A stretch of DNA of 53,667 nucleotides from Planctomycetota bacterium (GTDB lineage Bacteria > Planctomycetota > Planctomycetia > Pirellulales > Pirellulaceae). Made by a program: the position numbers and the translations under genes. The notes under the pieces are model-generated. The model did no database searches. It saw only the letters and a program-made list of their open reading frames with translations, and had not been told where the DNA came from. Of this stretch, positions 1 to 53,667 are shown in pieces; position 1 is the stretch's first letter, and every line of letters starts with the position of its first letter. The stretch spans positions 1-53,667 of the forward strand of contig JAQBZB010000023.1 of assembly GCA_027622275.1 (NCBI GenBank), written 5' to 3'.

Positions 1-80
1 CCCCCCCCTGCCGCTACAATTCAAATTCGCCAATTTATTTCGGGACAATTCCGAAGGAAGGAAAACTAGTAGCCATTCGC

Positions 81-3000
81 TCAAGGTGTCCCCGCCGTGA
101 TTCGGCAGCTGGGCAACGCTTCTCGCAACTCCGCGAGGGCCGATGCGGATACTCTGGTGCCTTCCAGGTTCAGTTTTTTGAGAGTCGTCAGTTGCTGTAG
201 GAAGGGAACCGCCGTGTCCGTCGTGTTGGTTTGCGAAAGGTTAAGATCTACGAGCGGCAAAGAGACCAGATGCCGGAGACCTTCATCCGTGATGCGACTA
301 CGGTTCAGCTCAAGCCAACCAAGCTTTGGAAACTTCTTAAGTTGTGCGAGCGATCGATCCGTGAAATGCTCACCCGTTAGCTCTAGCTTCGTGAGGACCG
401 CGTGTCCGTTGGAACGCTCAATTGCCTCGTCTGACACGAAGGTATCGCCGAGACCAAGCGAATCCAGGTTTTGCAGATTGAGCAAAGCGTCTATCACTTC
501 GTTATTGATCTTCGTGTGGCCAAGATAGATCCACTTCAGAGATGGAATCTCCGCAAGATGCCTTGCACCGGCGGTGTCAATCGACGATCTCGCCAAAGTG
601 ACTCCTTCGAGCTGCTGTAGACCTTTAAGTCGGTCCAAGTCTTCGTTGCGGACCTGATCGTTGGCATAGAGGTCGATCGAGAGAAGTCTGAATGCATTCT
701 CGGGCAACTCTTCCAGGCTTTGAATCGAGGGGGCGGCAGTGACCTGCCCGTGAACTCTAACCGTCCCACCGATCGATAACACCCACTGAGCGACATTTCT
801 TTCAAATTCGAGAACCAATGGGTGGATGTCGCAATCCGGTAGCAGTGTTCTAAGACTCGCCACTCCCTTGGGTGTGATTCGTGAATCGGATACATCCAGG
901 AACGTGAGCTGATCGAACTCACTTAGATCCGCAAGAGCTTCGTCGTCGACCGTTGTGGCGATAAGTTCCAATCGCGTCAAGTCGCCCAGCTCTCGGAGAT
1001 GAGGAATTACGGCATTGCTAATCGATGCCCCCCGTAACTTGAGCGATGCAAGCTTCTGGAGTTGCTTCAAGCCGACAAGTCCTTCGGCTGTAACATTCAC
1101 ATCTGCAAGCTCGAGGCTCGTGAGTTGTGAGAGTGGTAGGATGTGGTCGAGTCCGCGGTTCGAGATTCGCACGCTGCGAAAATTCAGTGATGTCAAGTCG
1201 TCAAGTTGGTCCAAAAAGGCAAGGCCGTTGTCAGTCAACTCCGCATTCTGAAACGTAAGAGCTCGAAGACCCACGATCGTTCCGATGTGACTTGCTCCCA
1301 GGTCGTCGATCGGCACGTCGTACAGCTGGAGCGACTCGAGGCTGACGTCACTCAGCGACGCGAAGTTTTCGTTTGTCATGCCGGTCTTGTCGATGTGTAA
1401 CAGCCCGAGTGCCTGTGGAAGAGAACGTATCAGTGAACAAAGCGACGTCCATTGTTCGTCGTCAAATCTCGCGATGCCAGAGAACGAGATGCTCTGTAAC
1501 CGGAATGGCTTGCTTGGCAGAGAGTCGATGGAGGAATGCCTCGTGGAATTCTGGCTGTTGTCGCCAGCCACTTCGACGACTACCTCGCCTCCCATCCTCA
1601 GAACCAGTTCCGCAGCCGGTCGGTGGGGATCGTCAACATCGAAGATGCAATCCGGTAACAGGCGGCGCAACTGGGCGAGTCCCTCGTCCGTGACTAGGGT
1701 GTGTCCAAGAAAAAGCTCAGTAAGATTGTGCAGGTCGCCTAAGTGCATCAGCCCGGCATTGGTGATATCGGTCTCCCAAAGCTGCAGCACTCGCAGGTCT
1801 TTCAAGTCTTGCAAGTGCTTCAGTCCATCGTCTGTGATGGCTTCGCCGGACAGGTCCAATGCGGTCAACGTTGGGATTCTCTTGAGCGTTTCGAGGCCAT
1901 TGTCGGTGATGCCCGTATAGCCTAGCGACAGAGCTTCGAGATTCGGCAGCGTTGTCAGATGATTCACATCTTCATCACGAATCGGCAAGCGATAGAGAAA
2001 CAGTTTGTTGATCGGTAGATCGCGTAGATGCTCCAGCCCTGGGCCGGTAACAGACGTCTTCCCCAGCCGCAACTCGTCGATCGGATAGGAAACGGCCTTA
2101 ATCAGCGTCGCAAGTTCAGTCAGATGCGCATCCGTGAATGCGGTACGCCCGGTGACATCCATCGCCGACACATGGAAATCCTTACCTGGCAACTCCGCCG
2201 CCGAATAAAGTACGCGTCCTTGCAACTGCGAGTCACCGGGGATCTCGACAACGAGATTCCCTCGCTGTTCGAAAATCCATAAGGCCAGTTTTCTCGACGG
2301 CTCCACTTTCTCCAGACCTGCCGTCTCCGTAACTCCCACTGCTCGCTCTGATCGCCCTTGTCTCGCGCCGCTGGTGCTGAAATAGCCGATGGATCCCAAT
2401 ACCAGAACCACCGAGACAGTAATCGCTACGATAGAATAGCGCGGAACAAGTCGGCGACTGCCGGGCTTGTGCGTTGGCGCAGAAACATCCGTGGTGATTG
2501 CGCCACCTGTCGCTGGTGTGTCGGGCTGATGTGCGATCGTGTCCAGGTCGGCACTACCTGTCTCCTTTGTTCGCGCGTCGTCATACAGCGAGACCAAATC
2601 GTAGCCATTTGTGAAAGGCAGCAGCGCCTCGGCAACGGCGGCAGCGGAGCCCATCCGTTGAGCCGGCTCTTTGGCAAGGAGTTGTCCAACAACGCTTGCA
2701 AGACCTGCTGGAACATCCGCTCGAAGCGACTGAATCGACGGCGCAGATTCTTGCGCATGAGCCATCAGAATACGGAATGGGCTTGATGATTCATGAACAT
2801 GAAACGGCGGGCAGCCACACAACAGGTGGAACAAGGTACAGCCGAGGCTATAGATGTCAGTCCGCACGTCCACCGAACGAGTGTCCATTGCCTGCTCGGG
2901 TGCCATGTAATCGGCAGTGCCCATCATCACTCCGCCACTGGTCAACCTTTCGCCGACACGGCGTTCATCCCACAGCCGGGCCAGCCCGAGGTCAAGCAGC

Positions 3001-3785
3001 TTGACGTGCCCCTCAGTCGTCAACATCAGGTTGGCGGGCTTGACGTCTCGATGGATGAGACCCTTGTCGTGGGCATGTTGGAGTGCAATCAGTGCCTGCC
3101 GCGTCATCTCGCAAGCGTCGGCGATTGGCAAAGGATTCGCTCGCCGAATCAGTTGTGCGAGATCGACTCCCTCGACGTAGTCCATCACCAGGAAGTACAC
3201 ACCATCCACTTCGCCTCCGTCGGTCGCGCGAACGATGTTCGGGTGTTCCAACTTAGCCAGTGCTTTCATCTCTTGGCGAAAGCGGTCGACGGCTTGTTCG
3301 TCTCGCATCCGTTCCGGTGGTAAGACTTTCAAGGCAACCGTCTTGTCGAGGCTGGTGTGTAGTGCCTTGTAGACAGTCCCCATGCCACCAGCGCCCAACT
3401 TCTCCAAGAGCTGGTATTGACCAATCGATCGCAACTCGCCATCGCGATCGGCTGGCTTTGATCTCGTGAAGACCTTTGGCGATTCATCACCAATCGCTGG
3501 CGCGAGGGCGTCGCGGAATGTCGCTGCCACCAGTTCTTCTCGCTCAGGAAAGCGGGCTCGATAAGCCGAAAGCTGAGGCGTGTCCCCATCCCGCGACCGG
3601 CGTTGCAACTCGACCGCGAGTAACTCCTTGAGGAGAGCCGTTTTCTCTGGCTCGGCGGTGTCAAGCAGATACATTTCGATCTGAGGGCTTCGACCCGCCT
3701 TCCATGCCGACTCGAAGTCAAGACATTTGGAGTCGATTGCCTGCCAAGACGCAACCGAAAGCGTTTCGAGTTCGTGGGCGCTCAA
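81..3785 (-). CDS. Ser/Thr protein kinase with C-terminal leucine-rich repeats
   Basis: A 1234-residue membrane-anchored Hanks-type kinase. Residues about 12-95 are the N-terminal region common in planctomycete kinases. The kinase domain spans about 121-391: glycine loop GAGGMG (131-136), Lys153, HRDVKPAN (245-252), DLG in place of DFG (265-267) and APE (295-297). One membrane helix lies at about 449-469. The outer part consists of three similar modules starting near 499, 724 and 997. Each opens with a VVVEV-like strand and an LP..PF/F segment, continues with LRRs (consensus L..L.L..T.ITD.GL), and closes with LPDC or LPSC. The start is TTG at 3785, because an in-frame TGA lies two codons upstream and the next ATG would cut the conserved N-terminus. 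An ECF sigma gene lies 146 bp upstream on the same strand, a pairing known in Planctomycetes. The ligand is unknown. Confidence 0.93.
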   Translation of the reverse strand: MSAHELETLSVASWQAIDSKCLDFESAWKAGRSPQIEMYLLDTAEPEKTALLKELLAVELQRRSRDGDTPQLSAYRARFPEREELVAATFRDALAPAIGDESPKVFTRSKPADRDGELRSIGQYQLLEKLGAGGMGTVYKALHTSLDKTVALKVLPPERMRDEQAVDRFRQEMKALAKLEHPNIVRATDGGEVDGVYFLVMDYVEGVDLAQLIRRANPLPIADACEMTRQALIALQHAHDKGLIHRDVKPANLMLTTEGHVKLLDLGLARLWDERRVGERLTSGGVMMGTADYMAPEQAMDTRSVDVRTDIYSLGCTLFHLLCGCPPFHVHESSSPFRILMAHAQESAPSIQSLRADVPAGLASVVGQLLAKEPAQRMGSAAAVAEALLPFTNGYDLVSLYDDARTKETGSADLDTIAHQPDTPATGGAITTDVSAPTHKPGSRRLVPRYSIVAITVSVVLVLGSIGYFSTSGARQGRSERAVGVTETAGLEKVEPSRKLALWIFEQRGNLVVEIPGDSQLQGRVLYSAAELPGKDFHVSAMDVTGRTAFTDAHLTELATLIKAVSYPIDELRLGKTSVTGPGLEHLRDLPINKLFLYRLPIRDEDVNHLTTLPNLEALSLGYTGITDNGLETLKRIPTLTALDLSGEAITDDGLKHLQDLKDLRVLQLWETDITNAGLMHLGDLHNLTELFLGHTLVTDEGLAQLRRLLPDCIFDVDDPHRPAAELVLRMGGEVVVEVAGDNSQNSTRHSSIDSLPSKPFRLQSISFSGIARFDDEQWTSLCSLIRSLPQALGLLHIDKTGMTNENFASLSDVSLESLQLYDVPIDDLGASHIGTIVGLRALTFQNAELTDNGLAFLDQLDDLTSLNFRSVRISNRGLDHILPLSQLTSLELADVNVTAEGLVGLKQLQKLASLKLRGASISNAVIPHLRELGDLTRLELIATTVDDEALADLSEFDQLTFLDVSDSRITPKGVASLRTLLPDCDIHPLVLEFERNVAQWVLSIGGTVRVHGQVTAAPSIQSLEELPENAFRLLSIDLYANDQVRNEDLDRLKGLQQLEGVTLARSSIDTAGARHLAEIPSLKWIYLGHTKINNEVIDALLNLQNLDSLGLGDTFVSDEAIERSNGHAVLTKLELTGEHFTDRSLAQLKKFPKLGWLELNRSRITDEGLRHLVSLPLVDLNLSQTNTTDTAVPFLQQLTTLKKLNLEGTRVSASALAELREALPSCRITAGTP

Positions 3786-3931
3786 AACTCATACCTTGAT
3801 TGCTAAGGGGCGGTTTGCGAGAAGTAGGATTTTAACACACCAGCTGTCATTCTAGCTTTCACTTGCCAACCTCAACAAGTTTCGAGCGTTTGCCGTGAGG
3901 ATCAACACGGTAATTCGTGTGCAACTACGCT

Positions 3932-4540
3932 CTAACCAGACTTCCAGATCGCACGAATCAGTTGCGTTCGACGCCTTACGGTACGCTCGACGCAATCCAG
4001 CATATCGGCGATCTCTTTGTCTTGGTAACCCATCAGTTTCAGCAAGGCGATCATCCGCAAGTCGTCGTCTAGCTGCAAGAGCATCTCTTCGACGATCAGA
4101 TCGAACTCCTGTGTCGGCAACTCCCCCAGAGCGTTATCCAAGCCAGCCCCTTCGTTCTCCATTCCCGGTGGACCTTGAAACCAAGACTCGCCGCGTACGT
4201 TTCCGCCACCCTTCCTCTTTGTCTGTTCGCGTTGAACTTGCTTCAATGCCTTGCGTACGGTGATGACTCCCAGCAGGTTCCACAGGTTGTCCCGATGCAG
4301 CTCACCGGCCAAGTCGCCTCGTTCTGCCTGCTGCCAGAACGCGACGAAGGCGCTCTGCACGGCATCCTCCGCATCCGCCACGCGCTGCGGCCGATCGGCC
4401 AATGTCTTACGCGCCAACCCCAGCAGCCGCGGAAAGAACCGTTCCCACAACTGAGCCGCTACCGAGCCGTCGCCATCGCGCAGCAACTCGAAGAAATGTG
4501 TGATCGATCCTTTGTTCTGCTCGGACATGTTTCGGCTCAT
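3932..4540 (-). CDS. ECF-type RNA polymerase sigma factor
   Basis: About 202 residues. A region-2 segment (DAEDAVQSAFVAFWQQ) is followed by a charged linker and a region-4 helix-turn-helix near the end (GYQDKEIADMLDCVERTVRR). This is the size and layout of planctomycete ECF sigmas that accompany Ser/Thr kinases. The frame stays open to 4630, but those first 30 residues are encoded by a palindromic repeat and are unlikely to be translated. ATGs at 4540 or 4528 are the realistic starts, and neither has a strong ribosome site. The gene precedes the LRR-kinase gene on the same strand, so the two probably form one signalling unit in which the kinase controls the sigma factor. That link is inference. 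There is no anti-sigma gene nearby. Confidence 0.88.
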   Translation of the reverse strand: MSRNMSEQNKGSITHFFELLRDGDGSVAAQLWERFFPRLLGLARKTLADRPQRVADAEDAVQSAFVAFWQQAERGDLAGELHRDNLWNLLGVITVRKALKQVQREQTKRKGGGNVRGESWFQGPPGMENEGAGLDNALGELPTQEFDLIVEEMLLQLDDDLRMIALLKLMGYQDKEIADMLDCVERTVRRRTQLIRAIWKSG

Positions 4541-4575
4541 CGGAAGGTCAGAAGAATCGCCGCCGAACAAACGTC

Positions 4576-4630
4576 GTAGTGGTGGCTTCCAGCCGCCGCG
4601 ACCCGGACAACGGCGGCTGGAAGCTACCAC
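4576..4630. repeat. REPIN-like inverted repeat, family B (GTAGTGG)
   Basis: Left arm 4576-4598 begins GTAGTGGTGGCTTCC. Right arm 4611-4630 is its reverse complement over 20 bp with one mismatch, with a 12-bp spacer. Each arm can itself fold (GTGG.GGCT / AGCC.CCAC). The same family recurs at 44865-44930. It lies just upstream of the sigma gene and creates a spurious N-terminal extension there. Confidence 0.85.
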
Positions 4631-4839
4631 ACCTTCAACGAATAATTACAGGTCATTGTCTGTAAGTCGCACAAGGAAAGCAACTTGGCAAGTCAAGTAG
4701 ATTCACAACGCAATCGTTCTTCAGCCTTCTTTGAGGTTTCTGCAGAAACCATGTCCTGTCAACGGGCCGAATCGGAACTTACTGAATGCGGCCATCCACG
4801 GTCGGCGCACAATTCGGAGTTCAGTTCAGGGACAAAGAG

Positions 4840-6111
4840 ATGTTTGACTATTTCCCTGCGGCAATCATCTCGATCGCTGCTCTATTTGGTTGTTCACAGT
4901 TGCTTGCCGTCGATGACGAAGCACTCATAAGAACTTGGACGGATCGCCACGGTCGTCAAGTCGAAGCCGAGTATCTGGAATGCAAAGATGGCGAACTTCA
5001 CCTCAGACGGACGAGCGATGGCAATTCGTTTTCGGTTTCACTCGACAAGTTCTCCGACGCTGATCAACGGTTCGTAGAATCACAGGGCAACGCTGACTCC
5101 GCCGTGCCCACTTCGACCGAGCCCTTTGCCAACCAAGAACAAGACACGACATCTAGCGATTCGAAAAACGAGGACGCCAAGCAACGATCACCCTCCAGTG
5201 AATCGCAAGGAGCTGCCGCACCTACTGCGCAAGTTGAAATCGGCTTCGAGAGCGCACGTGAGGCGGAAGCGAATCCCTCAACAGCGATCAGTCGACAAGC
5301 CCAACTACAAATTGACGGTTCGAACGATTCATCCACACAGCGCAACGGGGTATGGACCATCGTGATCGCGGCTACCGTAGTCGCGCTGATTCTTGGAAGC
5401 GTCCTTTTGCGATTCTACCGAAGAAAGTCAACAACCTCGACTGCAAGGGACGGCCAGCAGCGAGCTAAGAAAACGCATGCCGACGATAAACTCGATGAAG
5501 CCACGGAATCTGTGCGACAGACACTGATCAGCCTCGGTGCCAAGTTTCCATCCGATGGCTGGGTCGAACTGTGCGGTCGTTCCTTCTCCGACGACCATCT
5601 AGCCCTTCTCGACAAGCTGCCATCAGTAAGGCACCTCTTTTTGGACCGCTCAGCAGTAACCGATATGGGTGTGATCAATCACATCAGCAAACTCACGAGT
5701 CTGACGGCGCTTGTCTTGGATGACACAAAAATCACGGATAAGTGTATTCCAGCGATCGCAAAACTCGAAGAAATCAGTGCTTTGCAACTGCGTGGAACTC
5801 AAATTACAGATGACTGCATCGGAGTCATCTCAATGCTCCCAAAACTCAAGTCGCTGGGGCTCAGTGCAACGCAAATATCAGATCGTGGTATTGCAAAACT
5901 AAGGCACTGCTCGCTCGGAAAGCTCAGCATCGAACGCTGCCGAAGCGTAACCGACGCAGCACTACCACACATCATCGCCATGCCGGCCCTTGAGAAGCTC
6001 TATGCAGTGGGAAGCAGCATCAGTGACGAGGGTGTCCAATGGGCTCAGAAACAACACAGCGGAGTTGGTCGCTTCCTGTATTTCATGGAGTGGAGATTCA
6101 GCAATCTCTAA
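4840..6111 (+). CDS. SHD1-domain membrane protein with LRR domain
   Basis: 423 residues from ATG 4840. An N-terminal hydrophobic segment (1-23) is a signal peptide or anchor. Residues about 29-80 match the SHD1 (Sla1 homology) domain common in planctomycetes (RTWTDRHGRQVEAEYLECKDG). A low-complexity acidic/Ser linker runs from 81 to 168. A transmembrane helix lies at about 171-192, followed by RFYRRK, and LRRs of the L.L..T.ITD type follow from about 235 to 400. The start was chosen because it places the hydrophobic segment at the N-terminus, with AAAGAG just upstream. The frame is open from 4786. The LRRs resemble those of the divergent kinase at 81-3785. The role is unknown; a scaffold or sensor for the same signalling system is an inference. 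Confidence 0.8.
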   Translation: MFDYFPAAIISIAALFGCSQLLAVDDEALIRTWTDRHGRQVEAEYLECKDGELHLRRTSDGNSFSVSLDKFSDADQRFVESQGNADSAVPTSTEPFANQEQDTTSSDSKNEDAKQRSPSSESQGAAAPTAQVEIGFESAREAEANPSTAISRQAQLQIDGSNDSSTQRNGVWTIVIAATVVALILGSVLLRFYRRKSTTSTARDGQQRAKKTHADDKLDEATESVRQTLISLGAKFPSDGWVELCGRSFSDDHLALLDKLPSVRHLFLDRSAVTDMGVINHISKLTSLTALVLDDTKITDKCIPAIAKLEEISALQLRGTQITDDCIGVISMLPKLKSLGLSATQISDRGIAKLRHCSLGKLSIERCRSVTDAALPHIIAMPALEKLYAVGSSISDEGVQWAQKQHSGVGRFLYFMEWRFSNL

Positions 6112-6141
6112 CTAATTAACCACCAGCAACGGAGTCCGAAC

Positions 6142-7032
6142 ATGAGGAAGCTATTCGCACGCACGAATGATACGTGTTCTTACGAGGAGATTATCCAAGG
6201 TGCTCCGCCGGGGGCGGATGCTCTACGATGCCAACTCTGCGGCAATATAGCGATCCTCATAGACCCCAAGCGTCCTGCATTTAAATGTCCAAAGTGTGGA
6301 GACGTTTTTCGCGATTCAGGAAGCACCAAGGCGAGCGAACGATGTTGCAAGTGCGATATCGACGCACCACGAGTCGAAGCTGATCGAGACCTCAGCTCGG
6401 ACGTCATTGCGGCGAACAGTGAACAACGTCAATTGAAGCCAATCGGGAAAGATCAGTTCAAACTTCTTGCTTGGATCACTGCTCTTTTCGGAGGAGCAGT
6501 CGCCTTTGCCGTTGGCTACTCTATGCAACCCGCCCATGACATTTCGGTAGGTGGTGCGTTCCTTCAAGTTACTGGTGCGATCATGTTCATTCTCGGAACG
6601 CCAATTTGCGTTGGATCCGTTGTCTTGAGATTCGTGATTCTTCTGGATCAGCTTTGCCGTGCCGCAGTGAAGTTGGCGTCTCGAGGAGGCGTATGTGTCG
6701 ATGCACCGCAAAAGCTCGATATTTGGGACTGCTGCGCCGTCATGGAGAGCTATTTGAGACCGTTAATATTTGTCGGAATGGTCGGTCTTGTCGGCGAAGC
6801 AATCGCCGCCAATTCGCCCGTCGCTGCTGAGGGGTTTTGGTTCATGTGTTGCGGAATATCCATTTTGTTGACGTGCGTGTTGGCTGCCATGATCTACCGC
6901 AGAACACAGTCGGCCCCACTTCACGCCCTCGTGATTTCTGGCATGTTTCACGGACTGATCCTGCTTCCGACCGTTTGGATTTCCTCAATGTGGAAGGCAG
7001 ATCAGTGGTGGTCTTATCAGTGGTGGCCGTAG
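6142..7032 (+). CDS. Zinc-ribbon membrane protein of unknown function
   Basis: 296 residues. Residues about 29-55 carry a CxxC...CxxC zinc ribbon (RCQLCGN and KCPKCGD), followed by more cysteines (RCCKC). About five hydrophobic segments then follow (for example LLAWITALFGGAVAFAVGY, FILGTPICVGSVVLRFVILL, FWFMCCGISILLTCVLA). A good ribosome site (GGAG about 8 bp before ATG) supports the start. The gene follows the SHD1-LRR gene with a 30-bp gap, so they may be cotranscribed. Zinc-ribbon plus multi-helix proteins of this kind are frequent in planctomycetes, without an assigned function. Confidence 0.75.
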   Translation: MRKLFARTNDTCSYEEIIQGAPPGADALRCQLCGNIAILIDPKRPAFKCPKCGDVFRDSGSTKASERCCKCDIDAPRVEADRDLSSDVIAANSEQRQLKPIGKDQFKLLAWITALFGGAVAFAVGYSMQPAHDISVGGAFLQVTGAIMFILGTPICVGSVVLRFVILLDQLCRAAVKLASRGGVCVDAPQKLDIWDCCAVMESYLRPLIFVGMVGLVGEAIAANSPVAAEGFWFMCCGISILLTCVLAAMIYRRTQSAPLHALVISGMFHGLILLPTVWISSMWKADQWWSYQWWP

Positions 7033-7179
7033 AGCAAAGCTTCGGCTGCTTTATCCGATGGAGCTGTGACTTCTTCACGGTGTTTTCACGAGATCTCAAA
7101 AATCTCTGTCCTATCCAGCCATTGGAACGGAACTTACGAGTTATCACGGCGCGGCGGCTGTTCGCCTTGGGGCAATGAA

Positions 7180-7466
7180 ATGCCAAGTCAGAATTCAACT
7201 CAAGCCCAAATCCACAGGAAAGATCGGATTTGCCCGAACTGCGGTGCTTCCGTCGGCAATCACGATGTCTTGTGCGTGACATACGGATACGACTACCGGA
7301 CCGCTACGGTCCATCGGACAACGCGTCGTAACGAGAGCAATGATGAGTCCGATGCTAATGCACTTTTGACACAAGCCGAGTATGAGATTCAAGATCGGGA
7401 GCGGCAGTCGCGCGAAGACCTTACCGGCGCTCGGTTTGGCAAGGCAGTTCCGTCTACTTGGTTGAC
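7180..7466 (+). pseudogene. 5' remnant of a zinc-ribbon protein gene
   Basis: From ATG 7180 the frame gives an N-terminus like planctomycete zinc-ribbon proteins: CPNCGASVGNHDVLCV, then YGYDYRT where the family usually has CGYD, so the fourth zinc cysteine is lost. After about 90 residues the frame runs antisense into the PII gene and continues there as meaningless sequence to 7686. The expected membrane segments are absent. This reads as a truncated gene whose 3' part was deleted or replaced next to the PII gene. The exact boundary is a guess. Confidence 0.5.
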
Positions 7467-7808
7467 CTACGTCGTCGCTCGCTCTTCGATCGCGATGTCG
7501 ATGATGTTCTCAAACGCATGCACCGGCAGCACCATGATCTTGCCGTCGCCCATTCGTCCGGTTCGAGCGACTTCGACGATCATCCGCAGGATCTCGTCCA
7601 CACGCGCGTCGTCCACCCAGACGGCGATCTCGACTTTGGGCAGGAATGCCATCGAGTATTCGCTGTCGCCGTACTCGTCGAGGTAGCTCTTTTGCCGCCC
7701 GTAGCCTTTGACCTCACGAACCGTGAGAGCTTCCAGCGGCGCTCGTTTCAGACGGTCGAGTACCTTCTCGGCCAGAAACGGTTTTACGACAGCTACGATT
7801 TCTTTCAC
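7467..7808 (-). CDS. glnB: P-II family nitrogen regulatory protein, divergent
   Basis: 113 residues with GTG start. The core matches PII: KGYGRQK, the T-loop with both tyrosines at the E. coli Tyr46 and Tyr51 positions (DEYGDSEY), FLPKVEI, and RTGRMGDGKIMV. The C-terminus differs: the usual RIRTGE stretch, whose arginines contact ATP phosphates, is replaced by FENIIDI. Classical PII trimers sense ATP/ADP and 2-oxoglutarate and bind nitrogen regulators. Here a ferredoxin gene lies 25 bp upstream in the same operon, rather than amtB or glnA, so the partner may be a redox protein. glnB versus glnK cannot be decided. Confidence 0.85.
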   Translation of the reverse strand: MKEIVAVVKPFLAEKVLDRLKRAPLEALTVREVKGYGRQKSYLDEYGDSEYSMAFLPKVEIAVWVDDARVDEILRMIVEVARTGRMGDGKIMVLPVHAFENIIDIAIEERATT

Positions 7809-7833
7809 GAGGTCTAATTCACTGGGGCACGGC

Positions 7834-8226
7834 TTAGCTAAAGAAGTTGTCGCCGAACAGGTTCACTTCGGGACCACTTTCGACTTCGATGTCACCGTTG
7901 ATTTGCGTCATGCAGGCCAGCCGCATGTTGTCTTCGTGCCCGACGTACGCCAAGCAGGGAATCGGATCGGGTGGAAAACCAGGCGTTTTGAAGCGGAGCA
8001 ACTCACGCTTGGTGAGTTGGTTCGTGTTTTGGATGCCGGTGATCAGAACGCGGCACGTGCCACACATGCCAAATCCCTTGCAGTTCATAAACTTGTTGAC
8101 GCTTGCACCGTAACCGTTCACGCCGCAATTCAGGTTGATCCCCGCCTTGATCGCTTCTTCGCGGAGATAAGACCCGACGGGAACCTCGATTTCTTTGTTT
8201 TCTTTGGTGAACTTGACAATTGGCAT
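7834..8226 (-). CDS. 2Fe-2S ferredoxin
   Basis: 130 residues. A ubiquitin-like ferredoxin fold is indicated by an N-terminal beta-strand pair (IVKFTKENKEIEVPVGSYL) and the cluster motif C49-X5-C55-X2-C58 with a distal cysteine at 105 (MRLACMTQ). An insertion of about 45 residues between the third and fourth ligands makes it longer than plant-type ferredoxins. C34 and C91 are further cysteines. It is transcribed first, with the PII gene 25 bp downstream. It is probably a soluble electron carrier; no cognate reductase is nearby. Confidence 0.85.
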   Translation of the reverse strand: MPIVKFTKENKEIEVPVGSYLREEAIKAGINLNCGVNGYGASVNKFMNCKGFGMCGTCRVLITGIQNTNQLTKRELLRFKTPGFPPDPIPCLAYVGHEDNMRLACMTQINGDIEVESGPEVNLFGDNFFS

Positions 8227-8650
8227 GAGTCGGATCTGCTGTCAAAAAGGGCCGAAATAAGAACAAAACGAGTGGCTTGTGTCCGGGCATCCTACCGCCG
8301 CACAGCACAGAAATCTACCGCGCAATTCGCCGTGCGCGAAGTGAGTGGGAGGCAATGTTTTTCCACTCGAACAAGCCTCCGCTGTCGTTCCTAAGTTCGT
8401 ATTGGCACATTTGGGGCCTTCTGATACCGTACCCAGCCTTCGACAAGGAAGTCGAAGCTGGCCCACGCAGCTGGTTCAAGGACGACACAGTAGCCGGCGG
8501 GCACCAACCGAAGGTTGGTCCCGCGCTAACGGTCGGTCCCAAGAAACCACTCCCGTTGGTCGCTAGACTCGCCCTGAAATGACAGCATGTGACGCAACTG
8601 GCGAAGATTCGCTTGGAGAGATCGTGGCTACATCACGGAGGAGACAGGAG
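8227..8650. other. Divergent intergenic region
   Basis: 424 bp between the ferredoxin and RimI-like genes, which point away from each other, so promoters for both should lie here. I see no credible gene. The only clear structure is a perfect 7-bp hairpin with a GAA loop at 8503-8519 (ACCAACC-GAA-GGTTGGT). No convincing -35/-10 pair was identified. Confidence 0.5.
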
Positions 8651-9172
8651 ATGAGCACCGAGGGGAAACAGGACGTTTGTGTCCACATCCGCTGGATGAT
8701 TCGGCGCGATATGCCTGAGGTGCTGGACATTGAAGGCCAAAGTTTCGAGTTCCCTTGGTCGGAGGAAGATTTCATTCGCTGCCTCCGTCAACGGAATTGC
8801 ATCGGCATGGTCGCCGAATTCGAAGAGCAGGTCGTCGGTTTCATGATCTACGAATTGCACAAGACGCGACTGCACGTCTTGAACTTTGCTGTCAATGCCA
8901 GCTTCCGCCGCCGCGCTGTCGGGCAAGCGATGATGGGCAAGTTGGTTAGCAAGTTGTCGCATCAACGGCGAAACCGAATTCTGCTCGAAGTCCGCGAGAC
9001 AAATCTCGCCGCGCAGCTATTCTTCCGGAATATCGGCTTTCGTGCCGTTTCCGTATTGCGGGACTTCTACGACGATACGACCGAAGACGCCTACCTGATG
9101 CAGTACACGTATCAACCAGCAGAAGCCGAAGACGCCATGCCGGTGAACCGCATCACACGTTTGGCCGGTTAG
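8651..9172 (+). CDS. rimI: GNAT acetyltransferase, RimI-like
   Basis: 173 residues. GNAT signatures: an IR..M..DMPEVLDIEGQSFEFPWSEEDF N-terminus typical of RimI (ribosomal protein S18 N-alpha-acetyltransferase), the acetyl-CoA strand/loop region (FAVNASFRRRAVGQAMM, a variant of the R/Q-x-x-G-x-G/A loop), and LEVRETNLAAQLFFRNIGFR. Start ATG 8651 has a strong GGAGGAG site about 8 bp upstream, so upstream start codons were rejected. The family acetylates protein N-termini. The C-terminal 20 residues are not conserved-looking. Confidence 0.82.
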   Translation: MSTEGKQDVCVHIRWMIRRDMPEVLDIEGQSFEFPWSEEDFIRCLRQRNCIGMVAEFEEQVVGFMIYELHKTRLHVLNFAVNASFRRRAVGQAMMGKLVSKLSHQRRNRILLEVRETNLAAQLFFRNIGFRAVSVLRDFYDDTTEDAYLMQYTYQPAEAEDAMPVNRITRLAG

Positions 9173-9195
9173 GATCGGTGCAGAAATTGAACCGG

Positions 9196-9231
9196 CAACT
9201 CGTTCCCAGGCAGGAGCCTAGTAACGAGTTG
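9196..9231. repeat. Hairpin between rimI-like and plsC-like genes
   Basis: A perfect 9-bp stem (CAACTCGTT / AACGAGTTG) encloses an inner AGGC-aggaGCCT palindrome, 24 bp after the rimI-like stop. There is no T run, so it is either a weak terminator or a remnant of a dispersed palindrome. Confidence 0.5.
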
Positions 9232-9320
9232 CGTACTGCATCACACGTTTGTAAGTTCAGCTGCCCGTAACTCAATCGTTGACCCAACACCAGGCGCCAT
9301 CACCAAGCGCAGAAGCTGCG

Positions 9321-10133
9321 ATGTTGCACGAGACGCTTGCGATTCTGTTCCTCCTGGCATGTCTCGCTGTACCGTTCCTTGGGGCCGGCATCGCCCTCTC
9401 GCGCAGCCGGCTTTCGCTGCCGCAGGGCATCTTGTGGATTGCCGCTCTTGTCATCGTTCGACTTCTCTGGCGAGCCCAGCTTCCGCGCCGCACGCCAGCC
9501 GGTTCCGAGCAGGGTGCCGTTGTCATCTGTAACCATCGCAGCAGCATCGATCCGTTCTTTTTGCAAGTCTGTTTCGATCGGCCCATGCATTGGATGGTTG
9601 CGAGTGAGTACTGCGAGCACCGAGCGTTCGGTTGGTTCTTGCGAACCTGTGAAGTCATTCCGGTCAGTCGTAGCGGCAGCGACATGGCCGCCACGCGAGC
9701 CGCCATTCGTTACGCGCAGCGAGGCGACTTGATCAGCATGTTTCCCGAAGGCCGGATCAATATGACCGAACAGCTCATGTTGCCGGTTCGTCCCGGAGCG
9801 ATCCTCGTGGCGTTGCGTGCCCGCGTCCCAGTGCTCCCTTGCTATATCACCGGTTCGCCATACGGCGGAACGCCGTCGAGTCCGTTCTTCATGCCGGCGC
9901 GCGTTCGGTTGCAGTTTGGCAACGTCATCGACCTTTCACCTTATTACGACGGCGATCAAGGCGATGCGCTGGTCAAAGAGCTGATGACAGGGGTTGTCAA
10001 CGAGATCGCTCGACTTGCCGGACAGGACGACTTCAAGCCCGTTTTCGCGGGTCGCAGATGGAAACCGACGGACGAGGAAGTTCAAGCGGACCTCGAAGCC
10101 CGCAAACGTCGCGAGGCAGCGACAGAGAATTAA
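9321..10133 (+). CDS. 1-acylglycerol-3-phosphate acyltransferase (PlsC family)
   Basis: 270 residues from ATG 9321; an in-frame TTG at 9279 is an alternative, and neither has a clear ribosome site. Two hydrophobic segments (about 5-24 and 37-50) anchor the protein. The catalytic HX4D motif is NHRSSID (His72, Asp77). The substrate motif FPEG follows at 141-144, and a later proline-rich block (VPVLPCYITG) corresponds to block IV. The family transfers an acyl chain to the sn-2 position of lysophosphatidate at the inner membrane. A specialised acyl acceptor cannot be excluded. It converges with the ATP-grasp gene across a palindromic repeat. Confidence 0.85.
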   Translation: MLHETLAILFLLACLAVPFLGAGIALSRSRLSLPQGILWIAALVIVRLLWRAQLPRRTPAGSEQGAVVICNHRSSIDPFFLQVCFDRPMHWMVASEYCEHRAFGWFLRTCEVIPVSRSGSDMAATRAAIRYAQRGDLISMFPEGRINMTEQLMLPVRPGAILVALRARVPVLPCYITGSPYGGTPSSPFFMPARVRLQFGNVIDLSPYYDGDQGDALVKELMTGVVNEIARLAGQDDFKPVFAGRRWKPTDEEVQADLEARKRREAATEN

Positions 10134-10150
10134 CTGTCGCCGATCGAGAA

Positions 10151-10209
10151 GTACGATGGCCTTCCACGGCCGTCGTGAAACATTCGACGGCCTTGGAAGG
10201 CCATCGTAC
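10151..10209. repeat. REPIN-like inverted repeat, family C (GTACGATGGCC)
   Basis: Arms 10151-10175 and 10185-10209 are reverse complements over 25 bp with one mismatch, with a 9-bp spacer. The arms begin and end GTACGATGGCCTTCC...GTCG. The same family recurs at 32125-32196. It occupies the whole gap between the convergent plsC-like and ATP-grasp genes and may act as a bidirectional stop. Confidence 0.85.
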
Positions 10210-10218
10210 GACCGGAAC

Positions 10219-11385
10219 TTAAACATCTCCTGCCAACCGCGTCACGTCCGCGATCGCCGTTCGCAACCCTTGCTTGACGTCACAACTCGTCTTTCCTTTC
10301 GCGAAGACCGTGACGATCGGCTCGCCTGCGTTGATACTCGTTCCGGCCACCGGAAGGTCCGCAACAGTCGAATCGGCACCCACTCCATTCCCCGCACACA
10401 ACTCTCGCTCCAGTCTCACATCGATCGTGACTTCACGACTCGCATAGACAACGGCCTTTCCATGCCGCTCGACGGTCCCGCTCTGCAAGTTCTCTGGTAC
10501 GAGTTGCGGAAGTTCACCAGTTCGGCACGCCGCCACATGCCAATTGAGCGTCGCGACGTTCAGCGCCCGCTCAAGGATCTCGATCGAAGCGGTATATCGC
10601 GGGTTCACTTCAACCGGCCAAACGCCATCGGCGTTGATGATCGCATCGACACCGAATAAGCCCTGGACCGGAAAGCTCGCGACAACGCAATCGCCGATCT
10701 GCATGAGCGATCGAGCATGTTCAGGCGACAGCTCGATCGGGCCGACCGATCCGACATATTGAAACTCGCGCGATCCGCCCCAGGTCGGGCCGAGCAACTG
10801 CTCGGTGACACCAACGAGAACGGCACGCCCTCTCGCCCCGAGGAACGTCGCTCCGATGGAACGGCCGGGAACGAACTTCTGGAAGTACACTCTCCTCGGG
10901 GAGTACGCGGCGTCGACACGATCTTGATTATCCTGTTCGACGAGGGCGGACCGTTCAATGCCGAATCCTCCGGCTGCACGTAGCGGCTTTCTCAGCCAGT
11001 CGTCACCGACCGGTATCTGCCCCGCCCCACTCAGTTCAGGGGATCGAAGGCCAGCCCTACCGAGTACAGCCGCAAGACACCACGGATCACGAAGCTGCTG
11101 GAGCGTCGTGCGGTCGTTGCCGAGTAAAACACGACACTTGGAGAGTTGCTCAATTAGCTTGGGATGATTCTCCAGCGGCCCCGTGTAGATCCAATCCGCA
11201 GCGGACATTCGCCGCGCCATCTCGGGCAACTGACGCAGTTGGTCAAATCGCTGGAATTCGCGACAAACTCCGCGCAAATCCGCGTCGACAAAGCGGTCGA
11301 TGGCGATTGGCTCGAACCCGGCCCGCCGGGCTGACATCGCCGCCGCGCGAACGCTACCACCAATGATCAACAGCCGCTCACTCAT
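10219..11385 (-). CDS. ATP-grasp protein, probably C1/H4MPT-linked
   Basis: 388 residues. An N-terminal Rossmann-like domain (LLIIGGSVRAAAMSARRAG) precedes an ATP-grasp domain with a lysine strand (WLRKPLRAAGGFGI), QKFVPGRSIGATFLG, and the metal-binding VEVNPR. A C-terminal domain of about 80 residues follows. It is divergent from fae by 122 bp. ATP-grasp ligases occur in the H4MPT gene sets of methylotrophs and planctomycetes, so a role in cofactor assembly is plausible. The substrate is not shown by the sequence. I call it an ATP-dependent carboxylate-amine/thiol ligase of unknown specificity. Confidence 0.8.
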   Translation of the reverse strand: MSERLLIIGGSVRAAAMSARRAGFEPIAIDRFVDADLRGVCREFQRFDQLRQLPEMARRMSAADWIYTGPLENHPKLIEQLSKCRVLLGNDRTTLQQLRDPWCLAAVLGRAGLRSPELSGAGQIPVGDDWLRKPLRAAGGFGIERSALVEQDNQDRVDAAYSPRRVYFQKFVPGRSIGATFLGARGRAVLVGVTEQLLGPTWGGSREFQYVGSVGPIELSPEHARSLMQIGDCVVASFPVQGLFGVDAIINADGVWPVEVNPRYTASIEILERALNVATLNWHVAACRTGELPQLVPENLQSGTVERHGKAVVYASREVTIDVRLERELCAGNGVGADSTVADLPVAGTSINAGEPIVTVFAKGKTSCDVKQGLRTAIADVTRLAGDV

Positions 11386-11507
11386 GACCCAAACGCCCCC
11401 GGCGAGCGGGGAGTTGCAATCAACAGGTGGTTTGGTAAGTTCATTGCTTCAACGCTTTTGCGAAAAGTAACTCTCACAGATTCTATCAGCTACACGGAGA
11501 ACGATTC

Positions 11508-12002
11508 ATGTCGATGTACATTGGCGAAGCACTGGCGGGCGATGGCAACGAGATTGCGCATATCGACTTACTGATCGGCAGCAAAGATGGGCCTGTTGGG
11601 AACGCATTCGCAAACGCCCTGGCACGTCAGAGCGAAGGCCACTCCAACCTGCTGGCCGTGCTCACACCGAACCTGGCGGTGAAGCCTGCGACGGTGATGG
11701 TCACCAAGGTCACGATCAAAGGCGCGACGCAAGCCGTTCAGATGTTCGGTCCGGCACAAGCCGCCGTCGCCAAGGCCGTTGCCGATGCGGTTGACGAAGG
11801 CATCCTGCCAAAAGATCAATGCGAAGACTTGGTCATCGTCTGTGGCGTGTTCATTCACTGGGAAGCCAAGGACAACAAGAAGATTTACGATTACAACTAC
11901 GAAGCGACCAAGCAAGCGATCGTCAACGCGATGGCCGGCAAACCCTCGGCCGACGAAATGATCGCCGGTAAGGATTCTCCGCATCCGTTCCAGGGGTTCT
12001 AG
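11508..12002 (+). CDS. fae: Formaldehyde-activating enzyme
   Basis: 164 residues, full length for Fae. It catalyses condensation of formaldehyde with tetrahydromethanopterin to methylene-H4MPT in the cytoplasm. The signature GNEIAHIDLLIGSKDGPVG contains the catalytic histidine (His18 here). LTPNLAVKPATVMVTKVTIK and the C-terminal PHPFQGF are also typical. Ribosome site GGAG is 8 bp before ATG. The next gene downstream is the methylene-H4MPT dehydrogenase, the next step of the pathway, beyond a strong terminator, which fits fae being made in greater amounts. In a non-methylotroph the likely role is formaldehyde detoxification. Confidence 0.96.
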   Translation: MSMYIGEALAGDGNEIAHIDLLIGSKDGPVGNAFANALARQSEGHSNLLAVLTPNLAVKPATVMVTKVTIKGATQAVQMFGPAQAAVAKAVADAVDEGILPKDQCEDLVIVCGVFIHWEAKDNKKIYDYNYEATKQAIVNAMAGKPSADEMIAGKDSPHPFQGF

Positions 12003-12040
12003 TGCTTGGTGCGAGCGTTCCGGCCTACACGAATTCAAAT

Positions 12041-12081
12041 CGCCCATCGCCGGCCCAAGTCGCGGCGGTGGGCGTTTTTTT
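12041..12081 (+). terminator. Rho-independent terminator after fae
   Basis: A 12-bp stem (CGCCCATCGCCG / CGGCGGTGGGCG, one G-T wobble) with a 10-nt loop is followed directly by seven T. It lies 38 bp after the fae stop and 12 bp before the dehydrogenase start, so transcription of the second gene depends on readthrough or its own promoter. Confidence 0.92.
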
Positions 12082-12092
12082 GTAGGTGAGAC

Positions 12093-12968
12093 ATGTCGAA
12101 GCCAAAGATCCTCATCCAGCTCGACGGAGACGAGCACGCCAGTCTCTTCGATGCGGTTGTCGCTGTTGATTCTGAGATCGACCACTTGTTCCAGTATCAT
12201 TCCGTTCAAACGGAACAAGTACGCGATCTCATTCATGGAGCCATGTTCACTCGCGGACCGCAAGACTTGCATAACACCGCGGTCTTCATCGGTGGTGCGA
12301 ACGTTGCACACGGCGAAAGTTTGTTGCAGGCAGCGACGAAATGCTTCTTTGGGCCGATGCGAGTCTCGGTGATGCTCGATGCCAATGGAGCCAACACCAC
12401 GGCGGCGGCGGCAGTGCTGGCGGCGGCTCGTCACGTCGACCTTTCGCAGTCGGAAGCGCTCGTGCTCGCCGGGACAGGTCCCGTGGGCCAGCGGGCCGTG
12501 AGGTTGTTGGCACGCGCCGGCTGTAAGGTCCGAGTTGCTTCGCGGAGTTCCGAACGCGCCGCGGCAACTTGCGAGCAAGTGCGGGAAAATGTTGAAGGGG
12601 CCGTGCTGACTCCGCTGGCGACGAACAACGCGAAAGAGACCGCGGCGGCGCTGGAAGGCACAAACCTGGTGATCGCCGCGGGCGCGGCGGGCATCGAGTT
12701 GCTGTCGGCTGAAACTCTCGCCGCCTGTTCCTCGTTACGCGTCGCCATCGATCTGAACGCCGTCCCGCCGCTCGGGATTGGCGGGGTCGAAGTCACGGAC
12801 AAAGCCGTCGATCACGACAGCGTGATTTGCTATGGTGCCATCGGCGTGGGCGGGACCAAGATGAAGATTCATAAAGCGGCGATCAGGAAGCTCTTCTCGG
12901 CAAACGGTCTGGTCCTCGATGCGGAAGAGATCTTTGAAATCGGCCGCGAGCTGGAAGCTGCTTCGTAG
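12093..12968 (+). CDS. mtdB/mtdC: NAD(P)-dependent methylene-H4MPT dehydrogenase (MtdB/MtdC type)
   Basis: 291 residues. It oxidises methylene-H4MPT to methenyl-H4MPT with NAD(P). The family motif MLDANGANTTAAAA lies at 94-107, and the Rossmann loop GTGPVGQR at 127-134 is followed by VRVASRSSER, where Ser and Arg after the second strand fit NADP binding. IDLNAVPPLGIGGVE and YGAIGVGGTKMKIHKAAI are C-terminal family features. From memory, the planctomycete class is called MtdC; which subclass applies needs a tree. Start ATG 12093 has TAGGTGAG just upstream. The gene ends exactly where the convergent zinc-ribbon gene ends (12968/12969). Confidence 0.92.
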   Translation: MSKPKILIQLDGDEHASLFDAVVAVDSEIDHLFQYHSVQTEQVRDLIHGAMFTRGPQDLHNTAVFIGGANVAHGESLLQAATKCFFGPMRVSVMLDANGANTTAAAAVLAAARHVDLSQSEALVLAGTGPVGQRAVRLLARAGCKVRVASRSSERAAATCEQVRENVEGAVLTPLATNNAKETAAALEGTNLVIAAGAAGIELLSAETLAACSSLRVAIDLNAVPPLGIGGVEVTDKAVDHDSVICYGAIGVGGTKMKIHKAAIRKLFSANGLVLDAEEIFEIGRELEAAS

Positions 12969-13400
12969 TTACGATCCACCTTGCATCAGGAAGAACGCCA
13001 GGATTGAGACTAGTACGATCGCGCAGCAAACCCAGACGATCAGATTCTTGACAAACTTCCGAGATGCTCGCTCTTCGGCCGCAAGATGACGGGACCGGCG
13101 ATCGTGGGGGACCGCCTCGTGTTCCTCTGCCCGTGCTGGCATCACCTCTTCCGGCGAGACACCGGTTCCGGGCGGTAGCAGATCAGCCGGCGAATAATTG
13201 CGCGGCCCGCTGGTCGGAGGTTCTGTAATCGTTGAATCCGCCAGTGGTGGTTCGATGACTGGCGGGACCGCCAAGGGCGGCTCGCTCAACAACGCAACCG
13301 GCTGCCGGCAATGAGGACATGCGACTTGCAGCGAGGGGAGCGACGTATCAGCCTGAAACGGACTGTGACAGTGCGGACAATTGAACTGCGACAGCGTCAT
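12969..13400 (-). CDS. Small zinc-ribbon protein with one C-terminal membrane helix
   Basis: 143 residues. The N-terminus has a CPHC...CPHC ribbon (FNCPHCHSPFQAD, VACPHCRQPV) of the MJ0042 type. A proline-rich linker (PPLAVPPVIEPPLAD) and a basic stretch follow, and a single helix ends the protein (FVKNLIVWVCCAIVLVSILAFFL). Such tail-anchored zinc-ribbon proteins are common in planctomycetes and have no known function. There is no gap to the convergent dehydrogenase gene. Confidence 0.75.
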   Translation of the reverse strand: MTLSQFNCPHCHSPFQADTSLPSLQVACPHCRQPVALLSEPPLAVPPVIEPPLADSTITEPPTSGPRNYSPADLLPPGTGVSPEEVMPARAEEHEAVPHDRRSRHLAAEERASRKFVKNLIVWVCCAIVLVSILAFFLMQGGS

Positions 13401-13691
13401 CGTTTGAACATGCTCTCCGAGGAATACCCGTGACTATATTATCGACATGAGATGGCCTTCTTCAACCTGCCAGTTCCTAGCGTTCCCGCCACGGACGATC
13501 ATTACAACCGGCATGGCCGACGGAACCGAGCCTGAGATCGTGGCGATTGTTTGCCGCTCGCCCGCTTCCTCCCTCAACAATCACCCATACTTGCTCAGAG
13601 AATTCACTTGCAGGGCGGTCTGTGCCTATCAGCTCAGATGGTGGCCACAGCCCACCCTACGCAAGAGTTCAAGTAACACAAGGATTCAGTA

Positions 13692-13961
13692 ATGCGGATG
13701 TGTCGAGCAATCGTTGTGCTGATCGGGATCTTGGCTTGTGCGATCGTAACGAACGCGGAAGCGAGCCACCCGTCGTATTTGATCCTGCAGGGGCCGGTCG
13801 CTCCCAATCCACATCACACGAGCCAGGGCTACTATCCCGGTCATGGGTACGCCGTGCAGCCGCAAGCGTATTCTTATGGATGGTTCGGCGCGCAGCCGAA
13901 GCGACAGTGGACACGGCACAACGGCTACTATCGCAACTATACCGAGTGGTCGGCGCGATAG
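13692..13961 (+). CDS. Small secreted Tyr/Gly/His-rich protein
   Basis: 89 residues: a signal peptide (about 1-24, MRMCRAIVVLIGILACAIVTNA) followed by a short mature part rich in Tyr, Gly, His and Gln (GYYPGHGYAVQPQAYSYGW). AAGGA 7 bp before ATG 13692 supports the start. Short secreted proteins of this composition are typical of planctomycetes. No function can be assigned. The 290 bp before it hold no recognised gene. Confidence 0.6.
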   Translation: MRMCRAIVVLIGILACAIVTNAEASHPSYLILQGPVAPNPHHTSQGYYPGHGYAVQPQAYSYGWFGAQPKRQWTRHNGYYRNYTEWSAR

Positions 13962-13993
13962 TTATGGCAGCGCTTGGCCCGCTGCGCCTGTTC

Positions 13994-15631
13994 CTACCGG
14001 CCGAAACCGAAGAAGAAGCTGAAGTTCTGAATGTCGTCACCGGGTGCGTGATGGATCGGAACGGCGAGGTCGAGCGCCAAGGGAGCTGGTCCCATGGCGG
14101 GAATCGAGATCCGCAGTCCCACGCCCGGCGCAACGCGGTAGTTGTTGGGATCGATCTCGATATTCTGTTCTACCGTTCCATAGTCGCAGAACACGACGCC
14201 CTTCAACATGTCGTCCGCGGTCAGTGGGAACATGTACTCGACCGAACCGAGGAATTGAAATCTACCACCAAGTACGACGCCCGAGGCCGTATCTCTCGGC
14301 GAGGCGCCACGGAAATCAAATCCTCGCAGCGACGAGAAACCACCGGCGAAGTAGTTCTCGAAGATTGGCGTCTGGGAACCCGAGACACCCACTTGGAAGC
14401 TGTAGGCGAGTGTGTGTCGTCCCGATCCGTCCGGACGCTCGCGAGCCAGGAAGTATTGACGGTAGTCGATCCCACCTCGCGGGTAATCGAATGAGCCGAA
14501 TACTTGTTCGTAGCTCAGCTCGATCAAATGTCCTTCGGTGGCGGCAAACGGTGTGTCGCGAGTGTCGTGCGTCATGGTCATTTTGCCGCTGAACAAGTCG
14601 TTACTGCCGAGCACTTCATCAAGTTCGGGAACCCCGGCGACTCGGATTCTACTGATGTTCACGTTTTCGGCTCGCATGGCACCGCTCAACGACAAGTCAT
14701 GGGTCAGTCGGTAACCCAGTGCCAATCGTCCACCGAGCCGTTGTTCATTCCAATCGAAGTACTGGCGATTGTAGAAAAAACCGCTCGCATTCAGACTGAA
14801 CGGAGTCGGCACGCTCCCAATGTAGAGGTACGGTTGCGTGAAGCTGACGAGGTAGCGTTGTACTTGCGTGCCGGGTTGCGCTTCGAGCCGGAACCCTTGG
14901 CCGCCACCACGCCACGCCGTGCCGTTCATTACGTCCTCCCAACTTGTTGGCGGACGTCGCCAATCGAAATTGCGTTCGTCGATGGTAATCTGCCCGGTAA
15001 CGCCGAGATTTGAATTCACTCCCATCCCGAACATGAAACGTCCTGTTCGGGTCTCGTCGACATAGACATCGAAGTCGACTGCAGGTGGCAGTGGAATCTG
15101 TGGTTGCATCAGCGGTTCGGCGTTGCCCGGAGGCAAGACGCCCGGGAACGCTGGCGGCGGTTCCGGGAAAGGATTCTGGACCATCTGAGCGACGGGAGAA
15201 CCGTTATAACCACCTGGCGTTTGATAGTAGGTTGGCGATTGATCGCCGTAGCCGGGACTCTGGCCTCGTGTCACCGGTTCGCCGGATACTTGCATCGGCC
15301 GTCGCCAATGATCGCTGTTGCCTGCCGTTGGCTCATTCACCGGAGCGAACCAATCGCGAGGACTCTGGCCGCGTACGACGCGTTCGGACTGCTGATCGCT
15401 CGTTGCTGGTGAAGTTGGACCTTGAGGGGGCAGTCCTAACTGAACTGCAGGGCCCTCCGAACGGGCTTCCGTTTCCGGGATGCTGATGGCGGGCTCGCCG
15501 ATGGAACTCGCGGCCGGCGTGGATGGAGCGTAGGTCGGTGCATTCTGCTTCGTCGTCGACAAGGCAGCACAGCCAGTCGTGCATAGCACAACGGCAATGC
15601 AACTTGCGGCGATCGTGTGGATGAATCTCAA
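13994..15631 (-). CDS. Outer-membrane beta-barrel, BamA/D15 C-terminal half, lipoprotein signal
   Basis: 545 residues. The N-terminus is a lipoprotein signal with lipobox CTTGC (Cys21). Residues about 22-180 are low-complexity Pro/Gln-rich and contain two RGQSP motifs. From about 190 the sequence is a BamA/Omp85-type barrel: FDVYVDETRTGRFMFGMGVNS, alternating strands, the L6-loop motif LRGF, and a C-terminal strand ending FSFFFGFGR. It contains no POTRA domains; these are in the gene 18 bp upstream. Together they would equal one full planctomycete BamA-like protein, which inserts outer-membrane proteins. Confidence 0.85.
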   Translation of the reverse strand: MRFIHTIAASCIAVVLCTTGCAALSTTKQNAPTYAPSTPAASSIGEPAISIPETEARSEGPAVQLGLPPQGPTSPATSDQQSERVVRGQSPRDWFAPVNEPTAGNSDHWRRPMQVSGEPVTRGQSPGYGDQSPTYYQTPGGYNGSPVAQMVQNPFPEPPPAFPGVLPPGNAEPLMQPQIPLPPAVDFDVYVDETRTGRFMFGMGVNSNLGVTGQITIDERNFDWRRPPTSWEDVMNGTAWRGGGQGFRLEAQPGTQVQRYLVSFTQPYLYIGSVPTPFSLNASGFFYNRQYFDWNEQRLGGRLALGYRLTHDLSLSGAMRAENVNISRIRVAGVPELDEVLGSNDLFSGKMTMTHDTRDTPFAATEGHLIELSYEQVFGSFDYPRGGIDYRQYFLARERPDGSGRHTLAYSFQVGVSGSQTPIFENYFAGGFSSLRGFDFRGASPRDTASGVVLGGRFQFLGSVEYMFPLTADDMLKGVVFCDYGTVEQNIEIDPNNYRVAPGVGLRISIPAMGPAPLALDLAVPIHHAPGDDIQNFSFFFGFGR

Positions 15632-15649
15632 CGAATGGCTCCTGCCAAC

Positions 15650-17119
15650 CTACCGTGAAGGCCCCTGCGGCGTGGGCGCGAACAAAGGCAGCATTGGTTC
15701 GACATAAACGTCGATGTCAAGCTGATGGCGATCCGGACTTTGGCCTCGAACGGTTCCAGGCCTTGGTGGTTGGGTGGCGGTGCGGGTGTCGTTCAAATCG
15801 GGCGGGCGAATCACAACACGTGGTTCTTTGCCAGTCTGCGGATCGGTCTCGAACAGTTGCGAGGCCTTCAATCGCCGCTCGCTCGAACGAACTTCGCGAA
15901 TGTCAACAATGTCGCCTGGGCGAATCGACAAACGATCGAGAATGACGCTTTCACGGGTGTGGGGGAACTCGCCCGCGATATGAACGTTGATTCGTCCGAC
16001 ACGGAACTGTTCACCTTCCGTGACGTTGTAGACCAGGTCCAGCTCTCCCGGATTTTCGAACGAAAAACGAGGTTCTGCTTTCACGTCCGCAAAGATATAA
16101 CCTTGGCCGCCATACACATCTCGCAAGGTATTGACGTCCCGTTCCATCTTGCCCTGCTGGAAGTATTGCCCCGATTGAAGGTTCAACGACGCTTGGAGTG
16201 CCGCGGTGTCGAACGTCGAGTTCCCCAACACCGAGACGTTGCGAACAACGAACTGAGGTCCCTCGTCGATGACGAATCGCAGCGTCAGCCATTTGTTGTT
16301 GTCGTCGAATTCAAGCTCGCGGCCGACTCGGGCCTTGAAGAACCCGAAGCTGCGATAGTACGCCGTGAGCTGTTCGGCGTCCGCCTCAATTTTGGATCGA
16401 TCGACTTTGCCTCGGAACAGGTAGTAGAGGTACCCCGGCTTGGATTGAATCTGCGTTTCCAATCGCTTTGCCGAGACAAACGTGTTCCCAACAAACTCGA
16501 CTTTCTCGATCCGTTGCAGCGGTCCTTCCGCGACGGCAAAAACCGCCGCGCGGTGCTCGGGCTGGTCTCCTTCGATGATCGAGATTTCCGCTTTCGGAAA
16601 GCCTTTCGACCGATAGTAGTCCTCGACCTTGCGGCGCGCTTCCCCGATGGCATAAAAGTTCAACGAGTCGCCCACCGTCAGGCCGCACTGCTTCAGCAAC
16701 GTCCGTTCCGTGATGCCACGATTTCCGCGGAACTCGATGGCTCGGATCGTCGGACGCTCGAACACTTCAAACGTCACGACCACGCCTTCCGCGGCCGGCT
16801 GCGTGTAGATGCGAACCTCTCGAAACAGACCGGAGGACGTCAGCCGGCGTTTGTCGGCTTGAAGCGTCTCGGGATCGAATTGCCGGTCTTTGCGTGTCCG
16901 CAAGTACGAGAGGACCGTGTCCTGTTTGACCGTTTCATTGCCCGTGATTCGGACTTCCGCGACCAAGGGCTCTTGAGGCGTGGGCAACTGCCCGGGAGCG
17001 GCGGGGAATTGCGGGCCGTTCGGTTGTTGCGCCAGCCCGGCGGACGTGCCGAAAGCCATCACGACCAACGACAGCACCACGCGCTCGACGAGCCACGAAG
17101 TCTGATTGCGACTAAGCAT
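15650..17119 (-). CDS. bamA: POTRA-domain protein, BamA N-terminal half
   Basis: 489 residues from ATG 17119, chosen because it begins a signal peptide (SWLVERVVLSLVVMAFGTSA); the frame is open to 17449. Five POTRA domains begin near VAEVRITGN, IRAIEFRGN, IEKVEFVGN, VRNVSVLGN and VGRINVHIAGE, the same number as BamA. The C-terminus ends VRGQSPDRHQLDIDVYVEP, where a single-chain BamA would run into the barrel. It stops after about 15 more residues, and the barrel is encoded separately 18 bp downstream. The symbol marks homology to the N-terminal half only. The products presumably act together in outer-membrane protein assembly. Confidence 0.85.
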   Translation of the reverse strand: MLSRNQTSWLVERVVLSLVVMAFGTSAGLAQQPNGPQFPAAPGQLPTPQEPLVAEVRITGNETVKQDTVLSYLRTRKDRQFDPETLQADKRRLTSSGLFREVRIYTQPAAEGVVVTFEVFERPTIRAIEFRGNRGITERTLLKQCGLTVGDSLNFYAIGEARRKVEDYYRSKGFPKAEISIIEGDQPEHRAAVFAVAEGPLQRIEKVEFVGNTFVSAKRLETQIQSKPGYLYYLFRGKVDRSKIEADAEQLTAYYRSFGFFKARVGRELEFDDNNKWLTLRFVIDEGPQFVVRNVSVLGNSTFDTAALQASLNLQSGQYFQQGKMERDVNTLRDVYGGQGYIFADVKAEPRFSFENPGELDLVYNVTEGEQFRVGRINVHIAGEFPHTRESVILDRLSIRPGDIVDIREVRSSERRLKASQLFETDPQTGKEPRVVIRPPDLNDTRTATQPPRPGTVRGQSPDRHQLDIDVYVEPMLPLFAPTPQGPSR

Positions 17120-17529
17120 TCGCTTAGATCCGATCGTTCGAGATGAGTTGGAAGACAAGTCGCGCCCGATGCGGGTTCGATGGTCCCCGCCCGAGCCTGG
17201 AAAAGAGCTGGCACGGCGCGTAGCCTGACCAGCGGGTGGTAGAAATACAAGAAGTCGCGAGCGGCGACAAGGTGAATTCGACGTACCGACAGCGTTTTCA
17301 TGCACTGTAGATCTCCCTATCTCAGCGTGATCAACGACAGTTCCGGCTGCCCCTGTCGCGAAGATGACATGGACGCCCCAACCCCGATTGGAGCTGTACG
17401 ATCCGTGTCGAAAAAGGTTCATTGCAACACGAGGCTTCCATGCGAGCACCTAGCCGTTTCCCGCGTCTCGACTAGACTCTTACGTAACCGTTCGCCTTCT
17501 TTCGATTTCACACTGCTAGCACTCCGCTC
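17120..17529. other. Divergent intergenic region
   Basis: 410 bp between the POTRA gene and the ABC exporter gene, which point away from each other. Both promoters should lie here, but I could not pick a convincing one. No gene, repeat or RNA structure stands out. Confidence 0.4.
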
Positions 17530-19455
17530 ATGTCACGATTGACCAGCCGACAGCGATTCTCTGCATATCGCAAACGAGTCCTTTCTCAAGGCGACCGGTC
17601 AAGCCACGGGCGTACACGAGACGTTTCGAAACAACGGTCTCGGTCGTTCTTCGAACTCTTTTGGGAATTCATACGTCTGCTTCGCGGCCATCGGCGCGCG
17701 ATCGTCATCGCGCTCGCGACGCTCACCGTAGCGACCTTGATCAAGCTGGCACCTCCGGTCTCGCTCAAACTCGCCATCGATTATGTCCTTCCCGACAAAC
17801 CGCTCCCCGTTGCATGGTCCGAGCAGTACCACTTGCCGACCGATCGAGTCCAGTTGCTCTTACTGATTGGTGCTGCCGTGATCGCAACATCGCTGGTTGC
17901 TTCGATCATTCACCTGTGGGGTCGTTGGAACGCCACCAAGGCGGTGAACCACGTTCAAGTCAAATTGCGGAAGCGAGCCTTCGAGCACGGGATGCACCTG
18001 CCGCTGCATCGCGTGTACGAGCTGAAGTCGGGCGGCGCGGCGAGTCTGTTGCGGGAAGACGCGGGCGGCGCGGCGGAATTGATCTTTAGCTTGATTTACA
18101 ACCCTTGGCGGGCGGTCGTGCAATTCGTCGGCAGCCTCGTCATTCTGACGTTCGTCGACTGGCGCATGATGGTCGGTGGACTGTTGGCTTTGCCGATCGT
18201 CTACTTCACGCACCGTACGTGGATTCGCCGCATTCGACCTCTCTGGCGTGATGTTCGCACGCAACGTCAGGAGATCGACAGCTATGCGACCGAGGCGTTT
18301 GGAGGCATGCGTATCGTGCGCGCCTTCGCCCGCGAACGAACGGAAGCCGGGCGATTCGTGCGCGGCAACGACTTACTGGTCCGCCAGCAGCTGTTCGCCT
18401 GGTGGTGGACGCGGACGATCGATTTCGTGTGGGACACCGTCATCCCGCTGTCGTCGACGCTCCTGCTCATGTACGGCGGCTATCGCATCCTACAAGAGAC
18501 GATGACGCTCGGCGATCTGACGATGTTCCTGATGTTTCTCGCGATGCTCTTGGAGCCGCTCGCGACGCTGGTCAGCAGTGCCGCGACGTTTCAAAACAAT
18601 TTGGCCGGCTTCGAACGAATCCTCGATCTGCTGGCCGAGCCCGCCGAGATGCAAGCGTCGCCGGATGCGATCGGTCTCGATCCGGCTCATGTCGCCGGCG
18701 GGCTCAGGTTTCGCGACGTCAGCTTCCATTATCCCAACACCGAACGGCTCGTGCTTGCCGGTATGAATCTCGAACTTCACCCAGGCGAAACGATCGCCCT
18801 CGTCGGACGAAGCGGCGCCGGGAAGACGACGTTCTGTAACTTGGTCGCCCGCTTCTATGATCCGACGTCAGGGCAGATATTGCTGGATGATCGGGATCTC
18901 CGCGACATCCAAATCGGCAGCTACCGAAGATTGTTCGGGATCGTCGAGCAAGACATCTTTCTGTTTGACGGAACGATCGGCGAAAACATCGCTTACGGAC
19001 GGCGAGGTGCCTCGCAGGGCGACATCGCAGCCGCGGCTCAAGCGGCGAACGCGCACGAGTTCATCGTGCAACTCGAAGATGGCTACGAGACGATCATCGG
19101 CGAGCGAGGAGTCAAATTGAGCGGCGGCCAGCGGCAGCGACTGGCGATCGCACGAGCGCTGCTAGCCGACCCGAAGATCCTGATCCTCGACGAGGCGACG
19201 TCTCACTTGGACAGCGAAAGCGAGCGGCTAATCCAAAACAGCCTCGAAGTCTTGATGCGCGGGCGGACATGCTTCATGATCGCACATCGGATGAGCACGG
19301 TGGCGCTGGCCGATCGCATCGTCGTGCTGGCCGATGGCCAGATCACCGAAGTCGGGACGCATGACGAATTGATGGCCGCCGACGGTGACTTCCGCCGTAT
19401 GGTTGAGATGCAGCTGGATGTTGGCCTAACCACCGAACCCATCAGAGAGACATAG
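17530..19455 (+). CDS. ABC exporter, half-transporter (MsbA/ABCB type)
   Basis: 641 residues. Five to six membrane helices lie at about 58-345 (IVIALATLTVATLIKLA, LLLLIGAAVIATSLVASIIHLWG, FVGSLVILTFVDWRMMVGGLLALPIVYF). The ATPase domain has Walker A GRSGAGKTT (426-434), a Q-loop (VEQDIFLFDG), signature LSGGQRQR (530-537), Walker B ILILDEA with catalytic Glu, and the His switch (IAHRMST). One peptide carries one membrane and one ATPase domain, so it works as a dimer. Substrates of this family include lipids and drugs. Position next to the BamA genes hints at envelope lipid export, which is inference. The downstream SDR starts 2 bp after its stop. Confidence 0.92.
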   Translation: MSRLTSRQRFSAYRKRVLSQGDRSSHGRTRDVSKQRSRSFFELFWEFIRLLRGHRRAIVIALATLTVATLIKLAPPVSLKLAIDYVLPDKPLPVAWSEQYHLPTDRVQLLLLIGAAVIATSLVASIIHLWGRWNATKAVNHVQVKLRKRAFEHGMHLPLHRVYELKSGGAASLLREDAGGAAELIFSLIYNPWRAVVQFVGSLVILTFVDWRMMVGGLLALPIVYFTHRTWIRRIRPLWRDVRTQRQEIDSYATEAFGGMRIVRAFARERTEAGRFVRGNDLLVRQQLFAWWWTRTIDFVWDTVIPLSSTLLLMYGGYRILQETMTLGDLTMFLMFLAMLLEPLATLVSSAATFQNNLAGFERILDLLAEPAEMQASPDAIGLDPAHVAGGLRFRDVSFHYPNTERLVLAGMNLELHPGETIALVGRSGAGKTTFCNLVARFYDPTSGQILLDDRDLRDIQIGSYRRLFGIVEQDIFLFDGTIGENIAYGRRGASQGDIAAAAQAANAHEFIVQLEDGYETIIGERGVKLSGGQRQRLAIARALLADPKILILDEATSHLDSESERLIQNSLEVLMRGRTCFMIAHRMSTVALADRIVVLADGQITEVGTHDELMAADGDFRRMVEMQLDVGLTTEPIRET

Positions 19456-19457
19456 CC

Positions 19458-20057
19458 GTGAGCGACTCCACGAGCAAAGTAGCTTTGATCACCGGCGGCG
19501 GGACAGGCGTTGGGCGAGCGGCCTCGTTGCAGTTTGCCAGACGCGGCTTCGACATCGCGATCAACTACTCGCGGTCGCAGGATGACGCCGAGCAGACAGC
19601 CCAAGACGTCCGCGAACTTGGCCCGCGGGCGATCGTTGTGCAGTGTGACGTGTCGAGCGACGAGCAAGCTGTCGCGATGATCGAGGCTGTGCGGCGTGAA
19701 CTCGGCCGCTTGGACGTCTTGGTGAATAATGCTGGCACGACGTACTTCATCGAGCATACGGATCTCGACGCGATGAGCGAAGACAAATGGGACCGCATCC
19801 TGGCCGTCAATTTGAAGGGAGCCTTCTTCGTCAGCCGCGCCGCGATTCCGCTCATTCGCGAGAGTGGCGGCGGTGCGATCGTCAACGTCGCGTCGGTTGC
19901 GGGGGTCGCGGGATCAGGCAGCTCGATCGCGTACGCTGCGTCGAAAGGGGGCTTGATCACGATGACCAAGTCGCTGGCCAAAGCCTTCGCGCCCGACATT
20001 CGAGTGAACGCCGTCTGCCCCGGCGTGATGAGCCTCACCGAGAGGGCGTTGATCTAG
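19458..20057 (+). CDS. Short-chain dehydrogenase/reductase, C-terminally truncated
   Basis: 199 residues with GTG start. The SDR core is intact: the cofactor loop GGGTGVGRA, NNAG, and the catalytic Ser-Tyr-Lys set (NVASVAG, YAASKGG). Classical members, such as 3-oxoacyl-ACP reductase FabG, are about 245-250 residues. Here the protein ends 10 residues after VNAVCPG, losing the last helix and the substrate/dimer segment. A solo REP-like element begins 38 bp after the stop, so the original 3' end may have been lost in a rearrangement. It may be a pseudogene. The reading frame continues directly from the exporter gene. Confidence 0.75.
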   Translation: MSDSTSKVALITGGGTGVGRAASLQFARRGFDIAINYSRSQDDAEQTAQDVRELGPRAIVVQCDVSSDEQAVAMIEAVRRELGRLDVLVNNAGTTYFIEHTDLDAMSEDKWDRILAVNLKGAFFVSRAAIPLIRESGGGAIVNVASVAGVAGSGSSIAYAASKGGLITMTKSLAKAFAPDIRVNAVCPGVMSLTERALI

Positions 20058-20094
20058 AATTACGCGTTGCTCCGACGCAGCATTTGCGCCATAA

Positions 20095-20123
20095 GGCTCG
20101 TCACGACGGAGCGTGACGGCTAC
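20095..20123. repeat. Solo REP-like element, family A (GTAGCC)
   Basis: One 29-bp arm of the family seen in pairs at 47715 and 49609. On the minus strand it reads GTAGCCGTCACG..CGTGACGAGCC, with a perfect 7-bp stem (CGTCACG / CGTGACG). Its GTAG overlaps the purN stop codon (TAG at 20122-20120). It lies between the truncated SDR and the convergent purN. Confidence 0.8.
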
Positions 20124-20743
20124 TTTCGACACTTGACGCGTCGCTTCTCCACCCTCAATCGCCCTTCGGCAAACAGCCGGATCGCGTCGGGATACGCTTC
20201 GCATTCCTGCTCGAAGACTCGCTTTTGCAGCGACTCGGCCGTGTCGTCATCGCGAACTTCGACCACGCGTTGCAAGATGATCGGCCCGTGATCGTACTGG
20301 TTGTCGACAAAGTGAACCGTACAGCCGCTGACTTTCGCTCCGTAATCCAACACGGCTTGATGGACGTGCAAGCCATAGTATCCCTTGCCGCAAAACGCCG
20401 GGATCAACCCCGGATGAATGTTCACGACGCGGTTCGCGAAGTCCGGTGGAATCGGCACGAACTTGAGGAACCCGCCCATCACGACCAGCTCGATCTTGCT
20501 TTCGCGCAGAGCCGCGAAGATCGCGTCGCCGAAAGCTTCGGTCGTCTCGTAATCACGTTCCCGCACGACCAACGTCGGGATGCCTGCGTCACTTGCATAG
20601 CTCAATCCCTTGGCCTTTGCGCTACTGGCGACAACCAACTTGATCGCCACGGGCAAGTCGCCCGCATCGATCTTCGCGAGCAGATTCTTCAGCGTCGTTC
20701 CGCCGCCGGAGATGAGCACGGCGATGGGGAGTGCGCTTTGCAT
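20120..20743 (-). CDS. purN: Phosphoribosylglycinamide formyltransferase
   Basis: 207 residues. It transfers a formyl group from 10-formyl-THF to GAR in purine synthesis. Motifs: IAVLISGGGTTLKNL (phosphate loop), GGFLKFVP, the catalytic NIHPGLIPAF (Asn and His), and VHFVDNQYDHGPII with the catalytic Asp. Canonical PurN has NIHPSLLPAF, so this is a modest variant. ATG 20743 directly follows the stop of the upstream nucleotidyltransferase gene (TGA 20746-20744), implying translational coupling. The last residues KRRVKCRK and the stop abut a REP-like element. Confidence 0.93.
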   Translation of the reverse strand: MQSALPIAVLISGGGTTLKNLLAKIDAGDLPVAIKLVVASSAKAKGLSYASDAGIPTLVVRERDYETTEAFGDAIFAALRESKIELVVMGGFLKFVPIPPDFANRVVNIHPGLIPAFCGKGYYGLHVHQAVLDYGAKVSGCTVHFVDNQYDHGPIILQRVVEVRDDDTAESLQKRVFEQECEAYPDAIRLFAEGRLRVEKRRVKCRK

Positions 20744-21343
20744 TCAAGCATCCTGTTCCGGCATGTTCGTATCGGGAAACGCTTCGTCCCAGATGCGAGC
20801 CAATTCGGTCGACAGCCCCAGTTTTGCACATTCGCGCCGCAACAGGGCATAGTCCAGCGTGTCTCGGTTTGCCCGCAACAGCGCTGCGGAATCCGCCAGA
20901 TCGATAATTCGGCCACTAACCAACTTGAACACGATCAGGTCTTCGCAGGTCAATACAAAGGCGTCGATATTCCAATCGGGAAACCCGGTAGCCAATCGAC
21001 GGGCCAACGCCTCTTGTTGGAACGGCTGTTCGGCAAAGATAAAGTCGACTTGAATTTCAAAGTCTATCTCATCGGGCTGATAGAGGAGTTGCGCGAATCG
21101 TTGCTTGCCGACGACGACGATCGGAGGATAACGTTTGGGTCGCAGTCCTGCTTTCTGAAACGTCGCCAACATCGTATCGACGTCTCGATCCACGACGCCG
21201 ATTAGCAAGTCAGCATCCTTGGTCGATCGCGCGTGGTCCCACACCGAGAGCGCGATGCCCCCGGCAACCGCCCATACAATCCCCTCTCGATCAAGCAGTT
21301 CGGCGACATGTCGCAAAGTGCTTAACAACAGTTTAGCGACCAT
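20744..21343 (-). CDS. Nucleotidyltransferase-fold protein (AbiEii-like)
   Basis: 199 residues. The N-terminal part has the minimal nucleotidyltransferase motif GGIALSVWDHARSTKDADLLI (GG...S..R.T.D.D). ALARRLATGF and the helical C-terminal part follow. This matches the AbiEii/AbiGii-toxin or DUF6036 group of stand-alone nucleotidyltransferases, some of which are type IV toxins. It overlaps the small upstream gene by 11 bp and abuts purN. A toxin role is only suggested by the fold and arrangement. A housekeeping modifying enzyme is equally possible. Confidence 0.7.
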   Translation of the reverse strand: MVAKLLLSTLRHVAELLDREGIVWAVAGGIALSVWDHARSTKDADLLIGVVDRDVDTMLATFQKAGLRPKRYPPIVVVGKQRFAQLLYQPDEIDFEIQVDFIFAEQPFQQEALARRLATGFPDWNIDAFVLTCEDLIVFKLVSGRIIDLADSAALLRANRDTLDYALLRRECAKLGLSTELARIWDEAFPDTNMPEQDA

Positions 21344-21587
21344 GAGGTTCCCCGAATCGTCGAGCCATCCTCAGCAACTTTTCGTCTTGTTCTTCCATGT
21401 GCCTGGCGTAGGACTCTCGCTGGGCGGCCAATGGATCTTGATCCCTCTTCGATCGAAGACTTAAGCCCGCCAAAAACAACTCGTCGCCAAACTCCATCAG
21501 GTCGATCCAAGCCGCAATGCGTTGTTTCGATGTTAAGTGCGGATGCAACGGCGGACCAAGTTCCGGATGTGGCAGAAGCTGACCCAT
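21333..21587 (-). CDS. Small charged protein, possible partner of the nucleotidyltransferase
   Basis: 84 residues, rich in Arg, Glu and Leu, with a predicted helical second half (LRSKRDQDPLAAQRESYARHMEEQDEKLLRMARRF). No domain is recognised and there is no clear ribosome site. Its 3' end overlaps the nucleotidyltransferase start by 11 bp, the tight spacing typical of two-gene toxin-antitoxin or enzyme-partner units. Both are on the minus strand after ileS. Confidence 0.55.
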   Translation of the reverse strand: MGQLLPHPELGPPLHPHLTSKQRIAAWIDLMEFGDELFLAGLSLRSKRDQDPLAAQRESYARHMEEQDEKLLRMARRFGEPHGR

Positions 21588-21665
21588 GAACTAGCTCGCA
21601 AATAAAAGTCGGTCGAGAATGGGCGGTAACCCCATATCGATTCTACGATACGCCGGTGGCACTGA

Positions 21666-24600
21666 CTACCTAATCACGCGGATGTAGATCAGCACCTTGT
21701 GCCCAGCCACTTCACACTCCAGCGGCTCGACGCCTGCCAACGCCTCGAAGACAATCGAATCCGCCAGCGTTTCGCCCTTAATGTACTCGGCGTTCTCTTC
21801 GATGGCTCGGCGTAACTCCTCCGAGTCGGTGACGATGCCGACTTCGATGCGGTCGGTGAAGGCGCAGTCGAGTTGCTTGCGGCGGTCTTGGATCTGGCGA
21901 TTGATGTCGCGGGCGTGGCCTTCGCGGAGCAACTCGTCTGTCAATTCGATGGACAACACGACCACGGTGGTTGGCCCTTGAGCCGCCGCCCAGCCTGCTT
22001 TCGCTTGCAGCCGAACCTGCAAGTCCTCGTCGTCGAACTCGATCGTTTCTCCGCCGATCTGCAAGACGACTTTGCCGTTGGCGGTCAGCTGCTTGAGCAA
22101 CTCGCCGCCGTCAGCTGATGTGAGCGCCTTCTTGACCGCCGGCATCAGCTTGCCGACTCGCGGACCAACGCGTTTGAAGTTCGGTTGGACCTGGTACTCG
22201 ATGTAAGTCTCGGCGTCCTTCGTGTATTCGATCTTCTTGACGTTCAACTCGTCGCGCAACAAATCGTCGTGTTCTTCGAGCCACGCCTGATGAGCCGAAT
22301 CAGCCAGAATGACCTCGACCTTGGCAAGCGGCTGACGGACCTTGAGTTTCGCATTCATGCGAGCACTGCGGCCAAGCGACGCAATCTCGCGCAACAGTCG
22401 CATTCGTTCCGACAGTGTCGCGTCGATGGCCGATGTGTCACTCGCCGGATAGTCGCACAAATGTACGCTCTGCAAGGCGCTATCGCCGAAGACACCCGCC
22501 AGGTTTTGCCACAGCGTTTCGGAAAGGAACGGCACGAACGGGGCTACAAGCTTACTCGTGCTGAGCAGACATTCGTACAGCGTCCAGTAGGCGTCGAGCT
22601 TCTCGGGCGACGTCTTGTCACTCGCCCAAAAGCGATCGCGCGAGCGGCGCACGTACCAATTGCTCAATCCGTCGACGAAGTCATTGATCTTTTGGCACGC
22701 GCCGTAATTGTCGTAGGCGTCCATCCGCTCGACGACCGCGGCGATCGTCCGATTCAGCTCGCTGAGAACCCAGCGATCGAGTTCGCCTCGCTGGGCGGCG
22801 GGGCGATGGCCCTTCGAGTTGGCGAAGTCGTCGTAGGTCAGGCTGTGCCTGACATCCGCCGACTTGCCGTCAGGCACAGCCTGACCTACGGGATCGAAGC
22901 CGTCGATGTTGGCGTAGATGACGAAGAAGCTGTAGACGTTCCAGAGCCGCAACAGAAACTCGGGGATGCTGTCCTTGATCGCGGGTTCGCTGTAGCGGAT
23001 CGAAGTCCAGGGAGGTTGGTTGGCGAAAAAGTACCAGCGCAGCGCGTCGGCACCGAATTTGTCGAAGATTTCGTTCGGCTCACGATAGTTCCGTTTACTC
23101 TTCGACATTTTCTGACCGTCTTCGCCCAGCATCAGCCCCAACACGATGCAATTGCGAAACGGATGGGGGAACTCGCGATACGCGCCTTCTTCTGCTTCGA
23201 CTTCGTCGCCAAACAACAACGTGCTAATTGCTAACTGGCTGTAAAACCAGCCTCGCGTTTGATCGATCGCTTCGCTGATAAAGTCAGCCGGGAACTGCGA
23301 TTCGAATTCCTTGCGGCCTTGGTGCGGATATCCCCATTGCGCGAACGGCATCGCGCCCGAGTCGTACCAGCAATCGATCACCTCGGGCACGCGAGTCATC
23401 CGGCCACCGGATTCGAACGGCGAATTGTACGTGATCGCATCGATATACGGCTTGTGAACTCGCAGATCGTCCGGCAAGTCAGGACGCTGCTTCTTGGCCT
23501 CGGCCCAGACTTCGGTTCCCGTCACGCCTGGCTTGGCGAGCAACTCGTCGTACTGGTCAATGGCTTCCATTTTGCCCGTCTTGTCGCAAACCCAAATCGG
23601 CAGCGGCGTGCCCCAATATCGCTCGCGCGACAAGGCCCAGTCGACATTGGCTTCCAGAAAATTGCCGAAGCGGCCGTCTTTGATATGTTCCGGCAGCCAG
23701 TTGATCTTGCTGTTGTTCTCCAGCATCCGATCCTTGAACAGCGTCGTGCGGATGAACCAACTGCGACGCGGATATTGGATCAGCGGATCTTCTTCGGCGC
23801 GCCAACAGAACGGGTACTCGTGCAGGTACTGATCGAGATGGAACAAGATGCCCCGCTCGCGGAGTTCGCGCGTGATGTCTTTGTCAGCTTCCTTGACCCA
23901 GCGGCCTTCGTAGTCAGGTGCTTCCGACGTGAATTTTCCATCGGGGCCGACGGCGTTGATCAGCTCCGGCCCTTCGCCGTCAGAAAACCGACTCTGTTCT
24001 GCAACCAACACGTCATAGTCGACTTCGCCGAATGCGGGTGCTTGATGGACGACGCCCGAACCGCTATCGATCGTGACAAAGTCGGCGGCGACGATTCGCC
24101 AGGCGACATGCTGCTCGCCCCCGCCGTTCAATTTGCCTCGTCGATCGCCTTCCGCCTTGTAGTAGTAATCGAAGGGCGGCACATATCGCTTGCCCAGCAA
24201 CGCACTTCCCTTGCACGTTGATTCAATCGTGAGTTCGCGTTTCGCCTTTTGTCCCACCGTCTCGACGAGGTCTTCGGCGAGAATCAATTTCTCGCCCGAT
24301 TCAACATCAACAACCGTCGCATAAGTCAACTCGGGATGAACGGCGGCGAATTGATTACTGGGCAACGTCCAAGGAGTCGTCGTCCAAACCAACAGTGACG
24401 TGCCTGTCTTCTCGCCCGCTTCGTCAAGCAGCGGGAACTTCACATAGACACTCGGATCGGCGACTTCGCGATAGCCTTGTCCGACTTCGCCGGCGCTCAG
24501 TGCCGTGCCGCCTTGCGCCCACCACCAGACGATCTTGTGTCCTTGGTACAGCAGATCGCGGTCGAACAGATTCTTCAGCGACCACCAGACGCTCTCGACA

Positions 24601-25064
24601 TAGCTTTGGTGATATGTGACATACGCCTCATCGAGATGAATCCAGAAGCCCAGCCGCTCGGTCAGCCGCTCCCATTCCTGCATGTAACGCCAGACACTTT
24701 GCTGGCACTTTTGGATGAAGGGCTCGACGCCGTACTGCTCGATCTCTTCCTTCGAGTGGATGCCGAGTTCCTTGCAGACTTCGACTTCGACCGGCAAGCC
24801 GTGCGTGTCCCAGCCGCCCTTGCGCTCGCAGTAATACCCGCGCATCGTGCGATAGCGCGGGAACAAATCTTTGATCGCCCGCGTCAGGCAATGCCCGGGA
24901 TGCGGCATCCCATTCGCGGTGGGAGGGCCTTCGTAGAAGACGAACTTGTCGCGGCCGGCGCGGCGTTCGAGCGATTGTTCGTAGATCTTGTGTTCCTTCC
25001 AGAACTCCAAGATTTCTAGTTCGAGTTGCGGGAAGTTGGCGTTGGCGGGAACTGACCGAAACAT
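21666..25064 (-). CDS. ileS: Isoleucyl-tRNA synthetase, long eukaryote-like form
   Basis: 1132 residues. Class I signature HPGH at 55-58 (HIGH), editing-domain threonine region ([18 protein letters not shown]), KMSKSKRNY at about 651-659 and an anticodon-binding domain. Length and KMSKSKRNY fit the eukaryote-like type-2 group, some members of which resist mupirocin; resistance here is inference. Residues about 725-744 ([19 protein letters not shown] region) are encoded by a perfect palindromic repeat that stays in frame, between the catalytic core and the anticodon domain. Start ATG 25064 precedes [15 protein letters not shown], a normal N-terminus. Confidence 0.95.
22832..22890. repeat. REPIN-like palindrome inside ileS, family D (GTAGGTCAGGC)
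   Basis: Perfect 22-bp arms (22832-22853 and 22869-22890) with a 15-bp spacer. Each arm is CGTAG followed by a 7-bp hairpin (GTCAGGC-tgt-GCCTGAC). The frame read through it gives VGQAVPD and, from the other arm, VRHSLTY. No stop is created because the frame reads GTA-GGT rather than TAG. Confidence 0.9.
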
Positions 25065-25134
25065 GCTTCCATCCAGCTGGCCCGAGCCGCCGGCGGCAGG
25101 CTGCGCGGTTTGTTATTGAGAAGTCGACTGAACG

Positions 25135-25190
25135 TACGTGGCCTTTCGCTCCGCGAAAGTGCGCATGTTCGCGGAGCGAACAGCCACGTA
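25135..25190. repeat. REPIN-like inverted repeat, family E (GTACGTGGC)
   Basis: Arms 25135-25157 and 25168-25190 are reverse complements over 23 bp with two adjacent mismatches, with a 10-bp spacer. Each arm ends in a 5-bp hairpin (TTCGCtccGCGAA). It lies between the acidic-protein gene and ileS. Confidence 0.75.
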
Positions 25191-25199
25191 ACCACGATC

Positions 25200-25523
25200 C
25201 TATTCTTCCTCTTCCTCCGCGGGCTCTGCTTCCGCATCCTCATCGGTTTCGCCACTAAAGTCAGTGGTGCCGTCGTCGAAGTCGGAGGCCGGGAACTCTT
25301 CATTGTCGACTTCGTATTCGTCTTCGGCTTCTTCCTCGAAGTCGTCGTCGAAGTCGTCGTCGAAGTCGTCCTCGTCGAAATCATCTCCCTCGTCCTCGTC
25401 GCCGGAGATATCCAAGTCCGACAACTCGGCCACGATGGCTCCGGGGAGTGGCTCGGCGACGCCGACGCCAATCTCCGGCACACTGAACAGATCGGACTCT
25501 TCATTCCCCAACGATATCGACAT
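25200..25523 (-). CDS. Highly acidic Asp/Glu-rich protein
   Basis: 107 residues from ATG 25523, which has AGAGG 8 bp upstream; the frame extends to a TTG at 25538. After MSISLGNEESDLF the chain is dominated by Asp and Glu in blocks (DEGDDFDEDDFDDDFDDDFE, ending in EEEEE). No fold is expected. Such acidic proteins are seen in planctomycetes, with unknown roles (cation or protein buffering is a guess). It lies upstream of ileS on the same strand and may be cotranscribed across the repeat. Confidence 0.6.
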   Translation of the reverse strand: MSISLGNEESDLFSVPEIGVGVAEPLPGAIVAELSDLDISGDEDEGDDFDEDDFDDDFDDDFEEEAEDEYEVDNEEFPASDFDDGTTDFSGETDEDAEAEPAEEEEE

Positions 25524-25728
25524 CGACTTACCTCTCAATAACGGCGGATCGGGTGATGAGGAGCTATCAGCGGCCAGCTTCTAGCGTTCAGCATTGGGAG
25601 TGTTTTCTCATCAGGGACCAAAAGCTGAGTGCTGATGGCTGACAGCTTTCGACTCCATCTTCATAAGCATCGCGACTTTGTCAACCGACGGGAAGGTGGG
25701 GTCTTGGGCGAGAATTGGCCGCGGCGGA

Positions 25729-27051
25729 TCAGCCGATCCCGTACGGCCCCCGGTATTTCTTGCTCAGCATTTCGTTCGCTTCGTCACAGTCGACGAATTG
25801 CTCAGTCTTGGCGTCGAAGTCCAATCGGCCTCGAGTGCGATAGGCGATTTCGCCCAGATGGACCAGCGCGCAAGATCGATGAGCCGTCAGCGGATTGGCC
25901 CGTGTGGCCGTATTTCGAGTACGAACCGCATCCAGAAAATTCGCCATGTGCTCGGCGTAACCACGCTCGCCGCGGAGGTCTTTGCCCTCGGTGGGGCCGG
26001 GCGTCGACTTCGGCCCGAGAAACACGCTGAACGCTCCCCGCCGCGAGAAGATCATGTAACCTTCGGTGCCGTAGAAGACGTTCCCGTTGTCGAAGCCGTG
26101 CAGCCCGTAGGCCGTGAAGGGATAGTTCTCGTAGATCAGCAGCCTGCCGTCAGGATACTCGTAGTTGACGACCATGTTATCGGGATACTCGCTGGCGTGG
26201 CCGTGCAACATCATGCGGCTGCCCCGAGCCGTGATTTGAGCCGGCACGGTATCGACGCCAAGTCCCCAGCAAGCCATGTCGAGATCGTGGATGCCGTCGT
26301 CGCCGATCTCGCCGTTGGCATAGTCGCGGAACATCCGCCAAGTGCCGTGGAAGCGATAAGCGTTGAACGGCCGCTGCGGAGCCGGGCCCAGCCAACGATC
26401 GTAATCGACACCGCTCGGAACGGCACTGTCCGGGACCGGTTTTACCGTCTCACGCAACTCAGCGGTCCACGCTCGGGCGACCTTCACTTCGCCGATGATT
26501 CCCTCGGCGAGCAGCTTGCCCGCCTTCTCCGTGACCGGGCTGCTCCGCATCTGGCTGCCTTGTTGCACGACGCGTTTGTACTTCTTGGCCGCTTCGATGA
26601 TCACGTGCCCTTCGTTGTAAACATGCGAGATCGGCTTCTCGATGTAGCAGTCCTTGCCCTCGGCCATCGCATGCAGCGCGATCGGCGCGTGCCAGTGATG
26701 CGGTGTGGCGATGATCACCGCGTCGACGCTCTTGTCTTCGACAACGTCTTCGAAGCGCGACGTTTGCTTCGCGGGAGCCGATTGAAAACCTGTCATGAGT
26801 GCCGACATCTTGTCGATCTGACGCGGGTCGACGTCGCACAGCCAGGCCAGTGACACGTTCTCGCGACGGTCGACCAAGCCCTTCACGTGATGGCTCATGA
26901 TCCCGCCGCAGCCAATGATGCCGACGGAGACCTGCTCGGAATTGTCCACGGCGAAGGCATGGACGCCGCCGAGTGTCGAGACGGCTGCGGCAAGGGCGGT
27001 GGTCGTCGCCGAAGTGTGTAAGAACTCACGTCGGGTTGTTGTGTCTGTCAT
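25729..27051 (-). CDS. Gfo/Idh/MocA oxidoreductase with Tat signal
   Basis: 440 residues. A twin-arginine signal (TTRREFLHTSATTTALAAAV) directs folded export. The NAD(P)-binding Rossmann motif is VGIIGCGGIMSHH, and the family EKPIS motif (CYIEKPISH) follows, then the substrate domain with GIHDLDMACWGLG. The family oxidises or reduces sugars and inositols. The gene is last of a three-gene minus-strand operon after a sugar-acid dehydratase and an aldolase, with a 23-bp gap. Exported Gfo/Idh/MocA proteins are abundant in planctomycetes. The substrate is unknown. Confidence 0.88.
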   Translation of the reverse strand: MTDTTTRREFLHTSATTTALAAAVSTLGGVHAFAVDNSEQVSVGIIGCGGIMSHHVKGLVDRRENVSLAWLCDVDPRQIDKMSALMTGFQSAPAKQTSRFEDVVEDKSVDAVIIATPHHWHAPIALHAMAEGKDCYIEKPISHVYNEGHVIIEAAKKYKRVVQQGSQMRSSPVTEKAGKLLAEGIIGEVKVARAWTAELRETVKPVPDSAVPSGVDYDRWLGPAPQRPFNAYRFHGTWRMFRDYANGEIGDDGIHDLDMACWGLGVDTVPAQITARGSRMMLHGHASEYPDNMVVNYEYPDGRLLIYENYPFTAYGLHGFDNGNVFYGTEGYMIFSRRGAFSVFLGPKSTPGPTEGKDLRGERGYAEHMANFLDAVRTRNTATRANPLTAHRSCALVHLGEIAYRTRGRLDFDAKTEQFVDCDEANEMLSKKYRGPYGIG

Positions 27052-27074
27052 CGTTCAGCTCCTGTGTTTGAGTG

Positions 27075-27860
27075 TCATTTGCTTTTGGCTTTGCAATGTT
27101 CCCGTACTTTGCCGACGACTTCGCAGGCGGCTCGTCGCATCAGCGTCACATCCACTCCCAACGACAGCCACTGGATTCCCATGTCGGCTAACAGCGAGAG
27201 GTGCGCCGGGTCGGCTCCCACGGAAACCCCAACCGGGATCTTGGCGGCGCGAGCCTTGTCGATGATCTTCTGCATCACCTTCAGCACCTCTGGATGAGAC
27301 GGCTCGCCACGGTAACCGAGTGCCGTCGACAAATCGTTCGGCCCGAACGCGATGCTGGTCAGACCGGGAACCGCGAGGATCTCGTCGATGTTCTTAACCG
27401 CCGCGGCTTGCTCGATCTGGACGACGACGATGATGTCTGCGTTCGCTTGCTCGTAGTAGTCCTTGAGATTTCTTCGGCCGTAATCCAAAGGCCGGAGCGG
27501 CCCGAAACCGCGAATTCCTTGCGGTGGATACAGACACGCGGCCACCGCCCGAGCCACGTCGTCGGCCGTTTCGACCATGGGCACGATGACTCCGTCGGCA
27601 CCAATGTCGATCACGGGCTTGATCAACGCTTGATCGTTCCACGGGACTCGCACCAGCGCCGCCGTGCCGCTTCCCTTGATGGCCATCAAGTGCTGCTTGA
27701 CCTCTTGCAGCGACAGGGCCGTGTGTTCCATATCGACCCAGAAGAAATCGAGATCGCCGCAGAGCGCTTCGGTGACCATGGGATCGGCGAGTGCGATTCC
27801 CGTCCCGAAGCAGAGGTCACCTCGTTCTAACTTGTCTCGAAACGTCCGTGCGTTGTACAT
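27075..27860 (-). CDS. HpcH/HpaI-family aldolase (2-keto-3-deoxy sugar acid type)
   Basis: 261 residues from ATG 27860; an upstream in-frame extension to 28169 lies antisense-like over the next gene and was rejected. Motifs of the class II metal-dependent HpaI/RhmA family: FWVDMEHTALSLQEV, VRVPWNDQALIKPVIDIGADGVIVPMVE, VQIEQAAAVKNIDEILAVPGL and FGPNDLSTALGY. Members split 2-keto-3-deoxy acids into pyruvate and an aldehyde. The gene lies 52 bp after a ManD-type dehydratase that would make such a keto-acid. Confidence 0.87.
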   Translation of the reverse strand: MYNARTFRDKLERGDLCFGTGIALADPMVTEALCGDLDFFWVDMEHTALSLQEVKQHLMAIKGSGTAALVRVPWNDQALIKPVIDIGADGVIVPMVETADDVARAVAACLYPPQGIRGFGPLRPLDYGRRNLKDYYEQANADIIVVVQIEQAAAVKNIDEILAVPGLTSIAFGPNDLSTALGYRGEPSHPEVLKVMQKIIDKARAAKIPVGVSVGADPAHLSLLADMGIQWLSLGVDVTLMRRAACEVVGKVREHCKAKSK

Positions 27861-27912
27861 GCGGTTGTTTCCGTGCGAATGAATCGAAGAACGCACTAGG
27901 ATAACCCGGCGG

Positions 27913-29145
27913 CTAGGGCCGAACAATACTCCCATCGCGGCGGCGGATGGCGGGCCAGGCTCCGTTGTAGGGGTGATCGGGGAACGGGAACTTGGCGGCC
28001 AGCTCTTCGTCGATGTCGATTCCCAGCCCCGGTCGATCGTTGGGCCAAAGGCTGCCGTCGCGAACTTGCGGGCAGCCGGGAAAGACGTCGAGCGTCGCTT
28101 GATTGAACGGCGTGAATTCCTGAATGCCAAAGTTTTGGCAACACAGATCGAGCGCCAGATTCGCCGCATGGCCGACCGGCGACGTGTCGCCGGGTCCGTG
28201 CCACGCCGTGCGGACTCCGAAGAACTCGCACAGCGCGGCGATCTTCTTCCCGGGCGATATGCCGCCGACTTGTGAGAGATGCAAGCGGATGAAATCGATC
28301 AACCGATCTTTTACCAGCGGCAGGAACTCGTTCGGATTGTTGAACAATTCGCCCATCGCGATCGGAATCGACGAGTGCTGGCGGAGCAAGCGGAAGTAGT
28401 CGATCTCCTCGGGCGGCAGCGGGTCTTCGTAGAAGAACAGACGATACGGCTCGAGCGACTTCGCCAGCTCAATCGCCAGCGGCGGCGGCACTCGCTCGTG
28501 AACATCATGCAGCAACTCGATCTCGTCTCCCAACTCGCGGCGAGCGTATTCGAACAGCCGCGGCGCGAGCCGCACATAGTCAGCGGGCTCGAAGACATTG
28601 TGAGGCGACGTCGGTCCGTCGATGGCTCGATCGACTTGCAGATCGCTGCTCGTGCCGTAAGTCGCCTGGCCGGGCACTTCGACTTGCATGCGGATGTGGC
28701 GATAGCCTTGCTCCATGAACGAGCGGGCTTTGTCGACGACTTCCGCGGGCGCGGCACCCGAGGCGTGGACATAAGTCGCCGCTGACATGCGGCACTTGCC
28801 GCCCAGCAATTCGTAAACCGGCATCCCCGCGCGCTTGCCCTTGATGTCCCACAGTGCCATGTCGACGCCGGAGAGGCCATTGTTCAGCACCGGCCCGTTC
28901 CGCCAGTACGAACTCATCTGCGACGACCAGTAGATGTCTTCGATCTCGTCCACGTTGCGGCCACGCAGAAACGGATCGAGATAATGATGCACCGCTTCGA
29001 CGACTGCCTTCGGACGTTGCGTAAACGTGGCGCAGCCGAGCCCGTAAAGTCCCGGCTGATTGGACTCGACCTTGACGATGACCAGCCGAATCCCCGCCGG
29101 CGCGGTCTCGATACAGCGGACTCGATCGATCGTTACGTTGCTCAT
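27913..29145 (-). CDS. Enolase-superfamily sugar-acid dehydratase (ManD type)
   Basis: 410 residues from ATG 29145. The N-terminal capping domain and C-terminal barrel belong to the mandelate racemase/muconate-lactonizing group. ManD-like features: HDVHERVPPPLAIELAKSLE, FFYEDPLPPEEID, MGELFNNPNE, and HLSQVGGISPGKKIAALCEFFGVRTAWHGPGD. The family dehydrates D-mannonate or D-gluconate to 2-keto-3-deoxygluconate with Mg2+. It is first gene of a three-gene operon with an HpaI-type aldolase and a Gfo/Idh/MocA oxidoreductase. Which acid is used is not decidable by eye. Confidence 0.87.
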   Translation of the reverse strand: MSNVTIDRVRCIETAPAGIRLVIVKVESNQPGLYGLGCATFTQRPKAVVEAVHHYLDPFLRGRNVDEIEDIYWSSQMSSYWRNGPVLNNGLSGVDMALWDIKGKRAGMPVYELLGGKCRMSAATYVHASGAAPAEVVDKARSFMEQGYRHIRMQVEVPGQATYGTSSDLQVDRAIDGPTSPHNVFEPADYVRLAPRLFEYARRELGDEIELLHDVHERVPPPLAIELAKSLEPYRLFFYEDPLPPEEIDYFRLLRQHSSIPIAMGELFNNPNEFLPLVKDRLIDFIRLHLSQVGGISPGKKIAALCEFFGVRTAWHGPGDTSPVGHAANLALDLCCQNFGIQEFTPFNQATLDVFPGCPQVRDGSLWPNDRPGLGIDIDEELAAKFPFPDHPYNGAWPAIRRRDGSIVRP

Positions 29146-29407
29146 AGGTTGCTCGCTGCTGGCTTTCACCTTCAATCCGCTACACGCGTGAAAGCCCTAG
29201 TTGTAGCCGATTTCACGTCCTGCGGAGCAAGATTTGACTGGTCAAATCCGCACGACATTGGCCTGGGGAAGGGGGCTCCGCAGCTGGCAAATCGCGGACG
29301 AACGGGGAACTCGTACTGGCGCAACGGCGGGAATGTAATAGATTAGCGATTGCATAAGACTCGCCGTTCCACCAAGACCCACGAGCCAGCCAAGTTGGAG
29401 TTCCGCC

Positions 29408-30910
29408 GTGAATATTCTCATCGCCAGCAGCGAAGTCGCACCTTTCTCGAAGACAGGCGGTTTGGCAGACGTTTGCGGAGCGTTGCCCGGAGCGTTGCGG
29501 AAGCTCGGTCATGAGACGATCGTCTTCACGCCGCTGTATCGACAAGTCCGTGAGAGCGGCGCGTCGCTCGAACCGACCGACGTGACGTTCGAGATTCCGA
29601 TCGGCAGCAAAGTGATGATCGGGCATCTGCTGATGGGAACCATTCCCGGATCGGGCGTGCCGGTCTACTTCGTCGATCAGCCCGAGTACTTTGACCGCTC
29701 GCAACTCTATCAAGAGGCGGGGCAAGATTACCGGGACAACTGTGAACGGTTTGTCTTCTTCTCGCGAGCCGTCATGGAGGCGATTCGCTTGCTCGAACTG
29801 CCCGTCGACGTCATTCACTGTAACGATTGGCAAACCGGCTTGATTCCGGCGCTGCTGCGCATCGAGTACCAGCACGCTCGCGGCTACGAAGACATCGTCA
29901 CGCTGATGACGATTCACAACATGGCCTACCAAGGTCACTTCTGGCACTGGGACATGCTGCTGACCGGCTTGGATTGGAAGTACTTCAATTGGAAGCAGAT
30001 GGAATTCTGGGGCAACTTGAACTTGCTGAAAACAGGCTTGATCTTCGCGGATGCAATCAGCACCGTCAGTCCACGCTACGCCCAAGAGATCCAAGCCGAT
30101 CTCGGTTGCGGATTGGAAGGCGTGTTGCGGCAGCGGTCGGCGTCGCTGTTCGGGATCATCAATGGAGTCGATTACAGCCTGTGGGACCCCGCCATCGATC
30201 CGCATCTCGCGACGAACTACTCGGTCGACAATTGGACCGCAGGCAAAGCAGCTTGTAAGGCGGCGTTGCAGCGCGAGTTTGGTCTGCCCGCGAAACCCGA
30301 CACGCCGCTGATTGGCTTGGTCGGCCGCATGGCGGATCAGAAGGGCTGGGATCTCGTTGCTGAAGTCATGCGGCGCTGGGTGAATCGCGAGAACATCCAA
30401 TGGGCGATATTGGGAACGGGGGAGCCGCGCTATCACGAGCTGCTCAATGGTCTCGCCCAACAGCGGCCCGATCGCGTCGGCGTGCGGCTCGGTTTTTCCG
30501 ATCCAATGGCGCACCAGATCGAAGCAGGTGCCGACATGTTCCTGATGCCAAGCCGTTACGAACCGTGCGGATTGAACCAGCTTTATAGTTTGAAGTATGG
30601 AACGGTTCCCATCGTCCGCGAGACCGGTGGCCTGGCCGATTCGATCCGCGACGCTTCGCCCGACAACCTCGCCAGCGGGACGGCCAACGGATTCAGTTTC
30701 GAGGCTTACGACGCGGATCAGCTCGAACTAACCCTACAGCGTGCTTGCGACACCTACCACACACGGCGCGAGACGTGGCGAAACCTCGTCGAAACCGACA
30801 TGAAGCAAGATTGGTCGTGGGAGCAAAGCGCCCGGCAATACGTTTCCGTCTATCGGCAGATGCAGAAACAACGTGAAGCCGCGCGCCAAGCCGCTGAGGC
30901 GGCGACCTGA
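29408..30910 (+). CDS. glgA: Glycogen synthase
   Basis: 500 residues, GTG start with GGAG 8 bp upstream. A GT5 glycosyltransferase that extends alpha-1,4-glucan from ADP-glucose. The ADP-glucose loop KTGGLAD lies at 15-21; CNDWQTGLIPALL, MTIHNMAYQGHF and NGVDYSLWDP follow. The C-terminal GT-B domain has GLVGRMADQKGWDL and MPSRYEPCGLNQLYSLKYGTVP, with the catalytic Glu. It is first of three plus-strand genes with galT and a GH57 enzyme; a palindromic repeat separates it from galT. Confidence 0.95.
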   Translation: MNILIASSEVAPFSKTGGLADVCGALPGALRKLGHETIVFTPLYRQVRESGASLEPTDVTFEIPIGSKVMIGHLLMGTIPGSGVPVYFVDQPEYFDRSQLYQEAGQDYRDNCERFVFFSRAVMEAIRLLELPVDVIHCNDWQTGLIPALLRIEYQHARGYEDIVTLMTIHNMAYQGHFWHWDMLLTGLDWKYFNWKQMEFWGNLNLLKTGLIFADAISTVSPRYAQEIQADLGCGLEGVLRQRSASLFGIINGVDYSLWDPAIDPHLATNYSVDNWTAGKAACKAALQREFGLPAKPDTPLIGLVGRMADQKGWDLVAEVMRRWVNRENIQWAILGTGEPRYHELLNGLAQQRPDRVGVRLGFSDPMAHQIEAGADMFLMPSRYEPCGLNQLYSLKYGTVPIVRETGGLADSIRDASPDNLASGTANGFSFEAYDADQLELTLQRACDTYHTRRETWRNLVETDMKQDWSWEQSARQYVSVYRQMQKQREAARQAAEAAT

Positions 30911-30919
30911 GCGAAATCT

Positions 30920-31051
30920 CAAACAACAAGCATCAAATTACAAATAACCACAAAACACGAAATGCCAATGACCAAAACGAATGGCTCGCCGTTGGTTTAA
31001 AGATTTGAAACTGAGATTTGGGATTTGTTTGTAATTTGATGCTTGTTATTT
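30920..31051. repeat. AT-rich inverted repeat between glgA and galT
   Basis: 27-bp arms at 30920-30946 and 31025-31051 are reverse complements with two mismatches (core ACAAGCATCAAATTACAAA). AAATCTCA and TGAGATTT form a further nested pair. It is AT-rich in a GC-rich genome and lacks a GTAG foot, so it differs from the other palindromes. It resembles a MITE-like element. Confidence 0.8.
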
Positions 31052-31066
31052 GGAATTTCCCCACCC

Positions 31067-32044
31067 ATGCCCGAACTTCGACAAGACCCGCTCTCAGGCC
31101 GATCGGTCATCGTGGCGGAAAACCGTGCGGCGAGGCCGGACCAATTCGCTACGAAGAACGGTCGCGGCGTCGACGTGTGTCCCTTCTGTCCCGGACACGA
31201 ACACCTGACACCCGAAGCAACGGCGGTTTATCCCGCCGATGCACATGCACCGGACACGCAGTGGAGAGTGCGAGTTGTTCCCAACAAGTACCCGGCGGTC
31301 GAGTTGAATGCTTCGGGTGATCGGGGCGAGGCGGCGGTCGGCGTTCACGAGGTCATCATCGAGTCGCCGGCCCATGTTGTCAGCTTGTCCGACATTAGCG
31401 GCGAAGATGCTCGCCTCGCGTTCGTTGCCTACCGTGACCGATTGCAGACTTTGCGGCAGGATTCGCGGCTGGCCTACGGCCTTGTTTTCAAGAACGCGCG
31501 AGCGGACGGGGGCGCTTCGTTAGAGCATACGCACAGCCAACTGATCGCCATGTCCACCGTGCCTGCCGACATTCAATTCGAGCTTGCCAAAGCAGGCGAG
31601 CATCGGATGCTCCACGGCAGCTGTGCGTTCTGTGATCTGATCGACGGCGAACTGGATGGTGCGCGGCACGTCATCGACACCGAAAGCTTTGTCGTGTTCT
31701 GCCCCTTCGGCGCTCGTTTTCCGTACGAGATGTGGGTGCTGCCCAAGGAACATCGCGAATCGTTCGAGGCGACTGCGGATGCCGAACTTGCCGAGCTGGC
31801 GGAGTTGATGCAAAACCTGATCCGACGGCTGGAAGCCATCCTGGACTCGCCCGCCTACAATTACTGGATTCGTAACGCACCGTACCGGCTGTCTTCCCAC
31901 GACGATTATCACTGGCGAATCGAATTGACTCCACGGATGACTCGACTGGCGGGCTTTGAGTTAGGGATCGGATGTTTTATAAATCCAGTAAGCCCCGAGA
32001 AGGCGGCGGCGCAACTCCGTTCGGTAACGGCTCGAGTCGTTTGA
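31067..32044 (+). CDS. galT: Galactose-1-phosphate uridylyltransferase family
   Basis: 325 residues from ATG 31067. HIT-superfamily GalT: zinc-binding CPFCPGH (C38, C41), VRVVPNKYPAVE, and the active-site HTHSQ (His154-His156; usually HPHGQ). A second zinc pair is CAFCD. It swaps UMP between UDP-glucose and galactose-1-phosphate. The position between glgA and a GH57 enzyme suggests a link between alpha-glucan and nucleotide-sugar pools; some relatives act on other sugar-1-phosphates (ADP-linked), so the exact donor is open. Confidence 0.9.
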   Translation: MPELRQDPLSGRSVIVAENRAARPDQFATKNGRGVDVCPFCPGHEHLTPEATAVYPADAHAPDTQWRVRVVPNKYPAVELNASGDRGEAAVGVHEVIIESPAHVVSLSDISGEDARLAFVAYRDRLQTLRQDSRLAYGLVFKNARADGGASLEHTHSQLIAMSTVPADIQFELAKAGEHRMLHGSCAFCDLIDGELDGARHVIDTESFVVFCPFGARFPYEMWVLPKEHRESFEATADAELAELAELMQNLIRRLEAILDSPAYNYWIRNAPYRLSSHDDYHWRIELTPRMTRLAGFELGIGCFINPVSPEKAAAQLRSVTARVV

Positions 32045-32124
32045 TTACAGAAACTGTTCGGGTGAGAAAGACTAGATAAACGGCGTTGCCTTTGCCGATA
32101 AATGGCTGATGTGTTGGATTCCAT

Positions 32125-32196
32125 GTACGATGGCCCTCCGAGGCCGTCGATCGGATCGTGCCTGCGGAATTCGACGGCCTCGGAGGGCCATCGTAC
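32125..32196. repeat. REPIN-like inverted repeat, family C (GTACGATGGCC)
   Basis: Perfect 26-bp arms (32125-32150 and 32171-32196) with a 20-bp spacer; the same family as 10151-10209. It lies between galT and the GH57 gene. Confidence 0.9.
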
Positions 32197-32257
32197 GTGG
32201 TAAAACGCTCGTCCGACCTGCTTGCTACTTCCTTTCACAAAGAGTTTTGCTGCTGCC

Positions 32258-34432
32258 ATGACCCAGCCTATCCGCTTTTGTTTGGTACTACATAATCACC
32301 AGCCTATCGGTAACTTCGATGGTGTCTTCGAGCAGGCTTACCAAGACAGCTATCTGCCGTTCTTGGAAGTCTTCGAGCCGTACACCGAACTGAAGATTTC
32401 GCTGCACACCAGCGGGCCGCTGATGGAGTGGCTCGACGAGAATCACGGCGAGTACCTCGATCGGCTGGCGGCATTGGTCGAGGCGGGGCGGGTCGAGATT
32501 CTAGGCGGCTCGTTCTACGAAGCGATCCTGTCCATGATCCCTTCGCGGGACCGTGTGGGCCAGATCAGCGACTACACGCGGTGGTTGGAGAAACGACTCG
32601 GCGGCACCGTCCAAGGCATGTGGGTCGCTGAGCGAGTTTGGGAACAACCGATGACATCGGATATCGCCGATGCCGGCATCAAGTATACGGTGCTGGACGA
32701 TTTTCATTTCAAGAACGCCGGACTGAACGAAGACGAACTCAACGGCTACTTCGTCACCGAAGACGATGGCCGGACGCTGAACGTGTTTCCTGGCAGCGAG
32801 CGGCTTCGATATCTGATCCCGTTCGGTGCGCCGCACGAAACGATCGACTATTTACGAGACATCGCCGAACGCCATCCCGGCGCGGTCGTCACGTTTGGCG
32901 ATGATGGCGAGAAGTTTGGAACCTGGCCCGACACAAAGAAGCATGTCTACGACGATGGTTGGCTGCGCCGGTTCTTTGACGGGTTGGTCGAGAACCGGGA
33001 TTGGATCAACACTACAACGCTGGCCGACGCCGCGCAGTCGACGCCACCGGTCGGCAAGATCTATTTGCCGGATGGCAGCTATCGCGAAATGACCGAGTGG
33101 GTGCTCGAGGCTGATCAGCAAGTCGAATACGAAAACATCACGCGCGAAATGCACGACGATCCGCGCTGGCAACGACTCGTCCGATTTGTGCGAGGCGGCT
33201 ATTGGCGGAATTTCAAGGTGAAGTATCCCGAAGCCAACGAGATGTATGCGCGGATGCTGCAAGTCAGCCGTCGGTTGGCGCAAGCGGAAGCGGGAGTCGC
33301 TTCGAGCGACGAACTCGAGTGGGCTTGTCGCGAGTTGTATCGCGGCCAGTGCAATTGCAGCTATTGGCACGGAGCCTTTGGAGGCATCTATCTGCCTCAC
33401 TTGCGAAACGCCGTCTACAACCATCTGATCGCCGCTGATAACTTGCTTGATAAAATTGCCGACAAACCCGCCACATGGGTCGAAGCAACCGCGGACGATT
33501 ACAACTTTGACGGACGACAAGAGATTCGTCTTGCCAATGATCGCGTCCTCGCGTTCTTGGCGCCGCTGGCGGGCGGTCACTTGTACGAGCTTGATGTGCG
33601 GGCTGTCTGCCACAACTTGTTGGCCACACTCACGCGGCGTCCGGAAGCGTATCACCGCAAGGTCTTGGCGGGTGCCAACCAAGACAACGCCAATGTTGCC
33701 AGCATCCACGACCGCGTGGTCTTTAAGCAAGAAGGCCTCGACCAGCGACTTCAATACGACAGCTATCCACGCAAGAGCCTGGTCGATCACTTCTACGATG
33801 AGGATGCGTCGCTCCAGGCGGTAACGTCCGGCGATGCCGAGGAGCGAGGCGACTTTCGTGATGGTGGATTCGAAACGAAGTTGCGTAAGGGAGTCGATCG
33901 GATTCAGGCTTTGATGAGCCGCGACGGCAATGTTTTTGGCATTCCGATCAAGTTAACGAAGGGTGTCACGCTTAGCTCGGGAAGCAACGAGTTGGAGATC
34001 GCCTACTTGCTCGAAAACCTGCCACAAGATCGCACGTTGCATTTCTCCGTCGAGTTTAATCTTGCCGGTCTGCCGTCCGGTGCGGATGATCGGTTCTTCT
34101 ATCAAGGCGACCACAACAACCGTCTTGGCCAACTTGGCACACATCTCGACCTGATTGAAGCCGAAGATCTCGGCCTCGTCGACCAATGGCTGGGCATCGA
34201 CGTTCACTGGTCCGCGAATCGCGCGACGAATGTTTGGACCTACCCCATTGAAACCGTCAGTCAGTCCGAAGGCGGTTTCGAGTTGGTGCATCAATCCGTT
34301 GTCGTCCAACCGCACTGGCACGTTCGCGGCGACGCCCACGCCCGCTGGGCCGTAACCATGCGACTCGCAATCGACACAAGCCTCGCCGAAAGCCGTTCGA
34401 CACCCGCCGAGGAAGGTGCGCTCGCACACTAG
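32258..34432 (+). CDS. Glycoside hydrolase family 57, amylase or 4-alpha-glucanotransferase
   Basis: 724 residues from ATG 32258. GH57 motifs in order: LHNHQPIGNFDG (11-22), EILGGSFYEAIL (80-91), GMWVAERVWEQ with nucleophile Glu125, VTFGDDGEKFG with the acid/base Asp (215 or 216), and a later RGGYWRNFKVKYPEAN. The C-terminal 300 residues are a beta-rich DUF1925/DUF1926-like region as in Thermococcus 4-alpha-glucanotransferase. It cleaves or transfers alpha-1,4-glucan, matching glgA upstream. Its stop precedes a short palindrome shared with the convergent DUF1501 gene. Confidence 0.9.
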   Translation: MTQPIRFCLVLHNHQPIGNFDGVFEQAYQDSYLPFLEVFEPYTELKISLHTSGPLMEWLDENHGEYLDRLAALVEAGRVEILGGSFYEAILSMIPSRDRVGQISDYTRWLEKRLGGTVQGMWVAERVWEQPMTSDIADAGIKYTVLDDFHFKNAGLNEDELNGYFVTEDDGRTLNVFPGSERLRYLIPFGAPHETIDYLRDIAERHPGAVVTFGDDGEKFGTWPDTKKHVYDDGWLRRFFDGLVENRDWINTTTLADAAQSTPPVGKIYLPDGSYREMTEWVLEADQQVEYENITREMHDDPRWQRLVRFVRGGYWRNFKVKYPEANEMYARMLQVSRRLAQAEAGVASSDELEWACRELYRGQCNCSYWHGAFGGIYLPHLRNAVYNHLIAADNLLDKIADKPATWVEATADDYNFDGRQEIRLANDRVLAFLAPLAGGHLYELDVRAVCHNLLATLTRRPEAYHRKVLAGANQDNANVASIHDRVVFKQEGLDQRLQYDSYPRKSLVDHFYDEDASLQAVTSGDAEERGDFRDGGFETKLRKGVDRIQALMSRDGNVFGIPIKLTKGVTLSSGSNELEIAYLLENLPQDRTLHFSVEFNLAGLPSGADDRFFYQGDHNNRLGQLGTHLDLIEAEDLGLVDQWLGIDVHWSANRATNVWTYPIETVSQSEGGFELVHQSVVVQPHWHVRGDAHARWAVTMRLAIDTSLAESRSTPAEEGALAH

Positions 34433-34449
34433 GGTCAGCCTGACCTACG
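34433..34449. repeat. Solo REP-like palindrome, family D, between convergent genes
   Basis: GGTCAGcCTGACC followed by TACG. Fourteen bases (CAGCCTGACCTACG, 34436-34449) are identical to the arm of the ileS palindrome. On the minus strand its GTAG supplies the TAG stop of the DUF1501 gene; on the plus strand it starts directly after the GH57 stop. Confidence 0.7.
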
Positions 34450-35917
34450 CGATGATCTGGTGAATCGGTTCGGCTCCCTCGACACCAACGAGTTTTTGAT
34501 CCAGGCCGTTGTAGAAGTAACTCAGCCGATTGGGATCGAGCCCCAGTTGGTTGAGTATCGTGGCGTGAAGGTGCCTGACGTGGTAGCGGTCTTCGACGGC
34601 GGCGGCACCAAGCTCGTCGGTCTTGCCGACGCTGACGCCGCCTTTAATCCCGCCGCCCGCCATCCACATCGTAAAGCCATAGGCGTTGTGATCGCGGCCT
34701 GTTCCTTCGGCATACTCCGCCGTCGGTTGACGACCGAACTCGCCGCCCCACACGATCAACGTCTCGTCCAGCATGCCGCGCTGTTTGAGATCTTTTAGCA
34801 GACCGGCAATCGGCTTGTCCGTTTCGCCCGCATGTAAGTCGTGGTTGTACTTCAAGTCACCGTGCGCGTCCCAGTTGGCATCATTGTGATTGCCACCCGA
34901 GTACAGTTGCACAAAGCGGACGCCGCGTTCGACCAATCGCCGGGCGAGCAAGCATTGGCGCCCGAAGACTTCTGTCTTCTGGTCGTTCAAACCATACAGG
35001 TCGACCGTCTGTGCGTCTTCTTGCCCCAGATCCACCGCCTCCGGAGCCGCCGCCTGCATTTTGTAAGCAAGTTCATAGCTCGCGATCCGAGCCGCCAGAT
35101 CCGAGTTGTCGATCCGAGCCTGCTGATGTTCTTCGTTATAACCGTGCAACGTATCAAGCATCTCGCGTTGCATCTCGCGCGAGACGCCCGCCGGTGCCTT
35201 GAGATCCAGGATCGGCGTGCCTTGCGATCGCATGACGGTCGCTTGGTACGTCGCCGGCATGTAACCGCTGCTCCAGTTCTTCGCACCGCTGATGGGGCCA
35301 CCGCGCGGGTCAAGCATAACAACAAAACCGGGAAGATTCTCGTTGACGGTCCCCAGTCCGTAATTGGACCACGAACCGATGCACGGGCTGCCGCTGAGAA
35401 TCTTGCCGGAGTTCATCATCAACATGGCCGAGCCGTGAATGGGCGAGTCGGCGGTCATTGAATGGATGAACGCGATGTCGTCGACACAGGTCGCCAAGTG
35501 CGGGAACAACGTCGAGACCCAGTGGCCGCATTCGCCGTGTTGCGCAAAGTCCCAACGCGTCTCAACGATCCGGCCCTGATTTCGATGTCCGCCTCGACCG
35601 AATGTTTTCACTTCGACGGTCTTGTTGTCCATGCCTTTCATCGCCGGTTTGTAATCGAAGGTGTCGATGTGACTTGGCCCGCCGTACATGTAAAGGAATA
35701 TGACGTTTTTGGCCTTCGCCGCGAAATGAGGTGCCTGGGCGGCCAGCGGGTTCTTCCATTGTGAGACGCCGTCGGCGGCAACCGCTTGGTTGGCGAGAAA
35801 TCCGTCATCGCCGAGCAAGCCGGCCAGCGTGGTCCCGGTGAAGCCGGCCCCTGTCTGCCACAGGAATTCGCGGCGAGTGCGACCACAAAAGTTGCGAGTT
35901 GGTTGTTCGTTGTTCAT
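34445..35917 (-). CDS. DUF1501 protein with Tat signal
   Basis: 490 residues from ATG 35917, with AGGTGAG upstream. A twin-arginine signal (TRREFLWQTGAGFTG) leads to a sulfatase/alkaline-phosphatase-like fold typical of DUF1501: VIFLYMYGGPSHIDTFDYKP, FIHSMTADSPIHGSA, VERGVRFVQLYSGGNHNDANWDAH, VWGGEFGRQPTAE and GRDHNAYGFTMWMAGGGIKGG. These proteins are highly amplified in planctomycetes and almost always paired with a DUF1549/DUF1553 cytochrome protein, as here 35 bp upstream. The substrate is unknown; polysaccharide breakdown is often suspected. Confidence 0.93.
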   Translation of the reverse strand: MNNEQPTRNFCGRTRREFLWQTGAGFTGTTLAGLLGDDGFLANQAVAADGVSQWKNPLAAQAPHFAAKAKNVIFLYMYGGPSHIDTFDYKPAMKGMDNKTVEVKTFGRGGHRNQGRIVETRWDFAQHGECGHWVSTLFPHLATCVDDIAFIHSMTADSPIHGSAMLMMNSGKILSGSPCIGSWSNYGLGTVNENLPGFVVMLDPRGGPISGAKNWSSGYMPATYQATVMRSQGTPILDLKAPAGVSREMQREMLDTLHGYNEEHQQARIDNSDLAARIASYELAYKMQAAAPEAVDLGQEDAQTVDLYGLNDQKTEVFGRQCLLARRLVERGVRFVQLYSGGNHNDANWDAHGDLKYNHDLHAGETDKPIAGLLKDLKQRGMLDETLIVWGGEFGRQPTAEYAEGTGRDHNAYGFTMWMAGGGIKGGVSVGKTDELGAAAVEDRYHVRHLHATILNQLGLDPNRLSYFYNGLDQKLVGVEGAEPIHQIIA

Positions 35918-35952
35918 CGTCTCACCTGGTTTCAGTGCATCGTACCATCGGA

Positions 35953-38478
35953 TCAATCAAGGTACATAAATTCGTTGAAGTTCAATGCCGTGACACAAAA
36001 CTGCTTAAGTGCCGCTTGCGGCGACAATTGGTACTTCTGTTGCAAGGTGTTGATCAGCCGCTTGCCGCGTTCGATCTCGTCGGACGTCGGATCGCGCTGG
36101 ACGGTACGCCGCAAGCCGAGCGCGATCTGATCCTGGATGTTACTACCTGCGTTCTCGATCAGATACTTTGCAAAGACATCGGCTTGCTCGTTGATGAAGT
36201 CACTGTTGAGCATTCCGAGGGCTTGTGTCGGTTGCGTCGTGACGAAGCGAGTTGGACAGCTTGCGTCGGTATCCGCACCATCGAAACTGGCCATCATCGG
36301 GACGACGAGCGATCGTTTGACGTGGATGTAGATGCTCCGGCGAGCACGGTCCTCGGGCGACGACTGTCCCCAGCCATCACCCGGGCGCGACTGGCCAGCC
36401 AGCACTTCTTCGGGGATGGGCACGAAGATACTTGGCCCGAACATCTTGTCGCGATTCAGGCTGCCGTTGACGGCCAGGATCGAGTCGCGAATTTCTTCGG
36501 CCGACAGGCGACGCATATCGAATCGCCACATCAGGTTGTTGATCGGATCTTTCGCGAGAGCCTGTTCGTTTGGCTGGGACGACATTTGATACGTGTTCGA
36601 CAGCATGATCAGCTTATGCAGCCGCTTCATCCGCCACTCGCCATCCACAAACTCGGCTGCGAGCCAATCGAGCAGTTCAGGATGGGTCGGCGCGATGCCT
36701 TGGAATCCAAAATCGCTGGTCGAGCGAACGATGCCGCGTCCGAAGTGGTATTGCCAGATGCGATTGACCATCACGCGCGCTGTAAGCGGATTGTCGCGGC
36801 TCGCGAACCAGTTGGCGAGCGCCAACCGACGGCCGGTCGACTCGACCCCTTCAGCAGGTGGAACGATCTTCGGCTCGGGCGGCGAAAGTACCGAGAGGAA
36901 GCCTGGCTCAACGACGTCTCCCTCGACATGTGCATTCCCGCGAATGAGCACATGCGTCGGCGGAGAAGATCGTCCATGTTCCTTCACGCACAACGCCTGC
37001 TCATTGCCCGGCGGACGGAACTGACGCAACTGGTCTCGCTCGGCGGTTAGTGCGACGTAGCGATTGAACTCTTCCTGCGTGAGGATCTTTCCGATGCGTG
37101 TTTTCGCGATCTCGACTCGTGCTTGCTCGGCCTTCCACTCGTCGTTCTCGACGCCGACGAGGTCCGCTTTGATGCGTCGATCGAGCTTGCCGAGTTCCTG
37201 GCGATTCTCGTCGGTCGCTTCCTTGTGTTCGCGAACCAGTCGCTCGTAGCGCTGGACGGCGTCGTCGGTTCCGAGCGTTCGAACCGACGCGGCGAGGACG
37301 CTTTCGTGAGACCTCTCGCCGAGCCTCTTAACATTTCGGAAAAAGGCGAGCATTCCGTAGTAGTCGGTCTGCGGAATCGGATCGAGCTTGTGGTCGTGGC
37401 ATCTCGCGCAGCCGACGGTCATTCCCAAGTAGACTTCAGCCGTTGTCCGAACGAGATCGTCCAAGTCCTCGAACAATTCTTGCTCCGGATCGACAGGCTC
37501 GTCCTGCCAGATGCCGAGCCGATAGTAGCCGGTGGCGATGATCGAATCGGATGTCGCCTTGTCCAGCTCGTCGCCCGCGATCTGCTCCTTCATGAATTGG
37601 TCGTAAGGCTTGTCGGCGTTAAATGCCCGAATCACATAGTCGCGATAACGCCACACGAACGGTTTAGCCCCATCGCGTTCATAACTGTTCGTTTCCGCAT
37701 AGCGGACGAGATCCAACCAGTGGCGTCCCCAACGCTCGCCGTAGTGCGGCGATTCCAGGAGTTGGTCGACAACGCGTTCAAAGGCATCGGGAGCGTCGTC
37801 GCTTAAGAAGGCCTGCACCTCGTCCGGCGATGGCGGCAAACCAATCAAGTCGTAGTAGGCGCGTCGCAATAACGCGGTCTTGGTGGCTCGCGCCACCGGT
37901 TGCAATCCGGCTTGCTCGAGCCCGCTCAGTACGAACGCATCAATCGGAGTCCGCACCCACCGGTCATCGATGACTTGGGGAAGCTCCGGGCGCGAGACAG
38001 GCTGAAACGACCAGAACTTCTTCGTCTCGTCATTGACTGGCGGCGGCCCGTGTTCATCTGCCGCGACGTACTCGATTTTGCCGCCGGGAGTCCAAGGCAG
38101 GCCCATTTCGACCCACTTGGTCAGCGCATCGATCTTCGCTTGCGGCAACTTGCCGTTGGGCGGCATCTCGTAACTCGCATAATTCACGGCTTCGAGCAGC
38201 ACGCTTTCACGCGGTGATTCCAACGAAACGGATGGGCCGGCCTCGCCGCCTTTGAGCAAACCCTGACGGCTGGTCAAGAACAGGCCACTCTTCGGCGCAC
38301 CCTTACCGCCGTGACACTTGACGCAGTGCTGGACCAGAATCGGTTTGATTTCGCTCTCGAAGAATTTGATCTGTTCGGGCGAGTGTTCTTGTTCAGCCCA
38401 ACCAAACGCCGTTGACGGGATCGCCAGTGCGGCAAAGACGACGGCAATGACTGGTATCAACAGCCGGAGGCGTAGCAT
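35953..38478 (-). CDS. Planctomycete cytochrome c / DUF1549 / DUF1553 protein
   Basis: 841 residues from ATG 38478, with TTGGAG upstream and a clear signal peptide (LLIPVIAVVFAALAIPSTAFG). The frame is open to 38586, but that overlaps the ROK gene. A heme-binding CVKCH (C52, C55, H56) marks the PSCyt1 domain, a second CARCHDHKLDPI lies in DUF1549 (about 185-390), and DUF1553 follows (about 560-820; RIWQYHFGRGIV, SDFGFQG, HPELLDWLA). It is an exported heme protein. It follows a ROK regulator by 43 bp and precedes DUF1501 by 35 bp, so the three form an operon. Confidence 0.93.
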   Translation of the reverse strand: MLRLRLLIPVIAVVFAALAIPSTAFGWAEQEHSPEQIKFFESEIKPILVQHCVKCHGGKGAPKSGLFLTSRQGLLKGGEAGPSVSLESPRESVLLEAVNYASYEMPPNGKLPQAKIDALTKWVEMGLPWTPGGKIEYVAADEHGPPPVNDETKKFWSFQPVSRPELPQVIDDRWVRTPIDAFVLSGLEQAGLQPVARATKTALLRRAYYDLIGLPPSPDEVQAFLSDDAPDAFERVVDQLLESPHYGERWGRHWLDLVRYAETNSYERDGAKPFVWRYRDYVIRAFNADKPYDQFMKEQIAGDELDKATSDSIIATGYYRLGIWQDEPVDPEQELFEDLDDLVRTTAEVYLGMTVGCARCHDHKLDPIPQTDYYGMLAFFRNVKRLGERSHESVLAASVRTLGTDDAVQRYERLVREHKEATDENRQELGKLDRRIKADLVGVENDEWKAEQARVEIAKTRIGKILTQEEFNRYVALTAERDQLRQFRPPGNEQALCVKEHGRSSPPTHVLIRGNAHVEGDVVEPGFLSVLSPPEPKIVPPAEGVESTGRRLALANWFASRDNPLTARVMVNRIWQYHFGRGIVRSTSDFGFQGIAPTHPELLDWLAAEFVDGEWRMKRLHKLIMLSNTYQMSSQPNEQALAKDPINNLMWRFDMRRLSAEEIRDSILAVNGSLNRDKMFGPSIFVPIPEEVLAGQSRPGDGWGQSSPEDRARRSIYIHVKRSLVVPMMASFDGADTDASCPTRFVTTQPTQALGMLNSDFINEQADVFAKYLIENAGSNIQDQIALGLRRTVQRDPTSDEIERGKRLINTLQQKYQLSPQAALKQFCVTALNFNEFMYLD

Positions 38479-38521
38479 TTCTGCGCTCCAAGGAATGTGG
38501 TTCGTTTTGTTTAGATTCATT

Positions 38522-39751
38522 CTAACGCCGGGCTTTGCCATGTTCCCGCAACGAGACTCTGTCTTGAAACACACCCGCCGCGGCAATCGGAAGATCGGGC
38601 ACCAGCGAGTCGGTCAGGTACTCGATGATCCCCGCGACTGCTCCCTGGCGTTTGCTTCCTCGGGCGCGGACAAGCTGGCAATCTGCAAAGGATGGACCCA
38701 GCGAGCGACGACGCGTTTCATCGCAAATCCGCTTGAAGAGACCGTCCTCTAACTCGAACAACCGTCCGTAGACGAAAAGCGTGGCCGGATTAAATAAATT
38801 GACGACGGTCGCGAGCGCAAAAGCCAGTTTCCTACAAACGGCTTCCAGCTCATCCCGTATCGACAACTCGCCGCGTCCAACGGCTTCGACGATCTCGCTC
38901 ATCTCGATCCGCCGACCGATCCGCTGCGAGACGAACCATGCGAGTGCCGAGTCGCTCGCCACGGTCTCTAAACATCCGCGAGCGCCGCAACCGCACAATC
39001 GTCCGCCCTCCTCGGTCGGAATGTGTCCGATTTCCCCGGCCAGCCCGCTGTGACCCGTCAGCAGCCGCCCACTGCTGATGATCCCTAACCCCAGTCCGGT
39101 GCTGATATCGAGCATCCCGAAATCATCCAGCGCTTGAGCCGCTCCGTAACGACGTTCCGCCAAACACAGAGCATGGGTCTCCTGTAGGGCGATGCAGTTG
39201 ATCCCCAATTGCTCGCTCAAGTCTCGGCTCGGTGAATGGCCGTTCGTCATCGGCACGTTTGGCGACAGCAAGCCTCGCTCCGTGCGATAATCGAGCAGGC
39301 CCGGGATGCTGATGCCCAGCCCTAGAGTCGTGACGTCGAGCCGCTGCATCAATCGTTGAGCATGATGGGTGGTTTCTCGGAGGAAACGCTCGTAGGTTTT
39401 CGGCGTTTCAAACGAGACTTCGCTATCTTGACGCAACACCCCGTCCATACCGGCCATGACGATGCGGCACTCGGCAGCATCGATCACCAACCCTAATACC
39501 TGGGCCGTTTCATTGGCCAACCGCAGCTGCTTCGCTGGCCGTCCCCGCCCGTTCTCCTTGATATCGAACTCTTCCAACAACCCAGCCCGCAACAACGAAG
39601 CGACTGCCTTAGAAACTGTCGGTGCGCTAGTTTTCATGCGACGCGTCACGTCCGCACGCGAGCAGGGTCCGTGGTTCTGCAACACACGCATCACGCTGCG
39701 CTCATTCAAGCGGCTGAGCAGGTGCGGCTGTGCGGGCGCGTTCGCTGACAT
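38522..39751 (-). CDS. ROK-family transcriptional regulator (NagC/XylR type)
   Basis: 409 residues. The N-terminal winged helix-turn-helix (SRLNERSVMRVLQNHGPCSRADVTRRMKTSAPTVSKAVASLL) precedes a ROK sugar-binding domain. Sugar/ATP-site features: DISTGLGLGIISSGRLLTGHSGLAGEIGHI, and the zinc motif CGCGARGCLE. It is probably a sugar-responsive repressor. It is the first gene of the operon with the PSD1 and DUF1501 proteins, which suggests autoregulation together with them. The effector is not known. Confidence 0.9.
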   Translation of the reverse strand: MSANAPAQPHLLSRLNERSVMRVLQNHGPCSRADVTRRMKTSAPTVSKAVASLLRAGLLEEFDIKENGRGRPAKQLRLANETAQVLGLVIDAAECRIVMAGMDGVLRQDSEVSFETPKTYERFLRETTHHAQRLMQRLDVTTLGLGISIPGLLDYRTERGLLSPNVPMTNGHSPSRDLSEQLGINCIALQETHALCLAERRYGAAQALDDFGMLDISTGLGLGIISSGRLLTGHSGLAGEIGHIPTEEGGRLCGCGARGCLETVASDSALAWFVSQRIGRRIEMSEIVEAVGRGELSIRDELEAVCRKLAFALATVVNLFNPATLFVYGRLFELEDGLFKRICDETRRRSLGPSFADCQLVRARGSKRQGAVAGIIEYLTDSLVPDLPIAAAGVFQDRVSLREHGKARR

Positions 39752-39816
39752 CGGCGTAAGATTCCAAGGCGTGTAGTGTGGAAGAACCGCCAGACTATAC
39801 GGGCGGAAAAATCATG

Positions 39817-39843
39817 TCAATGATATTTACGAAAGACTATTGA
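39817..39843. promoter_or_regulatory. Candidate operator for the ROK regulator
   Basis: An AT-rich island upstream of the ROK gene contains TCAAT...ATTGA arms spaced by 17 bp in otherwise GC-rich DNA. The position fits an operator/promoter, but the arms are short and nothing else supports it. Confidence 0.2.
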
Positions 39844-39983
39844 TTTAATTCTAGTCGCGCGATTTGGCGCTAGCGATCCGGCTGCGCTCGTGGACCTACT
39901 CCTGCCGGATGCAACTTGCTTTGCAGTGGCAATCGCGACAGAATGCATCAAGAGCGGGGGCCATCGCTCACGGAATAGAGATC

Positions 39984-41147
39984 ATGAAACTCTCCTGCGT
40001 CCACTGTGGAAAACAGTTTACGATTTCGGTCGATCAACTCGGCGGAGCGGGTCGTTGTCCGCACTGTCACGGCGAAATCCGCCTTCCCAAAGCCGAAGAT
40101 CCCAACGAACAACCGGACGAAGTTCCCGCCGAGCATAGCCCCTGGTGGGAGAACTCCGTCTCGGGACTCACGTCGTTGGTGTTCCATCTCATCCTGATTC
40201 TAATCTTTGCATTGATCAAGTTCGGTGGACAAAGTGGCGAAGGACTTGCCGAAGACGTCCTGATCGGAGAACTCCCGTCCGTGCAACTTGGCGACGCGCA
40301 GGACGAAGAGTTGTCGCAAGAAGAACAGCCGACGAGTGAAGAGTCGGCGGAGACGCTCGACGAAATGCTCGAAGTCGAACCGCCGATCGAACCGATGACG
40401 GACACTTTCGCGGACGAACAACTGGCGGTCGTTTCGCCGTCCACGAGCGGAGGCGACTCGGGCTCGTTCGATCTCGGCACGGTGACGGTCGGCGGCGGCT
40501 CGATGGCTGGGGGTGGTTGGGACGGCTTTCTGCAAAACCTTCGTCGCAACGGCCTGGATATTGTCATTACCTTCGACAGCACGGGCAGCATGGGTGGCGA
40601 GATCCGCGAAGTCAAGGAACAGGTCAAACGCATTGGCGGAACGCTGCTGAAGATGGTTCCGAAAGCTCGGATCAGCATCTGTACGTATCGCGATAACGGC
40701 GACTCCTACGTCGTACGAGGACTGCCATTGACGAGCGACATCACCGAGATCGATAGCTTCTTGGCTGGGATCGGGGCGGATGGCGGCGGGGACGAACCGG
40801 AAGCCGTGCAGGAAGGATTGCGATGGGCGGTCGATAACAATCAGTTTCGGCCCAACGCGCGCAAGATGTTGTTGCTGTTCGGTGATGCTCCTCCTCATCG
40901 GCAAGATCACGGCACGTGTTTGAGTATCGCCTCGGACTTTCAACGCGAACACAGCGGCATCGTCAGCACGGTGACGTGCCGGCGAGGGACTCGATTGGAC
41001 GAGTTCATCGAGATTGCGGAGATGGGAGGCGGCGAGGCGTTTCTGACGAGCGACGAACGTCAGATCATGGAGCAGCTAATCGTCCTCGTCTTTGGCAGCC
41101 GGTTCCGCAGCAAGGTCCTCGAAGCGTTCGAGATTATGGGGCGTTGA
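39984..41147 (+). CDS. Zinc-ribbon, membrane-anchored von Willebrand A protein
   Basis: 387 residues from ATG 39984. An N-terminal zinc ribbon (C5/C8 and C25/C28) is followed by a transmembrane helix at about 59-79 (LTSLVFHLILILIFALIKFG), an acidic Glu/Ser-rich linker, and a Gly/Ser stretch. The vWA domain has a MIDAS DSTGSM (in ITFDSTGSMGGEI), and ADGGGDEPEAVQEGL and LLLFGDAPPHRQDH are further MIDAS parts. vWA domains bind metal-dependent partners. The partner is not evident. The layout matches other planctomycete zinc-ribbon/vWA proteins. Confidence 0.85.
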   Translation: MKLSCVHCGKQFTISVDQLGGAGRCPHCHGEIRLPKAEDPNEQPDEVPAEHSPWWENSVSGLTSLVFHLILILIFALIKFGGQSGEGLAEDVLIGELPSVQLGDAQDEELSQEEQPTSEESAETLDEMLEVEPPIEPMTDTFADEQLAVVSPSTSGGDSGSFDLGTVTVGGGSMAGGGWDGFLQNLRRNGLDIVITFDSTGSMGGEIREVKEQVKRIGGTLLKMVPKARISICTYRDNGDSYVVRGLPLTSDITEIDSFLAGIGADGGGDEPEAVQEGLRWAVDNNQFRPNARKMLLLFGDAPPHRQDHGTCLSIASDFQREHSGIVSTVTCRRGTRLDEFIEIAEMGGGEAFLTSDERQIMEQLIVLVFGSRFRSKVLEAFEIMGR

Positions 41148-41179
41148 ACCAATCGCCACGAAGCGGAACAGGTACCGCA

Positions 41180-41539
41180 TCAAAACGCCAGTACGGCGGC
41201 TTCCAACGTGTCATAAATCTGAAAGACCGTCCCGTCCAGATTCAACATCTTGTAGGCATCTCGAATTCCGGACGACATGCCGCACAGTTTCAGTTGCCCT
41301 CCGTTTGCCAGAATCCGTTTTTTGGCGCGAAGCAGTCCATTGATCACTGCAGTCGAACAATGCACGACGCGACCAAAGTCCACAATCATCTTGCTCGGTC
41401 GTTCGGTATCAACCAGCAGCAGCAATTCGTCTTGCAACTGCGTGACAGTGGCCGTATCGAACAGCTTGGGATCGATTAATTCAACAACGAGGACACCGTC
41501 CGCGCGTCGTACCGTCAAGTGTTGATACTCGCTCCACAT
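41180..41539 (-). CDS. STAS-domain protein (anti-sigma-factor antagonist type)
   Basis: 119 residues from ATG 41539; longer in-frame starts up to 41632 would add a non-conserved tail. Single STAS domain: VRRADGVLVVELIDPKLFD, the VDFGRVVHCSTAVINGLL helix start carrying the potential phospho-Ser, and GGQLKLCGMSSGIRDAYKMLNL. In SpoIIAA/RsbV systems this Ser is phosphorylated by an anti-sigma kinase. No such kinase or sigma is adjacent. It follows the exonuclease gene by 96 bp. Confidence 0.82.
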   Translation of the reverse strand: MWSEYQHLTVRRADGVLVVELIDPKLFDTATVTQLQDELLLLVDTERPSKMIVDFGRVVHCSTAVINGLLRAKKRILANGGQLKLCGMSSGIRDAYKMLNLDGTVFQIYDTLEAAVLAF

Positions 41540-41635
41540 CGAGAAGTAAGACCTCTGCCTCTGCTCCAGGGTGCCAACTCTTGCCGTTCCATTAGGCGAA
41601 CGCCAGTTTAGTCGGAAGTGGAGAACTTGCAAGAA

Positions 41636-42478
41636 CTACTCGGCGTTCTCTTGCTTGTCTTGCCACGGATTTGGCCAATCTCCCCAATGTTCGAGATACA
41701 ACGCATAGGCCGATACCTCGTCAGCTCGATCGACGATCCAAGCGTGTGCGTCGGCGATCAATTCTTGCTCACGGTCCAACGTCAGCTGGCCGATCATGAC
41801 CGCCGTGCGTAGAAACACGAAGTAGGTGTCGAGAACGTCGCAGCGGCAGTAGTCGTTGATCTCGGTGAGTTTTCCCTCGGCGAACAGGTCCTGAACCATG
41901 TGTCCTTGCACCGACATCTTGCCCGGTTTGCCAAGCATCGTCGCGGCCAGATTCAAACCGCCGGTCAACCGCGACGCACCGAAGTTCGTCAACAACTCGT
42001 AGAGGTCGAAATGCGACTCCGAGTTGTATCGGTTTCGCGGCTGCGAATAGGTCTTGCCGTGAATGTCGAACCAGGCAGGCACACTCAACCCGTAGCGGAA
42101 GGCCGCCAGTTCCATCAACGGAATGTCGAAGGTCCGTCCGTTGAAGGTGACGAGCGTGGGATGGCGATACACTTCCCAGCCGCGCCAAAAATGCTCGGTG
42201 ATCACGTGCGGCCTGAATTCCGGATCGTCCAGTGCAACGATGTCGAGCAGTTGGAAATCGGCAGTCACCTTGGCCACAACGACCGAGACGGGGTATTGGA
42301 ACGAGTACGGGATGAAGTCGCTTTCGTACTTCTCCATTAACTCGGCCCGATAACGAGCGATGGCGTCGGCTGGCGACAGGCCTTCGCCGGGATAACGAAT
42401 CTTCGAGACGAGTTGCCCATCCGCGACGCTCTCGATATCGAAAACGAGATAGCGAACTTGAGAATTGTTTGCGCCCAA
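41636..42478 (-). CDS. Predicted 3'-5' exonuclease, PolB-like
   Basis: 280 residues with TTG start at 42478. The DnaQ-type fold has acidic motifs VFDIES (Exo I), FNGRTFDIPLME (Exo II region), HFDLYELLTNFG and YCRCDVLDTYFVFLR (Exo III). This corresponds to the stand-alone PolB-like 3'-5' exonuclease family found without a polymerase. It is likely a DNA-repair or RNA-processing nuclease. No ATG lies in frame near the N-terminus, so the TTG is the best start. Confidence 0.82.
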   Translation of the reverse strand: MGANNSQVRYLVFDIESVADGQLVSKIRYPGEGLSPADAIARYRAELMEKYESDFIPYSFQYPVSVVVAKVTADFQLLDIVALDDPEFRPHVITEHFWRGWEVYRHPTLVTFNGRTFDIPLMELAAFRYGLSVPAWFDIHGKTYSQPRNRYNSESHFDLYELLTNFGASRLTGGLNLAATMLGKPGKMSVQGHMVQDLFAEGKLTEINDYCRCDVLDTYFVFLRTAVMIGQLTLDREQELIADAHAWIVDRADEVSAYALYLEHWGDWPNPWQDKQENAE

Positions 42479-42569
42479 CTTGCTTTCCCTTTCGATTGCG
42501 AGTTATCGACAGCCAGCATTGAAGCCGTTCAGCGTCACAAATGCAAGAGAAAGCAATCGTTCGATCTCG

Positions 42570-43349
42570 CTAATGCCAGTTCGGCGGTCGCTTCTCAAGA
42601 AACGCCGCGAGCCCCTCTTGAGCCGCTGCTGTCGTGCGAGCCGTCGCGCTGGTGGCCGCCCCCGCGGAAAGCAGGACGCTCAAGTGTTCCCCAATGTTTT
42701 CGTTGAGCATGCGCTTCGTCAGCAGGATCGACTCGGGCGCTGACTTGGCACACTCTTCGGCCAATGCGTGAGCCCGCGCCCACACCAAGTCGTCTTTGAC
42801 AAGTTCATGAAACAGCTGCACTCGCAGCGCCTCGGCCGCGTCGATCGTTCGTGCGGACAACAGTAGATTTGCGGCATAACCCGCGCCAATGCGAAATGTC
42901 AGCAGCGGCGAGACGAGCCCCGCGACCAGCCCGCGACGCGGCTCTGGCAACGCAAAGCTTGCTCCCTCGCCCGCGACGACGATATCCGAGGCCAGCACGA
43001 GCCCCGCGCCGCCCGCGACCGCCGGCCCGTTCACCGCGGCGATGATCGGTTTTGGGAAGCGGAGCATCGCTTCGATCAGCTCTTTGTATTGAACGGCGTC
43101 GTTGTACCAATGCGACTGCGCGTCGGGCAGCTTGCTCGTGGCGAGCATTTCCTCCAGATCCATCCCCGCGCAAAACGCCTCGCCGGCCCCGGTCAGAATC
43201 ACCGCGCGGACTTTGCGCTCTTGCCGAAAGTCTTCCAGCGCCTGTCGCAACTCGGCCATCATCTCGCGCGACAAGGCGTTTCGTTTCTCGCGACGATTCA
43301 GGATGATCGTTCCGCTCGGAACGTGCTTTTTCAGTTCGACAAGTGCCAT
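42570..43349 (-). CDS. Enoyl-CoA hydratase/isomerase (crotonase)
   Basis: 259 residues from ATG 43349 (GGGGAG about 11 bp upstream); an ATG at 43373 is an alternative. Crotonase motifs: [33 protein letters not shown] (first oxyanion-hole segment), and [22 protein letters not shown] (second). The usual catalytic Glu region reads [12 protein letters not shown]. The family hydrates or isomerises acyl-CoAs. No acyl-CoA pathway genes are beside it, so the substrate is open. Confidence 0.88.
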
Positions 43350-43530
43350 CTGGCCGTTTCTCCCCGCCAACATCTACGTGACTGTAAGCTTTTATAACAG
43401 GAAATCGAATCGAACCAAGCTCCGAATTTCGAGACGCGTGATTTCCGGACGGTCATCGGCTATGATGCCTTGCCCTCGGACAACATCCTCCGCTCGCTGG
43501 GCGGACCATTTTTCTTGCAGAGGCTTCCGC

Positions 43531-44829
43531 ATGAAGTTCACTTACACAACTCGGCCGTTCCTGTTCACACTGCTGTCTTTGACCGTGTCGTCAACCGTCG
43601 CGCAGCCGCAAGGATTCAACTACGACGAATCAAAAGTTCCAACGTTTACCTTGCCGGACCCGCTGGTGCTGGCCAGCGGCGAGAAGGTCGTCGATGCCAA
43701 GACGTGGCAAGAGAAACGCCGGCCTGAGATTTTGAAGTTGTTCGAGGAGCAAGTCTATGGCCGCAGCCCGCAGCCTCGCGACGACATGAGTTTCGAAGTT
43801 TCGTCAGTCGACAAGCAAGCTCTCGGCGGCAAGGCGATCCGCAAGGAAGTGACCGTCTACTTCTCGGCGGACAAGGCCGGACCGCAGATGAGCGTGCTGA
43901 TTTATCTGCCGGCCAAGGCGACCGGCCCGACGCCGACGTTTCTTGGATATAACTTCGCCGGCAATCATTCCGTCCACGCTGACCCCGGCATCACGCTGTC
44001 GAAGTCGTGGATGCGCAAGAACGATGACAAAGGTGTCGTCGACAATCGAGCCACCGAAGCGTCTCGCGGCACGAGTTCTTCGCGGTGGGCGATCGACGTG
44101 ATTCTCGATCGCGGATACGGAGTCGCGACGATCTATTACGGTGACGTCGATCCGGATTTCGATGATGATTTTCAAAATGGCGTTCATCCGCTGTTCAACA
44201 CGTTCCCCGGACAAAAGAAGCCAGCGGCGGACGAGTGGGGTTCGATCGCGGCCTGGGCTTGGGGACTCAGCCGCGCGTTGGACTACTTTGAAACGGACAA
44301 CGACATCGACCACCAGCACGTCGCCGTCATGGGACACTCGCGACTCGGCAAAACTTCGCTGTGGGCCGGAGCGACCGACGAGCGGTTTGCGATGACGATC
44401 TCGAACGATTCCGGTTGTGGCGGAGCCGCTTTGAGCCGCCGTCGCTTTGGCGAGACGGTCGCGAGAATCAACACGTCGTTTCCTCACTGGTTCTGTGACA
44501 ACTTCGTCCAGTACAACGACAACGAAGATAAATTGCCCGTCGACCAGCACATGCTGATCGCGTTGATCGCTCCCCGTCCGGTCTACATCGCGAGCGCGGT
44601 CCAGGACACATGGGCCGATCCGCGCGGCGAGTTCCTGTCCGGCTACTACGCCGACCCGGTCTATCGCCTGCTCGGAACCAGCGGCATCGGTACGGACCAG
44701 ATGCCGGAAGTCGACAAACCGGTCATGAACACGATCGGCTACCACATTCGATCCGGCGGCCACGACGTCACCGACTTCGACTGGCAGGCCTATCTCGACT
44801 TTGCCGACAAACACTTTCGCGGGAAGTAG
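43531..44829 (+). CDS. Secreted esterase, CE15 glucuronoyl esterase-like
   Basis: 432 residues from ATG 43531, with AGAGG upstream. A signal peptide (about 1-24) is followed by an alpha/beta hydrolase. The nucleophile is Ser270 in GHSRLGK, with [21 protein letters not shown] after it, and the catalytic His lies in [16 protein letters not shown] near the end. This matches bacterial CE15 enzymes, which cleave the ester between glucuronoxylan and lignin; many planctomycete paralogues have uncertain substrates. It is exported, presumably for plant or algal polysaccharide use. Confidence 0.87.
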
Positions 44830-44864
44830 CGGCGAGCAACGGCGGGGTCGCGAAGCGATCGGAC

Positions 44865-44930
44865 GTAGTGGTGGCTTCCAGCCGCCACAAATTCCCGTGA
44901 AATCACGTGGCGGCTGGAAGCCACCACTAC
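44865..44930. repeat. REPIN-like inverted repeat, family B (GTAGTGG)
   Basis: Perfect 24-bp arms (44865-44888 and 44907-44930) with an 18-bp spacer. Same family as 4576-4630. It follows the CE15 stop by 35 bp. Confidence 0.93.
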
Positions 44931-45120
44931 AATGTGAGTGGCATTGCCCTCAGAACCAAAGCAGGCCCTGAGCCGTACAGGTGGCAGAACTGGAACTGCA
45001 CGCGCACTTCTGTCGCAACCGGCTGGCACTTTCCCGTCGCTGAGCTAGACCGAACCGCCCAGTTTCTGCACACTGAAGGTTGCGGTGAAGCCGGTCTCTC
45101 GTCAAACATCCTGTCGTGTC

Positions 45121-46641
45121 ATGGCCCGAAGTCCCAAAATCAAATCGCTCGCGGAACTCACGCAACTGCTCGCCGATCTGCGCGCCGAAACGGCACCGCG
45201 TGTTGTGCATTGCCACGGCGTCTTCGATCTGCTGCACATCGGCCACATCCGGTATCTTCAGCACGCGCGTGCTTTGGGCGATCTGTTGGTCGTCACGCTG
45301 ACCAAAGACGAGTTCGTTAACAAGGGGCCGCATCGCCCGGCGTTTACCGACGAGTTGCGGCTCGATGCGCTCGCGGCGTTGGATTGCATCGATTACGTTG
45401 CGATCAACGAGACGCCGACAGCGACCGCAGCGATCCGCCGGCTGAAGCCCGCGATCTTTGCCAAGGGGGCCGAGTTTCGCGACCGCAAGACGCCTGAGCT
45501 GCTGGAAGAGGAAGCCGTCGCGGCGGAAGTCGGAGCGGCCGTCGAGTTTATCGATGACGTGCGGTCCAGTTCGTCCCACCTGCTCAACAAATACCTCTCG
45601 CCGTTCGACGATGCGACGGAGCAGTATCTCCAGAACTTCCGCGAGAGCTACACCGCCGCTGACGTGATCGCCTGGCTCGAACGCGCTAAGGCGATGAAAG
45701 TCTTGGTCGTTGGCGAAGCGATCATCGACGAGTACTTCGCGTGTTCGACAATGGGTCAGTCGGCTAAGGCACCCATCCTCGCGACGCGTTACGAATCGCA
45801 CGAACGTTTCGCCGGTGGAACGCTGGCCGTCGCCAACCACTTGGCTCCGTTCTGCGGCCAGGTCGATCTGCTGGCGATGCTGGGCGCTCAAGACACGGAA
45901 GAAGAATGGGTCCGTTCACATCTCGCGCGGGGTGTGACTGGGCGCTTTCACTACAAGCAAGACTCGCCGACCATCGTCAAGCGCCGGTATCGCGAATCGT
46001 ATTTCGGAGTTCCGTTGTTTGCGATCAACTTCCTGAACGACAATCCACAATCGGCGTCCGACAACGCGAAGCTGTGCGGCATGTTGGACGAGTCGCTGGC
46101 CGACTACGACGCGGTCGTGGTCGCCGACTACGGCCACCAAATGCTGACGCCGCAAGCGATCCAGCTGCTCAGCGACAAGGCCCGCTTCTTGGCGGTCAAC
46201 ACGCAAGCGAACGCCGCGAACATGGGCTTCCATACAATTTCGAAATACCCGCGCGCCGATTACGTTTCGCTGGCGGAACGCGAGCTGCATCTGGAATGCC
46301 GCAGCCGCGGCGGCAATTTGGAAGAACTGCTGCTCGAAGTCGGCAAGCGGCTGTACGCGACCACGATCGCCGTCACGCTCGGCAAACGCGGCGCGTTGTG
46401 CTACAACCGGCGGGCTGGCTTTCACAAGGCACCGTCGCTGGCGACAAATGTCGTCGACCGCGTTGGTGCCGGCGATACGTTTCTCGCGATCAGTGCGTTG
46501 TGTGCCGCGCTGGACGCTCCACTCGACATCCTCTCTTTTTTGGGGAATGTTGCCGGCGCGGAAGCCGTCGCGGCCGTGGGAAACTCGCGCAGCCTGGAAG
46601 CCTTGTCGTTCCAGCGGCATATCGCATCGTTGTTCAAATAA
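45121..46641 (+). CDS. Nucleotidyltransferase-PfkB kinase fusion, reversed HldE order
   Basis: 506 residues from ATG 45121. The N-terminal half is a cytidylyltransferase-fold domain (GVFDLLHIGHIRYLQHAR with HxGH at 39-42). The C-terminal half from about 190 is a PfkB/ribokinase domain (MKVLVVGEAIIDEYF start, and NVVDRVGAGDTF with the catalytic Asp near 451). E. coli HldE, which makes ADP-heptose, has the kinase first. The reversed order makes it related to but distinct from HldE. Expected role: phosphorylating a sugar-phosphate at C1 and activating it with a nucleotide. First gene of the sugar operon; the next starts 6 bp after its stop. Confidence 0.85.
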   Translation: MARSPKIKSLAELTQLLADLRAETAPRVVHCHGVFDLLHIGHIRYLQHARALGDLLVVTLTKDEFVNKGPHRPAFTDELRLDALAALDCIDYVAINETPTATAAIRRLKPAIFAKGAEFRDRKTPELLEEEAVAAEVGAAVEFIDDVRSSSSHLLNKYLSPFDDATEQYLQNFRESYTAADVIAWLERAKAMKVLVVGEAIIDEYFACSTMGQSAKAPILATRYESHERFAGGTLAVANHLAPFCGQVDLLAMLGAQDTEEEWVRSHLARGVTGRFHYKQDSPTIVKRRYRESYFGVPLFAINFLNDNPQSASDNAKLCGMLDESLADYDAVVVADYGHQMLTPQAIQLLSDKARFLAVNTQANAANMGFHTISKYPRADYVSLAERELHLECRSRGGNLEELLLEVGKRLYATTIAVTLGKRGALCYNRRAGFHKAPSLATNVVDRVGAGDTFLAISALCAALDAPLDILSFLGNVAGAEAVAAVGNSRSLEALSFQRHIASLFK

Positions 46642-46647
46642 CCTCTG

Positions 46648-47715
46648 ATGGGAGAGCCAGCGTTGGCCGACATCAACCAAGTGCCCGATATCAACCAAGT
46701 GCCCGATATCAACCAAGTGCCCGATATCAATCAAGTGCTAGTGACTGGCGGGGCCGGCTACGTCGGCGCGGTGCTCGTGCCGAAGCTGCTCGCGGCCGGG
46801 TATCGCGTGAAAGTGCTCGACCTCTTTCTGTTCGGCGAGCAGGTCCTCGACGATGTCCGCGAACACGAGAACCTCGAACTGATCCGGGGCGACATTCGCA
46901 ATCGCGAGTTGCTGGAACAGTCGTTCCCCGGTTGCGACGCCATTATTCATCTGGCCTGCATCTCGAACGATCCGAGCTTCGATCTGGCACCGGAACTCGG
47001 CAAGTCGATTAACTACGATGCCTTCTTCGATATCGTCGACGTGGCGAAGCGAGTCGGCGTGCGGCGTTTCATCTATGCATCGTCGTCCAGCGTGTACGGC
47101 GTGAAGGCGGATCCGAACGTCACCGAAGACCTGCCGCTCGAACCGCTGACGGACTACTCGAAGTACAAAGCGCTGTGCGAGGACGTGCTGCTCGAGAACC
47201 GCGTGCCGGGCTTCACGACGCTGATTTTGCGTCCCGCCACGGTCTGTGGCGACTCGCCTCGGCTGCGGCTTGACTTGACCGTGAACATTCTCACGAACCA
47301 CGCTTACCACAACCGCGTGATCAAAGTCTTCGGCGGGCAACAGATGCGGCCGAACCTGCACATCCAGGACATGACCGATCTGTACATCCAATCGCTGCAG
47401 TGGCCCGCTGAGGCCATCGACGGCAAGATTTTTAACGCTGGGTACGAGAACCACAAAGTTGCCGAAATCGCCGAGATCGTGCGCCAGGTCATCGGCGACG
47501 ACGTCCAGATCGTCACGACGCCGACCGACGATCACCGCTCGTATCACATTTGTTCCGACAAGATCCGTCGCGAGCTGGGCTTCGAGCCGCGGTACACGAT
47601 CGAGAACGCGGTCGAAGATCTGCTCAGCGCCTTCCAAGCCGGGCGTGTTCCCAACGCGATGGACGATGAGCGATACTACAACGTCAAGTTGATGAAGAAT
47701 CACGAATTGAAATAG
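46648..47715 (+). CDS. NAD-dependent epimerase/dehydratase with N-terminal hexapeptide repeat
   Basis: 355 residues. Extended SDR: cofactor loop TGGAGYVG (33-40), HLACISNDP, the catalytic Ser in SSSSVYG and YSKYK (YxxxK), and LRPATVCGDSPR. Residues 8-31 are four units of DINQVP (the last ends QVL), encoded by an 18-bp tandem repeat; the fold starts inside the last unit. The likely substrate is a nucleotide-sugar. The last codons run into a palindromic repeat that shares the stop's G. Confidence 0.87.
   Translation: MGEPALADINQVPDINQVPDINQVPDINQVLVTGGAGYVGAVLVPKLLAAGYRVKVLDLFLFGEQVLDDVREHENLELIRGDIRNRELLEQSFPGCDAIIHLACISNDPSFDLAPELGKSINYDAFFDIVDVAKRVGVRRFIYASSSSVYGVKADPNVTEDLPLEPLTDYSKYKALCEDVLLENRVPGFTTLILRPATVCGDSPRLRLDLTVNILTNHAYHNRVIKVFGGQQMRPNLHIQDMTDLYIQSLQWPAEAIDGKIFNAGYENHKVAEIAEIVRQVIGDDVQIVTTPTDDHRSYHICSDKIRRELGFEPRYTIENAVEDLLSAFQAGRVPNAMDDERYYNVKLMKNHELK
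46669..46740 (+). repeat. 18-bp tandem repeat, four copies
   Basis: Units begin at 46669, 46687, 46705 and 46723. They read GA(C/T)ATCAACCAAGTGCCC; units two and three are identical, unit one has one change and the last three. Encodes DINQVP repeated within the epimerase gene, directly before its nucleotide-binding strand. Confidence 0.95.
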
Positions 47716-47832
47716 TAGCCATCACGCTCCGCCGTGATGAGCCTAATCGAGAAGACGCCAAGCCGCGTGGGGTGCCGTTTCAGAAACCACGCTCAGTGTG
47801 GCAGGCTCATCACGGCGGAGCGTGATGGCTAC
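47715..47832. repeat. REPIN-like inverted repeat, family A (GTAGCC)
   Basis: Perfect 29-bp arms (47715-47743 and 47804-47832), each with GTAG plus a 7-bp hairpin (CATCACG / CGTGATG), separated by 60 bp. The left arm shares its first G with the epimerase stop codon. The right arm contains an ATG in frame with the next gene. Confidence 0.93.
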
Positions 47833-47869
47833 ATTGAAGACGATAAACTGCAAGCGATTCAGCCAGCTC

Positions 47870-48706
47870 ATGCCACGTTCCGACACGACGACCGACCTTC
47901 ACCGCATCGCCCGCGAGTTGCGTGCGCGAGTGATTCGCATGTCGCATGATGGCCGAGCGCCGCATCTCGGCTCGTCGCTGTCGTGCATCGACATTTTGGT
48001 GGCGGCTTACTGGCGATGTCTGAAGATCGATCCGGCCACGCCGCTCGATCCCGATCGCGACCGCTTCATCTTGAGCAAGGGTCACGCCGCCGCCGCGCTC
48101 TACGCGACGTTGGCGAAACGCGGTTTCTTCGACGCCGACGAGTTGCACACCTATAACGTGGCGGGAAGCCGCTTTCCCGAGCAGCCAAGTCCTCGCGCCG
48201 TACCTGGCGTCGAAGCAGCAACAGGCTCGCTCGGACATGGCCTATCGATCGGTCTTGGGATGGCGCTTGCTTCGCGAGTCCAGAATCGCGACTGCCGAGT
48301 TATCACGGTGTTGAGCGACGGCGAGTGCAACGAAGGGACGGTTTGGGAAGCCGCCATGTTTGCGGCGGCCCAGCGGCTCGACAACGTCACCGTCATCGTC
48401 GACTTCAATCGTTGGCAAGCGACCGATCGCAGCGAAGAGGTCATGGCGATTAGCCCGTTGGTCGACAAATGGCAAGCGTTCGGCTGGTCCGCGGTCGAAG
48501 TCGACGGCCACGACGTCGAAGCCTTGGCTGATTACATGAACGGCGCACCGCTCGACGCAGGCAAGCCGACCGCGATCATCGCTCGGACGACCAAAGGGAA
48601 AGGCGTGTCGTTCATGGAGGACGACAACAACTGGCATTACCGCATCCCGAACGATGACGAACTTCAAGCGGCTCTTGACGAGTTGGGAGTGGCCGCCGAT
48701 GCGTAA
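47870..48706 (+). CDS. Transketolase-like subunit, N-terminal (TPP-binding) half
   Basis: 278 residues from ATG 47870; an in-frame ATG at 47825, inside the repeat, is an alternative. TPP/Mg2+ motif: SDGECNEGTVWEAAMFAAAQRLDNVTVIVDFN (GDGE...N type, 149-180). Also HLGSSLSCIDILVAAYW, SKGHAAAALYATLA and TGSLGHGLSIGLG. It carries the cofactor half of a two-subunit transketolase, which moves two-carbon units between sugar phosphates. Its stop overlaps the start of the C-terminal half by 8 bp. Confidence 0.92.
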   Translation: MPRSDTTTDLHRIARELRARVIRMSHDGRAPHLGSSLSCIDILVAAYWRCLKIDPATPLDPDRDRFILSKGHAAAALYATLAKRGFFDADELHTYNVAGSRFPEQPSPRAVPGVEAATGSLGHGLSIGLGMALASRVQNRDCRVITVLSDGECNEGTVWEAAMFAAAQRLDNVTVIVDFNRWQATDRSEEVMAISPLVDKWQAFGWSAVEVDGHDVEALADYMNGAPLDAGKPTAIIARTTKGKGVSFMEDDNNWHYRIPNDDELQAALDELGVAADA

Positions 48707-49631
48707 TGCCTTCGCCAAAGAACTGACCGCGTTGGGCGAGCAAGACGAGCGGATCGTCTTGCTGTCCGGCGACATCGGCAATCGCATGTTCGACGACTTC
48801 AAGTCGCGCTGCCCGGGCCGGTTCTTCAACTGCGGCATTGCGGAAGGCAACATGATGAGCATGGCGGCCGGCCTCGCGATGAGCGGGATGCGGCCGGTCG
48901 TCTACACCATCGTGCCGTTCGTGACCACTCGTTGTTTGGAACAGATTCGCGTCGACGTCTGCTATCACCGCGTGCCTGTCATTATCGTCGGCGTCGGCGG
49001 CGGGCTCGCCTACGCGAGTCTCGGCGCGACACATCACTCGTGCGAAGACATCGGCTTCCTGCGACTGCTGCCCAACATGACCGTCGTCTGCCCTGCCGAC
49101 TCGGCGGAGACTCGCGGCGCGTTTCGAGCGGCACTCGAATGCGAGCACGGCGTCTACATCCGGCTCGGCAAGAAGGGCGAACCGGATGTGCATCGGCAAG
49201 ACCCAACCTTCAAACTTGGCAAAGCAATCCTGATGCGCGACGGACGCGATGTCACGCTGATCAGCACCGGCAACATGCTTCCCACCACCATCGAGGCAGC
49301 GGATTTGCTTGCCGCATCGAGTGTTTCCGCGCGAGTTATCAGCATGCACACCGTCAAACCGCTCGACGAAGAAACTCTGGCGGAGGCTTTCGCATCAACA
49401 TCGCTCGTCGTCACGATCGAGGAACACAGCGTCATTGGCGGATTGGGCGGGGCGGTGGCGGAATGGCAAAGCGAACATACCAGCGGCGGCGGCAGGCTGT
49501 TACGCATCGGAACGCCCGATCACTTCTTGCACGAAGCCGGCAATCAACGACATGCGCGCCGCGTCTTGCATCTCGATGCCGAGTCGATCGCGGCCAGAAT
49601 TCTCCAAAGTAGCCGTCACGCTCCGCCGTGA
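48699..49631 (+). CDS. Transketolase-like subunit, C-terminal half
   Basis: 310 residues from ATG 48699. The pyrimidine-binding domain has the catalytic Glu in FNCGIAEGNMMSMAAGLAMSG, and TTRCLEQIRVDVCY and SLGATHHSCEDIGFLRLLPNMTVVCPAD follow. The transketolase C domain (TLISTGNMLPTTIEAADLL, HTVKPLDEETL, TIEEHSVIGGLGGAV) completes it. It pairs with the N-terminal subunit encoded just before. Its final residues SSRHAPP and stop are encoded by a REP-like element, so the original tail was probably changed by insertion. Confidence 0.92.
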   Translation: MRNAFAKELTALGEQDERIVLLSGDIGNRMFDDFKSRCPGRFFNCGIAEGNMMSMAAGLAMSGMRPVVYTIVPFVTTRCLEQIRVDVCYHRVPVIIVGVGGGLAYASLGATHHSCEDIGFLRLLPNMTVVCPADSAETRGAFRAALECEHGVYIRLGKKGEPDVHRQDPTFKLGKAILMRDGRDVTLISTGNMLPTTIEAADLLAASSVSARVISMHTVKPLDEETLAEAFASTSLVVTIEEHSVIGGLGGAVAEWQSEHTSGGGRLLRIGTPDHFLHEAGNQRHARRVLHLDAESIAARILQSSRHAPP

Positions 49632-49726
49632 CGAGCCTTCCGGAGACGAGTCGGCACTATGATTAGGCGTCCAGGCGAATCGACGTTGACGCAATAGGGC
49701 TCATCACGGCGGAGCGTGATGGCTAC
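49609..49726. repeat. REPIN-like inverted repeat, family A (GTAGCC)
   Basis: Arms 49609-49637 and 49698-49726, 29 bp each, differ by paired changes: the left arm has CGTCACG/CGTGACG stems, the right CATCACG/CGTGATG when read in the same orientation. The left arm codes the end of the transketolase C subunit. The right arm lies 10 bp before the dehydrogenase start. Confidence 0.93.
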
Positions 49727-49736
49727 GATAGGAAAC

Positions 49737-50777
49737 ATGAAAACAACTGCTGCCATCCTGGTTGAAACGGGCCGACCGCTCGAAGTCGCTGACATCGAGA
49801 TCCCGCAGCTCAAGCCTGGTCAGGTGCTGGTGCGACTTGCGTACAGCGGCGTTTGCCACACGCAATTGCTGGAATGCCGAGGCTATCGTGGAGAAGATCG
49901 ATTCCTGCCGCATTGCTTGGGTCATGAAGGGAGCGGGACGATCATCGACGTCGGGCTCGACGTGACGAAGTGTCGCATTGACGATCGCGTCATCCTTTCC
50001 TGGATCAAAGGGAGCGGCGGCGACGTGCCGGGCTCGACGTACGATTGGAATGGACGAACCGTTAACGCGGGCGGACTCACAACGTTCATGACGCACGCGC
50101 TCGTCAGTGAGAATCGGGTGACCAGGCTCGATGATGAAGTCGATTTCCCTGTTGCGGCGCTGATTGGATGCGCTTGTGCCACCGGAGCGGGATCAGTTTG
50201 GAATTCAGCGGCGCTCAAAAAGGGAGAGACGTTGGCTGTGTTCGGCACTGGCGGCGTTGGCTTGTGCGCGGTCGCGGCAGGCGCATTGACTGGCGCGAAA
50301 GCGGTGATTGCCGTCGATGTGAACGCGACTCGACTGGAGTTGGCAAGACAAGTCGGCGCGACGCTGACGATCGACGCATCACAAGTAGACGCGGTCGCGA
50401 AGATCCGCGAGTTGTTTCCCGGCGGCTTGGATCATGCTGTCGAAGCCAGCGGACGACCGGCAGTGATGCGACAGGCTTTAGCTTGCGTCCGCCCGCGCGG
50501 AGGCCAAGCCGTCGTCATCGGCAACGCTCGATGTGGCGAAATGCTCGTGATCAATCCGGCTGAGTTGAATCAAGGCAAGCGGTTAGTCGGAACGTGGGGC
50601 GGCGATTGCGATCCGGATCGTGACTTTGAGAAGATTTCGCGGCTTATTGCGAGTGGCCAACTGCCGCTCGATCACTTGCTCGGCAAGCAGTATTCGCTGC
50701 TCGAAGTCAATGATGCACTCGCCGATCTCGAAAGCGGCAGCGTGGCCCGACCCTTGCTCGACTTGACACGAGCGTAA
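49737..50777 (+). CDS. Zinc-type medium-chain alcohol dehydrogenase
   Basis: 346 residues from ATG 49737 (AGGAA 5 bp upstream). MDR family: catalytic-zinc ligands Cys40 (SGVCHTQ) and His63-Glu64 (LGHEGSG), and the cofactor loop FGTGGVGLCA. The four-cysteine structural-zinc lobe is missing; that segment reads SWIKGSGGDVPGSTYDWNG. It likely oxidises a sugar or reduces a sugar aldehyde in the operon's pathway. HAD gene starts 4 bp after its stop. Confidence 0.88.
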   Translation: MKTTAAILVETGRPLEVADIEIPQLKPGQVLVRLAYSGVCHTQLLECRGYRGEDRFLPHCLGHEGSGTIIDVGLDVTKCRIDDRVILSWIKGSGGDVPGSTYDWNGRTVNAGGLTTFMTHALVSENRVTRLDDEVDFPVAALIGCACATGAGSVWNSAALKKGETLAVFGTGGVGLCAVAAGALTGAKAVIAVDVNATRLELARQVGATLTIDASQVDAVAKIRELFPGGLDHAVEASGRPAVMRQALACVRPRGGQAVVIGNARCGEMLVINPAELNQGKRLVGTWGGDCDPDRDFEKISRLIASGQLPLDHLLGKQYSLLEVNDALADLESGSVARPLLDLTRA

Positions 50778-50781
50778 TGCG

Positions 50782-51375
50782 ATGCGAATCGGAATCGATC
50801 TGGATAACACGATTGTTTGTTATGACGGCTTGTTTCATCAGGTCGCGGTGCGGCGCGGTCTGATCCCGACCGATCTCGCGACCGACAAACAGGCGGTGCG
50901 AGACTATTTGCGAGCCGATGGCCGGAACGACGATTGGACGGAACTTCAGGGATTGGTGTATGGCGAGGCGATGAACGAAGCGCAGCCGTACTCCGGCGTC
51001 GCGGAGTTCATCGTGGCGGCGTTGCGGAACGATTGGACCGTGTTCGTGATCAGTCACCGCACGCGGCAGCCGTATCTCGGCCCGCCGCACGATTTGCACG
51101 CCGCGGCCCGTGCGTGGTTAGCGTCGAACGTGATGTTGCCTGAGGCGAACGTCTTTCTCGAAGTCTCGTTGGAAGATAAGCTGCAACGCATCGCCGAACA
51201 ACATTGCGACCTGTTCGTTGACGATCTGCCCGAACTGCTGCTCCATCCCGGCTTTCCAGCAGAGGTTGAACGCGTTTGCTTTGATCCGGCGAATCGATGT
51301 ATCGAAACGGACCTGCAACGTGTGACTGCTTGGAGCGAGCTGACGGCTCGTTGGTTCGGCGGGGAGATCTCATGA
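50782..51375 (+). CDS. HAD-superfamily phosphatase-like protein
   Basis: 197 residues. The N-terminal DLDNT motif (IGIDLDNTIVCYD) is the HAD nucleophile site; VFVISHRT is motif II and FVDDLPELL is motif IV. A cap region is inserted after motif I. It resembles small 5'-nucleotidase/sugar-phosphate phosphatases, with the reaction not certain. Its stop overlaps the next start by ATGA, so translation is coupled. Confidence 0.82.
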   Translation: MRIGIDLDNTIVCYDGLFHQVAVRRGLIPTDLATDKQAVRDYLRADGRNDDWTELQGLVYGEAMNEAQPYSGVAEFIVAALRNDWTVFVISHRTRQPYLGPPHDLHAAARAWLASNVMLPEANVFLEVSLEDKLQRIAEQHCDLFVDDLPELLLHPGFPAEVERVCFDPANRCIETDLQRVTAWSELTARWFGGEIS

Positions 51376-52421
51376 ACAACCAGTTGTCACGGGAAGAACT
51401 TGTTTTGCTGTCGACAAGTGGCACTGAGTTGTTGAAGTCCGTGGGTCTCGGTGGCGACGTAAGTTTCGAGCGGTTGTCGGGCGGGCGAAATAACCGTGTC
51501 TATCGCGTTGCCGCTCGCGACGCGACCATCGTGCTGAAGTGGTACTTTCGCCATGCCGACGACCAGCGGGATCGGCTAAACGCAGAGTACCTATTCTGCG
51601 AGTATGCGGTCGATTGCGGTGCCACGTGTGTCGCGAAACCACTTGGCCGGGACAACGCATCGCAGCTGGCGGCCTACTCGTTAGTCGAAGGTCAACGCCT
51701 TGCTTGTGGCCAGATCGAAACGAACCACACGGAACAAGCAATTGCCTTTCTCCACCTCTTAAATGAACACCGTGCGGGAGACATTGCCAAGCGATTGCCC
51801 ATCGCCTCAGAGGCATGCTTCTCGCTCCAAGAGCACGTCGATTGTGTTTCCGCGCGAGTCGCAAGAGTCCAGGGCATCGCTCCTTCTGCGGAACATCATG
51901 GCAAGGCCGTGGAACTGGTTGATACCACGATTGCGCCGGCGCTTGTGCAAGCGGTGAACGAGTTGCAGGCGTGGGCGCGAAAATCGGACATCAGCATGCG
52001 TGCCTCGCTCACGGCCGAGCAACGATGCGTTTCGCCTTCCGACTTCGGCTTTCACAATGCGTTGCTGCGTGAACACGGAGAGTTGAGCTTTTTCGATTTC
52101 GAGTACGCCGGATGGGACGACCCGGCGAAGCTGCTGTGTGATTTCTATTGCCAGCCACAGGTTCCCGCTCTGCGCGAAACGTGGCGGCAATTCGCGGATC
52201 TGACGGCGACGCTCGCTGGCGACACGGAACTTGAGCGACAGCGACAGGCCTTGTTGTTCCCGCTCTATCAAGTCAAATGGTGCTGTATTCTGCTGAACGA
52301 ATTCGTGGCCACCGCCCGCGATCGGCGCAAGTTCGCGGAGCAGCAACCGGCGGACCTTGCGTTGCAACTTGAAAAGGCAAAGCGATTGGCGGATCAACTG
52401 CCCCAAGTAACCGAACCATGA
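51372..52421 (+). CDS. Small-molecule kinase, APH/choline-kinase family
   Basis: 349 residues from ATG 51372 with GGGGAG upstream; coupled to the HAD gene by ATGA. Protein-kinase-like fold: LSGGRNNRVYRVAARDATIVLKWY (ATP loop and Lys), the catalytic loop SPSDFGFHNALL (usual HGDxxxxN; here the first residues are CVSPSD), and FFDFEYAGWDDP (metal Asp). Such enzymes phosphorylate aminoglycosides, choline, or sugars. In this operon a sugar or polyol is likely. Coupled to the next gene by ATGA. Confidence 0.82.
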   Translation: MNNQLSREELVLLSTSGTELLKSVGLGGDVSFERLSGGRNNRVYRVAARDATIVLKWYFRHADDQRDRLNAEYLFCEYAVDCGATCVAKPLGRDNASQLAAYSLVEGQRLACGQIETNHTEQAIAFLHLLNEHRAGDIAKRLPIASEACFSLQEHVDCVSARVARVQGIAPSAEHHGKAVELVDTTIAPALVQAVNELQAWARKSDISMRASLTAEQRCVSPSDFGFHNALLREHGELSFFDFEYAGWDDPAKLLCDFYCQPQVPALRETWRQFADLTATLAGDTELERQRQALLFPLYQVKWCCILLNEFVATARDRRKFAEQQPADLALQLEKAKRLADQLPQVTEP

Positions 52422-53419
52422 GTAATTCGCGAAAGATCGTCGTACTCGGTGCCAATTCGTTTTCCGGGCAGGACTTTGTTGACTTGCTGCTCGACAATCC
52501 TCGCAACGAAGTCATCGGCATCAGCCGCTCGCCGCTTCGCAGTTCGGCGTTCATTCGGCATCTGCGGCGTGATGACCTGTCGAGGTTTCGCTATTTTGCG
52601 CTCGATATGAACAGCGACATCGATCGCATTCTAGAGCTATTGGACACCAAGCAACCGCAAGCCATCGTTAACTTTGCGGCTCAAAGCGAAGTCGCTCCGA
52701 GTTGGGAGAATCCGCATCAGTGGTTTCAAACCAATTGCGTTGCGTTGGCGCGGCTCGTGAATCATTTGCGAGACAAGAAGTATCTTGAGCGTTACTTGCA
52801 CGTGTCGTCGCCAGAAGTGTACGGCACTTGCGTCGGTACCGTTTTGGAAGACGCACCGGTCAATCCGAGCACTCCCTACGCCGCGTCGAAGGCCGCCGCC
52901 GACATGCTGCTCGACACCTATCGTCGTCAGTTCGGCTTTCCGCTACTGACGGTGCGAGCCACCAATGTTTATGGTGCTCGACAGCAACTGTTCAAGATTA
53001 TTCCGCGATCCGTGCTGTACATGAAGTCGGGAAGGAAAATCCCGCTGCACGGCGGTGGTCAAGCCGTGAAGTCTTACATCCATATTCGTGACGTCTCGCG
53101 CGGCGAGTTGGCGATCTTGGATCAAGGGCAGATTGGCGAGATCTATCACTTGTCGCCTGACACAGGCGTCTCGATTCGTCGCGTTGTCGAAACGGTTGCG
53201 AAGCGACTGGGCGTTGAGTTCGCGCAGACTGTCGAAATCGTCGACGAGCGACCGGGGCAAGACGCGGCGTATCTGATCGATTCGACGAAAGCCCGCGGCG
53301 AACTTGGCTGGTCGCCGCAAATTGACTTTGCATCCGGCATCGAAGAAGTTGTCGGCTGGGTCGAAGAAAACTGGGAAGTCTTGCGGCACGAGCCGTGGGG
53401 CTATCAGCACAAGGCGTGA
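52418..53419 (+). CDS. NAD-dependent epimerase/dehydratase, GDP-mannose/dTDP-glucose 4,6-dehydratase-like
   Basis: 333 residues. Extended SDR with cofactor loop GANSFSG (a serine replaces the middle glycine of GxxGxxG), NFAAQSEVAPSWENPHQWFQTN, SSPEVYG, YAASK (catalytic Tyr and Lys), VRATNVYGARQQLFKIIP and SYIHIRDVSRGELAIL. These fit nucleotide-sugar dehydratases or epimerases. Last gene of the operon seen here; it overlaps the kinase gene by ATGA and ends before a terminator. Confidence 0.88.
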   Translation: MSNSRKIVVLGANSFSGQDFVDLLLDNPRNEVIGISRSPLRSSAFIRHLRRDDLSRFRYFALDMNSDIDRILELLDTKQPQAIVNFAAQSEVAPSWENPHQWFQTNCVALARLVNHLRDKKYLERYLHVSSPEVYGTCVGTVLEDAPVNPSTPYAASKAAADMLLDTYRRQFGFPLLTVRATNVYGARQQLFKIIPRSVLYMKSGRKIPLHGGGQAVKSYIHIRDVSRGELAILDQGQIGEIYHLSPDTGVSIRRVVETVAKRLGVEFAQTVEIVDERPGQDAAYLIDSTKARGELGWSPQIDFASGIEEVVGWVEENWEVLRHEPWGYQHKA

Positions 53420-53581
53420 AGGGTCGGGAGTGGGGTGTTCAGTTTGGTGCTGTCGATGCGGATCAGGACGATATCGTTTCTGTTCCGCAGGAATTTCTTC
53501 GTTGGACTCCTGTCCCCCAACGAGCTTGTCTCGTTGGAGACAAAAGATTCGTGAGTTAAAAGCGAACGTGAACGAGGCCGA

Positions 53582-53632
53582 GACCCCAACGGGCTTGCCC
53601 CAATGGCACTAAGCTTTGGGGGTCGTTTTTTT
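53582..53632 (+). terminator. Candidate terminator after the sugar operon
   Basis: GACCCCAA (53582-53589) pairs with TTGGGGGTC (53616-53624, one bulge), then CG and a run of seven T. It lies about 160 bp after the last operon stop. An additional hairpin (CCAACGAG / CTCGTTGG) lies upstream. Confidence 0.65.
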
Positions 53633-53667
53633 CGCATTTCGTTTTGCCGTTTGACGTTTTGGTTTGC

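What the first reader, a model, noticed from the sequence alone, without database searches (positions are those of the whole stretch)
45121..53419. Eight-gene operon that may make an undescribed activated sugar
A reversed-order HldE-like fusion, two nucleotide-sugar SDRs, a split transketolase, an MDR dehydrogenase, a HAD phosphatase and an APH-type kinase lie in one direction with 4-bp overlaps or small gaps. Heptose activation (kinase, phosphatase, nucleotidyltransferase) is known for ADP- and GDP-heptose. A transketolase plus dehydrogenase in the same unit suggests remodelling the carbon chain first, perhaps giving an unusual ketose- or heptose-derived nucleotide sugar for a surface glycan. 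The combination is what is seen; the product is inference.
Basis: partly seen in the sequence, partly recalled or inferred. Interest (0 to 1): 0.68.

Follow-up and report, generated by a model that had tools for sequence, protein, structure and literature searches.

The report
Operon for a probable branched sugar
Eight neighbouring genes, which recur together in very different bacteria, look like an assembly line for an activated sugar whose carbon skeleton a modified transketolase probably branches or extends before the sugar goes into a surface glycan; the sugar itself has not been identified.

Summary
In detail: eight same-strand genes (HldE-like fusion with the nucleotidyltransferase domain first, SDR1, split transketolase, MDR, HAD, APH, SDR2) lie at 45121-53419; the contig ends 248 bp later. 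The set is co-conserved. Of 80 APH-seeded loci, 38 carry SDR1, TKN, TKC, MDR, HAD, APH and SDR2; eight keep all eight genes in the window's order (titles: Planctomycetota, Armatimonadetes, Dehalococcoidia, Nitrospirales, Elusimicrobia, one unassigned). In 294 genomes of the window's phylum, all 7 with HAD are among the 8 with APH (p=2e-13).

Three results point to mechanism. (1) The transketolases keep thiamine-site residues, but in 62 of 62 rows position 461 is G (E. coli H) and 520 is K (R), and 469 is never D; this alters the sugar-phosphate acceptor site. (2) SDR1's nearest solved structure is, by recall, Cj1427, a GDP-heptose C4-dehydrogenase. (3) In three relatives the slot after SDR1 holds PDH-type E1 alpha/beta, a class reported to branch keto-sugars with C2 units.

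Best reading: NDP-heptose is oxidised to a 4-ketone and the transketolase adds a two-carbon branch. No reaction was shown; substrate and product are inference. Novelty: new variant of a known kind.

The parts
45121..46641 (+). HldE-like fusion in reversed order: RfaE-II-like nucleotidyltransferase (HxGH motif) then PfkB kinase (GAGD)
   Evidence: below the HldE/RfaE equivalog cut-offs (156.1 of 521, 112.7 of 345, 100.4 of 181.5 bits)
46648..47715 (+). SDR1, putative NDP-heptose 4-dehydrogenase; start uncertain, catalytic domain from about 46738
   Evidence: best solved match 6vo6/6vo8, 209.8 bits vs 141.4 for the next
47870..48706 (+). TKN, N-terminal half of split transketolase (ThDP/Mg positions kept; the H100 position is Q)
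48699..49631 (+). TKC, C-terminal half of split transketolase; acceptor positions H461>G, D469>L, R520>K (E. coli numbering)
49737..50777 (+). MDR zinc-type alcohol dehydrogenase (alternative start 49716)
50782..51375 (+). HAD phosphatase, 5'(3')-deoxyribonucleotidase-like fold, no Pfam/NCBIfam hit
51372..52421 (+). APH/choline-kinase-fold small-molecule kinase (D224, N229, D242 of the protein)
52418..53419 (+). SDR2, RmlB-like dehydratase/epimerase family with (S/T)PE active-site motif
47715..47832 (.). inverted-repeat element, copy 1 (30-bp arms, 100%)
49609..49726 (.). inverted-repeat element, copy 2 (29-bp arms, 93%); overlaps the last 23 bp of TKC

Best explanation
The operon makes a nucleotide-activated branched (about nine-carbon) sugar for a surface glycan. 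Steps: a GmhA-like isomerase (in trans here) gives a heptose 7-phosphate; the HldE-like protein phosphorylates C1 and, after a phosphatase (perhaps the HAD) removes the distal phosphate, couples the sugar-1-phosphate to a nucleotide; SDR1 oxidises C4 of the NDP-heptose to a ketone; the split transketolase transfers a two-carbon hydroxyacetyl unit to that ketone, making a tertiary alcohol; MDR and/or SDR2 reduce or further modify the product; APH and the downstream methyltransferase decorate it. Shown here: gene set, co-conservation, conserved catalytic residues, altered acceptor positions, slot exchange with E1 alpha/beta. Inferred: every substrate, the order of steps and the product. The roles of APH, HAD, MDR and SDR2 are the least certain.
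For: Co-conservation: 80 loci; 294 genomes of the window's phylum. Of 14 loci with no TKC in the fetched flanks, 11 were followed: in 11 of 11 the genome has a TKC homologue elsewhere (52-68% identity in 4, 40-44% in 7; six of these seven were put in the tree and all show G/L/K). TK acceptor site: position 461 G, 520 K in 62/62, 469 L or N in 62/62, with ThDP, Mg and catalytic positions kept. Tree of 64 TKCs: a 55-row clade (100/97) with G461 in 55 of 55 and in 0 of 9 rows outside. A Methylovirgula TK directly after rfbF-rfbG-SDR-rfbH (an expected CDP-4-keto-sugar context) also has G461/K520. Positions 385, 469 and 520 are those changed in a laboratory E. coli TK to shift its acceptor (PMC5073344, abstract and passages); a phosphate-orienting RSFHR motif is described in PMC11659671 (passages). 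SDR1's nearest solved structure is 6vo6/6vo8; Cj1427 C4-oxidises GDP-heptose (PMC10680097, passages; PMC7949155, passages). SDR1 has a TK in its locus in 51 of 51 APH-seeded loci; E1 alpha/beta follow SDR1 in L037, L053, L172. C2 branching by alpha-keto-acid-dehydrogenase-type pairs, and split TK proposed for keto-sugars: PMC12247030 (passages and section 2.3); that those pairs are PDH-E1-like is recalled.
Against: No reaction, substrate or product was shown. That 6vo6/6vo8 is Cj1427 is recalled; the structure paper is not held. Loss of H461 and D469 alone is not special to this set: control TKs from Rhizobium and Deinococcus (S/L/R), Methylobacterium (A/G/R) and Cryobacterium (N/L/G) have lost both too, so the argument rests on G461 with K520 and on context. 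Two of nine evaluable SDR1-bearing genomes of the phylum sample show no TK or E1 pair near it (G004, G118; other ThDP families were not searched there). The donor-side H100 position is Q in 19 of 61 TKN rows, the window's included. Whether S385 is lost depends on the alignment (gap, R). GmhA is missing from the window, and the GmhA-like proteins of two relatives score far below the equivalog cut-offs (71.5 and 68.4 of 209.45 bits). SDR2 could make a different 4-keto acceptor. HldE-like and SDR1 stand together without TK in L037 and L044. The one published glycan checked for a relative (Kuenenia, PMC5088730) shows no such sugar.
Confidence: 0.46

Rival explanations
1. The transketolase adds C2 to a different nucleotide keto-sugar, the 4-keto-6-deoxy product of SDR2 (RmlB-like), and the heptose is a second, separate sugar; the operon is two pathways side by side.
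For: SDR2 is closest to dTDP-glucose 4,6-dehydratases and keeps the catalytic-type Glu in 59 of 59 rows; in G303 HldE-SDR1-TKN-TKC lies on another contig than MDR-HAD-APH; SDR2 is present in 61 of 80 loci and next to an E1 pair in L172; the Methylovirgula TK lies beside a CDP-4-keto-hexose pathway.
Against: The ThDP enzyme stands next to SDR1 even where no close SDR2 homologue is seen (L034, L037, L053). SDR2 has P at the position of the RmlB Asp (that role recalled) in 58 of 59 and R for the YxxxK lysine in 24 of 59.
Confidence: 0.2
2. The transketolase extends a free sugar phosphate (for example to an octulose 8-phosphate) that is then isomerised, phosphorylated, dephosphorylated and nucleotidylated, as in the GDP-octose route to lincosamides (recalled, from no call).
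For: Some control TKs without the H461/D469 pair lie in contexts that look catabolic (Deinococcus, beside an FGGY kinase and sugar ABC transport genes).
Against: G461 and K520 in 62 of 62; TK slot shared with E1 alpha/beta, which by general knowledge use 2-keto acids; SDR1 with TK in 51 of 51 seeded loci.
Confidence: 0.14
3. The transketolase only supplies sedoheptulose 7-phosphate for an otherwise ordinary NDP-heptose pathway.
For: Heptose-like activation genes; a GmhA-like gene nearby in relatives.
Against: The genome has three other proteins with a transketolase pyrimidine domain (which are TK and which DXS was not settled); the acceptor site is altered; E1 pairs, not known to make sedoheptulose phosphate, fill the slot in relatives.
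Confidence: 0.07
4. HAD and APH (perhaps with MDR) make a separately activated non-sugar or polyol phosphate decoration rather than acting on the branched sugar. This can be true together with the best explanation.
For: The APH model matches choline/ethanolamine kinases and APH(9) among many others; HAD and APH are within 250 bp in 78 of 79 loci; in G303 and G304 HAD-APH lies on another contig than TK.
Against: HAD/TKC and APH/TKC co-occur genome-wide (p 6e-11 and 2e-10).
Confidence: 0.13

Closest known systems
GDP-D-glycero-heptose 4-ketone pathway of Campylobacter jejuni capsule (isomerase, kinase, phosphatase, guanosyltransferase, Cj1427; PMC10680097, passages)
   Same: heptose activation logic; SDR1 nearest in the PDB to 6vo6/6vo8, recalled to be Cj1427
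   Different: here a ThDP two-carbon ligase goes with the dehydrogenase where Campylobacter has epimerase and C4-reductase; kinase and NTase are one reversed fusion
YerE-type and alpha-KADH2-type branched-sugar pathways (yersiniose, avilamycin, trioxacarcin; PMC12247030, passages)
   Same: ThDP enzyme adds a short carbon unit to a keto-sugar
   Different: here a split transketolase; probable hydroxyacetyl donor; probable heptose acceptor; glycan loci of many bacterial groups
Split transketolases proposed for miharamycin/amipurimycin (PMC12247030 section 2.3)
   Same: split TK with a proposed keto-sugar acceptor
   Different: the 13 noted there are all from Streptomycetes and uncharacterised; this set is in glycan-type loci of many other groups. 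Their sequences were not compared here
Carboxydothermus split transketolase (6yaj/6yak)
   Same: two-chain architecture, ThDP site
   Different: keeps the H, D, R acceptor residues in the printed alignment; the window has G, L, K
HldE / ADP-heptose pathway
   Same: kinase and nucleotidyltransferase domains
   Different: domain order reversed, scores far below equivalog cut-offs; no GmhB model hit in this draft genome

Membership tests
HldE (ADP-heptose synthase) | kinase domain first, nucleotidyltransferase second | tested here: not met
   Order reversed
HldE (ADP-heptose synthase) | score over curated equivalog cut-offs | tested here: not met
   156.1/521, 112.7/345, 100.4/181.5 bits
HldE (ADP-heptose synthase) | catalytic motifs HxGH and GAGD | tested here: met
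   Window has both; the two His of HxGH 33 and 32 of 35 rows, GAGD 35 of 35
ADP-/GDP-heptose pathway | GmhA isomerase in the unit | tested here: not met
   Absent from the window; SIS_2 genes on C483 and C444, function not tested; GmhA-like genes present in several relatives
ADP-/GDP-heptose pathway | GmhB phosphatase in genome | tested here: inconclusive
   No TIGR00213 hit at E<=1e-3, but the genome is a draft and the model rings in only 5 of 14 control genomes
Transketolase | ThDP, Mg and catalytic residues | tested here: met
   H26,H66,G114,D155,N185,H261 61/61; E411,H473 62/62; the H100 donor position is Q in the window
Transketolase | sugar-phosphate acceptor residues H461, D469, R520 | tested here: not met
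   G, L/N, K in 62/62; several other TKs lack H461/D469 too
Cj1427-type NDP-heptose C4-dehydrogenase | closest to Cj1427 among solved structures | tested here: inconclusive
   209.8 vs 141.4 bits to 6vo6/6vo8; identity of that entry with Cj1427 is recalled
Cj1427-type NDP-heptose C4-dehydrogenase | alpha-ketoglutarate-dependent oxidation at C4 | not testable with these tools
   needs enzyme assay
ThDP-dependent sugar-branching enzymes | transfer of a carbon unit to an NDP-keto-sugar | not testable with these tools
   only context and residues
HAD phosphatase | DxD, S/T, K, DD motifs | tested here: met
   79 of 79 rows; fold
APH-fold kinase | catalytic Asp/Asn and metal Asp | tested here: met
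   79 of 79 rows; fold

The most novel reading that the evidence does not exclude
A clade of split transketolases spread over many bacterial phyla has been recruited to build branched, roughly nine-carbon nucleotide sugars from 4-keto-NDP-heptose, a class of surface-glycan building block not yet described as far as these searches reach, with donor chemistry (hydroxyacetyl) unlike the acetyl branch of yersiniose-type sugars.
Probability: 0.37. Interest if true: 0.82.

Novelty: new variant of a known kind. Interest (0 to 1): 0.63.

Why it matters
A review calls the proposed transfer of a two-carbon unit by transketolase to a keto-sugar still pending, with 13 Streptomycete candidates and none characterised in vitro (PMC12247030 section 2.3). 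It would also add a new kind of monosaccharide to bacterial glycans and a possible biocatalyst for tertiary alcohols.

Tried and rejected
Ten paper searches found no description of this gene set in their listings; the library holds only CC0/CC BY/CC BY-SA papers. Bradyrhizose as product: none of the 20 papers listed (of 3,628) held the word. Kuenenia S-layer glycan (PMC5088730, abstract and passages): five HexNAc and a 174-Da unit, nothing that fits; L061 is a MAG labelled Kuenenia and the glycan need not come from this locus. CDP-glucitol pathway (PMC10918830, abstract and start of the introduction): two different enzymes, not pursued. Fold searches of APH and HAD gave only broad families. 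Phages: 32 records match TKN at under 60% identity; not followed. The apparent absence of TK in Gemmataceae loci was at least partly a flank limit: for L105 the TK, SDR1 and HldE-like genes lie just beyond (L165).
Full report
The observation. The window is contig C102 of an unnamed 9.78-Mb draft genome. The HldE-like protein has its nucleotidyltransferase first and its PfkB kinase second; the kinase is first in HldE. The HAD has no Pfam or NCBIfam match, but its motifs are intact in 79 of 79 rows and its model (mean pLDDT 95.4) is nearest to 5'(3')-deoxyribonucleotidases. APH is a generic small-molecule kinase by fold. The contig ends 248 bp after SDR2. Contig C425 probably continues it: it carries a methyltransferase 92% identical to the one about 1.3 kb after SDR2 in L055, relatives of C-methyltransferases and of a WbuC-type cupin (by similarity), an aldo/keto reductase and two glycosyltransferases (Pfam). 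The joining is inference. So this is probably part of a surface-glycan cluster.

Co-conservation. Within them: HAD 79, TKC 66, MDR 65 (of varied identity), TKN 64, SDR2 61 and SDR1 51 of 80 (SDRs counted at 40% identity or more), HldE-like 49 (includes distant forms; 37 in the close cluster), GmhA-like 26, and a 220-aa methyltransferase 60. In the 49 loci with at least 7 kb upstream and 3 kb downstream: SDR1 39, TKN 41, TKC 41, MDR 44, SDR2 44. All seven of SDR1, TKN, TKC, MDR, HAD, APH and SDR2 stand in 38 of 80 and 33 of 49; with an HldE-like gene, 33 of 80 and 28 of 49. Eight loci have the window's eight genes in the same order: L055 (Planctomycetota), L068 (Armatimonadetes), L075 (unassigned bacterium), L090 (Dehalococcoidia), L109 and L119 (Nitrospirales), L110 and L131 (Elusimicrobia). 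Titles are as deposited, most are MAGs, and labels were not checked. Records titled as strains include two Herbaspirillum (L120, L133) and Desulfobacter latus (L123).

The 80 loci were seeded with APH, so I also used an even draw of 294 genomes of the window's phylum. Hits: APH 8, HAD 7, SDR1 10. TKC gave 28 genomes at E<=1e-60; I counted the 7 at 53% identity or more and dropped the 21 at 36-45%, a line drawn after seeing the gap. HldE-like gave 27 at E<=1e-30; I counted the 13 with 36% or more over most of the protein and dropped 14, one of which (G108) matches at 50% over the first domain only. HAD and APH share 7 (p=2e-13), APH and TKC 6 (p=2e-10; 7e-9 without the window genome), SDR1 and HldE 9 (p=2e-13), HAD and TKC 6 (p=6e-11), APH and SDR1 4 (p=5e-5), SDR1 and TKC 4 (p=2e-5). 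Related genomes are not independent, so the p values are indicative. Of the 14 loci with no TKC in the fetched flanks I followed 11 to their genomes: 11 of 11 have a TKC homologue elsewhere, at 52-68% in four and 40-44% in seven. Of the latter, L165 (the genome of L105) has TK, SDR1 (61%) and an HldE-like gene (51%) close by.

The transketolase. Rows were taken at 50% identity and 80% length (61 of 66 TKC loci plus the window; 60 of 64 TKN loci plus the window). Against E. coli TktA they keep H26, H66, G114, D155, N185, H261, E411 and H473 in all rows. Position 461 (H in E. coli) is G in 62 of 62, 520 (R) is K in 62 of 62, and 469 (D) is L in 51 and N in 11. H100, a donor contact (PMC7661550, passages), is H in 42 and Q in 19, the window among the latter. 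R358 is R in 60 and gapped in 2. S385 falls in a gap, or aligns with R in another alignment, so it is not counted. Residue roles not given by a cited paper are recalled. Controls: Fusobacterium, Collinsella and one Solidesulfovibrio TK have H/D/R at 461/469/520; Rhizobium and Deinococcus S/L/R; two Streptomyces H/Y/R and H/L/R; Methylobacterium A/G/R; Cryobacterium N/L/G; Azospirillum argentinense G/S/R. So H461 and D469 are also lost outside the set; G461 with K520 is what marks it. Methylovirgula, whose TK directly follows rfbF-rfbG-SDR-rfbH, has G/A/K. The second Solidesulfovibrio TK, beside its HAD-APH pair, has G/L/K. In a tree of 64 TKCs (half of the set sampled; bootstrap not settled; several long branches, L054 and L041 among them) a 55-row clade (100/97) holds every G461 row; none of the 9 rows outside has it. 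K520 fails in two rows inside (L054, L156). Positions 385, 469 and 520 were altered in the laboratory S385Y/D469T/R520Q variant that moved E. coli TK to other acceptors (PMC5073344, abstract and passages). PMC11659671 (passages) describes an RSFHR motif that orients the phosphate.

The ketone maker and the slot. SDR1 (Y170, K174 in 50 of 50 rows) finds 6vo6/6vo8 at 209.8 bits, the next at 141.4. I recall that entry as Cj1427; the PDB name is only 'putative sugar-nucleotide epimerase/dehydratease' (so spelt there). PMC10680097 (passages) describes Cj1427 as a GDP-heptose C4-dehydrogenase recycled by alpha-ketoglutarate. All 51 APH-seeded loci with SDR1 hold a TK. In the 10 phylum-sample genomes with SDR1, a TK stands near it in five (one divergent, 35-43%, L035), an E1 alpha/beta pair in two (L037, L172), neither in two (G004, G118; searched with TK and E1 queries only), and one contig is too short to tell (L011). 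Azospirillum oryzae (L053) also has HldE-like, SIS, SDR1, E1 alpha, E1 beta, two DegT. In L172 the E1 pair lies exactly between SDR1 and an SDR2 homologue (60%). A review (PMC12247030, passages and section 2.3) says that alpha-keto-acid-dehydrogenase-type enzymes branch keto-sugars with C2 units and that split TKs have been proposed, not shown, to do so.

Reading. SDR1 makes a 4-ketone on an NDP-heptose, and TK (or an E1 pair) adds two carbons to it. This accounts for the altered acceptor residues, the SDR1-ThDP link and the slot exchange. It does not by itself explain APH, HAD and SDR2. HAD may replace GmhB, for which the family model found nothing in this draft genome (a weak negative, since the model rings in 5 of 14 control genomes). 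MDR may reduce the branch ketone. These roles are guesses.

Limits. No activity, nucleotide, stereochemistry or product is known; the GmhA step is in trans here; many records are MAGs. The gene set is a new variant of a known kind (nucleotide-sugar pathway with ThDP branching), not a new kind of system. On re-checking, the controls that lack H461/D469 without K520 were added to the evidence against, and I lowered the best explanation from 0.48 to 0.46 and the novel case from 0.38 to 0.37 for that; two rivals rose by 0.01 each.

Noticed in passing
window 47715-47832 and 49609-49726; half-copy 20097-20122: Two copies of a 118-bp element with 29-30 bp terminal inverted repeats sit at the two widest gaps of the operon; the second overlaps the last 23 bp of TKC. 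The first gap is only 22 bp in the close relative L055.
   Followed up: partly
window 46667-46738: Four tandem 18-bp repeats at the 5' end of SDR1, leaving its true start uncertain.
   Followed up: no
window 44865-44930: Perfect 24-bp inverted repeat upstream of the operon, possibly a terminator or mobile hairpin.
   Followed up: no
L136 3974-5727: Methylovirgula plasmid: split transketolase directly after rfbF, rfbG, SDR, rfbH, as if replacing YerE in a yersiniose-like pathway.
   Followed up: partly
L053 10338-17817: Azospirillum oryzae plasmid: HldE-like, SIS, SDR1, E1 alpha/beta with no E2/E3 annotated in the 35 kb shown, two DegT aminotransferases.
   Followed up: partly
L128 7465-9314 and 11879-13728: Two closely similar TKN-TKC pairs in one Verrucomicrobia locus; duplication or assembly effect.
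   Followed up: no
L175 1892-2874 and 4519-5630: Pieces of two TKN-TKC copies in one locus, as after a partial duplication.
   Followed up: no
G000 contig C425 (L161, L162): Probable continuation of the cluster: methyltransferase, C-methyltransferase and WbuC-cupin relatives, aldo/keto reductase, glycosyltransferases.
   Followed up: partly
L139 3965-5793: Streptomyces plasmid split TK beside a DegT aminotransferase and near a BtrH-domain protein, with an H/Y/R acceptor signature.
   Followed up: no
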